Source: a bacterium
GTDB lineage: Bacteria > Sysuimicrobiota > Sysuimicrobiia > Sysuimicrobiales > Segetimicrobiaceae
Length of the DNA stretch: 55,966 nt
Reading direction: 5' to 3'
Assembly (NCBI GenBank): GCA_035691305.1
Contig: DASSJF010000009.1
Location: forward strand, 1-55,966
Under the pieces are notes generated by a model that worked only from the letters and a program-made list of their open reading frames with translations, was not told the origin of the DNA and made no database searches. Made by a program: the position numbers and the translations under genes. Of the stretch, positions 1 through 55,966 are shown one piece after another. How positions within the stretch are numbered: the stretch's first letter is position 1; each line of letters begins with the position of its first letter.

Positions 1-51
1 GCGGTCTGAGCTGCTAGGTGCTGTGGAACCGGCGGCGAAAAGACCGCTCGA

Positions 52-450
52 ATGAGATTGTCCAGATCCTCCGGGTCTTTTGTTCTCCTCGCCCTGGTGG
101 TCGCGGTGGCGGCGCCGCTGCCTCCGGCGCGTGGTGCCGCAGAGACACTCTATGCCGGTAGTTTGGCCGGTTTCTTGCCGTCCCGATCCACGGCTTCGAC
201 GACGGAAGGCGCCGGCATTGATTCGGCGCTCCGGATCGGCACGGGTAGGTCGCCGGTAGTCGTCGATTGGTTCCATCAGAGACCACGGCGACCTGTTTTT
301 GGAGTGCACTCCTCGCGTCGGGTCAAAGTGGCGGCAACGACCGCCGGCCCCCGAGCGCCGGCGTTCTATCGTGCCTTAGGTTGGTTCGATGGGGCACGCC
401 CGCGCGCGACGATACGACTGCGGCCTTACGCTCTCGCTCCTCCCGTCTGA
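52..450 (+). pseudogene. probable decayed periplasmic solute-binding protein (tungstate/molybdate-type) remnant
   Basis: The 132-residue frame begins with a convincing signal peptide (basic MRLSR, hydrophobic core, cut near ARGAA). Right after the cut it reads ETLYAGSL, the usual first strand of WtpA/ModA-like binding proteins. Further weak echoes of that family follow: a GAG...SPVVV stretch (about residues 53-70) and APAFYRALGW (about 102-111). The reading frame then ends far short of the usual 250-330 residues, and no other frame continues the homology cleanly. I infer a truncated, diverged relic. A short secreted orphan protein is the alternative. It lies upstream of a secreted copper protein and in a lower-GC stretch. 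Confidence 0.35.
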
Positions 451-460
451 TCCCACCAGT

Positions 461-501
461 ATCAGAGATCAGAGATCCATAGGCGCTCCGCTTAGCGGAG
501 C
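461..501. repeat. tandem heptamer followed by a short hairpin
   Basis: Two tandem copies of ATCAGAG (461-474) are followed by a short inverted repeat, GCTCCGCT-T-AGCGGAGC (485-501), in the leader of the cupredoxin gene. No T-run follows the hairpin, so a classical terminator is unlikely. It may be a weak transcriptional boundary or regulatory structure; the role is unknown. Confidence 0.3.
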
Positions 502-581
502 CAGTGCGCTCTTGCGGGCGCTCCGTTCGCTCGATGCGCTTTGTGTCGAAATCGGCGGATACATCAATTGGGGGAGTGCTA

Positions 582-1589
582 ATGAGGAGACTGATCGGCA
601 TTGTATTGGCCGTTGGGCTGCTGTTACTCGTTCCGCTACCGCCTCGGGCGAGCGCCGCGAAGACGTGGATCGTGCGGGCCGGGGCCGCGGCCACGAACCA
701 AGCGGATCAGGCGCTGCTGTTTCTCCCGAAGGAGATCACCGTCGATGAGGGGGATTCCGTCCAGTGGACACTGGCCGCCTCCGAGCACACCATCTTCTTC
801 CCCGCGGGAGGGAAGGCGCCGGACCTGATCATTCCCGGCAAGAGCAAGGGGCAGGTGTTGTGGAACCCGGTCGTGTTCTTTGCATCGCCGAAGAAACCGT
901 ACGACGGTGCGGGAACTATTAGCGGCGGTGCGCTGCTGACCGATCCGCAGGCTCCGAAGAGCTACACGGCGAGCTTCACGAAAGCCGGGACCTACAAGTA
1001 CCTTTGCATGTTTCACCCGGGAATGGAGGGGACCGTTACCGTCCAGCCGGCCGGCAGTCCCTATCCGATGACGCAGGCACAATACGATCAGATGGCGACG
1101 GCGCAGGCGCAGGCGGCGCTGACCAAGGCCGCGGCCCTTCGGGCGGCAATGAAGCCCACGGTTGCGATGACCGGCGGAAAGCGTACCTACACCATGAGCC
1201 TCCCGGGCTCGATGCACGACGGGGTCACAGTGTATCGGTTCCCCGTCCAAACGTTGACGATCAACCGAGGCGATACCGTGACTTGGGTCATGCAAGACCC
1301 GACCGAACTGCACACGGTTTCGTTTGGCGTCGGGAAGCGCTATTTCGACATCGCGACGATGATCCCGGCGAAGCAGGGTCCGCCCACGCTGCTGGTCACA
1401 CCGCAGGTTATGACCCCGTCGGGCGGCGGCGTTCACCGCGGCGCGGGGTTCTACAATTCCGGGTTCATGACGACGGACGGCCCAGGCGTTCGGAGCTACA
1501 GCCTCACATTCACGAAGCCGGGCACGTTCGAGTACGTCTGCGCTGTGCACGATGGCTTCGGGATGAAAGCGACGGTCGTGGTGCGGTAA
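582..1589 (+). CDS. secreted protein with two plastocyanin/azurin-like cupredoxin domains
   Basis: Start ATG 582 is chosen because GGGGAG (571-576) sits 5 nt upstream and the protein then opens with MRRL plus a hydrophobic core and an ASA|A cleavage site; an upstream in-frame start at 504 would bury the signal peptide. The mature 310 residues contain two cupredoxin repeats. Repeat 1 has the first His in SEHTIFF and the C-x2-H-x2-M loop in YLCMFHPGM. Repeat 2 has ELHTVSF and C-x2-H-x4-M in YVCAVHDGFGM. Both therefore keep all type-1 copper ligands. An Ala/Gln-rich linker (about residues 165-195) joins them. Likely an exported electron carrier or copper-binding protein; the redox partner is not visible nearby. 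Confidence 0.85.
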   Translation: MRRLIGIVLAVGLLLLVPLPPRASAAKTWIVRAGAAATNQADQALLFLPKEITVDEGDSVQWTLAASEHTIFFPAGGKAPDLIIPGKSKGQVLWNPVVFFASPKKPYDGAGTISGGALLTDPQAPKSYTASFTKAGTYKYLCMFHPGMEGTVTVQPAGSPYPMTQAQYDQMATAQAQAALTKAAALRAAMKPTVAMTGGKRTYTMSLPGSMHDGVTVYRFPVQTLTINRGDTVTWVMQDPTELHTVSFGVGKRYFDIATMIPAKQGPPTLLVTPQVMTPSGGGVHRGAGFYNSGFMTTDGPGVRSYSLTFTKPGTFEYVCAVHDGFGMKATVVVR

Positions 1590-1724
1590 AGTCTCGCAGC
1601 CCCCGAATGATCGAGGGATGAACACCACGCGGTTGGCGAGGCCGATGCCAGGCGACGTCGCGGATGAACGCTAAGTTGCACCGACGAACGACCGAAGTCA
1701 CTTTGAGTGTCAGGGGGAAGCGCC

Positions 1725-2102
1725 GTGGCGAATGGGATGAAGGTCCAGAAACTGGAGACAAAGTCGCACGATACGCCGGACGAAGTACGGGCTCCAAACA
1801 AGACACGTCTCGAAGTTGTCCGGCTGGGGGACTTCACGCTGGGCCGGATGACCCTTCAGCCCGGCTGGCGGTGGTCGGAATGCATTAAGCCGGTCGTCAA
1901 GACCGACACTTGTCAGATGGCGCATGTTGGTTATGCCGTCTCTGGTCGCCTGACGATCAAGATGAACGACGGCACCCAGAGATCAATCACGTCCGGGATG
2001 TCCTACACGATCCCACCGGGGCACGACGCCTGGGTAGAGGGTGGGGAGCCGTTCGTCGGAATCGAAGTGATGAGCGCGGAGCACTTCGCGAAACCCAGCT
2101 GA
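1725..2102 (+). CDS. single-domain cupin protein
   Basis: A 125-residue protein with the small beta-barrel cupin pattern: motif 1 around G...W.W.ECIKPVV..D.C...H.GYAVSGRL and motif 2 around G.SYTIPPGHDAWVEG. GTG 1725 is preferred because AGGGGGAAG lies 4 nt upstream; ATG 1737 is possible. The canonical metal-ligand set G(X)5HXH(X)3-4E(X)6G is only partly kept (one His in TCQMAHVGY and one in PPGHDAW), so catalytic activity is uncertain and a ligand-sensing or storage role is equally possible. It follows the cupredoxin gene by 135 bp and ends at a strong hairpin. Confidence 0.75.
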   Translation: MANGMKVQKLETKSHDTPDEVRAPNKTRLEVVRLGDFTLGRMTLQPGWRWSECIKPVVKTDTCQMAHVGYAVSGRLTIKMNDGTQRSITSGMSYTIPPGHDAWVEGGEPFVGIEVMSAEHFAKPS

Positions 2103-2128
2103 ACGGCAGCAGGCCTTTACCGAAGAAA

Positions 2129-2168
2129 GAGAGCGGGTCAGGCATCCTGGCTCGCTCTCCTTGTTGCT
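2129..2168 (+). terminator. intrinsic-type terminator after the cupin gene
   Basis: A 14-bp stem (2129-2142 with 2146-2159; two of the pairs are G-U wobbles) closed by a 3-nt CAT loop lies 27 bp after the cupin stop. The 3' side reads CTCCTTGTTG, moderately T-rich. The outer stem sequence GAGAGCG/CGCTCTC is nearly the same as in the hairpin behind the cold-shock gene. Confidence 0.6.
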
Positions 2169-2267
2169 GCTGGAGGCGGCGCCCTGCGGCACGCGGCGCT
2201 GCAGGGGATTAGGTCAGCTGACAGCCACTTTTTTTATCCACTGCGGCCACAGCCCCCGCGGTGACGA

Positions 2268-2438
2268 TCATAGAACAACACTCTGCCACAGGGCCATTCC
2301 GAGAAGATACAGATCATAGACTGTCAGAACCGAACAGATCGCCGTCCACACAATGACCACCGAAGTCAATAGCGCGTCCGGTGATTCCTCAAGGCGATGG
2401 TCTGTGGCCCACGGTCGGCCTCCCTGTTCCGCAGGCAA
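2268..2438 (-). CDS. small single-span membrane protein (about 45-56 aa)
   Basis: The minus-strand frame ending at 2268 finishes with a typical membrane helix, roughly SVVIVWTAICSVLTVYDLYL followed by LGMALWQ, preceded by a charged DHRLEESPD segment. TTG 2438 is the nearest in-frame start, but it has no good ribosome binding site. A GGGAGG sits near 2418, so a shorter product or a frameshifted 5' end is possible. Upstream residues in the same frame are low-complexity and probably non-coding. It lies just downstream of the HD-GYP gene on the same strand. Function unknown; similar tiny helical proteins occur beside regulators. Confidence 0.35.
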   Translation of the reverse strand: MPAEQGGRPWATDHRLEESPDALLTSVVIVWTAICSVLTVYDLYLLGMALWQSVVL

Positions 2439-2768
2439 GTTTCTGGCGCTGGCCGGTGACACCGTGCCGGTCGGACCCATACAATGAGGCCCCCTGTCAT
2501 TAAGACCGGCCCTCGGCGACCCGGCTGACGCGCCGGCGGTTGCCGGCTGTCCCGTGGTTTTGCGTCCCCAGGTTACCCTGGGTTTGCCCTTAGACGAGGT
2601 GCCCGTATGTGATTGTCTTGGTACGATCTTAGGCCCTATGAAAGGACCGCCACATCGAGCACACGCCCGATCTTCCCTCGTCCGCGGTCTGATTTGCGCG
2701 GGAGATATTTCACCGATCTCTGCACGGATCTTTCGTCGAAACACTCGCGATTTTTGTGGCGACCGCTC
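2439..2768. other. 330-bp stretch without a supported gene
   Basis: Between the small membrane ORF and the HD-GYP stop codon the sequence is more AT-rich than the surroundings. Open frames on both strands lack ribosome binding sites, domains or normal composition. I see no clear tRNA, riboswitch or strong hairpin. It may include the 3' untranslated region of the HD-GYP transcript. Confidence 0.4.
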
Positions 2769-5078
2769 TTACACCGCAAGATCCCCGGTCTTTTCAAGGT
2801 TGAGAAACACGTCCACTATCTTGGGGTCGAAGGCTCTCCCTGCTTGCTCCTGTATATGTCGCACGGCACGCTCATGGCTCCAGGCTGCGCGGTACGGACG
2901 ATTGTTTAGCAGAGCATCCCAAGTGTCGGCGATCGCGAAAATCCGAGCGGCGACGGGAATTTGCTCGCCCCGGAGGCCCCGAGGGTACCCGCTGCCGTCC
3001 CACCGTTCATGGTGGCAATAGGGGATATCGACAGCCTCGCGCAGGTACGGGATCGGCTGTAGCAGTTCATAGGCGGACGCCGGATGGCGCCGTATGATCT
3101 GCCATTCCTCGTCGGTTAACGGACCTTGCTTCAGGAGAATCGCATCGGGGATCCCCATCTTGCCAATATCGTGCAAGAGCGCTCCTCTCCGGATGTGCCC
3201 GAGTTCCGCCGGCCTCATGCCGAGCGCGCGGGCCACCCGCAACGTGATCTCGGATACGCGTTGACTGTGCCCCTTGGCGTCGCTGTCGCGCAAATCAAGG
3301 GCACGCGACCATCCTTCCAGCGTGACCTCGTAGGCCAACGTGAGATCGTTATTGGACCGCGTTAGGTCGCTTAAGAGCGTCGCATTGTCCACGGCAATCG
3401 CCGTCTGCCCGGCAAATGTCTCCAATAGATCCAGCCACGGCGCATCGAAAGTCTTCGGCACCCGGGTGAAGCACTCCAGGACACCCTTCGCCACCCCCTT
3501 GGCGACCAAGGGGACGGCTACATACGCCATGAACCCTTCGCCGGCGATCAACGACGCGCGGAGCAACGGGGTGTCCACCAAATTGGGAACAATTACGGGC
3601 CGTTGGTCAATCGCCGCCTGTCCGGCGTGCCCTTGACCCAGCCACAGCCGCGTCTTCCCGAGCGCGCCGGTGCGAAAACCGCGGCCCGCCGCATAGTCAA
3701 GCGTCTGCGTATGCGGGTTCAACAACAAGACGTCGACGGCGTTGACCTCCAGCAGAGTGATGATCTTGTCGAGAATGACGTCGAGGGTCACCCGCAGGTC
3801 CGTGCTCGACGTGATCGCGATATCGATCTCCCGAAGCGCGGCCAACCGCTCGACCTGGCGGTGTAATTGGTCCTCGGTCTGCTTCCGCTCCGTAATGTCG
3901 CGCATGATTGTGGAGAGGAACTCCACGGTTCCATCCGGCGCCGTGTGTGCGATCAAAACCTGAGAGACGGGAATCTCGCCCCCATCGCGGCGCAACAACG
4001 TCGACTCGCCGTGCCATTGTCCGTCACGTATCGCCGCGGGAACAGCGTCGCGCCGAATGAACTCTCTCAATCGCTCCGGGTAGGCGTCAAAGATTGTCTC
4101 TTGCGCGAAGTCCTCGACGCTCTCGTCCCCGACACCGAGCAACCGCCGGCCCCCGCGGTTCAGATACATCGGTTTGCCGTCCGCGGTGGCAGTGCCCACG
4201 AAGTCGGGTGTCGCCTCGAGGATTGCGGCGAGTCGCTGCCGCGTCTCTTCGGCGTTCTTCCGAGCGGTGATGTCATGCTTGATGGCGATGAAGTGGGCAA
4301 TTTGGCCCGCGCGATCGACTACCGGCGCAATTGTCTGTTCTTCCGTATAGACCGTGCCGTCTTTTCGACGATTGGTCGTTTCACCGTGCCAGACTTGCCC
4401 CGACTGAATTGTGGTCCAGAGCGTCGCATAGAACGCCGCATCGTGGCGCCCGGACTTGAGCAGTCTTGGATTGCGGCCGACCGCTTCCGCGAACGTATAG
4501 CCGGTCAGCCGGGTGAAGGCGGGGTTGACCCACTCGATCGCGCCCTTCGAGTCGGTGATGACGATGCCGTCTGCGGCAGCCGCAAGCGCTGCCGCCTGCA
4601 GCCCAATGCGCTCGTCGCGATGCCGCTGGGCCGTGACATCGACGACGATGCCCTCAAGGCAGCACACGCACCCGTCCGGACGACGCTGTGCAAAGATGCT
4701 GACGAGTACTGCGAGCGCACCGCCATCGGCGCGGCGAAGGGTGGCGTCAAAGTCGGAGATGGATCCCGTCTGCCCTATAGCTTTAGCGAGTTGCCGCCGC
4801 TGCCCGGCGTCGGGGAGTATGTCCTTGATCGGCACTTGCAGCAGAGTCTCGCGATCGGGATACCCCAACAGGTGCACCAAAGCGGGATTGACGTCGAGCA
4901 GCACGCCCGAGAGTGAACTGCGATACACTCCGACGGGAAGGTTCTCAAAGAGAGTCCGGTACGCGTCCGGGGATTCTGGAGTACGGCTCACGCTGAATCG
5001 CCGCGCGGCGTGGGATAGGGGGCTGCCGGCGCGTTGGTTTGCGCCGATCGCGTCCTCAACCCGTGGACCCTTCTTCAT
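2769..5078 (-). CDS. PAS-PAS-PAS-GAF-HD-GYP c-di-GMP phosphodiesterase
   Basis: A 769-residue cytosolic sensor with three PAS domains (about 40-150, 155-275, 280-400; each ends in a DITxRK-like PAC signature), a GAF domain (about 405-565) and a C-terminal HD-GYP domain (about 575-765). The hydrolase motifs are intact: LLHDIGKMGIPD and HHERWDGSGYP, the latter being the diagnostic GYP triad that cleaves c-di-GMP to pGpG/GMP. No membrane helix is seen, so the input is intracellular (redox, light or a small molecule). ATG 5078 is used; TTG 5084 is an alternative with a slightly better spaced AGGA. It sits 123 bp downstream of a diguanylate cyclase on the same strand, a natural antagonistic pair. 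Confidence 0.92.
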   Translation of the reverse strand: MKKGPRVEDAIGANQRAGSPLSHAARRFSVSRTPESPDAYRTLFENLPVGVYRSSLSGVLLDVNPALVHLLGYPDRETLLQVPIKDILPDAGQRRQLAKAIGQTGSISDFDATLRRADGGALAVLVSIFAQRRPDGCVCCLEGIVVDVTAQRHRDERIGLQAAALAAAADGIVITDSKGAIEWVNPAFTRLTGYTFAEAVGRNPRLLKSGRHDAAFYATLWTTIQSGQVWHGETTNRRKDGTVYTEEQTIAPVVDRAGQIAHFIAIKHDITARKNAEETRQRLAAILEATPDFVGTATADGKPMYLNRGGRRLLGVGDESVEDFAQETIFDAYPERLREFIRRDAVPAAIRDGQWHGESTLLRRDGGEIPVSQVLIAHTAPDGTVEFLSTIMRDITERKQTEDQLHRQVERLAALREIDIAITSSTDLRVTLDVILDKIITLLEVNAVDVLLLNPHTQTLDYAAGRGFRTGALGKTRLWLGQGHAGQAAIDQRPVIVPNLVDTPLLRASLIAGEGFMAYVAVPLVAKGVAKGVLECFTRVPKTFDAPWLDLLETFAGQTAIAVDNATLLSDLTRSNNDLTLAYEVTLEGWSRALDLRDSDAKGHSQRVSEITLRVARALGMRPAELGHIRRGALLHDIGKMGIPDAILLKQGPLTDEEWQIIRRHPASAYELLQPIPYLREAVDIPYCHHERWDGSGYPRGLRGEQIPVAARIFAIADTWDALLNNRPYRAAWSHERAVRHIQEQAGRAFDPKIVDVFLNLEKTGDLAV

Positions 5079-5201
5079 CGGCAAGACCGTCCTACGTGCC
5101 GTCTGACGTCAAACCGGCTCAAACCTATGGTTATCTTGCAGGATGCTTAGATGCCCACTTTCCGGCGAATCTGGACTATTGGACGGTCCTTGCGCAGCGT
5201 T

Positions 5202-6992
5202 TCACGCAACAGCGGTTTCGATTCGGTCCCGCCCACCCACCTTCGCCTTGTATAGGGCCATGTCTGCGAGTCGCAGCAGCGTTTCCACCGTCTCACCGTG
5301 CTCCGGAAACATCGATATCCCGAGCGAGACGGTAATTGATCCCAAACCTCGCCCGAGATGCGTCACGGTCATACTCGCGACGGCGGTTCTAAACTGCTCA
5401 GCCCGGCGCAAGGTCTCGTCGCGCGGCGCATCCGGTAGGATCCACACGAACTCCTCGCCACCGTACCGGCACACGATATCGTTGTGACGTGTCACAGATC
5501 GCAGCAGGCGGCCAAGCTCTTTCAACAACGTATCGCCGGCCTGGTGCCCAAACGTGTCGTTAAACTGTTTGAAGTGATCGAGATCGAACATCGCGCACCC
5601 GACCGGATGATGACCGCGGCCGGCGCGGTACAACTCCCGCTCGAAGGCGTCCTCCATGAATCGGCGGTTGTAGAGTCCGGTCAGAGGATCCCGGATCGAT
5701 TGGGTCCGCAGAGTCTCCCACAAGCGCAGGTTTGCAAGCGCGAGGCCCAAATGTTCCCCGATGAGCGCGACGGATACGCCGGCTTCTTCGGCAGACCCCG
5801 TTCGTTCGACCCCGGCGGCCTCGAACGGGCGCCGCGGGCCGGCGACAAACAGAACGCCGATCGACTCGCCGCGGGCCCTTAGCGGCACGCAGGCATAGCC
5901 GCCGTCCGGTACGTGCGCGACGTGCGGGCACACCAACGCCCCCTCCGGACCAGCGACGACGTGCGCCTGCCCCCGCCGCACCGCCCAGCAGTCGTCGGGC
6001 TTGAACGCTTGCGCCGCAGGTGCTTGCGCACCCCAACCCACGGCGGCCTCGAGCGCCGTCCGGGACGGGTCCAAGATATACACGACGCCGGATGCGCCGG
6101 GCAACAGCCGCTGGATGCTTCGAGGGATAACGGCGTACGCGTCCGGGAGCGTGGGGCACAACTGCAGGAGATGTACCATTTCGGATAGAGCGCTCATGTC
6201 AGCGGTATGCCTGCTCAGGGTAGCCACGGTTGTCGCCAAACGATCGGCGGTCTCATGAAGGGCCAGGTCCGCCCGCTGCTGATCCGTCACGTCGCCGGCC
6301 ACCACGACGGCATGGGTAATGTGACCAAGCGAGTCCAGGATCGGTAGGGCCAGACTGTTGAGATTCCGGATGTCGGTCCCGTGCCGGGCCTCGACGTCGT
6401 TGAGCGCGATCCGTTCGCCTTTGAGGGCGCGCACATCGGGCAGCGCGTCGGTAGGGTAGGGTTCCGGCGATCCGGCTCGGTAGAGATGCGCGCCCATGAT
6501 CGAGTCCCGCGGCGAGGCCGCCAGGGACGCCCCCAGCAGCTTCACCGCCAGGTCGTTTTGGTAGGCAACGGATCCGTCGGCACGTCGGACGAGCACGGCC
6601 ACAGGCAGCTCATGGAGAATCTGGCGGAGCCGGCCTTCACTGTCACGTAGGTCTCTCTCCGCGTCCTCGTACCGTACGATTATTCGATAGGTCTCGCGCC
6701 ACCGGCGGTACCCGAAGGCCATAAGGCCGAACCCGAGGAGTGTGAATACGATAAACAACTCGTCGACTTGATAGCGCTCCATGGTTTTCGCGCCGACCAA
6801 GCCGGTCAGGACTTCATGGAGGTTGAACATATCTGCGCTGATGAACAGAGCGAGGGCCAGGACGCCGAGGACCGCGGCATCCGACCAAGCCGCATCGCGC
6901 CCCCGACGCCTGCCGGAACTAGCGGCAGGGTCCACGTCTGTATCCCGTCCGCGCTGGGTGTCCTGTCGAATCGTCGGCGGCTCCCTTGTCAT
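5202..6992 (-). CDS. membrane-anchored PAS-GAF-GGDEF diguanylate cyclase
   Basis: A 596-residue protein: a charged N-terminus, two hydrophobic spans (AAVLGVLALALFISADMF and LFIVFTLLGFGLMAFGY), a PAS domain (about 110-225), a GAF domain (about 255-420) and a GGDEF domain (about 425-590). The active site is canonical (CRYGGEEFVWILP) and DPLTGLYNRRF marks the domain start. It should make c-di-GMP from two GTP. I see no clear RxxD inhibitory site at the expected place, so product inhibition is doubtful. ATG 6992 is chosen; GTG 7013 is an in-frame alternative. It is followed by the HD-GYP gene and probably cotranscribed. Confidence 0.9.
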   Translation of the reverse strand: MTREPPTIRQDTQRGRDTDVDPAASSGRRRGRDAAWSDAAVLGVLALALFISADMFNLHEVLTGLVGAKTMERYQVDELFIVFTLLGFGLMAFGYRRWRETYRIIVRYEDAERDLRDSEGRLRQILHELPVAVLVRRADGSVAYQNDLAVKLLGASLAASPRDSIMGAHLYRAGSPEPYPTDALPDVRALKGERIALNDVEARHGTDIRNLNSLALPILDSLGHITHAVVVAGDVTDQQRADLALHETADRLATTVATLSRHTADMSALSEMVHLLQLCPTLPDAYAVIPRSIQRLLPGASGVVYILDPSRTALEAAVGWGAQAPAAQAFKPDDCWAVRRGQAHVVAGPEGALVCPHVAHVPDGGYACVPLRARGESIGVLFVAGPRRPFEAAGVERTGSAEEAGVSVALIGEHLGLALANLRLWETLRTQSIRDPLTGLYNRRFMEDAFERELYRAGRGHHPVGCAMFDLDHFKQFNDTFGHQAGDTLLKELGRLLRSVTRHNDIVCRYGGEEFVWILPDAPRDETLRRAEQFRTAVASMTVTHLGRGLGSITVSLGISMFPEHGETVETLLRLADMALYKAKVGGRDRIETAVA

Positions 6993-7138
6993 CCTCGGCG
7001 CGTCTCGCGCCACGGCCGTGCCGCGATCGTGCCGTCAAAATTGCGGAAGACCTGACGCGACCTTTCGGGATGGTATGCCCGCTGCCCCCGGTTCTTAGTC
7101 ACGTCCGGCGGGCGGTCTTCGAAATGATAGACTGAGGC

Positions 7139-7606
7139 ATGCCCCCGCCGGTGCTGCGGCCCGCGGCCGCGGCGGATCTCGAAGAGGTGGCCGAAGTCTT
7201 TCTCGCATCCCGCCGCGACGCGCTGCCATACCTCCCCGAGCTGCACACCAACGACGAGACGCGTCGCTGGATCGCCCATAGGGTTTTTCGCGACGGCGGC
7301 ATGTGGGTGGCCGTCGCGGACGGCCGCATTCTGGGGTTCGCCGCGCTCAACGCGGCGCGGAACATGCTCGACCACCTCTACGTGCGGCCGGGATGTTACG
7401 GCGGCGGCGTGGGCAGCGCGCTGCTCGCCAGGGCGAAGGAACTCAGCGCCGGACGGCTGCGGCTGTTTACGTTTCAGCGCAACGTGCGCGCCCGGGCGTT
7501 CTACGAGGCCCGGGGGTTTGCGGTCGTGGACCTCAACGACGGATCCCGCAACGAAGAGGGCGAGCCCGACGTCTTGTACGAGTGGGTGCGGTCGAATGAA
7601 ACTTGA
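7139..7606 (+). CDS. GNAT family N-acetyltransferase
   Basis: A 155-residue single-domain acetyltransferase. It shows the N-terminal LRPAAAADLEEV strand-helix, VAVADGRILGFAALN (beta 2-4), the acetyl-CoA loop VRPGCYGGGVGSALL (motif A, Q/RxxGxG/A type) and the C-terminal FYEARGFAVVD strand. The substrate cannot be read from sequence. ATG 7139 follows GAGG almost directly, so translation may start on a near-leaderless message. It stands alone between divergent and convergent neighbours, at the point where GC content rises. Confidence 0.88.
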   Translation: MPPPVLRPAAAADLEEVAEVFLASRRDALPYLPELHTNDETRRWIAHRVFRDGGMWVAVADGRILGFAALNAARNMLDHLYVRPGCYGGGVGSALLARAKELSAGRLRLFTFQRNVRARAFYEARGFAVVDLNDGSRNEEGEPDVLYEWVRSNET

Positions 7607-7813
7607 TTCCGCTCCGGCGGGGGTTTCGGCCCGCGGCGTCTAAACCCCACGGGGTAGGGGAAGAAGGCGTGGTACGGCACTTCGAGTGCGCTCGATTGGG
7701 TACCCCATGACGCGTTGCGGTACAAACCCTGTGACCTCTTTGGCGCTCCGGCAAGCCGGCCGGGCTCGCCGCGCATCATCCGGCGGGCCGGCGCGACCGC
7801 GCGCGGTGCGGCG

Positions 7814-8911
7814 ATGACGGAGGGGCCCGGCTCGTCGTCTTTGCGCGGTCATTCCGACAAGGCGCTGGCCTTCCTCGCGCGTCTCGCGACGGAGCTGACA
7901 GTCGTGCTCAGCTTCGGGGAACTGGTGGACGGCACGCTCGAGATGCTCAGCGAAGAAGCAGGGTTCGACTCGTGCACCGTGGGTCTCATCGACGAGGCCA
8001 AGGACGTTCTCACGATGGTGGGCGCCGCGGGCCTCCGCATTCCGTTCAAGGGCCTGACGGTTCCACACGGCCGCAGCCTCAACTGGACCGTGGTCGAATC
8101 GCGGCAGCCGCTGTACGTGCCGGACATGCACGGCGACGCGCGCGTCTACCGGCAGCGGGACGACATCCGCTCGGGCATTTACGCGCCGCTCATGGTGCGC
8201 GGCCGCGTGATCGGGGTGCTGAGCGCTCACCGCAGCGCGGTCGACGCGTTCCAGCCGGAAGACCTCGACGTGTTGACCGTCGTGGCGCGCTATCTCGCCG
8301 GTGCGATCGAGGTCTCCCGCCTCTACGGGGAGCTTCGGAGCCTGGCCAGCACGGACGAGCTGACGCAGCTGCCCAACCGCCGCTCGATTCTGGAGCGTTT
8401 CGGCGCCGAGCTGAGCCGCGCGGCGCGCGACGCACAGCCGCTCAGCGTGGCGATCGTGGACCTCGACGACCTGAAGCAGATCAACGACGCGTTGGGGCAC
8501 CAAGTCGGCGATTCCGTGCTGGTGCATGTGGCCGACCTGCTGCGGCTGGGGATCCGCGCGCACGACATCGCGGGACGGCTCGCCGGCGACGAATTCATCC
8601 TGCTGTTCCCCAACACGGACCGCGACCAGGCCGAAACGGTCCTGCGCCGGCTGGAGCGGATCGACGCGACCGGGTCCGGCCAGCCCGGCGATCGGGCGAT
8701 GAGGTTGTCGTGGGGGCTCGCGACCTGGCCGGACGACGGGGGGGCCGTGGACGCGCTCATGGCGGCCGCCGACCGGGAGCTGTATAGGATGAAGCGTGCG
8801 CACTCCGCGGAGCGGCCCCCGTTCGCCGCCATCGCGGAGACCCTCTCCATCTCGCCGGTCGAGCAGTCCGCCGACGCGGGCGGCGTCACGCTCTCGCAGG
8901 ACGAGCCCTGA
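7814..8911 (+). CDS. GAF-GGDEF diguanylate cyclase with AGDEF active site
   Basis: A 365-residue soluble protein with a GAF sensor (about 15-175) and a GGDEF domain (about 180-340). The signature loop reads GRLAGDEFILLFP, so the first glycine of GGDEF is alanine; A/S/G-GDEF variants are known to stay active, and the metal/GTP residues D and E are kept. ATG 7814 is preferred because residues upstream in the frame look non-domain; TTG/GTG starts back to 7715 exist. The C-terminal about 30 residues are a Ser/Pro-rich tail. It is the third c-di-GMP gene within 6.2 kb, and it is followed after 21 bp by the KDPG aldolase gene. Confidence 0.88.
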   Translation: MTEGPGSSSLRGHSDKALAFLARLATELTVVLSFGELVDGTLEMLSEEAGFDSCTVGLIDEAKDVLTMVGAAGLRIPFKGLTVPHGRSLNWTVVESRQPLYVPDMHGDARVYRQRDDIRSGIYAPLMVRGRVIGVLSAHRSAVDAFQPEDLDVLTVVARYLAGAIEVSRLYGELRSLASTDELTQLPNRRSILERFGAELSRAARDAQPLSVAIVDLDDLKQINDALGHQVGDSVLVHVADLLRLGIRAHDIAGRLAGDEFILLFPNTDRDQAETVLRRLERIDATGSGQPGDRAMRLSWGLATWPDDGGAVDALMAAADRELYRMKRAHSAERPPFAAIAETLSISPVEQSADAGGVTLSQDEP

Positions 8912-8932
8912 CCCGGGTTCGCTAGGCCGCCG

Positions 8933-9577
8933 GTGGAGGCATCCCGGGCGCTCGCCGCCATTCTCAAGACCCGCGTCGTCCCGATCGTCCGCACCGCATC
9001 CGCCGAGTGGGCCGAAGAACTGGGGGCCATCCTCGTCGGCGCCGGCCTCGACATCGTCGAGATCACCTTCACGGTGCCGAGCGCCGCGGCGGTGATCGAG
9101 CGGCTCAGGCGCCGGTTTCCGTCCGTGCTCGTCGGTGCGGGGACGGTGACCGACGCCGCCGTGGCCCGGCGCGCGCTCGATGCGGGGGCGCAGTTTCTGC
9201 TGAGTCCGGCACTGTCGCCGGGCATGGTGGAGGCGGCGCGCCGGCAGGGCATGCTGGCCGTGCCGGGAGCGTACACGCCGACCGAAATCCTAAGCGCGCT
9301 CGAGGGCGGAACGCGTCTCATCAAGCTGTTCCCGGCGGACATCGGCGGGCCGGCCCACCTCCGCGCGGTGCGGGCCCCGCTGCCGGCCGCGCGGTTCTTG
9401 CCGACGGGCGGCGTGCGGCCCGACAACGTCGCCGAGTGGTTCGCCGCGGGCGCCGCGGCGGTCGGCATCGGCTCGGCGCTGGTCGGACCCGGAGATCGCC
9501 CGGTCGACGCCGCCGCCGTGCGGACGCGGGTTGAGTCCCTCGTCCGCGCGCTCGCGGCGCAGAGTCAGCAGGACTGA
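8933..9577 (+). CDS. eda: 2-dehydro-3-deoxy-phosphogluconate (KDPG) aldolase
   Basis: A 214-residue TIM-barrel class I aldolase. It has the N-terminal KTRVVPIVR, the catalytic Glu in VEITFTVP, VLVGAGTV, and the Schiff-base Lys in RLIKLFPAD, all typical of KDPG/KHG aldolases, which split KDPG to pyruvate and glyceraldehyde-3-P. Length is normal (about 205-215). The GTG start at 8933 fits the family N-terminus. It is 15 bp upstream of a PfkB kinase, so the two probably form a KDG salvage pair (kinase then aldolase) of the lower Entner-Doudoroff or uronate route. Confidence 0.92.
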   Translation: MEASRALAAILKTRVVPIVRTASAEWAEELGAILVGAGLDIVEITFTVPSAAAVIERLRRRFPSVLVGAGTVTDAAVARRALDAGAQFLLSPALSPGMVEAARRQGMLAVPGAYTPTEILSALEGGTRLIKLFPADIGGPAHLRAVRAPLPAARFLPTGGVRPDNVAEWFAAGAAAVGIGSALVGPGDRPVDAAAVRTRVESLVRALAAQSQQD

Positions 9578-9592
9578 AGGGGGCCGGCGCGC

Positions 9593-10546
9593 GTGGCGAC
9601 CGTGGTGGGCATCGGTGAGGCGATGATCCGGCTCGCGCCGCCGGCCGGCGAGTCGCTCGAATCCGCGCCGGCGCTGGCGGTGCAGGTGGGCGGCGCCGAA
9701 GCCAACGTGTGCGTCGCGCTCGCGCGTCTCGGCACGCCGGCCGCATGGATCTCGCGGCTGCCGGCCACTCCGCTCGGCCGGCGCATCGCCGAGGCGGTGC
9801 GCGCCGCCGGCGTCGACGATACCGGCATCATGTGGGCGGCCGAGGGGACGGCCGGCGTGATGTTTTTGGAGCCGGCCGCGCCGCCGCGCCCGGGCGAGGT
9901 GTTCTACTACCGGCGCCATTCGGCGTTCGCCGCGATCGCGGCGGATCACGTGGCGTGGTCCCTCCTCGACGGCGCGCGGGTGGTGCACCTCACCGGCATC
10001 ACGCCCGCGCTGGGCGAGCGGCCCCGGGAGGTCGTGGCGCGCGCGATCGCGGAGGCCCGCGCGCGTCAGCTGCTGATCTCGTTCGACGTCAACTACCGGG
10101 CGACGCTGTGGCAGCCGGCGGCGGCGCGCGAGATCCTGACGCCGCTGCTTACGGGGCTCGACATCGTGTTCGTGAACGACCGGGACGCGCGCGGCGTGTT
10201 CGAGGCGCGGGGCGACGCCGAGGCTGTCGCGCGCTCGCTGCGGGACCGTCTACGCTGCCGCGTCCTCGTTCTGACCTGCGGCGAGGCGGGGGCGGTCGCC
10301 GCGGACGCCGAGACGGTTGTGCGGCAGTCCGCGTTCCGTGCGGAGGTGGTGGACCGCGTGGGCCGGGGCGACGCGTTTGCGGCGGGATTTCTCTACGGCT
10401 ACCTCGCGCGGGGCACCGGCAACGGCCTCCGGTACGGCGCGGCGCTCGCCGCGCTCAAGCAGACCTACACGGGTGATTTTTGCCGCGCGACGCTGCGGGA
10501 GGTCGAAGCGCTGCTGCGCGGCGAGGAGCACGGCCTCCGGCGGTAG
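9593..10546 (+). CDS. kdgK: PfkB-family sugar kinase, probably 2-keto-3-deoxygluconate kinase
   Basis: A 317-residue ribokinase-fold enzyme: N-terminal VVGIGEAMIRL, substrate loop VGGAEANVCVALARLG, DVNYRATLW (typical of KdgK-type kinases) and the C-terminal PfkB signature DRVGRGDAFAAGF containing the catalytic Asp and oxyanion glycines (GRGD in place of GAGD). GTG start 9593. Its place directly after eda argues for KDG phosphorylation to KDPG; fructokinase is the main alternative. No uxu/uxa or dehydratase genes are next to it. Confidence 0.88.
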   Translation: MATVVGIGEAMIRLAPPAGESLESAPALAVQVGGAEANVCVALARLGTPAAWISRLPATPLGRRIAEAVRAAGVDDTGIMWAAEGTAGVMFLEPAAPPRPGEVFYYRRHSAFAAIAADHVAWSLLDGARVVHLTGITPALGERPREVVARAIAEARARQLLISFDVNYRATLWQPAAAREILTPLLTGLDIVFVNDRDARGVFEARGDAEAVARSLRDRLRCRVLVLTCGEAGAVAADAETVVRQSAFRAEVVDRVGRGDAFAAGFLYGYLARGTGNGLRYGAALAALKQTYTGDFCRATLREVEALLRGEEHGLRR

Positions 10547-10568
10547 GGTCCGCGCGGCGGCGCGGCCG

Positions 10569-10796
10569 CTACCGCTCGGCGACCCGTCCGTCGCCGTCGT
10601 CGTAGGCGGCCGGCGCGCGCTCGCGCCGCCGCGGCATCACGACTCCCAGCGCCTGGCGAATCTCGGCGAGGCCGCTCAGCGCCCCGAGCACCTTGGCCCG
10701 CGCGCCGCGGGCGCGGGCCCGCAGTTCGTGCGCGTCCCGCTCGATCGCGCGCCGCGTGTCGGCTAGTCGATCCGAAGGATCCGCGTGCGGAACCAC
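10569..10796 (-). CDS. small DUF3618-like protein
   Basis: A 75-residue protein from GTG 10796, which has AGGAGG 7 nt upstream, a decisive ribosome binding site. The sequence begins VVPHADPSDRLADTRRAIE and continues with a heptad-like helix, resembling the IEQTRxxLxxTVDAL core of DUF3618 proteins. It has no membrane segment and ends in a charged tail. It overlaps the 3' end of the holin-like gene by 34 bp, and such proteins are commonly encoded next to Holin-X/DUF1469 proteins. Function unknown; a cell-envelope or stress role is usual speculation. Confidence 0.6.
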   Translation of the reverse strand: MVPHADPSDRLADTRRAIERDAHELRARARGARAKVLGALSGLAEIRQALGVVMPRRRERAPAAYDDGDGRVAER

Positions 10797-11200
10797 CGGG
10801 CATCCTCCTTTGCGGCTTGGACCGTGGTGCGCATGCGCGCCACGATGCGCCGGAGGCGCGCGGCCATGATCAGCAGCAAGAGGCCCATGGCCAGCGCCAC
10901 GCCGCCGAAGACGATGAGCGCCGCGCCCCAGGCCGGCACCACCTGGCCGAGCGCCAGCACGGCCGCGGCGACGAGCAGCGCGAGCAGATAGAATCCGAGC
11001 ATCATCACGGTGCCGAGCAGCACGATCGCCAACACGATGTCGCGAACCGCGAGGCGGAGATCCCGGGCCGCGGCGAGAGCGTACACCTGCGTCATGAGGC
11101 CGAGGTTGTGAAAGAGACGGCGGAGGATCGTGCCGGTCGAGTCCGCAGCGCCCGCGTCCTCGCCCGCGGTCCGCCGCCCGTCGTCGATTGCGTCCCGCAT
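10763..11200 (-). CDS. phage-holin-family (Holin-X / DUF1469) membrane protein
   Basis: A 145-residue protein from ATG 11200. An N-terminal cytosolic stretch is followed by an amphipathic LRLAVRDIVLAIVLLG region and paired hydrophobic spans (about 50-75 and 80-105), then a basic tail. This is the architecture of the Actinobacterial Holin-X / DUF1469 group. These proteins occur chromosomally outside prophages, and nothing phage-like is nearby, so lysis is not implied. It overlaps the DUF3618-like gene downstream and is divergent from the flavin dehydrogenase genes. Confidence 0.7.
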   Translation of the reverse strand: MRDAIDDGRRTAGEDAGAADSTGTILRRLFHNLGLMTQVYALAAARDLRLAVRDIVLAIVLLGTVMMLGFYLLALLVAAAVLALGQVVPAWGAALIVFGGVALAMGLLLLIMAARLRRIVARMRTTVQAAKEDARWFRTRILRID

Positions 11201-11378
11201 CAGGCCCGCCTCCGTTCGGCGGCACGCCGTTTCGACCCCGGTCGGTCCGCTCGGTCGCGCCGCTTCGCCATGGCGTTCGATGGAACGCGCCGGGCGACCT
11301 GCGCGGCCGCAGGAGGAGACGCGCGGAGAGCGGAACTGGTAGGTCCCCGATGTCCCACGTCGTCCTGAGGCAGCAGCC

Positions 11379-12659
11379 ATGACGGAGACCGAACGGCACG
11401 TCGCCGTGGTCGGGGCGGGCCCGGCCGGACTTGCGGCGACCGGCGAGGTGCAGGCGGCCGGCGCCCGCGTCCTGTTGATCGAGGAGCGGCCGGTGCTGGG
11501 CGGCCGCGCGGTCCTCGTGCCCGGCGCCCGCGGCCTGACCGAAGGTCTCATGCGGAACCTCGGCACGGCCGAGGTGTGGCGGAGCAGTCCGGTGTGGGCG
11601 ATCGCCGGCCGCGCGCTCGGCGTGCTGCGTGCGCAGCGCGTCGACACGGTTGCCGCCCTCGCGGTCGTGCTCGCCACCGGAGCGCCGGAAGTGATGACCC
11701 CCTTCCCCGGGTGGACGCTTCGCGGCGTACTCACGCTCGAGGCCGGCTGGGACGCCGTTCGCGCCGGCCGCGTCACGGCTGAATCCGGGCCGGCGGTCGT
11801 GGTCGCGCGCGGCGAGCATGCGGCGCTCGCGACCCGCCTCGCGGAGCGGGGGATCGCGGTCACGCTCGTGGCGGCCGACCGGCCGAACGGCGTGCCCGCG
11901 GCGATTCCGGTGACCACCGGTGCGCTCACCGAAGCGCGCGGCGACGGCGCGGTCGAAGAGGCGGTCCTCGACGACGGGGCCGCGCTTCCGTGCCGGCTGC
12001 TCTGCGTCGAGTCGCCGCGCGTCCCCGCGATCGAGCTCGCGCGGCTCGCCGGATCTCCGTGCGTCTACCAGCCGCTGCTCGGCGGCTTCGTGCCGCGCTA
12101 CGACCCCATGCTGGCTCTGCACGGCCCGACGCCAGCCCTGTTCGTCGCCGGCGATGCGGCCGGGGTGGATACACCGAGGGCCGCCGCCGAGTCGGGACGT
12201 CTCGCCGCGCGGGCGGCGCTCCGGTTGCTCGGTCTGCTCGAAGACCCGGACGCCAAGATCGCCGAGGCACGCGCGAGATTGGCCGCCGCGTCCGCCCCCT
12301 TGCGCCACGCGGCGCGTGAGGCCCTCATGCTCGGCGTCGTGCCGGACGAGACGATCGAAGCGTGGACGCCGCGTCCGGACACGATCATGTGCGCCTGCGA
12401 AGGGGTGCGTCTCGATGCGCTGCGCGACGCGGCGGTGAGTGGCGCGGTGGCGCCCGACGCGCTCGCCGCCCTGACAGGCTGCGGTCTCGGCGAATGCCGG
12501 TGGCGGCGCTGCGGCGGGCCGGTGGTGCGGTGGCTGAGCGAATTTTCCCAAACGCCCGCGGGCCGCATTCCCCTTCCGGCGTTGTGGCCGCCGCTGCGGC
12601 CGCTGCCGCTCGGAGCACTGTTGCCATCCGATGCGGACTCGGGCGACGGTCATGCCTGA
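11379..12659 (+). CDS. FAD/[2Fe-2S] dehydrogenase subunit, HcnB / D-hydroxyproline dehydrogenase alpha-like
   Basis: A 426-residue flavoprotein with a Rossmann FAD site (VAVVGAGPAGLAA), a second dinucleotide-fold region (residues about 120-200), an ATG-type VLATGAPE motif, a C-terminal VAGDAAGVD FAD motif, and a BFD-like iron-sulfur domain at the end. The four expected cysteines are C338 and C340 (MCACEG) and C368 and C373 (GCGLGEC), with an extra C378. This matches the alpha subunits of hydrogen cyanide synthase, nopaline/octopine oxidases and D-hydroxyproline dehydrogenase. ATG 11379 with GAGG 8 nt upstream. It overlaps the next gene by 8 bp. Confidence 0.85.
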   Translation: MTETERHVAVVGAGPAGLAATGEVQAAGARVLLIEERPVLGGRAVLVPGARGLTEGLMRNLGTAEVWRSSPVWAIAGRALGVLRAQRVDTVAALAVVLATGAPEVMTPFPGWTLRGVLTLEAGWDAVRAGRVTAESGPAVVVARGEHAALATRLAERGIAVTLVAADRPNGVPAAIPVTTGALTEARGDGAVEEAVLDDGAALPCRLLCVESPRVPAIELARLAGSPCVYQPLLGGFVPRYDPMLALHGPTPALFVAGDAAGVDTPRAAAESGRLAARAALRLLGLLEDPDAKIAEARARLAAASAPLRHAAREALMLGVVPDETIEAWTPRPDTIMCACEGVRLDALRDAAVSGAVAPDALAALTGCGLGECRWRRCGGPVVRWLSEFSQTPAGRIPLPALWPPLRPLPLGALLPSDADSGDGHA

Positions 12660-13785
12660 CCGGACGCGCGGCTACGAGGTCGCCGTGCTCGGCGCGGGCT
12701 GCGCCGGAGCGGCCGTGGCCTACGCGCTCGCGCGCCGCCGGATCGCGCCGGTAGTCGTCGACGCGGCGAGCCCCGGCGGCGGATTCCCAACGTGGGCCGC
12801 GGTTCCGGTTCAAACCGGGACACCGGCGGACATCACCCTCGCACTCCGCGGCGCTGAGCGTTTGCCGGGGTTGCAGGATGCGATCGGGACGTTCGGATAC
12901 CGACGCACCGGCGGGATGACAGTGGCGCTTACCGACGCCGAGGAGGCGGTGGGGCGTGCCCGGGCGGCCGAGGCCGCCGCGGCCGGCATGCCGGTCTGCT
13001 GGCTGTCCCGCGATGAGACGCTGCGGCGGGAGCCGGGGCTGACGGATCGCGCCGCGGGCGCCGTGTACTGCGCTTACGACGGCACGGCCGACGCCGGCGC
13101 GCTGGCTCGCCGCCTGCTCGGGGCGGCCACGCGTTTCGGCGGTGCCGCCTATCTCAACTGCGGTCACGTCGGGATCGCTCGACAAAACGGCGGTTTCCGC
13201 ATCCGCGCCGGCCGCGACGAAGTCGTGGCGCGCCGGATCGTCGCGGCATCCGCCGACCTGCTGCACGCGGCGATGCGGCAGATCGGGATCGTACTGCCCA
13301 TGCGCACGAAGCGCCGTCGGATCTGCGTGACGGACCGTCTGGCGCCGCTGGTGCGGCACACGATCAACGGAATCCGGCAAGAGCCGGCGGGCGAGCTGGT
13401 CCTCGATCCTCCGGCCGCCGTCGACGATCACGCCGCCGCGGAAGACCTGCGCGCCACCCTCGACGCGTTGCGCCGGATCGCAGCCGCGGCGGTGCGCGTC
13501 GTCCCCGGGATCGCGCGCGCGCGCGTCCTCCACGCGCCGCTCGTCGTTTCGACGACGGGGGCCGACGGCAGGTCCCTCGCCGGCTGCGCCGGAGAGGATT
13601 TCTATGTCGCGATCGCCGGGGCGGATGAGGCCGTGACCCAGTCGCCCCTGATCGGTGAGGCGATCGCCGAGGCCGTCGCGAGGAACAGGTGGCCCGAGGG
13701 CTTGGAGATCTGGTCGCCCGGCCGCTTCGCCCCCGCGACGGCCGGCGCGTGGACGGGGGTGCAGGATTCGCCGCCAGGGCCGTAG
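12652..13785 (+). CDS. DAO-family FAD amine dehydrogenase, HcnC / D-hydroxyproline dehydrogenase beta-like
   Basis: A 377-residue DAO-fold oxidoreductase. The N-terminal FAD motif is EVAVLGAGCAGAAVAYALARR, MTVAL and AYDGTADAG are family landmarks, and the C-terminal GADEAVTQSPLIGEAIAEAV helix matches beta subunits of HcnC/OoxB-type enzymes. ATG 12652 lies inside the end of the alpha gene (8-bp overlap), which implies translational coupling and a 1:1 complex. It would oxidise an amino acid or amine and pass electrons through the alpha subunit. The usual third, small [2Fe-2S] gamma subunit is not found on either side. The substrate cannot be named. Confidence 0.8.
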   Translation: MPDRTRGYEVAVLGAGCAGAAVAYALARRRIAPVVVDAASPGGGFPTWAAVPVQTGTPADITLALRGAERLPGLQDAIGTFGYRRTGGMTVALTDAEEAVGRARAAEAAAAGMPVCWLSRDETLRREPGLTDRAAGAVYCAYDGTADAGALARRLLGAATRFGGAAYLNCGHVGIARQNGGFRIRAGRDEVVARRIVAASADLLHAAMRQIGIVLPMRTKRRRICVTDRLAPLVRHTINGIRQEPAGELVLDPPAAVDDHAAAEDLRATLDALRRIAAAAVRVVPGIARARVLHAPLVVSTTGADGRSLAGCAGEDFYVAIAGADEAVTQSPLIGEAIAEAVARNRWPEGLEIWSPGRFAPATAGAWTGVQDSPPGP

Positions 13786-13839
13786 TAAGGAGCAGGCACT
13801 TTGTTGGGCTGTTAGGCCTGGGGGAGGAATGAAGTAGCT

Positions 13840-14043
13840 ATGCCTAAGGGTACCGTGAAGTGGTTTAATCGTGAGAAGGGTTATGGATTTATTACCCCGG
13901 AGGAAGGCAAGGACGTGTTTGTGCACTACACCGGTATCGCCGGTGAGGGCTTCCGGAATCTCGAAGAGGGGCAGGTCGTCGAATTCGAGATCACACAGGG
14001 CCAGAAAGGCCCGCAGGCCCAGAATGTGAGAGTGGTGGGCTAG
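13840..14043 (+). CDS. cspA: cold-shock domain protein
   Basis: A 67-residue OB-fold protein with RNP1 KGYGFITPE and RNP2 DVFVHYTGI, the standard single-domain CspA family that binds single-stranded RNA/DNA. The Tyr in VHYT replaces the usual Phe of VHFS. The leader contains GGGGGAGGA (13819-13827), 12 nt from the ATG, which is long, and a complete two-codon ORF, ATG AAG TAG, between the two. The gene is noticeably poorer in GC than its neighbours, as highly expressed csp genes often are, and ends at a perfect hairpin. Confidence 0.97.
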
Positions 14044-14081
14044 CGGCCATACCTCCAAAAGACGCCACCCATAATTGCTGA

Positions 14082-14118
14082 GAGAGCGCCGGGCCGTCGG
14101 CCCGGCGCTCTCGCTTCG
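14082..14118 (+). terminator. strong hairpin after the cold-shock gene
   Basis: A perfect 14-bp GC-rich stem (14082-14095 with 14099-14112, loop GTC) starts 38 bp past the csp stop. The following GCTTCGTGG is not a T-run, so it may act as a Rho-assisted or hairpin-only terminator. The outer GAGAGCG/CGCTCTC stem matches the hairpin at 2129-2159. Confidence 0.65.
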
Positions 14119-14351
14119 TGGCCCCAAGACCGGATCGAAGGCTGCGGGGGCGTCGCCACGATTCGATCACCTTTGTGGCAAGGGCCGCCTTCCGTGGCGG
14201 AGTTTTAGATGAGCTATTGCTCATTTTGGTGCATTTAACCGCCAATTTTCTCAATCACGGACCCAGAAAGATGGTTTCTTGATGCAACTCTTGGCAAGAA
14301 TGTTGCGTGCGGCCTGAGGTGCGTGATAGATTAAAATGAGGGGCTGCCAAG
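14113..14351. promoter_or_regulatory. AT-rich leader of the basic-protein/Doc pair with palindrome
   Basis: The 239-bp stretch becomes AT-rich from 14190. It contains the palindrome ATGAGC-TATT-GCTCAT (14209-14224) and promoter-like words: TTGCGT, 18 nt, TAGATT, with TAAAAT close to the ATG of the basic protein. The palindrome is a candidate autoregulatory operator of a toxin-antitoxin unit. The composition change relative to both flanks suggests a recently acquired element. Confidence 0.4.
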
Positions 14352-14663
14352 ATGGCAAAGAGGACCAGAAGGTCCGGAAAACAGGGCAAGGCGCACCGGT
14401 CGGCCGAGAAACGCGCCCGAACGAGGGTTTCTGCCGTCCGGAAAGGCGCCCGCAAGTCGATACGGCGTGCCAAGCCGGCCCGTGGACGCGTGAGAGTGGT
14501 GCGGCCCGGAGCCACCCGGGCACGCGCGAGGAAGATCGCCACACGCAGTCCAAAACGGCCGCTGCCGCCCGCCGAGATGCTGAGCGAACGTTTGTTCCTC
14601 TCCAGCCTTGAGCGCAGCCTCCGCGACAATCGGCTGGTTTGGGAGGCGCTCGCCAAACGATGA
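14352..14663 (+). CDS. basic histone-tail-like protein, putative antitoxin or accessory of the Doc gene
   Basis: A 103-residue protein. Residues 1-72 are extremely rich in Arg/Lys/Ala/Ser with KRTRR, RSAEKRARTR and RARKIATRSPKRP segments, like histone H1 or ribosomal-protein tails. The last 30 residues (PPAEMLSERLFLSSLERSLRDNRLVWEALAKR region) look like an ordinary folded helix pair. Its stop overlaps the start of the Doc-type gene by 4 nt (ATGA), the organisation of antitoxin-toxin operons. It is not a Phd protein and shows no obvious (S/T)xxxE(G/N) Fic-inhibition motif. A DNA- or RNA-binding antitoxin is my inference; no family is recognised. Confidence 0.6.
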   Translation: MAKRTRRSGKQGKAHRSAEKRARTRVSAVRKGARKSIRRAKPARGRVRVVRPGATRARARKIATRSPKRPLPPAEMLSERLFLSSLERSLRDNRLVWEALAKR

Positions 14664-15073
14664 AGTACTTGTCCACCGAGCAACTCAGGACGGTCAACCA
14701 GCGGATGATCCGTGCCACCGGGGGGCTCTATCTCGCCGGAGAGCAGAACGTTGTCTATCCACCGAGTCTCGACTCGCTCGTCAATTTTGTGCAACAGCGC
14801 ATGTCCCTCCGTCCCCAGCCGACGGTTTGGGACCTTGCGGCGTTCTATCTCGACCGGCTGATTCGCGACCAGGTGTTCCACGACGGCAACAAACGCACCG
14901 CGCTCGAGGCGACGCGTCTTTTCCTCGAGAGCGCCGGCTACAGACTAGCCCTCAGTCCGGCGTCGGAGGCCGTCGAGTTCGTGACGGGTGTCGCCAAGGG
15001 CGGCATGACCCGCGACGGCATCGCCGTTTGGCTCAAGAGTCACTCCAAGCGCAAGAGCAACGGCAAGAAGTAG
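14660..15073 (+). CDS. doc: Doc/Fic-fold toxin-like protein with altered motif histidine
   Basis: A 137-residue death-on-curing family protein: N-terminal YLSTEQLRTVNQRMIRATGG, then the Fic core. The motif reads QVFHDGNKRTAL (Q71 to L82) where the family normally has HxFxDGNKR. The catalytic His position is Gln, with a His three residues later at position 74. The GNKRTAL nucleotide/anion loop is intact. Doc kinases phosphorylate EF-Tu through the His, so this copy may be inactive, or may use the displaced His74. ATG 14660 overlaps the stop of the basic protein. The C-terminus is Lys/Ser-rich (SHSKRKSNGKK). Confidence 0.8.
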   Translation: MKYLSTEQLRTVNQRMIRATGGLYLAGEQNVVYPPSLDSLVNFVQQRMSLRPQPTVWDLAAFYLDRLIRDQVFHDGNKRTALEATRLFLESAGYRLALSPASEAVEFVTGVAKGGMTRDGIAVWLKSHSKRKSNGKK

Positions 15074-15130
15074 TCCTCACGTTCTGCGATCCGCTCCTTT
15101 CGTCGATTCATCGAAGAAAACCGGTCCGCC

Positions 15131-15685
15131 TCATCGCACAAGCTGTTCGGCGATCGTATACATGCCGAGCAGTATGAACGCCGCGGCGGCCGCCGTCTCC
15201 GCCGCCCGCGCCGTGCGGCGGCCCGCCCGAATCCCGAGCCGCCGGCCGGCCCATATGCCCGCGACGGTGACGACGAACGCCTGCAGCCCGATGGCCGCGA
15301 GCACCGTCGGGACCGGCAGCCGCGCCGCCCCCATGGGGAATCCCGCGGCGAGTTCGTCCATCGAGATCCCGAACCCCGCGAGTACCGTGCCGCGCAGGGT
15401 TCCGAGCGAGGCGTGCGCCGGCCCCTCCTCGGCGCCGCGGGCCTCCCGAAAGATGTTCGTGCCGATTCCGATGAGGATGGCGCCGCCCGCGTAAACCGCC
15501 GCGGCGGCAAAGCGGCGGCCGGCGTAGTCCCCGGCCGCGATGCCGATCAGCGGCATCACCGTTTCGAACAGCGCGAACAACACCGCGGGGCGCAGGGGAC
15601 GGATGCGCCGCAGGCCCAGCGCTACGGCGGCGGCAAAGGTGTCGATGCCGAGGGGAAGCACGAACGCGGCGATTTTGAACGCCAT
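15131..15685 (-). CDS. mntP: MntP-family manganese efflux pump
   Basis: A 184-residue protein with six hydrophobic spans in two inverted three-helix halves. It has the paired acidic motifs of MntP: GIDTFAAAVALG in helix 1 and GISMDELAAGFPMG in helix 4, whose Asp/Glu residues line the Mn2+ path. Length fits the family (about 185-195). ATG 15685 is chosen because the N-terminus (MAFKIAAFVLPLG) then matches the family; the open frame continues upstream without homology. I looked for a yybP-ykoY Mn2+ riboswitch in the minus-strand leader and did not find a convincing one. Confidence 0.9.
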   Translation of the reverse strand: MAFKIAAFVLPLGIDTFAAAVALGLRRIRPLRPAVLFALFETVMPLIGIAAGDYAGRRFAAAAVYAGGAILIGIGTNIFREARGAEEGPAHASLGTLRGTVLAGFGISMDELAAGFPMGAARLPVPTVLAAIGLQAFVVTVAGIWAGRRLGIRAGRRTARAAETAAAAAFILLGMYTIAEQLVR

Positions 15686-15799
15686 GGCTGCGGAGAGATC
15701 GGTTCCACGGCCGTACCGCGGCGGCCCTCCCGCCGCTCCCTTGACACCGCGAAACGCGCGCGCGATGATAGGGCCAGTGAATGAGAGGAGGTGATGCGG

Positions 15800-15877
15800 A
15801 TGGCCCATAGTAGACCCGGCTCCATGCCGTACCGTCCGACCTGCCGCCAGTATCCGCGCGAGGTGAAGGCCGGGTAA
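15800..15877 (+). CDS. 25-residue small ORF with near-perfect ribosome binding site
   Basis: GAGAGGAGGTG (15783-15793) precedes ATG 15794 by no gap and in-frame ATG 15800 at an ideal 8-nt spacing from AGGAGG. The product from 15800 starts MAHSRPGSMPYRPTCRQY and ends VKAG before TAA 15877. It is polar, with two prolines in an RPGS/YRPT pattern, one Cys and no membrane segment. It lies opposite the upstream frame of mntP and is followed 145 bp later by a terminator, consistent with its own short transcript. It could be a small protein or a leader peptide; the ribosome binding site is the main evidence. Confidence 0.45.
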   Translation: MAHSRPGSMPYRPTCRQYPREVKAG

Positions 15878-16022
15878 TACGTCCGCACTTCCGGCCGCCA
15901 TCAGCGCAGCGGCACAGCTGGATGATGACGGTTCGGCAGGAGACTCCGCATACGGTGCGCTCCGAGCTCGCAGGTCCCGGAGCCGCCGCGCACGGCAGAA
16001 CGTGAATCGAGAGGTACGTGTT
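15878..16022. other. 145-bp non-coding stretch
   Basis: Lies between the small ORF and the 16023 hairpin. It is GC-rich with short potential stems, but no recognised riboswitch core, tRNA or promoter. If the plus-strand transcript is real, this would be its 3' untranslated region. Confidence 0.3.
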
Positions 16023-16069
16023 GACCGGACCGGCGCGGTACTGATCGCGCCGGTCCGGTCGATTTATCT
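16023..16069 (+). terminator. terminator with 15-bp stem
   Basis: Perfect 15-bp inverted repeat (16023-16037 with 16046-16060), loop GTACTGAT, followed on the plus strand by GATTTATCT. It sits between the 25-residue ORF and the 3' end of the minus-strand glycosidase gene. It can serve the plus strand best, and perhaps both. Confidence 0.65.
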
Positions 16070-16086
16070 CCGGACGGGGTCCGAGT

Positions 16087-17676
16087 CTAGGGCTTCGGGA
16101 TCGCGTCCCACAGGTTGAGCGTATTTAGATAGACGAGGTCGAACAGCATGGTCCCGCGCGTGACCGCGTCCGACATCCGGATCGCACGCGTGAGAGTCGC
16201 CGGCTTCCCGTCGTAGAGCGTGAGCAGCAGCGACCCGACGACCGGCGTGTCGCCGTGTACGAGCTGGACACCGAGCATGGCGCTGCCTTGAACGCTGATC
16301 AGCGCGCCGTCGCCGCGGCGGATCGCCTCCCACGTCGTGACCGGCCGGTAGTACGTGCCGATCATCAGGTAGTCGAGGAGGGGCGCGAGTCCGGCCCGCA
16401 CCCAACCCTCCCCGATCCACGAGTAGGGCGCCCGGACGTTCGGGCTCGCCCAGTTCACGCCTTCATTGTAATAGACCGGGTACCACGAGCCGACGTACAT
16501 GGCGACCGCGACGCCCGGCCGCACGGCCTTGGCCACTGCGCGCGCCGCGCGCGTGTACGCCATGATCGTTTGCGCCCGATAGCCGAGCCAGGCCTGATAC
16601 AGCGGACCGAACCTGCGCGTCACCCAGTAGCCCTGCGGGACGTACGTATAGATGTCCTCGGGCCAGTGCGCGACCGGGTGGCCGATCGTTCGTTCGAACG
16701 CGGCGCGGCTCAGGTCTGAGAAGTCCTCGGACAGGTCGTCGTACCGGGTCCGGTCGAGCACGATGCCGTCGACGTCGTACTTCGCCACGATTTCTCGCAC
16801 CGCGGCCAGCTCGTAGTTCCAGACCTCCGGGTTCGCGGGATTCGCGAACGCAAAAATGTCGTGGGTCGAGGACGGCTCCATGCGCGTCTCGACGGCGCCG
16901 ATCGTGACCCGGTCGCCGGTCTTGAACGCGCCGCGCAGCCAGGCCGCTGCGGCGCCGTGACCGGACAGCACGTACCCCTTCTTGGGAACCGCAACCGCGC
17001 CGGGGTCCGCATCGCCCGCCGCGCGGTCGCGCAGGTCGGTGACGGCGCCGTCGGCCACCGCCGCCTCGACGCCCCAACGCGACGCCGGGCTCGCCGCGCC
17101 GGCGGCCGGCGTGTACAGCACGAGCTGATCCTGTCCCCGCGGAACATCAACGCCCGCCAGTTCGTAGGAACTACCGTCTGGTGAGACGACGCGCCGGAAG
17201 GCGACGTACGCGGTCGCCTGAAACTCGGGGTGCGTGAACGACGGCCCGGTGCGCATCGGCGAGTAGCCCTCGCCGAACGTGTTGACCGCCGCGTCGACCC
17301 TGATGCCCCGGGCGTGCGCCTCCGTGATGATCGTCCCCAGCAGATCGTAGTCGCGCGGATACCACTGCGCGGGCGGCGGGTAGCCGCCGCCGGGGCCCGA
17401 GTGCGGGATCGGCGAGTCGGCGAGCGACGGGATGAACGAGCTGGGGTAGCTCGCGTAGCCCCAGGCGTTCTTCGCCTCGGGCATGACGGTGTCGATGCCG
17501 GCCGCCTTCGCCCGATCGAGCGCGGCGCGCACGCCGTCCACGGTGCTGAGCTGCTTGAGGTTCGCGCCCGGCTCGATCCACATCGCGAGGCGCGGCACCG
17601 GGGTCGGCCCGGCGTCGGCGGCCGGCGGGAGGGTCGCGGGCGCGGCGAGCACGGCCGCGACCGCCGCGGCAAGCAT
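16087..17676 (-). CDS. secreted GHL10-type putative glycoside hydrolase
   Basis: A 529-residue exported protein. The hydrophobic start (LAAAVAAVLAAP) and PAADA cleavage site are followed by MWIEPGANL, a TIM-barrel series with DTVMPEAKNAWGYASYPS, GIRVDAAVNTFGEG, a central insertion (about 190-265), YDVDGIVLDRTRYDDLSEDFS (the DGIhlD acidic motif of DUF187/GHL10 enzymes), VAMYVGSWY and a final LMIGTYYRPVT strand. Predicted to hydrolyse an unknown glycan outside the cytoplasm. ATG 17676 gives a signal peptide without basic residues, so GTG 17679, TTG 17685 or a start further up may be real. It is divergent from the Gld-like ABC operon. Confidence 0.75.
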   Translation of the reverse strand: MLAAAVAAVLAAPATLPPAADAGPTPVPRLAMWIEPGANLKQLSTVDGVRAALDRAKAAGIDTVMPEAKNAWGYASYPSSFIPSLADSPIPHSGPGGGYPPPAQWYPRDYDLLGTIITEAHARGIRVDAAVNTFGEGYSPMRTGPSFTHPEFQATAYVAFRRVVSPDGSSYELAGVDVPRGQDQLVLYTPAAGAASPASRWGVEAAVADGAVTDLRDRAAGDADPGAVAVPKKGYVLSGHGAAAAWLRGAFKTGDRVTIGAVETRMEPSSTHDIFAFANPANPEVWNYELAAVREIVAKYDVDGIVLDRTRYDDLSEDFSDLSRAAFERTIGHPVAHWPEDIYTYVPQGYWVTRRFGPLYQAWLGYRAQTIMAYTRAARAVAKAVRPGVAVAMYVGSWYPVYYNEGVNWASPNVRAPYSWIGEGWVRAGLAPLLDYLMIGTYYRPVTTWEAIRRGDGALISVQGSAMLGVQLVHGDTPVVGSLLLTLYDGKPATLTRAIRMSDAVTRGTMLFDLVYLNTLNLWDAIPKP

Positions 17677-17790
17677 CACCGTCAACAGCGGCCGCGCGGG
17701 CGCGGCGACATGTCGGCGCGGACCGCCCTTGCAACGGCGGAACTTGGCGATTAGGATAGGGGCTGTCCGCTTGGAAGGGGGGATTTGCTC

Positions 17791-18756
17791 GTGATTCAGG
17801 CCGAGTCGCTCTCCCGGAGCTACGGGGAGCGTTGGGCCATCCGCGATGTGTCGTTTCAGGCGCGCCAAGGCGAGATCCTCGGGTTTCTCGGCCCGAACGG
17901 CGCCGGCAAGACGACGACGATGCGGATCCTGACGGGATTTCTGGCGCCCACGGCGGGGCGGGCATCCATCGCCGGAATCGACGTCGTGGACAAGCCGCTG
18001 GAAGCGAAGCGCCATCTCGGATATCTGCCGGAGGTGGTACCGCTCTACGACGAGTTTACCACGCGCGAATACCTCTCCTTCGTCGCCCGGCTCAAGCGCG
18101 TGGAGCGGCGGCGCATTTCCGACGCCGTGGACCGCGCGATGGACCTCTGCAGGGTCGACGACGTGGCGGACCGTCTGGTGCGCAACCTCTCCCGCGGCTA
18201 CCGTCAGCGCGTCGGGCTCGCGCACGCCATCGTGCACGACCCCGAGGTCCTGATCCTCGACGAGCCGACGTCGGCGATGGACCCGCGCCAGATCGTAGAG
18301 ATTCGCAACGTCGTCAAGGGCCTGCGCGGGTCCCACACGATCATCCTCAGCACGCACATTCTGCCCGAGGCGACCGCCGTCTGCGACCGCGTCATCGTGA
18401 TCAACGAGGGCTCGGTGGTTGCCGTCGACACCTACGAGCAGCTGGCCGCGCGGCTGCGCAACTCGGACAAGACGCTCCTGCGGGCGGCGCGGCCGTCCGC
18501 GGATCTCGCGAAGCGCCTCGGCGGGATCGCCGGCGTGCGCCACGTGACGGCGGCCGAGGCGCCCGGCGAGTTGCTGGTCGAATCCGACCTCGGCACCGAC
18601 GTCCGCGAGCACGTCGCCCGCGCGGTCGTCGAGTCCGGCGCGGGACTGCTCGAGCTCCGCCCGCTGGCGATGAGCCTCGAGGACGTCTTCCTCAAGCTTG
18701 TGACGCACGAGGACGGCGCCGCCCAGGAGGGCAGTGCGAAGGGAGCCCGGGCATGA
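17791..18756 (+). CDS. gldA: GldA-like ABC transporter ATPase
   Basis: A 321-residue ATPase: Walker A GPNGAGKTT, signature LSRGYRQRV, Walker B VLILDEPTSAMDP, switch His in LSTHIL, and a C-terminal extra domain (about 225-315), typical of ABC-2 type/GldA ATPases. GTG 17791 has GGAAGGGGGG 8 nt upstream, better than TTG 17785. It overlaps the permease gene by 4 nt (ATGA). With the next three genes it forms the Gld-type ABC exporter set found in many non-gliding bacteria; the substrate is unknown. Confidence 0.92.
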   Translation: MIQAESLSRSYGERWAIRDVSFQARQGEILGFLGPNGAGKTTTMRILTGFLAPTAGRASIAGIDVVDKPLEAKRHLGYLPEVVPLYDEFTTREYLSFVARLKRVERRRISDAVDRAMDLCRVDDVADRLVRNLSRGYRQRVGLAHAIVHDPEVLILDEPTSAMDPRQIVEIRNVVKGLRGSHTIILSTHILPEATAVCDRVIVINEGSVVAVDTYEQLAARLRNSDKTLLRAARPSADLAKRLGGIAGVRHVTAAEAPGELLVESDLGTDVREHVARAVVESGAGLLELRPLAMSLEDVFLKLVTHEDGAAQEGSAKGARA

Positions 18757-19514
18757 ACGGTACGCTCGTCATCGCGCGCAAAGAGCTGAAGCAGCTGTTC
18801 GCCTCACCGATCGCCTACGTCGCGCTGGCGATGTTCTTTCTCATCACCGGCTTCCTGTTCTTCTCGCTGATCGGCCTGTACACGACCAACGTGCTGCAGC
18901 TGCAGGGCACGCCGCCGGCCGACTTCAACCCGACGCGCATCATCTTCAGCCCGCTCTTTCAGGACGTCAGCTTCGTGATGATCCTGCTTGTGCCGGTGCT
19001 GACGATGCGGCTCGTCTCCGAGGAAGACCGCGCCCACACAATGGAGCTGCTGGCGACCTCGCCGGTCACCAACACCGCGATCATCCTCGGCAAGTACCTG
19101 GCTGCGGTCGTGCTGTACCTCGTCCTCCTGGCGATCAGCGCGTACATGCCGCTGAGCCTCGCCGTGATCGGCCGGCTCGATTGGGGCTTGCTCGGCGCGA
19201 CCTACCTCGGCCTTCTGCTGCTCGGCGCCGCGTTCCTCGCCATCGGGCTGTTCGCGTCGACGCTCAACGAGAACCAGATCGTCTCCGCGGCGATCGGCTT
19301 CTCGCTTCTGCTGCTGTTCTGGGTGCTCGGCTTTGCCCAGCAGGCCACCGGTTCGGTCACCCAGCAGGTGCTCTCGTCGCTCGCGGTGGCCACGCACTTC
19401 AACACGTTTTCGAGCGGCACGGTGGACACGCAGGACGTGCTGTTCTTCCTGAGCTTGGCGGGGTTCTTCCTGTTCCTCGGCGCGCTCGCGCTCGAGTCCC
19501 GAAAGTGGAGGTAG
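18753..19514 (+). CDS. gldF: ABC-2 permease, GldF-like
   Basis: A 253-residue membrane protein with six hydrophobic spans. It has the typical N-terminal VIARKELKQLFASPIAYVALAMFF, an extracellular loop with FQDVSFVMILLVPVLTMRL, and SEEDRAHTMELLATSPVTNTAIILGKY. These match the ABC-2 permease that pairs with GldA/GldG. ATG 18753 overlaps the ATPase stop; the next gene begins 5 bp after its stop. It ends in SRKWR as is common for the family. Confidence 0.9.
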   Translation: MNGTLVIARKELKQLFASPIAYVALAMFFLITGFLFFSLIGLYTTNVLQLQGTPPADFNPTRIIFSPLFQDVSFVMILLVPVLTMRLVSEEDRAHTMELLATSPVTNTAIILGKYLAAVVLYLVLLAISAYMPLSLAVIGRLDWGLLGATYLGLLLLGAAFLAIGLFASTLNENQIVSAAIGFSLLLLFWVLGFAQQATGSVTQQVLSSLAVATHFNTFSSGTVDTQDVLFFLSLAGFFLFLGALALESRKWR

Positions 19515-19518
19515 GCTG

Positions 19519-20970
19519 ATGCTCCGCCGCAACCGGCTGCTGACCGCCAATGCGCTGGTCTCCGCGCTGCTCGTCCTCGCGCTGCTCATCGGTCTCAACT
19601 ACCTGGGCACGGAGCACCACGCACGGTGGGATCTCACCGCGACGCGCGAGCACTCGCTCTCGCCGCAGACCCTCAAGATCCTGCGCACGCTGCCCGGGCC
19701 GACCGAGGCGATCGCGTTTCCGAGCGCCGACTCGACCGGCCGCTACCGGGATCTGCTCGGCACCTACCAGTACTACTCGAAGAACTTCCAGTACCGGCTC
19801 GTCGATCCCGACCGCAATCCCGCCGAGGCGCAGAAGTTCAAGGTGACGTCGTACGGCCAGATCGTCCTACAGCGCGGCGCCGTGACCTATACCGTCGACG
19901 ACGCGACCGAGGACGCCCTGACGAACGGCCTGCTTCACGTCCTCGAGACCGGCAAGAAGAGCGTGTACGTCGTGCAGGGGGACGGTGAGGTGCCGCTCGA
20001 CGACTTCACCCGGGTCGGCATGGGCACCGTGAAGCAGGCGCTGACCGGCAAGGGGTTCGATGTGAAGCCGCTCTTCCTTATTAAAGAGCCGCGGGTGCCG
20101 GCCGACGCGTCCGCGGTGATCTTGGCCTCGCCCAGCCAGGAGCTGCCGCCGCAAGTGCTCGACGCCCTCGACGGCTACTACCGGGACGGCGGCCACCTGC
20201 TCGTGCTGGTCGATCCGACGAGCCCGGCGGGAGTCCGAGCCTGGCTCGGCCGGGAGTTTCACGTCGCGGCGCCGGGCGGCCTCGTGGTCGATCCGGTGTC
20301 ACGCCTGCTGGGAGCGAACCCGGCGGTGCCCATCGTCACGCAGTACCCGTACAGCGACATCACGCAGAATTTCAATCTGGCGACGGCGTTTCCGGTCGCG
20401 ACGCCGCTCGTTCCCGACGCGAAGGCGAAAGACGTTACCGTCACGCCGATCGTCAAAAGCTCCGAGGCGAGCTATGTAAAGACGAATCTCGACGCGAAGG
20501 ACATCTCGTACCAGGCGGGCGTCGACCGCAAGGGCGCCTCGATGCTCGGCGTGGAGGTAACCCCCGCCGCCGGCGCCGGGGCGGCGCCGCAGCCGCCCGC
20601 CGCATCGGTCACGCCGACCGCGCCCGGCGCGCCCGCCAAAGGCGCCGCGGCGTCGAAGGGGGCGGGCGCGAAGCCGGCCGCGGTCCAGGCCGCGGCCGCA
20701 AAGGGCTCCGCGGTGCTGTTCGGCAACAGCTCGTTCATCCGCAACAGCTACGTCGGCCTGGTCGGCAACCGCGACCTGTTCACGAGCACGGTCGCCTGGC
20801 TGACGCAGTCGGGCAACCTGGTCAGCATCGCGCCGCGCGTCTCGCCGTTCGATCCGTTTATCATCTCCGGGCAACAGGGCCGCTACCTCTTTGTCGGGAG
20901 CGTGATCGCGCTGCCGCTCGCGCTCCTCCTGCTCGGCGGCTCCGTGTACTTCCGCAGGCGCAGTCTGTGA
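19519..20970 (+). CDS. gldG: GldG-like substrate-binding/auxiliary protein
   Basis: A 483-residue protein with an N-terminal membrane anchor (NALVSALLVLALLIGLNYLG), the domain opening WDLTATREHSLSPQT, a thioredoxin-like/ABC-2 auxiliary body with YVVQGDGEVPLDD and VILASPSQELPPQVLDAL, and a C-terminal anchor (LFVGSVIALPLALLLLGG). A 45-residue Ala/Pro/Gly/Lys linker (about 350-395, AKGAAASKGAGAKP type) interrupts the body before a last strand-rich segment. Family members fold outside the membrane and work with GldA/GldF. Its stop overlaps the next GTG start (GTGA). Confidence 0.85.
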   Translation: MLRRNRLLTANALVSALLVLALLIGLNYLGTEHHARWDLTATREHSLSPQTLKILRTLPGPTEAIAFPSADSTGRYRDLLGTYQYYSKNFQYRLVDPDRNPAEAQKFKVTSYGQIVLQRGAVTYTVDDATEDALTNGLLHVLETGKKSVYVVQGDGEVPLDDFTRVGMGTVKQALTGKGFDVKPLFLIKEPRVPADASAVILASPSQELPPQVLDALDGYYRDGGHLLVLVDPTSPAGVRAWLGREFHVAAPGGLVVDPVSRLLGANPAVPIVTQYPYSDITQNFNLATAFPVATPLVPDAKAKDVTVTPIVKSSEASYVKTNLDAKDISYQAGVDRKGASMLGVEVTPAAGAGAAPQPPAASVTPTAPGAPAKGAAASKGAGAKPAAVQAAAAKGSAVLFGNSSFIRNSYVGLVGNRDLFTSTVAWLTQSGNLVSIAPRVSPFDPFIISGQQGRYLFVGSVIALPLALLLLGGSVYFRRRSL

Positions 20971-22370
20971 GTCCCCGCGTTACGATCGCGCTGGCGGTGA
21001 TCGCCGCCCTCGTCGGCGCCTACATCCTTGTGGTCGACCGCCCCCAGGCGCAGCGTGCGGAAGAGGCGCGCCATCTGGTGCACCTGTCGAAGAACGCGAT
21101 CACGCAGGTGACGGTGCGGACGGCGAAGGGCACCGTGGAGCTCGTCCGGACGGACGCCACCCACTGGACCGTGACGCGGCCGTTCGACGCGCCCGCGTCG
21201 AGTTTCGCGGTCTCGGATCTTCTGGACGGGGTCCTCGGGATCGTGCCGCAGCGGACGGTGGCCGATAAGACGACGGACTGGGCCGCGTACGGCCTGGCGG
21301 CGCCGGACACGGAGCTGACCCTCCACGCGCAGGACGGCAAGACGGTTTCGGTCGACATCGGGAAGACCTCGCCGGTCTCGACCGGACGCTACGCGCGCGC
21401 GGTTCCGGGAGACGCCGTCTACCTCGTCGACGCGTCGGCGAACGACGCGCTCGCCAAGACGGCAAACGATCTGCGCCAGAAGACACTCGCGGATTTCCCC
21501 AACGCCGACGTGCAGCGCGTCAGCGTGACGTCCCACTCCGGCACCCTCGCGGTGGAGCGTCTGGGGCCGGACCGCTGGCGGCTCGCCGGCCCGCACCCGT
21601 GGCCGGCCGACGACTTCAAAGTCACCGATCTGTTCTTTCCGATCACCACGTCGGACGCCAAGAAGTTCCACGATGGGGTGCACGACCTCGCGCCGTACGG
21701 GCTCGACCATCCCGCGGTGACCGTGGACGTCACGCTCAAGAACCGGCAGGCCCCGCTGCGTCTGCTCTTCGCATCAAAAGGGAAGCTCACTTACGGGATG
21801 GTGGCCGGGGCGCCGACGGTCTTGGAGCTGGACGCGGGCCTGATCGGCCGGCTGACGCCGGCGCCGATCGCGCTCGTCAGCAAGCGCCTTCTGCCCTACA
21901 ACGCGCAAAACCTGACGGCGGTAACGTGGAGCCGCGATGAGCAGGTTTTGCAGGTGCGCCGTCAGGGCCCCGGCTTCTCGGGCGGCGGCCTCTCCGACGG
22001 CGAGATCAGCGACATGTTCTCCTCGATCAACATTCTCGAGGCCGACACGGTCGAGCCGCTGCCCGCGGGATCGCCGGGCACGCCCGCGTTCGCGATTCAA
22101 ACCGACGGCGGGGCGGGCGCGCCGCTGCGCGTGCTGGTGTACCGCGGGCCGGCCGGCGCGTGGCTCGCCACGAATCCCGCGTTCGGCCTGCAGTACCGCC
22201 TGCCCTCGAACGCGTTCGACGGCTTCCCGAAGCGCATCACGGCCTTTCTCGCCATTCCAAAGGCGCCTGCGCCGGGCGGCGCGAAGCCGGCGGGCGGGGC
22301 CAAACCGGCCGCCGTGACGCCCACCGCCCCGCGGCCCGGCGCGTCTCCCGCCAAACCGCCGACGCCGTGA
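20967..22370 (+). CDS. DUF4340 domain protein of the Gld-type ABC system
   Basis: A 467-residue protein: an N-terminal membrane anchor (TIALAVIAALVGAYILVV), then repeats of the DUF4340 beta-sandwich (about 40-170 and 180-420) with W-W-T/RPFDAPASSFAVSDLLDGV and AAYGLAAPDTELTL, AYGLDHPAVTVDV pairs. The C-terminal 35 residues are a Pro/Ala/Gly/Lys tail like the linker in the upstream protein. DUF4340 proteins typically close Gld-like ABC operons. Function unknown; the extracytoplasmic location is inferred from the anchor. GTG start overlaps the previous stop. Confidence 0.85.
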   Translation: MSPRVTIALAVIAALVGAYILVVDRPQAQRAEEARHLVHLSKNAITQVTVRTAKGTVELVRTDATHWTVTRPFDAPASSFAVSDLLDGVLGIVPQRTVADKTTDWAAYGLAAPDTELTLHAQDGKTVSVDIGKTSPVSTGRYARAVPGDAVYLVDASANDALAKTANDLRQKTLADFPNADVQRVSVTSHSGTLAVERLGPDRWRLAGPHPWPADDFKVTDLFFPITTSDAKKFHDGVHDLAPYGLDHPAVTVDVTLKNRQAPLRLLFASKGKLTYGMVAGAPTVLELDAGLIGRLTPAPIALVSKRLLPYNAQNLTAVTWSRDEQVLQVRRQGPGFSGGGLSDGEISDMFSSINILEADTVEPLPAGSPGTPAFAIQTDGGAGAPLRVLVYRGPAGAWLATNPAFGLQYRLPSNAFDGFPKRITAFLAIPKAPAPGGAKPAGGAKPAAVTPTAPRPGASPAKPPTP

Positions 22371-22431
22371 CGCGCGTGCGGCCGGCGCCCGCCGTCGAGC
22401 GCTGACGCACGGCGGGAAGGACGCGGACGTC

Positions 22432-22466
22432 CGTGCGCCGAAATGGCCCGCGATTTTCGGCGCACG
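22432..22466 (+). terminator. 12-bp hairpin between the DUF4340 gene and the phosphodiester glycosidase gene
   Basis: CGTGCGCCGAAA (22432-22443) is exactly complementary to 22455-22466 across an 11-nt spacer. It lies 62 bp after the DUF4340 stop and 31 bp before the next ATG. No T-run follows. A partial terminator or 5' leader structure. Confidence 0.45.
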
Positions 22467-22497
22467 AACACACCTACCAGCGGACGGCGCAAAACCG

Positions 22498-24759
22498 ATG
22501 AGGCAGAGGATGCGGCAGGGCACGGCCCGCGTGCTCACGGTCTTACTGGTGCTGGGGCTCGTCGCCCCCTCGGCCCGGGGCGCGGGACCGGCCGACTGGC
22601 CCGCGGTGCTGGCGTCCAGCGTGGTGCCGCTTCCCGTCGCCGCCGGCGTCGAGTACCGGCACGTGTCCATGGCGACCTCCGACGGTCCGCTCGACATGCA
22701 TCACCTGCTGGTGGACCTGCGCAACCCCGCCGTGCACCTCGGTGTCACGGTCGCCCACGACCAGTTGATCAGCGATGACGAGACCGTCTCCTCGATGGCG
22801 CTGCGCGCCGGCGCCGTCGCCGGCATCAACGCCGATTATTTCGACATTCATCAGTCCGGCATGCCGCTCAACATCGTGGTCAGCAACGGCCAGTTGTTGA
22901 GGAGCCCGTGGCGCTTCGTGGCGCTCACGATCGGCCGTGACGGCGCCGCGCGCATCATTCGCTACCGCTGGACCGGCAACGTCGTGACGGACACGGGAGA
23001 GACGCAGCCGCTCGAGAGTTTCAACGCCGGCCTGCCGCAGAACGGCGTCATGGTGATCTCGAGCGTGCGCGGCTACGGCGCGCCGCCGCCTGAGGCGGGC
23101 GTGCGCCAGATGGTCGCGGAATTGTCGCCCGCCGATCCTTCGGCGGCGGCCCCGGGCGGCCGCTACTTCGTCAAGCAGATCTGGCCGCAGCAGGCGTTCT
23201 TCGCGCCGTTCCCGCAGGGCGAGATCGTCCTGCTTGGCCGCGGCACCGGCGCGGACTGGATCCAGCGGCGACTGAACGCCGGCGCGTCGCTCACCGTCAA
23301 CCTGACGACGGATCCCGACTGGCACAACGCGCAAGTGGCGGTCGGCGGGGGTCCCATCCTCGTCGACGGCGGACAGATCGTGGAAGACCCCGACCCGCCC
23401 GCGGCCGGCGAGCGCAACATCCGGTATCCGGCCGCGGCCGTGGGCATCGGCCCGGACGGCCGCTTCCTCACGTTCGTCGAGGCGGACGGCCGCCAGCCGT
23501 GGCTCAGCATCGGGCTCACCCGGCCGCAGCTCGCCGCGTACATGCAGCGGCAGGGCGCCTATCAGGCGATGGCGTTCGACAGCGGCGGCTCGGCGGAGAT
23601 GGTCGTCCGGATACCCGGACAACAGCAGGCGTCCATCGTCAACTCCCCGTCCGACGGACAGGAGCGGCCCGTCGCCGACGCGGTCCTGGTCTATACGACC
23701 GCGACCCCCGGGCCGCCGGTGCGCGTCCTCGTGAACTACAATCAGCCGCTGGTGCTCTATCCGGGCGCGCGCGTGACGCCGCCTACAATCGGCGTGGACG
23801 CGCAGGGCAATCCCGTCCCGCTGACGGGGCCCGTGCAGTTCGCCGCGTCCGGCGGGTTGCTCCGGATCGAGGGCCCACCGGCCCGCGGACCCGCGGGCCC
23901 GCGGCAACCCGTGCCGCAGTTCGTGTTCGTCGGCGGCGACGGCAGCATCGTCGGCGGCGCCCAGCCCGCGGACGGCACCGTCACCGCGCAGAGCGGCGGC
24001 GCCTCGGGGAGCGCGCCGGTCTCGGTCGTCACCCGCCTCGCGCGGCTGGTGGTGTCGCCGGGCTCGGTCTCGGTGGCCGTCGGTGAGAGCGCGCCGCTGC
24101 GCGTGTCGGGGTTGGACTCCACCGGACGTCTGGTGGCGCTGCCTCAAGAATCGGTCGCGTGGCAACTGGATCCGCCGTCGCTCGGCGCCGTGCAGGCGCC
24201 TGGGACCTTCGTCGCCGGGACGGCGACCGGCACAGGCGTGCTGACGGTGCGGCTTGCCGGCGCCGCCGCCGACGTGCGTGTGTCGGTCGGCGGTCCGCAG
24301 GCCCGGCTGATTCCGGCGTTCGAGGAGCAGGCGTCGTTCCGCGGGTATCCGCCGCAGACCGTGACCGGGGACGTGTCGATCGTCGCAACCCCGACCCACG
24401 ACAACCGTCAGTCGCTGCGCCTGCAGTTTCACCTCGACGGTCAGGGCAGCCGCGCCGCGTACGTGGAGACCGACCTGCCGCTGCCCGGCGAACCGACCGG
24501 CGTGTCGGTGTGGGTCTACGGCGACGGCGACGGCGCGTGGCTGCGCGGCGCCTACACCGACGCGAAGGGCGACCGCGGAACGGTGACGTTCGCGCGGCAC
24601 GTGGACTGGACCGGGTGGAGGCAGGTGGCCGCGTCGCTGCCGAGCGGCGTCGCGTATCCGATCCGTTGGACGTACGTGTACGTGGTCGAGACCGATCCGA
24701 CAAAGACGCCGAGCGGAGAGATTTATCTCAGCGGACTGCGCGCGCTGTACGGCCACTAG
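22498..24759 (+). CDS. exported phosphodiester glycosidase (NAGPA/DUF2233) with Ig-like and lectin-like C-terminus
   Basis: A 753-residue protein with a signal peptide (MRQRMRQGTARVLTVLLVLG). A NAGPA domain (about 50-400) shows AGINADYFD, the G/N-rich VVSNGQLLRSP, VAVGGGPILVDGGQ and the closing AMAFDSGGSAEMVV. These conserved motifs define enzymes that cut GlcNAc-1-P from phosphodiesters or act on cell-wall glycopolymers and cyclodextrins. A bacterial Ig-like region follows (about 510-600, LVVSPGSVSVAVGE), and then a jelly-roll, carbohydrate-binding-like domain (about 605-753). It sits between the ABC set and an SLT transglycosylase, which supports a wall or exopolysaccharide role. Confidence 0.85.
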   Translation: MRQRMRQGTARVLTVLLVLGLVAPSARGAGPADWPAVLASSVVPLPVAAGVEYRHVSMATSDGPLDMHHLLVDLRNPAVHLGVTVAHDQLISDDETVSSMALRAGAVAGINADYFDIHQSGMPLNIVVSNGQLLRSPWRFVALTIGRDGAARIIRYRWTGNVVTDTGETQPLESFNAGLPQNGVMVISSVRGYGAPPPEAGVRQMVAELSPADPSAAAPGGRYFVKQIWPQQAFFAPFPQGEIVLLGRGTGADWIQRRLNAGASLTVNLTTDPDWHNAQVAVGGGPILVDGGQIVEDPDPPAAGERNIRYPAAAVGIGPDGRFLTFVEADGRQPWLSIGLTRPQLAAYMQRQGAYQAMAFDSGGSAEMVVRIPGQQQASIVNSPSDGQERPVADAVLVYTTATPGPPVRVLVNYNQPLVLYPGARVTPPTIGVDAQGNPVPLTGPVQFAASGGLLRIEGPPARGPAGPRQPVPQFVFVGGDGSIVGGAQPADGTVTAQSGGASGSAPVSVVTRLARLVVSPGSVSVAVGESAPLRVSGLDSTGRLVALPQESVAWQLDPPSLGAVQAPGTFVAGTATGTGVLTVRLAGAAADVRVSVGGPQARLIPAFEEQASFRGYPPQTVTGDVSIVATPTHDNRQSLRLQFHLDGQGSRAAYVETDLPLPGEPTGVSVWVYGDGDGAWLRGAYTDAKGDRGTVTFARHVDWTGWRQVAASLPSGVAYPIRWTYVYVVETDPTKTPSGEIYLSGLRALYGH

Positions 24760-24867
24760 CGTCGCCCGCCGCGAAGCGGCCGTCTCGCGGCGCGGCCGGG
24801 GACAGGGAAGAGGGGCGTCCGCGCCGCATTGGACCGGGGTAAACCTATCACGCAGGATCACCACCGT

Positions 24868-27039
24868 ATGAACCCACGACCAAGACGAAACCGAGCGGCG
24901 GCCGCGGTGTCCGCGGCGCTCGTGTGCGCCGCGCTCCTCGCCGTTGCGCCGGCCCGGGGCGTACCGGCCTCCGACCGCCTTGCCGCCGCGGTGGACTCGT
25001 ACCGCCGGGGCGATCCGGCGAGCGCGCGCGCCGCCCTCGAGCCGCTCGCGCAGGAAGACGGCCAGGCCGGCGGCCGGGCCGCGTACCTGCTCGGCGTCAT
25101 CGATCTCGGGGAGAAGCGCTACGAGGACGCCGCCACGGCGTTCCGGCACGCGGCGAGCGCCGACCCGATCCTCGCCGACCACGCGGAATACTACGTCGCG
25201 GTCGCGGACTTCAACGGGGGCCGATTCGACGATGCCGCGTCGGCGTTTTCGGACATGATCTCCGGGTTCCCGGATTCCACGATGCGCGGACTCGCGGTCT
25301 TCTGGCGCGCCGAAAGCCTCTGGGGCGCGCGCGCCGCAAACGCTCCCGGCGCGTTTCACCAGTACCTCGAGCAGTTCGGACAAGGCGCGCACGCCCCACA
25401 GGCCTGGTTCGACATGGGGCAGGCGCTCGAAGCGCAGGCCCGGTGGGCCGACGCCGCGCAGGCGTACCGCCGGATCCCGGTCGCCTTTCCCACGACTCCG
25501 TTCGCAGCCTCCGCGCATGCCCGCCTCGCCGCGCTCGCCGCCGCGCACCCGCTGCCGCCGGATACGACGCCGGTGGACGTGTTCTACCAGCGCGCGAAGA
25601 GCGAGTTCGATGCCGGCGACGGCGCCGCGGCGTACGCGGATCTCCAGCGCGTGCTGTCGATGCCGCGCGCGTGGCTCTACGACGACGGCACGTTCTACAT
25701 GCTCGGTGTGCTGACGTACCGGCAGCGGCACTTCTCCGTCGCGGCGCGGTGGTTCCAGCAGGACGCCGCGCTGCGCCAGACCCACGCCGACGACGCATTG
25801 TTCTACTTGATGCGGATCGCGCTCGCCGGGGGGAGGGACGCGGAGGCGCTCGGATACGCGCGCCGGATCGCCGCCGAGTATCCGAAGTCGTCCCTCGCGC
25901 CGCGCGGACTCTACCTGATCGCGGAGACGCGCGCCGAGCGCGGCGCCGCCGGACCCGCGATCGCGCTCTATCAGGAGGCCGGCGACCGGTTTCCGCTGAC
26001 GTGGTACGGCAGCCGGGCGTTGTGGCAGGTCGGTTGGCTGCTGTCCCGCGGCGGGCGGTGGACCCCCGCGCGCGCCGCATGGCTCCACGCCGCGGAGGCG
26101 GCGGCCGGCACCGACGCCGCTGGCGCGTCGTGGTACTGGGCCGGCCGCGCGGCGGCGCTGGCCGGGCACGCCGACTGGGCCGCCGACAACTACCGCCGCG
26201 CCGCGACGCTGTACGGCGACACCTACTACGGTCAGGCCGCCGCCGCCCGTCTCAACGAAGCGGCGCGCGCCGCGATCGACGCGAACGCGCCCGAGGTGCC
26301 GCCCGGCACGATCCCGTCGCTCGACCGGTTTCGCGAACTGGACGCGCTCGCACAGACCGACGACGCGACGCGCGATCTCGAAGCGGCCGCGGCCGCCGCG
26401 CCCGCGGCATCCCGTGCCGCCGTCCTCACGCTGCTGAGCGTGCGCTACACTCAGTTCGACGCACCGCGTCGGGGCATCGGCGTCGCCGAGGATGCGCGCG
26501 ATGCGCTCGGGACACCGGCGCCGCACCGCCTGCCGCGCGTCTTGTGGGAGGCGCTGTACCCGCGCGCGCTGTGGCCGGCGATCGCGCAGGCCGCCTCGCG
26601 CGACGGGGTGGATCCGAACCTCATCGCGGGCGTGATCCGCGAGGAGAGCCGCTTCGATGCTTCCGCCGTGTCGTCCGCGGGCGCCTACGGGCTGATGCAG
26701 CTGATGCCCGGGACCGCGGCGAGCACCGCGCGCAGCCTCGGCATGACGACGCCCGATCAGCGGGGACTCGTCGACCCGGCGACGAACATCGCTCTCGGCG
26801 CCGCGGTCCTCAAGGCCGAGCTCATGCGCTTCGGCCGCGTCGATCTCGCCCTTGCCGCCTACAACGCCGGTCCCAACGCGGTCCGGCAGTGGCAGGCGGC
26901 GCGGCCCGGCGCCGACCCGGATACATTCGTCGAAGAGATCCCGTACGGCGAGACGCGCGGCTACGTCAAGACCGTCGAGCAGTCGGCCGCGATGTACCGC
27001 TGGCTCTACCAGAACGGGCATCCCGCGGCGACCCAGTAG
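24868..27039 (+). CDS. periplasmic lytic transglycosylase with TPR superhelix
   Basis: A 723-residue exported protein: signal peptide (AAAVSAALVCAALLAVAPARG), about 500 residues of TPR-like helical repeats (A-Y-RRGDPASARAALEPL, GEKRYEDAATAFRHA and further copies), then a C-terminal SLT domain (about 565-715). The catalytic Glu is in IREESRFDASAVS, followed by GLMQLMPGTA and LALAAYNAGPNAV. This is Slt70 architecture: cuts the MurNAc-GlcNAc bond to give 1,6-anhydroMurNAc products. Those are the substrates of AnmK, which is encoded 11 kb away. ATG 24868 is chosen over 24829 because the signal peptide starts there. Confidence 0.92.
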   Translation: MNPRPRRNRAAAAVSAALVCAALLAVAPARGVPASDRLAAAVDSYRRGDPASARAALEPLAQEDGQAGGRAAYLLGVIDLGEKRYEDAATAFRHAASADPILADHAEYYVAVADFNGGRFDDAASAFSDMISGFPDSTMRGLAVFWRAESLWGARAANAPGAFHQYLEQFGQGAHAPQAWFDMGQALEAQARWADAAQAYRRIPVAFPTTPFAASAHARLAALAAAHPLPPDTTPVDVFYQRAKSEFDAGDGAAAYADLQRVLSMPRAWLYDDGTFYMLGVLTYRQRHFSVAARWFQQDAALRQTHADDALFYLMRIALAGGRDAEALGYARRIAAEYPKSSLAPRGLYLIAETRAERGAAGPAIALYQEAGDRFPLTWYGSRALWQVGWLLSRGGRWTPARAAWLHAAEAAAGTDAAGASWYWAGRAAALAGHADWAADNYRRAATLYGDTYYGQAAAARLNEAARAAIDANAPEVPPGTIPSLDRFRELDALAQTDDATRDLEAAAAAAPAASRAAVLTLLSVRYTQFDAPRRGIGVAEDARDALGTPAPHRLPRVLWEALYPRALWPAIAQAASRDGVDPNLIAGVIREESRFDASAVSSAGAYGLMQLMPGTAASTARSLGMTTPDQRGLVDPATNIALGAAVLKAELMRFGRVDLALAAYNAGPNAVRQWQAARPGADPDTFVEEIPYGETRGYVKTVEQSAAMYRWLYQNGHPAATQ

Positions 27040-27056
27040 CTCCAAGGAGGAAGTTC

Positions 27057-29189
27057 ATGCCCCGCACGCTGCCGTACGGCTCGTGGCCGTCGCCGATTAC
27101 CCCCGATCTCGTCGCCGCGTCCGGCATCGGCCTCGAACAGGTCATGCTGGACGGCGACGACGTCTACTGGATCGAAGGCCGGCCGGCGGAGGGCGGCCGC
27201 TGCGTGGTCGTGCGCCGCACCTCGGCCGGCAAGATCACCGATGTCACGCCCGCGCCCTTCAACGCGCGGTCGCGGGTGCACGAGTACGGCGGCGGCGCGT
27301 ACGCGGTGCGCGGGGCCGTCGTGTTCTTCTCGTCGTTTGACGACGGGCGGCTGTATCGCTGCGGGCCCGGCGAACCGCCGTCGGCGATCACGCCGGAGGG
27401 CGAGTACCGGTACGCGGACCTCGTCGTCGACCTGCGCCGCGACCGGCTGGTGTGCGTACGGGAAGACCACACGGCATCGGACCGTGAGGCCGTCAATTCG
27501 ATCGTCAGCGTCTCGTGCCGCGGCGGCGTGGCGCCGCGCGTGCTGGTCTCGGGCAACGACTTCTATTCGGCGCCGCGGCTCTCGGCCGACGGGTCACGCC
27601 TCGCCTGGCTGACGTGGAACCACCCCAACATGCCCTGGGACGGCACGGAGCTGTGGGTCGGTGAACTCGCGCGCGACGGCACCGTCGCCGGCGCCCGGCG
27701 CGTCGCCGGCGGGCCCAACGAATCGATACTCCAGCCGGAATGGGGCCCGGACGGCACGCTGTATTTCCTCGCGGACCCCGGCGGCTGGTGGAATCCACAC
27801 CGCTGGCGCGACGGAAAGGTCGAGCCGGTGCTCAAGACGGCCTCGGAGTTCGGCGGGCCGGCCTGGCGGCTCGGCCAGGCGACGTACGCAGTGGCGCCCG
27901 ACGGGCGGCTCGTCTGCGCGTACAAGGCGGAGGGCGGGTCTCGCCTGGCGTGGCTGGATCCGGCGCGCGGCGTGCTGGAGCCGATCGCCCTGCCGTACAC
28001 CGCGCTCGACAGCATCCGCTGCGGCCGCCCCGGCATCGCGTTCATCGGCGGCTCGCCGACGGATTTTCCGTCGATCGTGCTGTCGGACCTTCGGGCCCGC
28101 CGCGTCGACGTGCTGCGCAGGTCGGCCGACGCGCCGGTGGAGGCTTCATATCTGTCGCGTCCGGAGGCCATCGAATTTTCGACCGAAGGCGGCGTCACCG
28201 CCCATGCGCTGTACTATCCGCCGACGAACCCGGACGCCGCCGCGCCCGCGGACGAGCGGCCGCCGCTGATCGTCAGCGTGCACGGCGGACCGACGGGCGC
28301 TGTGTCGGGGACGCTCAACCTGAGCACGCAGTACTGGACCAGCCGCGGCTTCGCGGTGGTGGACGTCAACTACGGCGGCAGCACGGGCTACGGGCGCGCG
28401 TACCGCGAGCGGCTCTACGGACAGTGGGGGGTCGTGGACGTGGACGACTCGATCAACGCGGCGCGCCACCTGATCGGGCGCGGCGCCGCCGATTCCGAGC
28501 GCGTCTTCATTCACGGCGGCAGCGCCGGCGGCTACACCACCCTGGCCGCGCTGTGCTTCCGCGACTTCTTCGCGGCCGGCGCGAGCTACTTCGGCATCAG
28601 CGACCTCGTCGTGTTCCACGAAGAGACCCACAAGTTCGAGTCGCGCTACGACGAGCACCTCATCGGGCCGTATCCCGAGAAGCTCGACCGCTACCGTGAA
28701 CGGTCGCCGATCCAGTCCATCGCGCAGCTAAGGGCTCCGCTGATCCTGTTTCAGGGACTCGAGGACAAAATCGTCCCGCCGAACCAGTCTGAGATGATCT
28801 TCGAAGCGGCGAAGCGGAAGGGCATTCCCGTCGCGTACATCGCCTACCCGGGCGAGCAGCACGGTTTTCGCCGGGCGGAGCACATCAAGCGTACGCTCGA
28901 GGCCGAGGCGTATTTCTACTCGCAGATCTTCGGGTTCGCGCTGGCCGACGCGGTCGAAGCGGTCCCGATCGAGAATCTGGACAACGCCCCTCGGGGGCGC
29001 GGCGCACGGCGCGGCGGGACCGTGGGGCGCGGCCGGCGCGCCGGCGACTCCACACCGTCGCCCGCGGCGGAGCCCGCCGCGTCCGAATCATCGGGCGGAG
29101 AGGCGGCCGGCGACGAGGCGGAGGACGAACAGCCGGCGGAGCCCCGGACCGCGCGGATACGCGGCGGCGCCAGGAAGAAAGCGAAGTAG
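27057..29189 (+). CDS. S9 family (prolyl oligopeptidase/DPP4-like) serine peptidase
   Basis: A 710-residue cytosolic peptidase. Residues about 1-370 form a beta-propeller (repeats such as ARSRVHEYGGGAYAV, PRLSADGSRLAWLTW). The alpha/beta hydrolase domain (about 380-640) carries the nucleophile in HGGSAGGYT, Asp in GLEDKIVPP and His in GEQHGF. ATG 27057 has AAGGAGG 7 nt upstream. After the catalytic domain there is an unusual 70-residue tail, first Arg/Gly-rich, then Ser/Glu/Ala-acidic, then basic again (RGGARKKAK). Starts 17 bp behind the transglycosylase gene. Confidence 0.92.
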   Translation: MPRTLPYGSWPSPITPDLVAASGIGLEQVMLDGDDVYWIEGRPAEGGRCVVVRRTSAGKITDVTPAPFNARSRVHEYGGGAYAVRGAVVFFSSFDDGRLYRCGPGEPPSAITPEGEYRYADLVVDLRRDRLVCVREDHTASDREAVNSIVSVSCRGGVAPRVLVSGNDFYSAPRLSADGSRLAWLTWNHPNMPWDGTELWVGELARDGTVAGARRVAGGPNESILQPEWGPDGTLYFLADPGGWWNPHRWRDGKVEPVLKTASEFGGPAWRLGQATYAVAPDGRLVCAYKAEGGSRLAWLDPARGVLEPIALPYTALDSIRCGRPGIAFIGGSPTDFPSIVLSDLRARRVDVLRRSADAPVEASYLSRPEAIEFSTEGGVTAHALYYPPTNPDAAAPADERPPLIVSVHGGPTGAVSGTLNLSTQYWTSRGFAVVDVNYGGSTGYGRAYRERLYGQWGVVDVDDSINAARHLIGRGAADSERVFIHGGSAGGYTTLAALCFRDFFAAGASYFGISDLVVFHEETHKFESRYDEHLIGPYPEKLDRYRERSPIQSIAQLRAPLILFQGLEDKIVPPNQSEMIFEAAKRKGIPVAYIAYPGEQHGFRRAEHIKRTLEAEAYFYSQIFGFALADAVEAVPIENLDNAPRGRGARRGGTVGRGRRAGDSTPSPAAEPAASESSGGEAAGDEAEDEQPAEPRTARIRGGARKKAK

Positions 29190-29224
29190 ACGCGGCTGCG
29201 ACGTCTCTTCGCCGAACTTTCACG

Positions 29225-29242
29225 AACTCCACTCGTGGAGTT
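29225..29242. promoter_or_regulatory. palindrome overlapping the ribosome binding site of the glycerol-phosphate operon
   Basis: AACTCCAC-TC-GTGGAGTT is a perfect inverted repeat with two central bases. Its right arm contains GTGGAG, which sits 8 nt before TTG 29249 and is the best ribosome binding site for the phosphodiesterase gene. It may be an operator for a repressor dimer or an RNA hairpin masking the ribosome binding site. Confidence 0.5.
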
Positions 29243-29248
29243 ACTCGG

Positions 29249-30037
29249 TTGCCGGATGGTGTGGCGGGGGTGAGCCCGTCCGGCGCGCGGTGGCGGCGGT
29301 TGCGCCCCGGCGGGCGCGCCCTCGGCGTCGCGCACCGCGGCGCGTCGCGCGAGGCGCCTGAGAACACCGTCGCCGCGTTTCGCCTGGCGCTCGACGCCGG
29401 CGCCCCGGCCGTCGAAGGCGACGTGCAGCGCACGCGTGACGGACGGCTCGTCGTCATCCACGATCAAACGGTCGAGCGGACGACGGACGGGCGGGGGGCC
29501 GTCGGGTCGTTTCTGTTTGAGGACCTCCGCCGGCTCGACGCCGGCCGCTGGTTCGCGCCGGAGTTCGCGGGCGAGCGCGTCCCGTCCCTCGACGAAGTGC
29601 TGGACCTGATGCGGGACCGCGCGCCGGTGCTGCTCGAGATCAAGCACGGCCCGGTGTTCTACGAGGGGATCGAACGGCAGATCGCCGACGCGCTGCGGCG
29701 GCGGGGCATGCTCGGCGCGGCGCTGGTGATGTCCTTCGATCATCCCGCGATCCGGGCGATGCGGGCGGCGGCGCCGGAGGTGGCGACCGGCGTCGTGTAC
29801 GACGCGCGGCCGGTGGACCCGGTCGCGGCCGCGCGGGCGGCGGACGCGGACGCGATCTGCCCGCGGTGGCGGCTGCTCACCGAGGATGCCGTCGCCGCGG
29901 CGCACGATGCGGGGCTGGGGGTCTTTCCGTGGACGATCGACGAGGAGGAGCCGATGCGGCGCTGTCTTGGGTGGGGCGTCGACGGCGTCACTTCGAACGA
30001 CGTCCGGCTGCTCGCGCGGGTGCTCGAGCGGACGTGA
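29249..30037 (+). CDS. ugpQ: glycerophosphodiester phosphodiesterase
   Basis: A 262-residue GDPD TIM-barrel enzyme with the family signatures GVAHRGASREAPENTVAAF (catalytic His and Glu), VEGDVQRTRDGRLVVIHDQT (metal Glu/Asp and second His), VLLEIKHGP and the closing WTIDEEEPMRRCLGWGVDGVTSN. It releases sn-glycerol-3-P from lipid headgroup diesters. No signal peptide, so it acts inside the cell, on imported diesters. TTG 29249 is used because GTGGAG is 8 nt upstream; GTG 29270 is possible. Its stop overlaps the ugpA start. Confidence 0.93.
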   Translation: MPDGVAGVSPSGARWRRLRPGGRALGVAHRGASREAPENTVAAFRLALDAGAPAVEGDVQRTRDGRLVVIHDQTVERTTDGRGAVGSFLFEDLRRLDAGRWFAPEFAGERVPSLDEVLDLMRDRAPVLLEIKHGPVFYEGIERQIADALRRRGMLGAALVMSFDHPAIRAMRAAAPEVATGVVYDARPVDPVAAARAADADAICPRWRLLTEDAVAAAHDAGLGVFPWTIDEEEPMRRCLGWGVDGVTSNDVRLLARVLERT

Positions 30038-30918
30038 CGAGGCGCCGCGGCCGGCAGGAGCTGGTCTCGGCGCTGGCCTACCTCGTCCCGTCGCTGGCGG
30101 TCTTCGTACTCTTCGTCTTCTATCCGCTGCTCCGCAACGCCCAAATGAGTCTGTACGAAACCGACCCCTTCGGCGGGCTCGGCCTCTACGCCGGCACCGG
30201 CAACTACGCGCGGCTGCTCGGGTCACCGGCGTTTCTCAACAGTCTCCGCGTCAGCTTCCTGTTCGCGTTGTACACGGTCCCGGCCGGCATCGTCATCGGG
30301 CTGCCGCTCGCGCTGCTGGCCAACCGGCCGGTGCGCGGCATCGTAGTCTACCGCACGGCCTATTCATTTACGATCGCGGTCAGCATCGCCGCGGCCGCGC
30401 TGATCTGGGCGTGGCTGTTCGATCCGAATGTCGGCATCCTCGACTACTTCCTGAGCCTCGCGCACGCCCCGGCGATCGGCTGGCTCACCGACCCGCGGTG
30501 GGCGCTGCCGGCGGTCGCCGCGGCGACGGTCTGGAAGGACCTCGGGTTCAACGTCGTCGTGCTGCTGGCGGCGCTCCAGGGCGTGCCGGAGGAGCTCGTC
30601 GAAGCCGCCCGCATCGACGGGGCCGGCGGCTGGGGCGTGTTTCGCCACGTCGTGGTCCCCGCGATCTCGCCGGCGCTGTTCTTCGTCGGCGTGGTCGGGA
30701 CGATCGGGGTCCTGCAGTCGTTCGGCCAGATCAACATCCTTACGCAGGGCGGCCCCGTCGAGTCGACCAACGTCATCGTCTACTCCATCTTCCGGAACGC
30801 GTTTGTCAACTTTCGCTTCGGCCTCGCCGCCGCGCAGGCGATGGTCCTCTTCGGCCTGATGCTGGTCCTGACGGGGTTGCAGTTTACGGTCTTCGAACGC
30901 TGGGTGACGTACCAGTGA
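30034..30918 (+). CDS. ugpA: sugar/glycerol-3-phosphate ABC permease, UgpA-like
   Basis: A 294-residue MalF-type permease with six predicted spans and the ATPase-docking EAA loop EELVEAARIDGAGGWGVFRHVVVPAI. FLFALYTVPAGIVIGLPLALLANRP and the QGGPVESTNVIVY segment match the UgpA group. GTG 30034 overlaps the ugpQ stop (GTGA). Substrate assignment as G3P or glycerophosphodiesters rests on the flanking ugpQ and glpK. Confidence 0.88.
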   Translation: MTRRRGRQELVSALAYLVPSLAVFVLFVFYPLLRNAQMSLYETDPFGGLGLYAGTGNYARLLGSPAFLNSLRVSFLFALYTVPAGIVIGLPLALLANRPVRGIVVYRTAYSFTIAVSIAAAALIWAWLFDPNVGILDYFLSLAHAPAIGWLTDPRWALPAVAAATVWKDLGFNVVVLLAALQGVPEELVEAARIDGAGGWGVFRHVVVPAISPALFFVGVVGTIGVLQSFGQINILTQGGPVESTNVIVYSIFRNAFVNFRFGLAAAQAMVLFGLMLVLTGLQFTVFERWVTYQ

Positions 30919-31724
30919 ACGGCGGCGTGCGCCACGCCGGCATGATCGCGATCGCCGCGGTGGTGCTCTTTCCCCTGCTGTTCGCGGTGTCGACGAGCCT
31001 CAAGTCCGGCGCCGAACTCGGGCGCTACCCGCCGTCGTTGTGGCCGCAGGCGCCGGTCCTCGACAACTACGCCGACGCGTTGACGAAGGCGCCGCTCGGC
31101 CGGTTCTTGCTGAACTCGGCAATTCAGTCGGGCGCCGTGACTCTGGGACAGCTCTTGACGTCGTCGCTCGCGGCGTTTGCCTTCGCCTTCATCGAGTTTC
31201 CGGGCCGGCGCGCGCTGTTCTTCGCGTTTCTCGCGACGCTCATGGTGCCGCTCGAGGTCACGCTGATACCGAACTACCTGACCGTGCGGGCCTTCGGCTG
31301 GCTGGACACGTATCCCGCGCTCGTGGCGCCGTTTCTCGCGACGGCGTTCGGCACGTTCCTGCTGCGCCAGTTCTTTCTCACGATCCCGCGTGAACTCGCC
31401 GACGCGGCGAGGATCGACGGCTGTACGCGCCGGCGGTTCCTGTGGACGATCGTGCTGCCGCTCGCGCGACCGGCCTTGGCGACGCTCGGGATCTACGCGT
31501 TTCTGTCGACCTGGAATCAGTATTTGTGGCCGCTCCTGGTGATCAACTCGACGGCGATGCGCACCGTACAGATCGGACTCGCGCTGCTGCAGTCGCAGGA
31601 GTCGGTCTCCTGGGGCCTTGTGATGGCCGGGGTCGTGCTGATGGTCCTGCCGACCGCCGTGGTGTTCCTGGCCGGGTACCGGCACGTGGTTCGAGGACTG
31701 ACGGCCGGCGCGGTGAAAGGCTGA
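30915..31724 (+). CDS. ugpE: sugar/glycerol-3-phosphate ABC permease, UgpE-like
   Basis: A 269-residue MalG-type permease with six spans, KSGAELGRYPPSLWP in the first outer loop and the EAA motif PRELADAARIDGCTRRRFLWTIVLPLARPAL. It ends VVRGLTAGAVKG, the usual RGLTAGAVKG terminus of the family. GTG 30915 overlaps the ugpA stop by 4 nt. Works with UgpA, UgpB and an ATPase not encoded here. Confidence 0.9.
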   Translation: MNGGVRHAGMIAIAAVVLFPLLFAVSTSLKSGAELGRYPPSLWPQAPVLDNYADALTKAPLGRFLLNSAIQSGAVTLGQLLTSSLAAFAFAFIEFPGRRALFFAFLATLMVPLEVTLIPNYLTVRAFGWLDTYPALVAPFLATAFGTFLLRQFFLTIPRELADAARIDGCTRRRFLWTIVLPLARPALATLGIYAFLSTWNQYLWPLLVINSTAMRTVQIGLALLQSQESVSWGLVMAGVVLMVLPTAVVFLAGYRHVVRGLTAGAVKG

Positions 31725-31765
31725 TATCGGCGCGGGCCGACGCTGCACAAAAGGGGGCGAACGCG

Positions 31766-33115
31766 GTGAAGCGGCTGACAAGACGGACCGTTCTGCGCGG
31801 CACGGGGGCGGTGGCGGCGGGGCTGGCGGCCGGCGGACGTTGGGCGCGGCCGGCGGCGGCGCAGGCGCCGACCCGGATCGTGTTCTGGCATTCGATGGGC
31901 GGTGCCCTCGGCGAGACCGTGGTGCGGGCCTTCGTGAGCCGGTTCAACGCCGCGCGCCGCGACATCCAGGTCGACGCGCAGTTTCAGGGAACGTACGACG
32001 ACGCGATCAACAAGCTGCGCGCGTCGATGCAGTCGACCGCGGTCCCCGCCGTCGTGCAGGTGTACGACATCGGCACGCGGTTCATGTTCGACAGCAAGGG
32101 CGCGGTGCCGATGCAGGACTTTATCGACCGCGACAAGTTCGACCTCGGGCCGCTCGAGCCCAACATCCTGGCGTACTACCGGGTCGGCGGCCGGCTGTAT
32201 TCGATGCCGTTCAACACGTCGAGCGCCATCTTGTACTACAACAAGGATCTGTTCAAGAAGGCCGGACTCGATCCCAACCGTGCGCCGCGGACATTCGAGG
32301 AGATCGAAGACTACGCGAAGCGGCTCGTGCAGAGCGGCGCGACGCGGTCCGGCATCACGCTCGCGATCTACGGTTGGTTCTTCGAGCAGCTGCTGGCGCG
32401 GCAGGGCGCGCTCTACTGCAACCACGGCAACGGCCGCGATGCGGCGCCGACGGCGGTGGTCTTCAACCAGGAGGAAGAGGGGGCGCGGATTCTGGACTGG
32501 TGGGCGCGGATGGTCAAGGCCGGCGTCGCGGCCAATCCCGGCCGGCCGACCGCCGCCAGCCAGCGGGCGTTCGCGGCGGGACAGACCGCGATGACCTTCG
32601 ACTCGACCGCGGTGCTGCGCAGCCTGCTCACCCAGGCCGGCGGACGGTTCGAGATCGGCACCGGCTATTTCCCGAAGCCGCCGTCGGCCGCGTCGGGGGG
32701 CAGTATCGTCGGCGGCGCCTCGGTCTGGATCCTCAAGAACCGGCCGCCGCAGGAACAGCAGGCGGCGTGGGAGTTTGTGAAGTTCATCAGCGCGCCCCCG
32801 CAGCAGGCCGCGTGGTACGCCGGCACGGGCTACTTCCCGATCCGGCGTGACGCGTATCGCGAGCCTGCGGCCCAGGAGACGCTGGCGAAGAGCCCGCAGT
32901 TCCTCACCGCGATCAGCGAGCTGCGCAGCAGCCCGATCAACCGCGCGACCCAGGGGGCGCTGCTCGGTGTGTTTCCGGAAGCCCGGCAGCGCGTCGAGGA
33001 CGCGATCGAGGCGACGGTGCTCGGCCGGAAGCCGGCGAAGCAGGCGCTCGACGACGCGGCGCGCGATATCGATCAGGCGATCACGGGCTACAATCGGACG
33101 ATGCGGATCTCGTAG
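31766..33115 (+). CDS. ugpB: extracellular glycerol-3-phosphate/glycerophosphodiester-binding protein, UgpB-like
   Basis: A 449-residue type-1 periplasmic binding protein. The N-terminus has a Tat-like signal (TRRTVLRGTGAVAAGLAAGG) cut near AAAQA. The mature part begins TRIVFWHSMGGALG, and contains VQVYDIGTRFMFDSKGAVPMQ, MPFNTSSAILYYNKDLFKKAGLDP and GGASVWILKN, which are hallmarks of UgpB. GTG 31766 follows AAGGGGG. There is no lipobox Cys, so it is either free in a periplasm or anchored by the signal. Confidence 0.92.
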   Translation: MKRLTRRTVLRGTGAVAAGLAAGGRWARPAAAQAPTRIVFWHSMGGALGETVVRAFVSRFNAARRDIQVDAQFQGTYDDAINKLRASMQSTAVPAVVQVYDIGTRFMFDSKGAVPMQDFIDRDKFDLGPLEPNILAYYRVGGRLYSMPFNTSSAILYYNKDLFKKAGLDPNRAPRTFEEIEDYAKRLVQSGATRSGITLAIYGWFFEQLLARQGALYCNHGNGRDAAPTAVVFNQEEEGARILDWWARMVKAGVAANPGRPTAASQRAFAAGQTAMTFDSTAVLRSLLTQAGGRFEIGTGYFPKPPSAASGGSIVGGASVWILKNRPPQEQQAAWEFVKFISAPPQQAAWYAGTGYFPIRRDAYREPAAQETLAKSPQFLTAISELRSSPINRATQGALLGVFPEARQRVEDAIEATVLGRKPAKQALDDAARDIDQAITGYNRTMRIS

Positions 33116-33127
33116 CGGCGGCGGGGC

Positions 33128-34642
33128 GTGCCGGCCCGGATCGCGGCCATCGACCAGGGGACCACCGGAACCCGCTGTATCGTCTTCGACGACCGCGGGC
33201 GCCCGCTGGCGGGCGCCTACGCCGAGCACCGACAGTCCGCGCCACACCCGGGCTGGCTCGAGCACGACCCCGAAGAGATCTGGGCGGCGACCTGCCGCGT
33301 CGTCGCCGAGGCGCTGGACCGCGCCGCTCCGCCGGGCGGGCCGCTTTCGGCGGTCGGCATCGCGAACCAGCGCGAGACCGTGGTCGTGTGGGAGCGCGCC
33401 ACGGGCCGGCCGGTCTATCCGGCGATCGTCTGGCAGGACACCCGCACGCGCGACGCCTGTGCGGCGCTCGTTCGCGACGGATCGGCGGAGACGATTCGAG
33501 AGCGTACCGGCCTTCCCATGGCGACGTATTTCTCGGCGACGAAGCTCGCCTGGATCCTCGACCACGTCTCCGGCGCGCGCGCCCGCGCCGAGCGCGGCGA
33601 ACTGTGCGCCGGCACGATCGACGCGTGGCTCGTTTGGCGGCTGACCGGCGGGCCCGACGGCGGCGCGCACGTTACGGACGCGACGAACGCCTCGCGAACG
33701 ATGCTGATGGACCTCCGCGCGCGCACGTGGGCGGAGGATCTGCTCGAGATGTTCCGGATCCCGCCGGCGATCCTGCCGGAGATCCGCGCGAGCAGCGCGC
33801 GGTACGGCGAGACGCGCCGCGACGGGCCGTTTCGTGAAGCGGTGACGGTCTGCGCCGCGCTCGGCGATCAGCAGGCCGCGCTCGTCGGCCAGGCGTGCTA
33901 CCGGCCGGGGGACGCGAAGAACACCTACGGCACCGGCTGTTTCCTGCTGCAGCATACCGGGGCCGAACCGGCCCGCAGCGCGGCCGGTCTCGTCTCCACC
34001 GTCGCCTACGTGCTCCCGCCGGACGCGGCGTATGCGCTCGAGGGATCGATCGCGATCGCCGGCGCGGCGGTGCAGTGGCTGCGGGACGACCTGGGCCTGA
34101 TCCGCACGGCCGAGGAGACCGCGGCGCTCGCGGCGTCCGTGCCGGACACCGGCGGCGCGTATTTCGTGCCGGCGTTTTCCGGACTGTTTGCGCCGTACTG
34201 GGACATGACGGCCCGCGGCGCGATCGTCGGGCTCACACGGTACGTGACACGCGCCCATCTCGTTCGCGCCACGCTCGAGGCCATTTGCTATCAGACGCGG
34301 GACGTGGTTGAGGCGATGCAGCGCGAGACCGGCCTGCGGCTTTCGGCGCTGCGCGTCGACGGCGGCGCCTCGCGCAACGATGTGCTGATGCAGTTGCAGG
34401 CGGACCTGCTGGGATTCCCCATCGTGCGCGCCGCCGTGGGCGAGACCACCGCGCTGGGGGCCGCCTACGCCGCGGGTCTCGCGCAAGGCGTGTGGGAGTC
34501 GATCGAGGCCGCGGGCGCGGGGTGGGCCGCCGACCGGACGTTCCGGCCGGCGATCTCCGCCGCCGAGCGGGACGAGCGTTACGCGGGCTGGCGGCGCGCG
34601 GTGGACCGCGCGCGCGGATGGACCAAGGGGGCGCAGCCGTGA
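33128..34642 (+). CDS. glpK: glycerol kinase
   Basis: A 504-residue FGGY kinase at the standard length: ATP loop [28 protein letters not shown] with IVWQDTRT (glycerol-binding Arg/Glu), [14 protein letters not shown], and the C-terminal FGGY signature [19 protein letters not shown]. It phosphorylates glycerol to G3P; with ugpQ and ugpAEB it completes a glycerol-headgroup scavenging unit. The Ugp route delivers G3P directly, so GlpK covers free glycerol. No glpF or glpD is next to it. GTG 33128; the stop overlaps the PHP gene. Confidence 0.95.
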
Positions 34643-35553
34643 GCCGATTGCTCAATCCGTTTTCGCGTCCGGGACGGTGGTACCGCGGCGTCTGGCACTG
34701 CCACACGACCGAGTCCGACGGCGCGCGCTCGGGCGACGACGTCGTGGCGTGGTACGCGCAACGCGGCTATGACTTTCTCTCGATCACCGACCACAATCGC
34801 GTGACGGCTCCGCCGAAGTCCGCGGCCACCGGGAAGCTCGTCCTGGTGCCGGGAGTCGAGGTCGATGCCGGCCGGACCGGCGTCGGCACCGCGTATCATA
34901 TCCTCGGCATCGGGCTGCGCGAGATGATCGACGTGCCGAGAGACACCGCCGCGCGGTACGCGATGCCGGCCCAGAGCGTGGTCGACCGCCTGCGCGCCGC
35001 GGGCGCCGTCGTGTTCGTCGCGCACCCGTACTGGACCGGGATCGTCGCCGACGACCTCGTGCCGCTGCGGGATATCGCGGGGATCGAGGTCTACAACGCG
35101 AACGTCGACGAGGATATCCGGAAAGGGTACAGCAGCGTGCACTGGGACGACTGTCTCGCACGCCGCCGGCCGCTGCTGGGCGCCGCCAACGACGACGCCC
35201 ACTGGAAGTTTGCCGATCACGGCAAAGGCTGGACGATGCTGCGGGCGGAGGCGCTCACGCCCGCCGCCGTGACGGAGGGGCTGGCCGCGGGGTCCTTCTA
35301 CGCATCGACCGGGGTCGTGCTCGAGGACGTAACCCTCGACGGCGGGACCGCCGCGGTGCGCATCGCCCCGCCGGGCGCGACCGAAGTCCGGTTCGTCTGC
35401 GACACGCGCTGGGGCGGGCGCGTCCAGGGCGACGGCGCGCCCCTCCGCGAGGCGTCGTTCGCGCTGCGGGGGCGGGAACAGTATCTCCGGATCGAGGTGG
35501 TGGCGCCGGACGGCGGGATGGCCTGGACCAACCCGCTGTTCGTGGAGCGATGA
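34639..35553 (+). CDS. PHP-domain metal-dependent phosphoesterase
   Basis: A 304-residue protein with the four PHP metal motifs: [30 protein letters not shown] and ANDDAHW. The last 80 residues form an all-beta domain ([22 protein letters not shown]). Related proteins hydrolyse phosphodiesters or phosphoesters with Mn/Zn/Fe ions; the substrate here is unknown. GTG 34639 overlaps glpK by 4 nt, so a job in glycerol-phosphate turnover is plausible (inference). Confidence 0.85.
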
Positions 35554-35574
35554 GCGCCCCGCACGTCGTGCCGG

Positions 35575-36264
35575 CTATATCGCCTCCTCCACCGCCCGGA
35601 CGAACCGCGCCGTAATCGCATCCGGCATCGTGATCGCGCGCCCGACGACGACGGCCCACGCGCCGGCGCGGCGCGCCGCGGCGGCGTCCTCCGGCGTCTG
35701 AATCCGCCCCTCGGCGACGACCGGCACGGACACACGCGCGGCCAGTTCTTCGACCAGGCGCAGATCCGGGCCGGGCATCTGCCGGCTGTGCGGCGTGTAG
35801 CCGGCCATCGTCGTTGCCACGACGTCGGCGCCGGCCGCCTCGGCGGTCGCGCCTTCGTCGGCCGTCGACACGTCGGCCATGACCAGCACGCCGCATTCGG
35901 CGTGGAGCCGCGCGATGAGCTGGGGGAGCGGGTCGCCGTGCCGGGCGCGCTCGCGCGTGGCCTGCACGGCCACGATTTCAGCGCCGGCCCGCGCGATCGC
36001 CTGCGCGTCCTCAAACGCCGGCGTGATGTAGAGCGGCGAGCCCGCCCGCCGCTTGAACAGTCCGACGATCGGCACGCGCACCCGGGCCCGCGTCGCCGCC
36101 ACATCCTCGGGCGAGTCGATCCGCAACCCGGCCGCGCCGCCGATCGCGGCGCACTCCGCCAGCGCGGCGATGATGTCCGAGCGGCGGAGCGGGCTCGGAG
36201 CGACGGCCTGGCAGGAGACGATCAGACGGCCGCGCAGCGACTCGAGCAGCGGCGGCGTCTTCAC
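35575..36264 (-). CDS. nanE: N-acetylmannosamine-6-phosphate 2-epimerase
   Basis: A 229-residue TIM-barrel epimerase: LIVSCQAVAPSPL at the N-terminus, GAAGLRID, VGLFKRR (catalytic Lys in the position of GLIKR), VMADVSTADEG (Asp/Glu partner) and PVVAEGRIQTPEDA with GAWAVVVGRAIT. It converts ManNAc-6-P to GlcNAc-6-P, the substrate of NagA. It is the last gene of the minus-strand amino-sugar operon, 12 bp after the kinase. Confidence 0.93.
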   Translation of the reverse strand: MKTPPLLESLRGRLIVSCQAVAPSPLRRSDIIAALAECAAIGGAAGLRIDSPEDVAATRARVRVPIVGLFKRRAGSPLYITPAFEDAQAIARAGAEIVAVQATRERARHGDPLPQLIARLHAECGVLVMADVSTADEGATAEAAGADVVATTMAGYTPHSRQMPGPDLRLVEELAARVSVPVVAEGRIQTPEDAAAARRAGAWAVVVGRAITMPDAITARFVRAVEEAI

Positions 36265-36276
36265 GGTGTTCGGCGC

Positions 36277-37287
36277 TCAGGCACGTCCGCCGGCCGGGGC
36301 TCCGACCAGGCGGAGCTCCCACGTCGCGGCGAGCAGTGCGAGCACGGCGGGCGAAAGCGGCAGGCCGGCCGCGCGCATCGAAAGCAGCACCGCGCCGGCC
36401 GCCGGCTCCAGCCGCGGCGGCACCAGTATCGCCGCCGGCGCCGTTCGGGCGAGGGCCTCGCCGAGCGGGCGCAGGATCGTGCGGCCGGCTTCGAAGACGC
36501 CGCCGACCGGCCCGACCGCGACCGGGCCGTCGGGCCAGCGCAGTTTCGCGATCACGGCGGCCGCCAGGCGGGCGAGCGCCGCGGCCGCCTCCTCCATGAG
36601 ACGGCGCCCCACCGCGTCGTGCTCTTCCGCGGCGCGCGCCACGACGCGCGAGAGGGCCGCGATCCTCGAGCGGTCGATCCGTCCCTCGTAGAACGCCATC
36701 GGAATGTCGGCCGCCGGCATGCCCGCGGCGTCGCCGAGGCGCTCGCCCAGCACGGTCGGCTCGCCGGTCCCGTCGCGGGCGTGGAGCGCCGCGCGCACCC
36801 CGCCGCAGCCGATCGAGAATCCGCTGCCGTCGTCTCCGAAGATGTAGCCCCAGCCGCCGGCGCGCGCCCGGCCGCCGTGCGGATCCTCACCGTACGCGAC
36901 CGATCCCGTGCCGGCGATCACGATGACGCCCGGGCGTCCGGCCAGGGCGCCGGCGCGGGCGATGACCGCGTCGTTTTCAATGCGGACGAGCGCCGCCTCG
37001 AGCGTTTCGCGGACGACCTCGGCGAACACGCGGGCCTGCTCCGTGTCCCGCGTGATGCCGGTCATCCCGAACTGCGCCGCGCGAAACTTTACATGCCCGA
37101 GTCCGGCGGCGGCGAGCGCGTGTCCGACCCCGTCGCGCACGGCCGCCCGGGCGCGTTCACGGCCGCCCGGGGCCAGGATGTGGTTGCTCGGGCCGGCGTG
37201 CCCGATGCCGAGGACTGCGCCGTCGGCGCTGGCCACCGCGCAGGCCGTGCCCGACGCGCCCCCGTCGACGCCGAGAAAATAGTCCAT
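36277..37287 (-). CDS. BadF/BcrA-family N-acetylglucosamine/N-acetylmuramic acid kinase
   Basis: A 336-residue ASKHA kinase: FLGVDGGASGTACAVASADG (phosphate 1), PGVIVIAGTGSVAYGE (phosphate 2), GGWGYIFGDDGSGFSIG and a C-terminal VAVGPVGGVFEAGR adenosine loop. This matches GlcNAc kinases and MurK of the BadF/BcrA/BcrD group, which act on GlcNAc and/or MurNAc. The operon context (anmK, murQ, nanE) makes an amino-sugar substrate very likely. ATG 37287 is the family start (MDYFLGVDGG). Confidence 0.88.
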   Translation of the reverse strand: MDYFLGVDGGASGTACAVASADGAVLGIGHAGPSNHILAPGGRERARAAVRDGVGHALAAAGLGHVKFRAAQFGMTGITRDTEQARVFAEVVRETLEAALVRIENDAVIARAGALAGRPGVIVIAGTGSVAYGEDPHGGRARAGGWGYIFGDDGSGFSIGCGGVRAALHARDGTGEPTVLGERLGDAAGMPAADIPMAFYEGRIDRSRIAALSRVVARAAEEHDAVGRRLMEEAAAALARLAAAVIAKLRWPDGPVAVGPVGGVFEAGRTILRPLGEALARTAPAAILVPPRLEPAAGAVLLSMRAAGLPLSPAVLALLAATWELRLVGAPAGGRA

Positions 37288-37337
37288 CGGGTGCGGCTTC
37301 GTGGGGGCCGGAAGGCGGTCCTTCCGCGGAGCAGGAT

Positions 37338-38459
37338 CTAGGCGATGGCGCGCGCGACCGCCGCGGCGATCTCCGGCCGCAGGCTGATGATGCCGGTGCG
37401 GTCGCGCCCGAGATGGACCGCGTTGCTCAGCACCACGATCGCGAGATCCCGTTCCGGATCCATCACGATGGACGTGCCGGTGAAGCCCGTGTGGCCGAAC
37501 GCGCGCGGCGAGAGCGCGTCTCGCCACCACCCCTGGCCGCCGGTGAGCGCCCACCCGAGCCCGCGGACGTTCGGCGGGGGTGTCTGCGGCGCGACCGCCG
37601 TCTCGACCAGCGCGGGCTCGAGCACCCGCTGGTGCGGGCCCCGGCCGCCGGCGAGCCACATCCGCGCGTAGGCGAGCATGTCGTCCACCGTGCCGAAGAG
37701 TCCCGCGTGGCCCGACACGCCGCCCATCGCGTGGGCGTTGCTGTCGTGCACTTCGCCCCAGATGAGATACCGCCGCCAGGTGTGGCGGCGGCCGGCGGCG
37801 GCCCACTGCGCACCCTGGGTCATCTGCTGCTCGATGGTCGTCCCGTCTTCGGTCGGCGCGATCGCGGGATCGCCGCCGGCCGGCGCGGCGCGCACCGGCC
37901 GATACCCGGTGTGCGCCATCCCGAGGGGCCGGAAGAGGCGATCCTGTACCAGCGCGTCGAGCGGCGCGCCGAACTTGCGCCGGACGATTTCGCCGAGCAG
38001 GACAAAGCCGATGTCGCTGTAGGTCACCCGCGAGCCCGGCCGGGCCTCGAGCGGCGTGGCCGCCGCGCCGCGGACGATCGCGTCGCCCCCCATCGTGCGC
38101 AGATAGAACGGAATCCACGCCGGCAGCCCCGACGTGTGCGTCAGCAGCTGCCGGAGCGTGATGTTCCGGTGGGGGCACTCGGGGAGGTGGTCCGGCACCG
38201 GATCGTCGAGCGCAACGCGGCCTTCCGCCACCGCCTGCAGCACGAGCGGCAGCGTGGCGGTCACCTTCGTCAAAGACGCCAGATCGTAAATCGTCTCCGG
38301 CGTGGCGGCAGGCGCCCAATCACGCGCCGCCGTGCGGCCGGCGGCGCGGCGGACCGCGACCTCGCCTCGCCACAGCACCCCCAGTACCGCGCCGGGATAC
38401 GCGACGCCGGCGGCGTCCTCGAGACGGCGGATCGCCTCGGCGAACCGGCCGGCGCTCAC
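37338..38459 (-). CDS. class C beta-lactamase-fold serine hydrolase, candidate MurNAc-peptide amidase
   Basis: A 373-residue cytosolic serine hydrolase (PF00144 type) with the active Ser-Lys in DLASLTKVTATL, Tyr in RVTYSDIGFVLLGE and the third motif FGHTGFTGTS (HTG box). There is no signal peptide. GTG 38459 is chosen because homology begins there; an ORF start at 38552 would overlap anmK. In Bacillus, the MurNAc operon carries a protein of this same fold (YbbE/AmiE) that cuts peptides from MurNAc, so that function is a reasoned inference here; an esterase or D-aminopeptidase is possible. Confidence 0.8.
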   Translation of the reverse strand: MSAGRFAEAIRRLEDAAGVAYPGAVLGVLWRGEVAVRRAAGRTAARDWAPAATPETIYDLASLTKVTATLPLVLQAVAEGRVALDDPVPDHLPECPHRNITLRQLLTHTSGLPAWIPFYLRTMGGDAIVRGAAATPLEARPGSRVTYSDIGFVLLGEIVRRKFGAPLDALVQDRLFRPLGMAHTGYRPVRAAPAGGDPAIAPTEDGTTIEQQMTQGAQWAAAGRRHTWRRYLIWGEVHDSNAHAMGGVSGHAGLFGTVDDMLAYARMWLAGGRGPHQRVLEPALVETAVAPQTPPPNVRGLGWALTGGQGWWRDALSPRAFGHTGFTGTSIVMDPERDLAIVVLSNAVHLGRDRTGIISLRPEIAAAVARAIA

Positions 38460-38487
38460 GGCGCCCGCGGCGGGACGGCGGCCCGGA

Positions 38488-39702
38488 TCACGCCTTCGGC
38501 CGGTTGATCGGCGGCCACGTCCAGGTGCCGAGAATCGCGGGGTACTTGGCACCGGTCACCCGCGGCAGGGCGCCGGGCCGGCCCATCAGGCTCGCGTGTC
38601 CCAGCAGCGCAAAGGCCAGCGCTTCCTTGGCGTCGCCCGGGATGCCGACGTCGTCGATGCGGCGTACACGGATCGGCGCGACTGCCTCGGCCAGGCGCGC
38701 CATCAGCACCGGATTGCGCGTTCCGCCGCCGGAGGCGATCAACTCCTCCACCGAGTGCGCCGGCGCCACGTACCGCCGGATGTTCCAGGCGATCGAGTCC
38801 GCGGAGAACGCCGTCGCGGTGGCGATCAGGTCGTCCGGCGGGACGTCGCCCCACCGCGCGAGCAGCGCGCGAAGAAACGCCGCCCCGTACTGTTCGTGCC
38901 CGGCGGTCTTGGGCGGCGGGGCGGTGACGAACGGATCCCGCATCAGCTCCGCCAGAACGTCGGCGCGCACCGTGCCCCGCGCCGCGCGGCGGCCGTCGCG
39001 GTCCATGCGCTCCTCGCCGCCGGAGAAGTGCCGGACGAGCCCGTCGATCACCATGTTGGAGGGTCCGGTGTCGAACGCGTAAACGTCGTCCCGGCGCGGG
39101 TGCGGCGGCAGGACGGTGAAGTTCGCAATGCCGCCCAGGTTGAGCGCGATGCGTCCGTAGGGCGCGCCGAGCAGCAGCAGGTCGGCGTACGGGACGAACG
39201 GCGCGGCCTGTCCGCCCGCGGCGATGTCCGCGGAGCGGAAGTCCGCGACGACCGGGCGGCCGGTCCGCGCGGCGATGACGGCCGGTTCGGCGATCTGCAT
39301 CGTCGCGGCGCGGCTCCAGCGGTCGGCCGGATCCGGGACCCCGACGTGAGCCACGGTCTGGCCGTGCGACGCGATGAGATCCACGCCGTCGAGCCCCGCT
39401 TCGGCGGCCCCCGCGACGGCGCGCGCCGCTTCGGCAAACAGCTCGCCGAGCAGATACGAGAGCTGCGCCAGCGACTGCGTCGTGAGCGGCTCGATGACCG
39501 CGTGCAGCACGCGCTCGCGCACCTGCTCGGGGAACGGTGTCATCCGGAAGTCCCGCAGCGCCACCCGCGGCCGGTCCGGGTCCGCCCCGGTCGTGATGTC
39601 GGCGAGCGACGCCGCGATCCCGTCCGCGGAGGTCCCCGAGATTAGTCCCACGATGCGCTTCGTCGGCTTCGCGATCAGCGCGTCGAGCCAGGGCCACCCC
39701 AT
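38488..39702 (-). CDS. anmK: 1,6-anhydro-N-acetylmuramic acid kinase
   Basis: A 404-residue AnmK, slightly longer than E. coli's. It has GLISGTSADGIAASLADI at the N-terminus (the usual GTSxDGxD with Ala for Asp at the last site), DLIASHGQTVAHVGV, FRSADIAAGGQAAPFVPY, LNLGGIANFTVLP, DTGPSNMVIDG and ELIASGGGTRNPVLM. The enzyme hydrolyses the anhydro bond and adds phosphate to give MurNAc-6-P, feeding MurQ directly. ATG 39702 shares one base with the murQ stop, so the two are translationally coupled. Confidence 0.95.
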   Translation of the reverse strand: MGWPWLDALIAKPTKRIVGLISGTSADGIAASLADITTGADPDRPRVALRDFRMTPFPEQVRERVLHAVIEPLTTQSLAQLSYLLGELFAEAARAVAGAAEAGLDGVDLIASHGQTVAHVGVPDPADRWSRAATMQIAEPAVIAARTGRPVVADFRSADIAAGGQAAPFVPYADLLLLGAPYGRIALNLGGIANFTVLPPHPRRDDVYAFDTGPSNMVIDGLVRHFSGGEERMDRDGRRAARGTVRADVLAELMRDPFVTAPPPKTAGHEQYGAAFLRALLARWGDVPPDDLIATATAFSADSIAWNIRRYVAPAHSVEELIASGGGTRNPVLMARLAEAVAPIRVRRIDDVGIPGDAKEALAFALLGHASLMGRPGALPRVTGAKYPAILGTWTWPPINRPKA

Positions 39703-40601
39703 CAGTCCGCCTCCCCCAGTGCCCGGCGGAGCGATCCGCCGCCGCGGCGGAGTCGGTCCGCCGCCGCTTCCGCGTCCACGCCGAGCCGCAGCATCACGAT
39801 CGCGACCGGCACGCGCCCGCCGGCCTGCGCGAGCGCCGCCGCCGCCCGGTCCTCCCCCGATCGGGACGCCGCGGCCACGATGCGGGCCGCACGGCGCCGC
39901 AATTTCGAGTTTGTCGCGCGCAGATCGACCATCAAGTTGCCGTAGACCTTGCCCAGGCGGACCATCGCGAGGGTGCTCAGCATGTTGAGGACGAGCTTCT
40001 GCGCCGTGCCGGCCTTGAGACGCGTGCTGCCCGCGATGACCTCGGGGCCGACCACCGGGACGATCGCGAGATCGCACGCGGCCTCCAGCGACGAGCCCGG
40101 GTTGCACGCGACGCCGGCCGTCCACGCGCCGCGTTCGCGCGCGCGGCGGACCGCGGCGACCGTGAACGGCGTTTCGCCGCTCGCGGCGACGCCGACGACG
40201 ACGTCGGTCGCGCCCACGCGCCGCGCGTCCATTTCGCGCGCGCCGGCCGCCGCGTCGTCCTCGGCGCCTTCGACCGACTCGGTCATCGCCCGCTCGCCGC
40301 CCGCGATGACCGCCTGCACCGTCTCGGGGTCCGTGCCGAACGTCGGCGGGCACTCCGCGGCGTCGAGGGCGGCGAGCCGGCCGCTCGTGCCGGCGCCCAC
40401 GTAGAGCAGCCGGCCGCCGCGCGCGAGCGCCTCGGCGATCCGGGCGGCCGCGGTCGCGACGGCCGGCAGCGCGGCCGCGACCGCCGCCGGCACGCGGCGG
40501 TCCTCGGCGTTCATGAGACGCGCCTGCTCGAGCACCGGGAGCAGGTCGAGGTCCCGCGTCGCCGGGTTGGCGGCTTCGGTGTTGCGCTCAGGCGCGGACA
40601 T
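39702..40601 (-). CDS. murQ: N-acetylmuramic acid 6-phosphate etherase
   Basis: A 299-residue SIS-domain etherase: N-terminal ERNTEAANPATRDLD (typical TExxNPxxxxLD), YVGAGTSGRLAALDAAECPPTF, GGERAMTESVEGAEDD with the catalytic acidic residues, GVAASGETPFTVAAV, GSTRLKAGTAQKLVLNMLST and GKVYGNLMVDLRATNSKL. It removes D-lactate from MurNAc-6-P to give GlcNAc-6-P. ATG 40601 with GGAGGA 6 nt upstream. It follows dppC by 30 bp and overlaps anmK by 1 nt. Confidence 0.97.
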   Translation of the reverse strand: MSAPERNTEAANPATRDLDLLPVLEQARLMNAEDRRVPAAVAAALPAVATAAARIAEALARGGRLLYVGAGTSGRLAALDAAECPPTFGTDPETVQAVIAGGERAMTESVEGAEDDAAAGAREMDARRVGATDVVVGVAASGETPFTVAAVRRARERGAWTAGVACNPGSSLEAACDLAIVPVVGPEVIAGSTRLKAGTAQKLVLNMLSTLAMVRLGKVYGNLMVDLRATNSKLRRRAARIVAAASRSGEDRAAAALAQAGGRVPVAIVMLRLGVDAEAAADRLRRGGGSLRRALGEAD

Positions 40602-40631
40602 CGCGGCTCCTCCGGACTATCGAGTGGCGGA

Positions 40632-41530
<899 letters not shown>

Positions 41531-41534
<4 letters not shown>

Positions 41535-42481
41535 CCGTACCGCACGCGAGGATCGACGAGGGCGTACGTCAGGTCGACCGCGAGGTTCACCAGGACGAAC
41601 AGCAGGGCGATCACGAGCACGACGCCCTGCACCACCGGGTAGTCGCGCTGGTCGATCGCCGCGAGCGCGAGCCGGCCCATGCCGGGCAGGGCGAAGACCT
41701 CCTCGATGACGACGGTCCCGCCGAGCAGGTAGCCGGCCTGGAACCCGACGACGGTGATCACCGGGATCAGCGCGTTGCGCAGGACGTGCCGGTAGAGGAC
41801 CAACTGCTCGCGGAGCCCCTTGGCGCGCGCCGTGCGCACGTAGTCGTGCCCGAGCACTTCGAGCAGCGACGAGCGAATAAACCGCATCATGACCGCGGCG
41901 AGCGCGATCCCAAGCGAGAACGACGGCAGCAGCATCACGGCGAGGTTGCGGACCGGATCCGCGAAGAAACCGACGTAGATTCCGATCGACGCGATCGACC
42001 CGACGTTGCCCAGCGCCAGCAGCATCATCGTGGCGAGCCAGAAGTTCGGGATGCTGAGGCCGGCGAGCCCGCCGAGCTGGATCGCCGCGTCGACGGCCGA
42101 CCCCCGGCGCAGGGCGGCGGAGATCCCGATGGGGACGGCGATGACGAGGGCGATCACGAGAGCGAGCAGCGTGATCTCGCCGCTGAGCGGCAGCCGGCGC
42201 AGGATGTCCGGCAGGACCGGGCGGCTCGTCCGCAGCGACACCCCGAAGTCCCCCCGCAGCAGGTGCGTGATCCAGTCCACGTACTGCAACGCCAGCGGCT
42301 TGTCGAGGCCGAAGAGCCGCCGCAGCTCGTCCATCTGGGCGGGTGTCATCGCGACCTGCGTGCCGAGGAACATCTGGATCGCGTTGCCGGGCAGGAGGTG
42401 AATGAGGAGAAAGACGACGATCGAAACCCCCCACAGGACGGGGATCAGCGTGAGGAGCCGGCCGGCGAGAAACGCGCTCAG
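41531..42481 (-). CDS. dppB: DppB-type peptide/muropeptide ABC permease with a CTG start
   Basis: A 316-residue permease. The first ATG (42373) lies after the first membrane span, yet the frame continues upstream with LSAFLAGRLLTLIPVLWGVS and IVVFLLIHLLPGN, exactly the conserved DppB N-terminus and span 1. No ATG, GTG or TTG occurs before the stop at 42497-42499. CTG 42481, with GGGAG 9 nt upstream, is therefore my start. Other marks: LFGLDKPLALQYVDWITHLLRGDFG, DYVRTARAKGLREQLVLYRHVLRNALIP and the ending YALVDPRVRYG. Confidence 0.88.
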
Positions 42482-42518
42482 TCCGGCCGGCTCCCGTTAC
42501 CGTCCTCGATCGGCGACG

Positions 42519-44042
42519 CTACCGCGCGACGGACGTCTGCTCCAGGTAATTGAGGGCGCCCGTCGGGATGATCCGGAAGCCCTTCACGTACGTCTGCATC
42601 ACCTGCGACTCCATCGGCGTGTACAGGAACACCGCCGGCGCGCCGGTGACGAGCGCGCGCTCGACGTCGTGGTAGATCGGGAGGCGCTCCGCGACGGTCA
42701 CATGCACGCGGCCGCGGTCGAGCAGCTTGTCGACCGCCGCGTCCTTGAACAGGAAGTTGTTGACCGCGCCGGTGCTGTAGAACGTCCGGTACAGGAACCG
42801 GTCGGGGTCGGGATCGCCGCCGCGCAGCTCCACCATCGAGTCGAAGTCCCGCTTCACCCAGAGGTTGATGTACTGGCCCCACTCCACGTTTTGAATGTTC
42901 GCGTTGAGGCCGACCGCCTTGAGCTGGCTTTGGATCACCTGGGCGACGGCGAGGCCGCCTTCGTACGTCGGCGAGACGGTGATGTTGAAGGACGCGCCGG
43001 CGGCCCCGGCTTCCTGCAGCAGCTGCCGCGCGCGCGCGGGGTTCGCGTGGTACTCGGGAAAGCTCGAAACCGGGAGCGCCCACACCTTGTCCGGCGCCGG
43101 GATCGGGCCGCTCACGACGCCCAGGCCGAACTCCGCGGCGTTGATGATCGCCTGGCGGTCGATCGCGAACGCGATCGCGTCGCGCACCCGCGGGTCGGTA
43201 AACGGCTTCCGGGTCGTGTTGAACGAGAAGATCCGGAGGTTCAGGCTCGGCGCCTGCTGCACGTTGAGCGTGCCGGCGGCCTGCGCCTGCTTGACGACGC
43301 TGCCGTCCGAGATCGTGGCCATGTCGAGGCTGCGCGACCGAAGGCCCGCGAGCAGCGAGGCCTGCTCGGGGATGACCCGGAACACCACTTCGTCGACCCG
43401 GGGCATGCCGCGCTTGAAGTAGCGCGGGTTGCGGGCGAGGCGCATGAAGTTGTCCGGCACCCACTCCGCCAGCATGAACGGCCCGGTGCCGGCCTCGGTC
43501 TTCTGCAAGTCTCCCGCGCGCTCCACCGCGGACCGCTCCACGATCGCGGCGTTGCCGGACGCCAGGCCGGAGAGCAGCGACGCGAGCGGATACTGCAGGT
43601 GGATCCGCACCGTGTACTTGTCCGGCGCCGTCACGCCGTCGATCACGTCGATGTAGGAGCGGCCCGGCGACGCCGTCTTCGGATCGAGGATCCGGTTCAG
43701 CGTGTACACGACGTCCGCGCTCGTCATCTCCGCGCCGTCGTGGAACTGCACGCCGTGTCGCAGATGGAAGACGTAGGTGCGGGCGTCGGGGTTGTCCCAC
43801 GACTCGGCGAGATCGCCGACGACGTGCAGCCCGGCGTCGTACGTGACGAGCTTATTGTAGAGCAGATCGATCCGCCGGAACGACGAAAACGCCGTGACCT
43901 TGTTGGGGTCCAGGCCGACGACCTCCTGGTCCACCCCGAACGTGAGCGTCACCTTGGCGGGCGCCGCGCCGGCCCCCAGAACCGGGACCGACAGCGCCAC
44001 CACGAGCGCCAAAAGCAGCCAGCCGAGCCGTTTCGCGTTCAT
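42519..44042 (-). CDS. DppA/OppA-type substrate-binding protein
   Basis: A 507-residue family-5 binding protein: signal peptide (RLGWLLLALVVALSVPVLGAGA), VVGLDPNKVTAFSSFRRIDLLYNKLVTYD, ESWDNPDARTYVFHLRHGVQFHDG (the family signature), GTGPFMLAEWVPDNFMRLARNP, PRVRDAIAFAIDRQAII, and WGQYINLWVKRDFDSMVE. Dipeptides, oligopeptides and muropeptides are typical ligands. No lipobox Cys is seen. It precedes dppB by 37 bp; no dppD/dppF ATPase gene is present in the window. Confidence 0.9.
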   Translation of the reverse strand: MNAKRLGWLLLALVVALSVPVLGAGAAPAKVTLTFGVDQEVVGLDPNKVTAFSSFRRIDLLYNKLVTYDAGLHVVGDLAESWDNPDARTYVFHLRHGVQFHDGAEMTSADVVYTLNRILDPKTASPGRSYIDVIDGVTAPDKYTVRIHLQYPLASLLSGLASGNAAIVERSAVERAGDLQKTEAGTGPFMLAEWVPDNFMRLARNPRYFKRGMPRVDEVVFRVIPEQASLLAGLRSRSLDMATISDGSVVKQAQAAGTLNVQQAPSLNLRIFSFNTTRKPFTDPRVRDAIAFAIDRQAIINAAEFGLGVVSGPIPAPDKVWALPVSSFPEYHANPARARQLLQEAGAAGASFNITVSPTYEGGLAVAQVIQSQLKAVGLNANIQNVEWGQYINLWVKRDFDSMVELRGGDPDPDRFLYRTFYSTGAVNNFLFKDAAVDKLLDRGRVHVTVAERLPIYHDVERALVTGAPAVFLYTPMESQVMQTYVKGFRIIPTGALNYLEQTSVAR

Positions 44043-44093
44043 ACCGCACCCCCACAGTGTGGCACGCCACCCGCTTCCCGATCGCCGGGCAGT

Positions 44094-44570
44094 TCAGGCA
44101 TGGGTCGCGCGGATCGGGCCCTGCGTCTTGCGATAGAGAATCTCCGTCACCCCCGGCCGGAGGTAATCGGGGATCTCGCCGATGCGCCGGTAGCCGCGGC
44201 GCTCGTAGAACCGCTGGGCGCCCGCGTTGGCAGCGCTGACGAGCAAGAACACGTTCGGCCCGGCCTCGAAGATCTTCGCCTCGGCGGCGTCCATCAGCCG
44301 CCCGCCGACGCCGCGCCCCTGCGCGTCCGCAGCGACGCCGACCGCCCAGACATAGCCGCTGTGTCCAAACGTCCCGTGTACGAGGTACTCCACGAACCCC
44401 ACGACCCGCCCGCCGTCGTCGGCCACCTGGACCTGCGCCGCGCCTCCGAGCGCGGCGGTGAACGTCGCGCGCGCCTCCCGGATCGTCACCCCATACTCGC
44501 GCCACAGCGGAAGACCGGACATGACGGCCGCGCATGCTTCCACGTCTTCTGCGCGCAGCGATCGAACCAT
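44094..44570 (-). CDS. GNAT family N-acetyltransferase at the head of the amino-sugar operon
   Basis: A 158-residue acetyltransferase: VRSLRAEDVEACAAVM, GRVVGFVEYLVHGTF, WAVGVAADAQGRGVGGRLM (acetyl-CoA motif Q/RGxGxG) and FYERRGYRRIGEIPDYL. The substrate is unknown, but its position upstream of the salvage operon invites an amino-sugar or peptide role. ATG 44570 is used; an in-frame GTG at 44615 would place an 11-bp inverted repeat inside the coding region. 51 bp separate it from the binding-protein gene. Confidence 0.82.
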   Translation of the reverse strand: MVRSLRAEDVEACAAVMSGLPLWREYGVTIREARATFTAALGGAAQVQVADDGGRVVGFVEYLVHGTFGHSGYVWAVGVAADAQGRGVGGRLMDAAEAKIFEAGPNVFLLVSAANAGAQRFYERRGYRRIGEIPDYLRPGVTEILYRKTQGPIRATHA

Positions 44571-44582
44571 CACGAAACCATC

Positions 44583-44612
44583 CCCGCCGTAACCCTTCTG
44601 CGTTACGGCGGG
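44583..44612. promoter_or_regulatory. 11-bp inverted repeat in the leader of the amino-sugar operon
   Basis: CCCGCCGTAAC (44583-44593) pairs exactly with 44602-44612 across an 8-nt spacer. On the minus strand the RNA hairpin would include GGCGGGG, the only ribosome-binding-like sequence before ATG 44570. It may be an operator or a translation-masking leader hairpin. Confidence 0.5.
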
Positions 44613-44672
44613 CACAGCCTGCGTGCGGGCGCCGCGGGGCGCGCCGCGTTTAGGGTCGCGGACCGGACGGCG

Positions 44673-44688
44673 CCCTCCGATCGGAGGG
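44673..44688. promoter_or_regulatory. 16-bp perfect palindrome between nagA and the amino-sugar operon
   Basis: CCCTCCGATCGGAGGG is fully self-complementary and lies 92 bp before nagA and 103 bp before the GNAT start, on the shared divergent intergenic region. A dimeric regulator controlling both directions is an attractive inference; no local regulator gene is seen. Confidence 0.5.
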
Positions 44689-44779
44689 AATCCCTATTGC
44701 GGATCGGACGCGGCCCGATGATGCTTCACGCGGACGCCCGCCGCAGGAGCGGTTCCACGCGGGCCGGAAGCACACGGCG

Positions 44780-45925
44780 ATGATCGTGTCCGCCGGGACG
44801 GTGCTCGCCGCCGACCGCGATCTGACCCCGGGCGTTGTCGCCATCGAAGACGGCCGCATTGCACGCGTCTCCGCGGAGCCTGCGCCGGCCGGGGCGCTGT
44901 CGTTTCCGGATGCCACGCTGGTCCCCGGCCTGATCGACCTGCAGGTCAACGGCGGCGCCGGGATCGACTGCCTGCGGGCGGGCGCGCCGGCGTACGAGAC
45001 GCTCGGCCGGTACCTCGCGGCGACCGGCGTGACCGCGTATCTTCCGACGATCATCACCGCGCCGCTCGACGAGATGCGGCGGGCCGGCGAAGCGGCGGCC
45101 ATCGCGATGCGCCGCGCGGCCCCGGGCCCCGAGATCCTCGGGATTCACATGGAGGGGCCGTACCTCAATCCCTTGCGCCGCGGCGCGCATCCTGCGCACG
45201 CGCTGCGCGCGCCCGACGCGGACGAGGCCGCCGAGACGGTCCGGCGCCTCGACGGCGCGCTGCGTCTGTTTACGCTCGCGCCCGAGCTCGAGGGCGCCGA
45301 AGCGGTGGTACGCATGCTCGCCGCGCAGGGCGTCGTCGTCGCGATCGGACACACGGATGCCGCGTTCGACGACGTCCAGGCGGCCGCGCGATGGGGCGTG
45401 CGCATGGCGACCCACCTCTTCAACGCGATGCGGGGGATCCACCACCGGGAGCCTGGCGCGGCCGGCGGCGCGCTCGTCACGCCGTCGATCGCGCTCGGCC
45501 TGATCGCCGACTACGCCCACGTGCATCCGGCGATTCTGTCGCTCGCCGCGCGCGCGGCGGGGATGGGCCGGATCGTGCTCGTCACGGACGCGATCGCCGC
45601 GGCGGGGATGGGACGCGGCGCGTTCACGTTGGGGGAGCAGACGGTCGAGATGAAAGACGGCGTGCCCCGGCTCGCCGACGGCACGATCGCCGGCAGCGTG
45701 CTGCAGCTGCACCGGGGGGTGCAGAATTTCGCCGCGGCGGCCGGCGTCAGCCGCCGCGACGCGGTGCAGGCCGCTTCCCTCAATCCGGCCAGGGTGCTCG
45801 GCCTCCACCGCCGGAAGGGGCGCATCGCACCCGGGGCGGACGCCGACCTCGTCGTGCTTGGTCGCGACGGCGAGGTGCTGTTGACGATTGCGCGGGGCGA
45901 GATCGCCTACCGGCGCGCCGCCTGA
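44780..45925 (+). CDS. nagA: N-acetylglucosamine-6-phosphate deacetylase
   Basis: A 381-residue amidohydrolase: DATLVPGLIDLQVNGGAG (the family has DxHxHG; here the second metal site uses Q/N as in many NagA), GIHMEGPYLNP with the metal Glu, AIGHTDAAFDD and ATHLFNAMRGIHHREPG (metal His pair), LVTDAIAAAGMG with the catalytic Asp, and the C-terminal GRIAPGADADLVVL. It makes GlcN-6-P and acetate from GlcNAc-6-P, the meeting point of MurQ, NanE and the BadF kinase. Divergent from that operon; nagB is not in the window. Confidence 0.95.
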   Translation: MIVSAGTVLAADRDLTPGVVAIEDGRIARVSAEPAPAGALSFPDATLVPGLIDLQVNGGAGIDCLRAGAPAYETLGRYLAATGVTAYLPTIITAPLDEMRRAGEAAAIAMRRAAPGPEILGIHMEGPYLNPLRRGAHPAHALRAPDADEAAETVRRLDGALRLFTLAPELEGAEAVVRMLAAQGVVVAIGHTDAAFDDVQAAARWGVRMATHLFNAMRGIHHREPGAAGGALVTPSIALGLIADYAHVHPAILSLAARAAGMGRIVLVTDAIAAAGMGRGAFTLGEQTVEMKDGVPRLADGTIAGSVLQLHRGVQNFAAAAGVSRRDAVQAASLNPARVLGLHRRKGRIAPGADADLVVLGRDGEVLLTIARGEIAYRRAA

Positions 45926-45942
45926 GCCGGCGGGCTCCGCAT

Positions 45943-45971
45943 TTGACGGGCGGCCGAGGCTCTGATCTCTA
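45943..45971 (+). promoter_or_regulatory. possible sigma-70 promoter before the acyl-CoA ligase gene
   Basis: TTGACG, a 17-nt spacer and TCTCTA lie about 95 bp before GTG 46068. The -35 word is good and the -10 word poor, so this is a weak call. Confidence 0.3.
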
Positions 45972-46067
45972 AGGAAGCGACACGCCCGGATTTCGGGCCG
46001 TACGCCGGGCCCGCCGCCGGCCGCACCCGGGCAGGGGGCGCTTCCGGCACCGCAGAACACGGCCCAC

Positions 46068-47693
46068 GTGCCCGCAGGCCCTGCGCCGCTTTCGCCGCTG
46101 CAGTTTTTCCGCCGCGCCGCCGACGTTTACGGAGACCGCCTCGCGGTCGTCGACGCCGCGGAGCGGTACACGTACGCGGCGTTCGCGGATCGCTGCGTGC
46201 GGCTCGCCGCGGCGCTCCGCACGCTGGGCCTCCGCCCGGGGGACCGCGCCGGGGTGCTCGCCCCAAACACCCACCACGCGCTCGAGTGCTATACGGCGGT
46301 GCCGCTCGCCGGTGGCGTGCTTGTGCCGATGAACACCCGGCTCAGCGCCGCCGACTACCGGTATATCGTCGAACACGCGGGCTGCCGGGTGCTGCTCGCG
46401 GATCCGGCCTTCGCCGCTCTCGCCGACGGGCTGCGGGGCGCGCTCGATCTGGGGGTGGTGACTTTGGCCGGCGGGCCGCCCGCGGGCCCGGAGGGCGCGA
46501 CCGGCTCGGCCGTGGAGGAGCTGATCGCCGGCGCCCCGGCCGGATGGGCCGGCCGGCTCTTCGACGCGGTCGACGCGCTCGACGAGAACGCGCCGATCAG
46601 CATCAACTATACGAGCGGGACGTCCGGTCATTCCAAGGGCGTCGTCATGACGCACCGGATGACCGCGATCAACGTGCTCGACGTGCTGGTCCACGCCCGC
46701 CTCGGCGTCGACGACGTGTATCTCCATACGCTGCCGATGTTCCACGTGAACGGCTGGGGCGGGGTGTGGGCGGTCGCGGCCGCCGGGGCGCGCCACGTCT
46801 GCCTGCCCCGCGTCGATCCGCCGGCGATCGTCCACCTGATCGACGCGGAGGGCGTCACGATCGCCTTCGCCGCGCCGACCGTGCTCGTCATGCTCGGCGG
46901 CGATCCGGCGAGCCAAGGCTGGCGCCCCCGGCAGCGGGTGCGCTGGTACGTCGGCGGCGCGCCGCCGCCGGCGGCGCTCATCAAGCGGTGCGAAGAAGAG
47001 CTCGGCTTCGAGATCGTCCACGTCTACGGTCTCACCGAGACCGGCCCGTGGCTCACCGTCTGCGAATGGCGGGGCGCCTGGAACGGCCTGCCGCTCGCGG
47101 AGCGCGCCGCGCTCAAGGCCCGCCAGGGGATCGGCCAGGTGGCGGCCGGCCTCGTGCGCGTCGTCCGCGAGGACCTCACCGACGTCGCGCGCGACGGCGC
47201 GGAGATCGGCGAGATCGTCGTCCGCGGACCGACCGTCACTCCCGGCTACTACCGCGACCCCGAGGCGACCACGGCGGCGACGGCGGGCGGCTGGTTTCAC
47301 ACCGGCGACCTCGCCGTCGTGCATCCGGACGGCTACGCGCAGATCGTGGACCGCAAGAAAGATCTGATCATCAGCGGCGGCGAGAACATCTCGTCGGTGG
47401 AGGTGGAAGGCGTGCTGTACCAGCACCCCGCGGTGCTCGAAGCGGCGGTCGTCGCGGGCGCCGATCCGAAGTGGGGGGAAGTTCCGCGCGCGTGCGTGGT
47501 CCTCCGGACCGGGAAGCGCGCCACGGCCGAGGAGTTGATCGCGTTCTGCCGCGAGCGGCTCGCGCACTTCAAGGCGCCGAAAACGGTCGACTTCATGGAC
47601 GCGCTGCCCAAGACCGCGACCGGCAAGATTCAGAAGTACCAGCTGCGGGCGCGCGCCGCCTCGGCCGGAGGAGGCCGCGATGCCTCTGCGTAG
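46068..47693 (+). CDS. AMP-dependent acyl-CoA synthetase/ligase
   Basis: A 541-residue ANL-superfamily enzyme: RYTYAAFADRCVRLAAAL, the phosphate loop NYTSGTSGHSKGV, LPMFHVNGWG, VHVYGLTETGP, GWFHTGDLAV, DRKKDLIISGGENIS and the C-terminal catalytic Lys in LPKTATGKIQKYQL. It resembles medium/long-chain or aryl acyl-CoA ligases; the acid cannot be predicted. GTG 46068 fits the N-terminus but lacks a ribosome binding site. It overlaps the HpaB-family gene by 14 nt, so the two probably act in one degradation route. Confidence 0.92.
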   Translation: MPAGPAPLSPLQFFRRAADVYGDRLAVVDAAERYTYAAFADRCVRLAAALRTLGLRPGDRAGVLAPNTHHALECYTAVPLAGGVLVPMNTRLSAADYRYIVEHAGCRVLLADPAFAALADGLRGALDLGVVTLAGGPPAGPEGATGSAVEELIAGAPAGWAGRLFDAVDALDENAPISINYTSGTSGHSKGVVMTHRMTAINVLDVLVHARLGVDDVYLHTLPMFHVNGWGGVWAVAAAGARHVCLPRVDPPAIVHLIDAEGVTIAFAAPTVLVMLGGDPASQGWRPRQRVRWYVGGAPPPAALIKRCEEELGFEIVHVYGLTETGPWLTVCEWRGAWNGLPLAERAALKARQGIGQVAAGLVRVVREDLTDVARDGAEIGEIVVRGPTVTPGYYRDPEATTAATAGGWFHTGDLAVVHPDGYAQIVDRKKDLIISGGENISSVEVEGVLYQHPAVLEAAVVAGADPKWGEVPRACVVLRTGKRATAEELIAFCRERLAHFKAPKTVDFMDALPKTATGKIQKYQLRARAASAGGGRDASA

Positions 47694-49128
47694 CGCCGAC
47701 GAGTTTCTGGCCAGCCTGCGGGACGGCCGCCGCGTCGTCTACCGCGGCGAGCAGGTCGAAGACGTGACGCGCCACCCGCACCTCGGCCGCGGCGCGCGGC
47801 ACGTCGCGATCGACTTTCGCCTCGCACACGCGCGGCCGGGCGACGCGCTGCTCACCGCGCCGGCGCCGGACGGCGAGCCGATGAGCCGTTACTTCGCGAT
47901 CCCGCGCGCGGCGGACGACCTGCTGCGGCGCCGCGACCTGATCGAACACGTGACGCGGGAGGCGCGTTCGTTCGTCCCGCTGATCAAGGAGATCGGCACG
48001 GACGCGATGTTCGCGATGATGATCGTGGCCGGCCGCCTCGACCGGGAGGCGGGGACCCGGTACGCCGGGCGGGTCCGCGCCTTTTACGAGCACTGCCGCG
48101 ACGGCGACCTCGCGATGGCGGTCGCGCAGACCGACGCGAAGGGCGACCGGGCGCGACGGCCGGCCGAGCAGCCGGAGTCCGACGCCTACGTGCGGCGTGT
48201 CCGCGAGACTCCCGACGGGATCGTCGTCCGCGGCGTGAAGGCGCACACCACCAACGCCGTTTTCGCCAACGAGATCGTCGTCGTGCCGACGCGCGCGATG
48301 AGCGAGGCCGACGCCGACTACGCGGTGGCCTTCGCGGTGCCGGCCGACACGCCCGGCCTGACGATGATCGCCAGCGCGCGCGGCTTCGGGGCCACGAGCG
48401 AGTTCGACAACCCGCTCAGCAGCCGCTACAGTATGACGGAATCGCTCACCATCTTCGACGACGTCCTGGTGCCGTGGGACCGCGTCTTTCTCTGCGGCGA
48501 GTGGCGGGCCGCGGGCGCGCTCGCGCGGACGTTCGTCGAGTTTCACCGGTTCACCGCGGTGTCGTACAAGATTCCGCTGCTCGAGCTGCTGCTCGGCGGC
48601 GCGGCGCTGATCGCCGACTACCACGGGCTGCTCGGCGCCGCGCACGTGCGCGAGAAGCTGGCGCGCCTGACCCTGTACCTGCAGACGACGCGGGGGATCG
48701 GCACGGCCGCGGCGGTGGGCGCCCGCGACGTCGACGGCGTCGCGGTGCCGGACGTGGCGCTTACCAACGCCGCGAAGTACTACTTCGCGCGCGGCTACCA
48801 CGACGCGGTCCGCGATGTGCAGGACTTGGCCGGCGGCCTCCTTGTGACGGGCCCGATGGAAGAGGACTGGGCGCGGCCGGAGGTGCGGCGCCTCTTCGAC
48901 CGCGCGCTCGGCGGGCGCGCGGGCGTCGGCGCCGGCGAGCGGCTTCGGGTGATCAACCTGCTCCGCGATCTCGTGGCGTCCGACCTCGGGGGCTACCTCG
49001 AGGTGCTTGCGATCCACGCGGAGGGCTCTCTCGAGACGCAGAAGCTGACCGTCCTGCAGGACGCCGAAATCGAGCGGGTCAAGCGCCTGGCCGCCGCCGC
49101 CGCGGGCGTGGCGCCCGCGACGTCATGA
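47680..49128 (+). CDS. HpaB / 4-hydroxybutyryl-CoA dehydratase-fold flavoenzyme
   Basis: A 482-residue acyl-CoA dehydrogenase-like protein of the HpaB family: RDGRRVVYRGEQVEDV, MAVAQTDAKGDRARRP, GIVVRGVKAHTTNAVFANEIVVVP, DDVLVPWDRVFL and GGAALIADYHGL. The cysteines that hold the [4Fe-4S] cluster in 4-hydroxybutyryl-CoA dehydratase are missing (Tyr stands seven residues after the conserved His of EFHRF), so a FADH2-dependent monooxygenase or another flavin lyase is more likely. ATG 47680 has GGAGGAGG upstream. Coupled to the acyl-CoA ligase, which argues for a CoA-ester or aromatic substrate. Confidence 0.82.
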   Translation: MPLRSADEFLASLRDGRRVVYRGEQVEDVTRHPHLGRGARHVAIDFRLAHARPGDALLTAPAPDGEPMSRYFAIPRAADDLLRRRDLIEHVTREARSFVPLIKEIGTDAMFAMMIVAGRLDREAGTRYAGRVRAFYEHCRDGDLAMAVAQTDAKGDRARRPAEQPESDAYVRRVRETPDGIVVRGVKAHTTNAVFANEIVVVPTRAMSEADADYAVAFAVPADTPGLTMIASARGFGATSEFDNPLSSRYSMTESLTIFDDVLVPWDRVFLCGEWRAAGALARTFVEFHRFTAVSYKIPLLELLLGGAALIADYHGLLGAAHVREKLARLTLYLQTTRGIGTAAAVGARDVDGVAVPDVALTNAAKYYFARGYHDAVRDVQDLAGGLLVTGPMEEDWARPEVRRLFDRALGGRAGVGAGERLRVINLLRDLVASDLGGYLEVLAIHAEGSLETQKLTVLQDAEIERVKRLAAAAAGVAPATS

Positions 49129-49221
49129 CGCGCGCGGCGCCGGCGGCCGCTCCCCCGCGGGACGGCGGGCAGACCGTGGTATCTTACTAGTGATGCGGCG
49201 GGCGGACGGAGCAGGCCCTGA

Positions 49222-50121
49222 ATGAACGCGTACGAGAACCTCGCGCGCTTCTTTGGGGGCGAAGAAGAGGTCGTCGCGGCGTACCTGTACGGCCAGCCGG
49301 CGATCGAGCGCACTTGGCCCGACTCGGACATCGAGGTGGGACTGGTGTTTCGCGAGGACCTCGACGCCGACGCCGCGACGGAGTATCTCGAGGGGCTCGG
49401 TACCGGCAACCCCCTCGGCGACGCGCCGGGCGTGCTCATGCCGTTTGGGCTTAATTCGCACATCCTCCCGGTCGTCTACGAAGTGCTGACGTGGGGCCGC
49501 GTGCTCGCCGACAACGACCCGGGGGCGCGCGACGCATTCGGCCGGCAGATGGCGGCGCGTCTCGACCAGGAGCGGCCGCGGCTGCTCGAGGAGGCGCACG
49601 AGACGATCGTCAAGGCGCGCGGGTTCGGCGCGTCCGCGGACGAGCCCGTCCGTACCGGCGGCCAGACGGCCCGCGCGCTCGATCCGATCCGGATCGGCTG
49701 GCGGCTCGCGCGCGTGCTGACCTCGGTGCCGATTCTCGAGATGTTCACCCGCGACGTCGACGCCGCGGCCCGGGACGCGGAGCGGGTTGCCCAGCTCGTC
49801 GGCGTCTTCAGCAACGCGAGCGGCGCGGCGACCGGGATCGCGAAGGCGATGCTGATGACGTACGCGATCCCGCGGCCGTCGCGGCGGTGGGAGGTCTTTC
49901 TGCCGCTCGCCGACATCGGGATGATCTCCACCGAGCTGTCGCTCCATCTCGCGGCGATGCTGGAGACGCGCTGGACCCTCCTCACGGGCAGCGGCCTCGC
50001 GTCGCCGGAGCGGGTCATCACCCTGATCCGCGGCTACCTGCCGCCCGTGATCGCGTTTGCCAGGCGCGCCTCGTGGGCCACCGAGTTGCCCGGACTCGTC
50101 GCGACGCAGCGGCTGCATTGA
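49222..50121 (+). CDS. degenerate MNT-type nucleotidyltransferase fused to a helical domain
   Basis: A 299-residue protein. Residues 15-110 follow the minimal nucleotidyltransferase fold, with YLYGQPAIERTWPDSDIEV. The active-site pattern GSx10DxD reads G24-Q25-x10-D36-x-E38, that is Gln for Ser and Glu for the second Asp. Residues about 130-299 are mostly helical and HEPN-like in layout (GWRLARVLTSVPILEMF, TWLLTGSGLASPERV type segments), but no RX4-6H motif is seen. MntA/HepT-type proteins are normally two genes. The stop overlaps the start of the kinase gene by 4 nt, so it may be its regulator or target (inference). Confidence 0.6.
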   Translation: MNAYENLARFFGGEEEVVAAYLYGQPAIERTWPDSDIEVGLVFREDLDADAATEYLEGLGTGNPLGDAPGVLMPFGLNSHILPVVYEVLTWGRVLADNDPGARDAFGRQMAARLDQERPRLLEEAHETIVKARGFGASADEPVRTGGQTARALDPIRIGWRLARVLTSVPILEMFTRDVDAAARDAERVAQLVGVFSNASGAATGIAKAMLMTYAIPRPSRRWEVFLPLADIGMISTELSLHLAAMLETRWTLLTGSGLASPERVITLIRGYLPPVIAFARRASWATELPGLVATQRLH

Positions 50122-51785
50122 CGGCGCCGGACGTCCTCGACGGGCGCTACGAGCTGCAGCAGCCGCTCGGGAGCGGCGGCATGGCGGCGGTCTACCGCGC
50201 GTGGGACCGCGAAACCCGCCGGCCGTGCGCGGTCAAGGTGCTCGCCGACGTTCTCGCGCACGACGAGGCGTTCCGCCGCCGGTTCCGCCACGAGGCCGCC
50301 TCGGCCGGCGGGCTCACGCACCCGCGCATCGTGCGCGTCTACGGTTGGGGCCAGGACGGGCTTCGGCAGTTCATCGCCATGGAGTACGTGGGCGGGGGGA
50401 CGCTCCGCGAGCGCCTGCAGCGCGACGGCCCGCTCCCGGAAGCGGACGCGCTCGCGATCGCCGCCGAGGCGGCCGACGCGCTCGCCTACGCTCACCGCCG
50501 GCACGTCGTGCATCGCGACGTCAAGCCGCACAACATTCTGCTCACGGAGGACGGCCACGTAAAGGTGGCCGACTTCGGCATCGCGCTCTCGCTCGACACG
50601 ACGTCGCTGACCCGCACCGGGACCGTGATGGGGTCGGCGCCGTATCTCTCGCCGGAGCAGGCACGGGGCGACGCCGCGAGCCCCGCGTCCGACCAGTATG
50701 CGTTGGGCGTCGTCCTCTACGAGATGCTCACCGGCCGCCCGCTGTTCTCCGGCGAAGCGCCGGTGGCGGTGGCGCTCAAACACCTGAACGAGGCGCCACC
50801 GAACGTCCGCGACGTGCGGCCCGACGTGTCGCCGCAGACGGCATCGGTCGTCGAGCGCTTGCTGGCCAAAACCCCGGCGGACCGCTATCCCGACGCCGCC
50901 GTGCTGGCGCAGGAATTGCATCGGCTGCTTGCGGCGCCGCCCGCGGCGGCGGAAGTCGCCGCGGGCGCGGCGGGCGGCGCGCGAGGATCCTCGGAGCGGA
51001 TCGCGCTGCTGGACGCCGTCGCGGCGCCGGTCGACGTGACGACCCGGATAGACGCGCCGGCGGGTTGGGCCTCGGCGGACGGCGCCACCGTGGCGCTACC
51101 GACCGCCGGGGAAGTGGCGGGCACCTCCGCACTTCCCGCGGCTCCGACGCATCGTCCGGACGCTTCGTCCGATACCGCGCAGATGCGGCTGCCCGGACGG
51201 GCCCCTTCGAGAGTGGTCGCGGCACGGGCTGCCGTCGCGGCGATCTGCGTCGCGTTCGGCCTGACGATTCTGGCCGCGGCCTACCGCACCGCGTGGATCG
51301 CCGCGCATGTCTCCACCCCGAACCTGATCGGCCGGACCGTGGCCGACGCGGGTGGCACCGCGCAGAAGCTTCGGCTCGGCCTGCTCGTCGCGGCCAAGCG
51401 GCAGGATCCCACGGCGCCCTTCGGGGTCGTGCTGACGCAGGATCCGGCGCCCGGCACGGACGTGGCGAAGGGCACCGTTATCAGCCTGACCGTGAGCGAG
51501 GGATCGGGGCTCGTCCCCGACCTGCGCGGACAGACGATCCAACAGGCGGAGAGCATCCTCGAGCACGTCGGCCTCCGGCTCGGCCAAGTCAGTTACACCT
51601 TCGACGACCAGGTGACGTCCGGCCGCATCATCTACCAGTTCCAGCTGCCGGGGGCGCAGCTCGCGTCCAACGGCGGCGTCGACGTGCTCGTGAGCCAGGG
51701 CGCGCCGCCGTTTTCGCTCCCGTTTGGACCGCCGGGGCAGAACAAAGGGCCGAAGGATCCCGGCGATCACGAGCACGGGGGGTGA
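50118..51785 (+). CDS. PknB-type Ser/Thr protein kinase with two PASTA domains
   Basis: A 555-residue transmembrane kinase: P-loop GSGGMAAVYRAWD, CAVKVL Lys, HRDVKPHNILL catalytic loop, ADFGIAL, the SAPYLSPEQARG activation end (kinase about 10-270), an Ala/Pro juxtamembrane linker (about 275-375), one span (AAVAAICVAFGLTILAAA), and two PASTA repeats (about 395-465, VSTPNLIGRTVADAG; 466-535, LVPDLRGQTIQQAE). PASTA domains bind muropeptides or uncrosslinked wall, which fits a genome rich in wall-recycling genes. TTG 50118 overlaps the upstream stop (TTGA). Confidence 0.92.
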   Translation: MTAPDVLDGRYELQQPLGSGGMAAVYRAWDRETRRPCAVKVLADVLAHDEAFRRRFRHEAASAGGLTHPRIVRVYGWGQDGLRQFIAMEYVGGGTLRERLQRDGPLPEADALAIAAEAADALAYAHRRHVVHRDVKPHNILLTEDGHVKVADFGIALSLDTTSLTRTGTVMGSAPYLSPEQARGDAASPASDQYALGVVLYEMLTGRPLFSGEAPVAVALKHLNEAPPNVRDVRPDVSPQTASVVERLLAKTPADRYPDAAVLAQELHRLLAAPPAAAEVAAGAAGGARGSSERIALLDAVAAPVDVTTRIDAPAGWASADGATVALPTAGEVAGTSALPAAPTHRPDASSDTAQMRLPGRAPSRVVAARAAVAAICVAFGLTILAAAYRTAWIAAHVSTPNLIGRTVADAGGTAQKLRLGLLVAAKRQDPTAPFGVVLTQDPAPGTDVAKGTVISLTVSEGSGLVPDLRGQTIQQAESILEHVGLRLGQVSYTFDDQVTSGRIIYQFQLPGAQLASNGGVDVLVSQGAPPFSLPFGPPGQNKGPKDPGDHEHGG

Positions 51786-51787
51786 GC

Positions 51788-52060
51788 ATGGACGCTCCGC
51801 TAACGGTGACGGTGCAGCCGACGCCTAACGTCAACGCGCTCAAGTTCGTCGTGAACCGGCGCGTGACCGAAGGCCGCAGTCAGACCTTCACCGACGCCGC
51901 GACCGCGGCGGTGCCGCTCGCGCGCGAGCTGCTCGGCATCGCCGGGGTGCGGCAGGTGTTCTTCCTCAACGACTTCATCACGGTGACCCGCACCGAAGGC
52001 GCCGACTGGGACGCGGTCGTACCGCGCGCCGAGTCGCTGATCCGGCAGCACCTCGCCTGA
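51788..52060 (+). CDS. stand-alone Nfu N-terminal-like domain protein
   Basis: A 90-residue protein matching the Nfu/NifU N-terminal (Nfu_N) fold: VTVQPTPNVNALKFVVNRRV, FTDAATAAVPLARELLGIAGVRQVFFLNDFITVTR, DWDAVVPRAESLI. The CxxC-bearing C-terminal domain that holds the Fe-S cluster in Nfu is absent. It may help iron-sulfur protein assembly, as sufCB lie 3 kb away, but it cannot bind a cluster by itself. Starts 2 bp after the kinase stop. Confidence 0.88.
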   Translation: MDAPLTVTVQPTPNVNALKFVVNRRVTEGRSQTFTDAATAAVPLARELLGIAGVRQVFFLNDFITVTRTEGADWDAVVPRAESLIRQHLA

Positions 52061-52068
52061 ACCGGGTC

Positions 52069-52413
52069 GTGCGCCGCGCCGCATTCGAGCGTCTGGTCGC
52101 GCAGGCCCTCGACGGATTGCCCCCCCGTTTTGCCGAACGGCTCCGCAACGTCGCGGTGATGGTCGAAGCGCGACCGTCGCGCGAGATCGCCGCGGAACTC
52201 GGCGGCGACATCCTCGGCCTGTACCAGGGCGCGAGCGAGTTGGAGCAGTCGCCGATGGCGCCGTACGAGCTCCCCGAGATCGTCGTGATCTACCAGCAGA
52301 ACATCGAGGCGATCTGCCGAAGCGACGCCGAGATCATCGACGAGGTTCGCAAGACCGTCATCCACGAGGTCGGTCACCACTTCGGGCTCAGCGACGAGGA
52401 GATGGAAGAATGA
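52069..52413 (+). CDS. zincin-like metallopeptidase family protein
   Basis: A 114-residue protein of the short zincin-like family common in actinobacteria and relatives: FERLVAQALDGLPPRFAERL at the start, GLYQG, ELPEIVVIYQQNIEAI, and the metal motif in VIHEVGHHFGLSDEEM (HEXXH, with a downstream acidic DEEM). It should bind one zinc; the substrate is unknown. GTG 52069 gives the family N-terminus. It ends 12 bp before the promoter of the TetR gene. Confidence 0.85.
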   Translation: MRRAAFERLVAQALDGLPPRFAERLRNVAVMVEARPSREIAAELGGDILGLYQGASELEQSPMAPYELPEIVVIYQQNIEAICRSDAEIIDEVRKTVIHEVGHHFGLSDEEMEE

Positions 52414-52425
52414 GGCGAGACGGAG

Positions 52426-52453
52426 TTGACAGAGCGGGGGGAGGGTGTATACT
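52426..52453 (+). promoter_or_regulatory. sigma-70 type promoter of the TetR-pyrE operon
   Basis: TTGACA (52426-52431), 16-nt GC-rich spacer, TATACT (52448-52453): a near-consensus housekeeping promoter. The predicted start of transcription falls at about 52460, at the left edge of the palindromic operator. Confidence 0.8.
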
Positions 52454-52462
52454 GCCGTGGGG

Positions 52463-52480
52463 AGACTGACCAGTCAGTCT
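52463..52480. promoter_or_regulatory. 18-bp TetR-type operator
   Basis: AGACTGAC-CA-GTCAGTCT is a perfect inverted repeat with two central bases, of the TGACT/AGTCA type used by many TetR repressors. It begins about 10 bp after the -10 box and ends at the ribosome binding site region of the TetR gene, so binding would block transcription: negative autoregulation. Confidence 0.75.
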
Positions 52481-52491
52481 GGGAGGAAAAA

Positions 52492-53124
52492 TTGGCGTCA
52501 GCCGTAGAGCGATTGAGTAAAACGCAGCAACGAGAAGATACTCGCCGGAAAATACTCGATTCAGCCGCTCAGGTGTTCGCCAGTAAGGGGTTCCACGGGT
52601 CGGTCGTCGACGACATAGTCAAGGCTTCCGGCACCTCCAAGGGTGCCGTTTATTTTTACTTCGAGAGCAAAGAACAAATCTTCTTTTCTCTCGTCGAGGA
52701 CTACGTGTCCACGCTGGCCCAAGAGATGCAACTGGCCGTTCAGCACGGGCGCGGACTTGTCGCCCAGGTCGAGGCGGCGATCGCGACCCTCGTGCGCAGC
52801 TTCCAGGTTCACCGCGCGCTCGCGCGCATCGTGTTGCTCGACTGGCCGATGGCGGGCGCCGAGTTTCAGGGAAAGCGCATCGCGCTCAAAGGCATGCTGG
52901 TGGAAATCCTGCGCGGGTACCTGGACCGGGCCGTGCAGGACGGCCGCATCGACCCCCAGGACACCGAACTGGCCGCGTACGTCTGGATCGGCGCGATCGG
53001 CGAGGTGGTCGTGCGCTGGCTGAACACCGGCCGGCCCGCGCCGCTCGAGGACGTCATCGCGCCGCTGACCCGTCTGCTGCTGAACAGCGTCGGTCTCGTG
53101 CCCACGCCGTCGGCGGCGCCGTGA
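52492..53124 (+). CDS. TetR/AcrR family transcriptional regulator
   Basis: A 210-residue repressor. The N-terminal helix-turn-helix has TRRKILDSAAQVFASKGFHGS and VDDIVKASGTSKGAVYFYFESKEQIFFSLVEDY; the C-terminal ligand domain has RALARIVLLDW and ELAAYVWIGAIGEVVVRWL. The AFASKGFHGSVVDDI/KGAVYFYFESKE type is close to FadR/RutR-like groups, often acyl-CoA responsive, but the ligand is not deducible. TTG 52492 has GGGAGGA 4 nt upstream; the frame upstream runs through the operator and is untranslated. The stop overlaps the pyrE start. Confidence 0.92.
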   Translation: MASAVERLSKTQQREDTRRKILDSAAQVFASKGFHGSVVDDIVKASGTSKGAVYFYFESKEQIFFSLVEDYVSTLAQEMQLAVQHGRGLVAQVEAAIATLVRSFQVHRALARIVLLDWPMAGAEFQGKRIALKGMLVEILRGYLDRAVQDGRIDPQDTELAAYVWIGAIGEVVVRWLNTGRPAPLEDVIAPLTRLLLNSVGLVPTPSAAP

Positions 53125-53657
53125 GGGCGGATGAACCAGACGCGCGCGCCCGGACCTGGACGCGCCTCGCCCGGGCGGCGTTTCTTCACGGCGAGTTCGT
53201 GCTGAGTTCGGGCCGCCGCAGCTCGTACTACATCGACAAGTACCTGTTCGAAACCGATCCTGAGCTGCTGCGAGAGATCTCGCGCCTGCTCGCCGGGATG
53301 CTGCCCGCGGGCACGACCCGCCTCATCGGACCGGCGCTCGGCGGCGTGCCGCTCGCCACGGCGGTTGCGCTCGAGACCGGGCTGCCGTTTGCGATCGTGC
53401 GGCCCGGCGCCAAGGAGTACGGCACCGCCAAGACGATCGAAGGGCGCGTCGAAGCGGGTGACCGCGCCGTCGTCCTCGAGGACGTGGTGACGACGGGGGC
53501 GCAGTCGGTGCGCGCGGCCCGGACGGTGGAAGAAGCCGGGGCCAAGGTCCTTGCGATTCTCGCCGTCATCGACCGGCACGAGGGAGGGCGCGAGGGCGTG
53601 GAGGGCGCCGGCTTCCGGTTCGACGCGCTCTACGACCTGGCGGAGTGGAAGCCGTAG
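53121..53657 (+). CDS. pyrE: orotate phosphoribosyltransferase
   Basis: A 178-residue PRTase: FLHGEFVLSSGRRSSYYIDKYL (orotate-binding), LIGPALGGVPLATAVAL, FAIVRPGAKEYGTAKTIEG (flexible loop), and the PRPP signature AVVLEDVVTTGAQS. It makes OMP from orotate and PRPP in UMP synthesis. GTG 53121 overlaps the TetR stop by 4 nt, so pyrE is under the TetR promoter, an odd arrangement for a housekeeping enzyme. No other pyr gene is near. Confidence 0.93.
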   Translation: MRADEPDARARTWTRLARAAFLHGEFVLSSGRRSSYYIDKYLFETDPELLREISRLLAGMLPAGTTRLIGPALGGVPLATAVALETGLPFAIVRPGAKEYGTAKTIEGRVEAGDRAVVLEDVVTTGAQSVRAARTVEEAGAKVLAILAVIDRHEGGREGVEGAGFRFDALYDLAEWKP

Positions 53658-53661
53658 CGCG

Positions 53662-54501
53662 TCAGGCGATGGCGATCGGCCGCACCGGCGAGCCCGTCGC
53701 GCCGACGAACTTGAGCGGCGCGCAGACGAAGAGAAACGTCGCACATCCGTCGCGGCTGAGCTCTTCGAGGTTGAGGTTCTCGATGATCGGAATGCCGCAG
53801 CGCGCGATGAGATGCAGGTGCGCGAACAACTGGCCGCCGGTCTTCGGGTCCCGCTCCTCGGTCTCGTCCCAAGTCATGTTGTCACAGGCGGCGCAGGCGA
53901 CCTTGTGGTCCGCCGCCCATTCGCTGCCGCTGCGGCCCACGCCGGCGGCGGCGAGATATCTCGGCGCATCATCCCAGATCTTGCCGTAGCCGGTCCGTAC
54001 GAGCAGGGCGTCGCCCGGCCGCACGTTGACCCCGGCGCGGTGCGCCGCCGCTTCGAGGTCGTCGCCGGTGATCCGGTAGTGCGCCGGCAGCGGATCTTCC
54101 CCGAGTTTGTGCGCGAGGGCGGCGCAGACGTCGAGCAGCACGCCGCGCGCGACGATCGGTTGCATCGTCTCGACGCCGTGCATCTTGAACCCGCGGGAGT
54201 TCTCGATCTTCGGGGTGAGCTTGACGCCGCCGAAGAGGCACAGGTCGGCCGCCTGATGCGACAGCGCGTCGATGTGCGTGCCGGTGTGTTCCATCATGAC
54301 CAGCATGCCGGATGCGCCGCTGCGCGGTCCGAACCGCTCGGGGTCGTAGGTGTCCTCGTGCCGCCGGTGCAGCTGATAAATGTAGCCCGGCCGGTGCGCC
54401 TCGTGGACGGGCATCGCCGCCGTCCGCGGCTGTTCCAGGTCGTAGATCTTGCGTTTCGTGACCGCCCCAACCAACGCCTCGACGTCCTCGTGCCGCGGCA
54501 T
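53662..54501 (-). CDS. cyclase-family (kynurenine formamidase-like) metal-dependent hydrolase
   Basis: A 279-residue cyclase/kynurenine formamidase-like protein with the diagnostic metal site MMEHTGTHIDALSHQ (HxGTHxDxxxH type), KIYDLEQPRTAAMPVH at the N-terminus, GVLLDVCAAL and a PGDALLVRTGYGKI strand. The family includes KynB, isatin hydrolase and polyketide cyclases. ATG 54501 is chosen because GGGAGG is 8 nt upstream; the ORF start 54534 has none. It converges on pyrE and is divergent from sufC. Confidence 0.85.
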   Translation of the reverse strand: MPRHEDVEALVGAVTKRKIYDLEQPRTAAMPVHEAHRPGYIYQLHRRHEDTYDPERFGPRSGASGMLVMMEHTGTHIDALSHQAADLCLFGGVKLTPKIENSRGFKMHGVETMQPIVARGVLLDVCAALAHKLGEDPLPAHYRITGDDLEAAAHRAGVNVRPGDALLVRTGYGKIWDDAPRYLAAAGVGRSGSEWAADHKVACAACDNMTWDETEERDPKTGGQLFAHLHLIARCGIPIIENLNLEELSRDGCATFLFVCAPLKFVGATGSPVRPIAIA

Positions 54502-54729
54502 TGATTCCACCTCCCGACCGAGCATTGACTGCACGTTCGCCGCGGGCCCGCCCGGTTCCGGGCGGGCCGCGGCGGGGTGCCCGTTTGGAGGGCCGGCGGG
54601 GCCGCCCGAGAGGAGCTATTTCGACGGGCCCCGAGGGGATGCCGCGCGACCGTTCCCGCCGGCCCTGGAAATTGGCACCCGGCCGTAGTATAGTAGGCAG
54701 TGGAAAGATGACTAAACTAGTCGAGAATC

Positions 54730-54769
54730 CCGGCACCTCCGCCCCGGCCTATAAAGGCGGGGTTGCCGG
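54730..54769 (+). promoter_or_regulatory. leader hairpin before sufC
   Basis: CCGGCA (54730-54735) pairs with TGCCGG (54764-54769); inside, 54737-54743 pairs with 54756-54762 (one C-T mismatch between the two stems, one G-U pair). The loop is CCGGCCTATAAA. GGAGG of sufC begins three bases later. It may be a translational control element or a processing site. Confidence 0.4.
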
Positions 54770-54782
54770 CCGGAGGGGGCCG

Positions 54783-55619
54783 TTGAGCACCGAGCTCGTT
54801 ATCAAGGATCTGTGGGCGCAGGTTGAAGACAAGGTCATTCTGAAGGGCTCGTCGCTGACCGTCGGATCGGGCGAGATTCACGCGCTGATGGGCCCCAACG
54901 GTTCAGGCAAAAGCACGCTGGCCAACGTCCTGATGGGCAATCCGTTCTATCAAGTCCAGCGCGGCGAGGTCCTCTACAAGGGCGAAGACCTTCTGGCGAT
55001 CCCCCCCGACGAGCGCGCCCGCAGGGGGCTCTTCATCGCGTTCCAGTATCCGGTGAGCATTCCCGGCGTGACGATGGCGTCCTTCCTCCGCACCGCGGTG
55101 AGCGCGCGGCGCGGGATGGACAAGGACAAGCTGATGGGCCTCGCCGAGTTCCAGAAGCTCGTCAAGGCGAAGGTCGAGGAGCTGCAGGTCGACCCGACGA
55201 TCCTCGGCCGCTACGTCAACGAAGGCTTCAGCGGCGGCGAGAAGAAGCGCGCGGAGATTCTCCAGATGGCGATGCTCGAGCCGGAGATCGCGATCATGGA
55301 CGAGACCGACTCCGGCCTCGACGTCGACGCGGTGAAGATCGTGGCCGCCGGCGTGAACCGCATGTACGAGCTGTCCGGCAAGACGATGGGTGTGCTCGTC
55401 ATCACGCACTACCCCCGGATCCTCAAGTACATCCGGCCGACGCGCGTGCACGTGATGTTCGACGGGCGGATCGTGACGTCCGGGACCGAGGGGCTGGCCG
55501 AGGAGCTCGACCAGATCGGATACGACGGGATTCGCGCGCAGTACGAGAAAGTCGCCGCGGAAGTCGCCGGTGAGGGCGAGGTTCGCAGCGCCGGTAAGGT
55601 CTTCTGGGTGAAGCACTAG
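54783..55619 (+). CDS. sufC: Fe-S assembly ATPase SufC
   Basis: A 278-residue ABC ATPase. It starts STELVIKDLWAQVEDKVILKG, has Walker A MGPNGSGKSTLANVLMG, the SufC-specific FIAFQYPVSIPGVTMASFLRTAV, signature GFSGGEKKRAEILQ, Walker B IAIMDETDSGLDVDA (DETDSGLD is diagnostic) and VITHYPRILKYI. TTG 54783 is chosen because GGAGG lies 6 nt upstream and family homology begins there; ATG 54708 would add 25 residues unlike other SufC proteins and read through a hairpin. Length is a little above the usual 250 because of a C-terminal extension (EGEVRSAGKVFWVKH). First gene of a suf operon. Confidence 0.96.
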   Translation: MSTELVIKDLWAQVEDKVILKGSSLTVGSGEIHALMGPNGSGKSTLANVLMGNPFYQVQRGEVLYKGEDLLAIPPDERARRGLFIAFQYPVSIPGVTMASFLRTAVSARRGMDKDKLMGLAEFQKLVKAKVEELQVDPTILGRYVNEGFSGGEKKRAEILQMAMLEPEIAIMDETDSGLDVDAVKIVAAGVNRMYELSGKTMGVLVITHYPRILKYIRPTRVHVMFDGRIVTSGTEGLAEELDQIGYDGIRAQYEKVAAEVAGEGEVRSAGKVFWVKH

Positions 55620-55633
55620 AAAGGAGAGAGGCG

Positions 55634-55966
55634 ATGGCCGTTACCAACCCGCTGGGCATCGATCTCGACCAGTACAAGTATGGATTCCACGACCCGGAGC
55701 AGTACGCGTTCAAGTCCCGCAAGGGCCTGGATCGCGAGATCGTGGAGATGATCTCCCACATGAAGAGCGAGCCCGACTGGATGCGGGCGTTCCGCCTCCA
55801 CTCGCTCGGCATCTTCGAGAAGAGACCGAACCCGACGTGGGGCGGCAACGTCGGTGAGATCGACTTCAACGACATCTATTACTACGTGAAGCCCGCGGAG
55901 AACCAGGGCCGGACCTGGGACGAGGTGCCCGAGAACATCAAGAAGACCTTCGACCGCCTCGGCATC
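55634..55966 (+). CDS. sufB: Fe-S assembly scaffold SufB (N-terminal part, runs off the window)
   Basis: The first 111 codons are present: ATG 55634 with AAGGAGAG 5 nt upstream, 14 bp after sufC. The sequence YKYGFHDPEQYAFKSRKGLD, then EIVEMISHMKSEPDWMRAFRLHSLGIFEKRP and FNDIYYYVKP match the N-terminus of SufB, which with SufC (and SufD) forms the Fe-S scaffold. The rest lies beyond position 55966; no sign of damage. Confidence 0.96.
   Translation, partial: MAVTNPLGIDLDQYKYGFHDPEQYAFKSRKGLDREIVEMISHMKSEPDWMRAFRLHSLGIFEKRPNPTWGGNVGEIDFNDIYYYVKPAENQGRTWDEVPENIKKTFDRLGI

Follow-up and report, generated by a model that had tools for sequence, protein, structure and literature searches.

A family-wide Doc-type gene with glutamine at the motif histidine and an Arg/Lys-rich, antitoxin-like partner in Segetimicrobiaceae

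What does a Doc-type gene do in a bacterial chromosome when the catalytic histidine of its motif is replaced, and when the gene ahead of it encodes a strongly basic protein? The question is raised by two genes of an uncultured soil bacterium from the Segetimicrobiaceae (contig DASSJF010000009.1; the window, i.e., the whole stretch of DNA analysed, has 55,966 nucleotides). Gene 1 (14352-14663, forward strand) encodes an antitoxin-like protein of 103 residues, with a basic N-terminal part and a putative Doc-binding C-terminal tail. Gene 2 (14660-15073, forward strand) encodes a Doc-fold protein of 137 residues. The two share an ATGA, the start codon of gene 2 lying over the TGA of gene 1. A first-pass annotation, made from the letters of the window, had given the same reading frames, the same 103-residue partner and the same overlap, and our gene coordinates agree with it.

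The Doc-type identity of gene 2, also proposed in that annotation, was confirmed by profile searches and by the predicted fold. Gene 2 passed the cut-offs of the Pfam Fic family (PF02661, E 1.6e-9, 38.9 bits, cut-off 24) and of the NCBIfam family TIGR01550 DOC_P1 (E 8e-14, 51.9 bits, cut-off 38.65), and matched the PHROG “Doc-like toxin” with an E-value of 2.8e-23. The best PDB matches of its predicted structure, a model of modest quality (pLDDT 70.6, seven close sequences), were the P1 Doc complexes 3dd7, 3k33 and 3kh2, with E about 1e-4. Weak PADLOC matches of gene 2 to candidate defence families (E 0.0003-0.01) were discounted as evidence for defence.

The motif of gene 2 reads QVFHDGNKR (residues 71-79; 14870..14896, forward strand). 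Alignment to P1 Doc places Gln71 at the catalytic His66 and His74, three residues on, at Asn69. The protein thus lacks the catalytic His of HxFx(D/N)(A/G)NKR and has the remainder of the motif. Asp75 occupies the metal-ligand position and Asn77-Lys78-Arg79 the phosphate-binding positions; these residues and Gly76 were invariant among the 12 orthologues described below. All 12 genomes carried Q[VI]FHDGNKR, with Val at position 72 in all except one, which had Ile, and both Gln71 and His74 were present throughout, as the first-pass annotation had read them in the window. Since 12 genomes carry the Gln, we rejected a sequencing error as its cause.

The distribution of the pair was investigated in 43 genomes of the phylum, all from the same order, of which 12 belong to the Segetimicrobiaceae. 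Each of the 12, spread over four genera and including two that are only 64% and 68% complete, had one orthologue of gene 2 (74-89% identity), always at the same chromosomal spot. The same search gave no orthologue in the other 31 genomes; a few of these had more distant Docs, with His in the motif (H-type) where the motif was read. Every family genome had a single Doc with Gln in the motif (Q-type) and a single tail-bearing partner, linked and with an equal overlap. The conservation of the pair, on which the first-pass annotation had let its reading depend, was thereby found in 12 of 12 genomes, and always with Gln. Within the genus, dN/dS of the Doc was 0.06-0.08, which is a rough value because synonymous sites are near saturation; on these estimates the Doc is under strong purifying selection within the genus. 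Scanning viral contigs with the family alignment gave no orthologue. The matching named records were soil metagenome assemblies, for example “Terrabacteria group bacterium ANGP1”, assigned by NCBI to Candidatus Segetimicrobiaceae in the phylum Candidatus Sysuimicrobiota.

Gene 1 falls into two parts. The N-terminal part, residues 1-70 (14352..14561, forward strand), has 41% Lys/Arg and 1% Asp/Glu. Among the 12 orthologues this part has 51-71 residues, 33-41% Lys/Arg and 0-2% Asp/Glu, so that its composition is conserved while its sequence and length vary. The last ~33 residues (71-103; 14562..14660, forward strand) are distinct from the basic part and near-invariant in the family, following ERxFxxSLERSLRDxRxxWEALAKR, with a pN/pS of 0.28. 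The first-pass annotation had described a 72-residue Arg/Lys-rich tail; the basic stretch instead forms the N-terminal ~70 residues, and the C-terminal ~33 are of another kind. The composition of gene 1 suits a histone-like or H1-like basic protein; however, no family of Pfam, NCBIfam, PADLOC or PHROG scored above threshold. A Phd or AbrB DNA-binding domain was not matched by Pfam or NCBIfam, and the Arg/Lys-rich stretch stands in its place. This stretch may itself bind nucleic acid.

For the C-terminal part, we built a profile HMM from the last 32 residues of 55 genes located upstream of H-type Docs. As background served the C-termini of 2,735 open frames (frames, not called genes) with a length of 70 aa or more, taken from the window and 20 other stretches of the same genome. 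The gene 1 tail ranked first of all, with 12.2 bits against 7.7 for the next best, and 1,000 shuffles of the tail reached at most 8.7 bits. All 12 orthologues scored, at 12.2-17.2 bits. Held-out true tails had a median of 22.0 bits, with 48 of 55 above 7.7, and the moderate score of gene 1 lies in their lower third. Because the score tops the background and is below the held-out median, gene 1 looks like a genuine, yet diverged, bearer of a putative Doc-antitoxin tail. The statement that it is “not a Phd antitoxin”, made in the first-pass annotation, holds for the N-terminal domain and is limited to it, since the C-terminal tail is, by its sequence, that of a Doc antitoxin.

The spacing of hydrophobic residues in the tail points in the same direction. 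Leu86, Leu90, Trp97 and Leu100 of gene 1 match Phe56, Met60, Leu67 and Leu70 of Salmonella Phd in an alignment made by eye, counting from the C-terminus. Spacing was compared for four of the six hot spots, out of 12 known Phd-like features, and the four include both gatekeepers of Salmonella Phd, Phe56 and Leu70 (PMC9207808). The pair thus resembles Phd-Doc (phage P1; chromosomal in Salmonella and Enterococcus faecalis) in the Doc fold, in an antitoxin gene that comes first, in overlapping or abutting genes, and in a C-terminal antitoxin tail whose hydrophobic residues are spaced alike. It differs in having Gln and an Arg/Lys-rich stretch, where Phd-Doc has His and a Phd/AbrB domain, and, unlike its Phd-Doc relatives, in being a fixed single copy within one bacterial family. 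The tail and the gene order are also shared with the AbrB-antitoxin Doc modules, to which many of the sampled H-type Docs belong (antitoxin type assigned by eye and from PLSDB names); these have an AbrB-type DNA-binding domain, in contrast to the basic stretch of gene 1.

The motif Gln was also found in other Fic/Doc proteins. Doc-type genes sampled outside the family gave 67 motif matches, 66 with His and one with Asn; some of these loci overlap, and Q-types are under-sampled in the set because classical Doc profiles were used to retrieve it. When 386 genomes and viral contigs were searched for the motif pattern, Q-type Fic/Doc proteins proved widespread, mostly as larger Fic proteins and also as short Docs. 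In each of the 24 IMG/VR viral contigs that match the Q-motif pattern (L123-L146) there was an open frame for a Q-type Fic or Doc-like protein; predicted phage-associated Fic/Doc genes thus commonly have Gln in place of the motif His. Short Q-Docs of viral contigs were likewise preceded by small proteins ending in a tail of this type, and six of seven such tails scored above the best background C-terminus. None of the four viral partners compared with Pfam (from L124, L135, L136 and L143) had a recognised DNA-binding domain, so a tail without a Phd/AbrB domain is not unique to the Segetimicrobiaceae; the long Arg/Lys-rich arm was observed in this family only. Larger Q-type Fic proteins occur in the Segetimicrobiaceae as well (L115, genome G029, contig C30, 17652-17677; a 570-aa open frame with QPFEDVNKR) and recur in the sampled genomes (L100, L101, L104 and L107). 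One Doc homologue, L042 of genome G254, has Asn for the motif His (NAFNDGNKR).

In a tree of 83 Docs, the family formed one starred clade with a long stem and no resolved sister. L042 grouped with P1 Doc (support 98/79, not starred). Constraining all Q-types, with the Q-Docs of viral contigs among them, to a single clade was not rejected (p 0.268). In their account of clade D2, to which they assigned 45 Docs sharing the motif Qx[FY]x[DE][GV]NKR, Khater and Mohanty (2015) suggested that such proteins may not be dead (PMC4454073). Gene 2 fits this motif exactly and, like the D2 proteins, is a single-domain bacterial Doc; it may also be linked to them by descent. Their D2 section gives no description of partner genes. 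Given clade D2 and the many Q-type genes of viral contigs, the “new class of Fic-type module” suggested in the first-pass annotation is too strong a term. The literature searched yielded no functional test of Q-type Docs.

The leader of the pair is AT-rich, as had been noted before: 14200-14349 has 45% GC, compared with 54-73% in the other nearby 150-base windows. A promoter-like element on the forward strand (14303..14332) consists of TTGCGT, 18 bases and TAGATT, with a TG ahead of the second hexamer. It scores under the strict consensus threshold of the promoter scan, and TTGCG/TTGCA plus TAGATT, spaced by 17-18 bases, are kept in 12 of 12 family genomes. The likely ribosome-binding site of gene 1, GAGGGG (14338..14343, forward strand), has its GAGG kept in all 12 as well. 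The palindrome that the first-pass annotation had pointed out, ATGAGCTATTGCTCAT (14209-14224, no strand given; ATGAGC and GCTCAT around TATT), is indeed present and is a tentative candidate operator. It is exact in the window, where 0.13 occurrences would be expected even with up to one mismatch allowed. Its core, TGAGCN4GCTCA, occurs five times in the genome, and the control, the pattern reversed, matches six times per strand; on this number we rejected the palindrome as a genome-wide operator. A comparable inverted repeat was recognisable in two of the four genera only (g1 and g2). Upstream of the pair lies a cold-shock protein gene (13840-14043, forward strand), which adjoins the pair across the family: its distance 5' of the Doc start is 716-910 bases in each of the 11 loci long enough to include it. 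The cold-shock gene is followed by a GC-rich inverted repeat (14082-14112). The downstream gene is convergent (15131-15901, reverse strand) and matches the MntP manganese efflux family (PF02659, E 3.9e-29).

The sequence comparisons establish a predicted Doc fold, an altered motif, a putative antitoxin tail, linkage and constraint. Together they make it probable that the two genes are a type II toxin-antitoxin-like pair of the Phd-Doc kind, chromosomally fixed (“domesticated”) in the Segetimicrobiaceae. The part of this reading in which we place most confidence is the pairing itself, with docking of the gene 1 tail on the Doc, which we regard as very likely. Like residues 52-73 of Phd, the tail would form a helix lying in the groove of the Doc, and once docked would restrain the Doc. 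The Arg/Lys-rich part, in place of the Phd/AbrB domain, would tether the complex to nucleic acid, which may be promoter DNA, the nucleoid or the ribosome. The Doc would retain ATP/Mg binding, with its pocket in use. What speaks against this reading is that the pair, vertically fixed and slow to evolve, does not behave like a selfish toxin-antitoxin module.

Whether the Q-Doc retains residual or altered catalysis appears evenly balanced. Phosphotransfer could persist in a slow or altered form, Gln71 assisting in the placement of the target hydroxyl; alternatively, the protein could be a non-catalytic, ligand-binding partner. Catalysis with Gln is disfavoured because changing the His to Ala kills the Fic toxins tested: H184A and H147A abolished the Fic activity of Campylobacter fetus Fic2 and Fic3 (PMC5651007), and H192A that of CccR (PMC9755527). 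The vertical fixation, which suggests a tamed role, counts against it as well. Surviving chemistry is favoured because the other motif residues are invariant and other Q-Docs keep antitoxin tails. The same two observations argue against the strongest competing explanation, in which catalysis has been lost and the Q-Doc is kept as a structural partner that folds and controls the basic protein; the complex would then be a regulator that binds nucleic acid and acts, for instance, on its own promoter. Unless ATP binding matters, a pocket without activity would be free to lose Asp75, Gly76, Asn77, Lys78 and Arg79, and the tails next to the viral-contig Q-Docs suggest that neutralisation is still needed. 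The replacement of His in 12 of 12 genomes, the vertical, single-copy fixation, the basic N-terminal part of gene 1 and the candidate operator at 14209-14224 all fit such a regulator, although across the genome the palindrome is no more frequent than expected by chance, and it is not conserved in every genus. We consider this explanation less probable than a fixed Phd-Doc-like pair, and still one to be taken seriously. Somewhat more speculatively, the module may have become a lasting housekeeping complex of this family, in which a His-less, ATP-binding Doc is joined by an antitoxin whose basic arm is histone-like. Such a complex would serve as a regulator associated with the nucleoid or the ribosome, and not as a toxin.

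The first-pass annotation had also suggested a displaced His. In this explanation His74 would substitute as catalytic base for the lost His in the Segetimicrobiaceae lineage, and its occurrence in 12 of 12 family genomes agrees with that. A His at this position was found in none of 60 H-type and none of 11 Q/N-type Docs from elsewhere, and its absence from these 71 ties His74 to the lineage. However, as other Q-Docs have no His there, a Gln in the motif does not require His74, and we regard the displaced base as improbable. That gene 1 is an unrelated neighbour or a spurious ORF beside a lone Doc gene, as its lack of a family match and the varying sequence and length of its N-terminal part might suggest, can be dismissed in view of the identical overlap and tail in 12 of 12 genomes, the constraint on the tail and its match to Doc antitoxins.

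What is new here, in our reading, is a Phd-Doc variant that joins a Q-type Doc to an Arg/Lys-rich antitoxin with a Doc-antitoxin tail and is fixed within a single bacterial family; a search of the literature for Doc antitoxins of a basic or disordered kind and for His-less Fic/Doc proteins found no description of this pair. The variant suggests that a Doc antitoxin may dispense with a recognised DNA-binding domain, and makes the pair a candidate case of a domesticated toxin-antitoxin module. With a single-copy pair, strong purifying selection and a recognisable tail, the lineage offers a clean test case for Q-type Docs. One of the 12 family genomes, G033, holds in addition an ordinary H-type Doc with an AbrB-type partner, and this extra copy provides a contrast between patchy and fixed modules.
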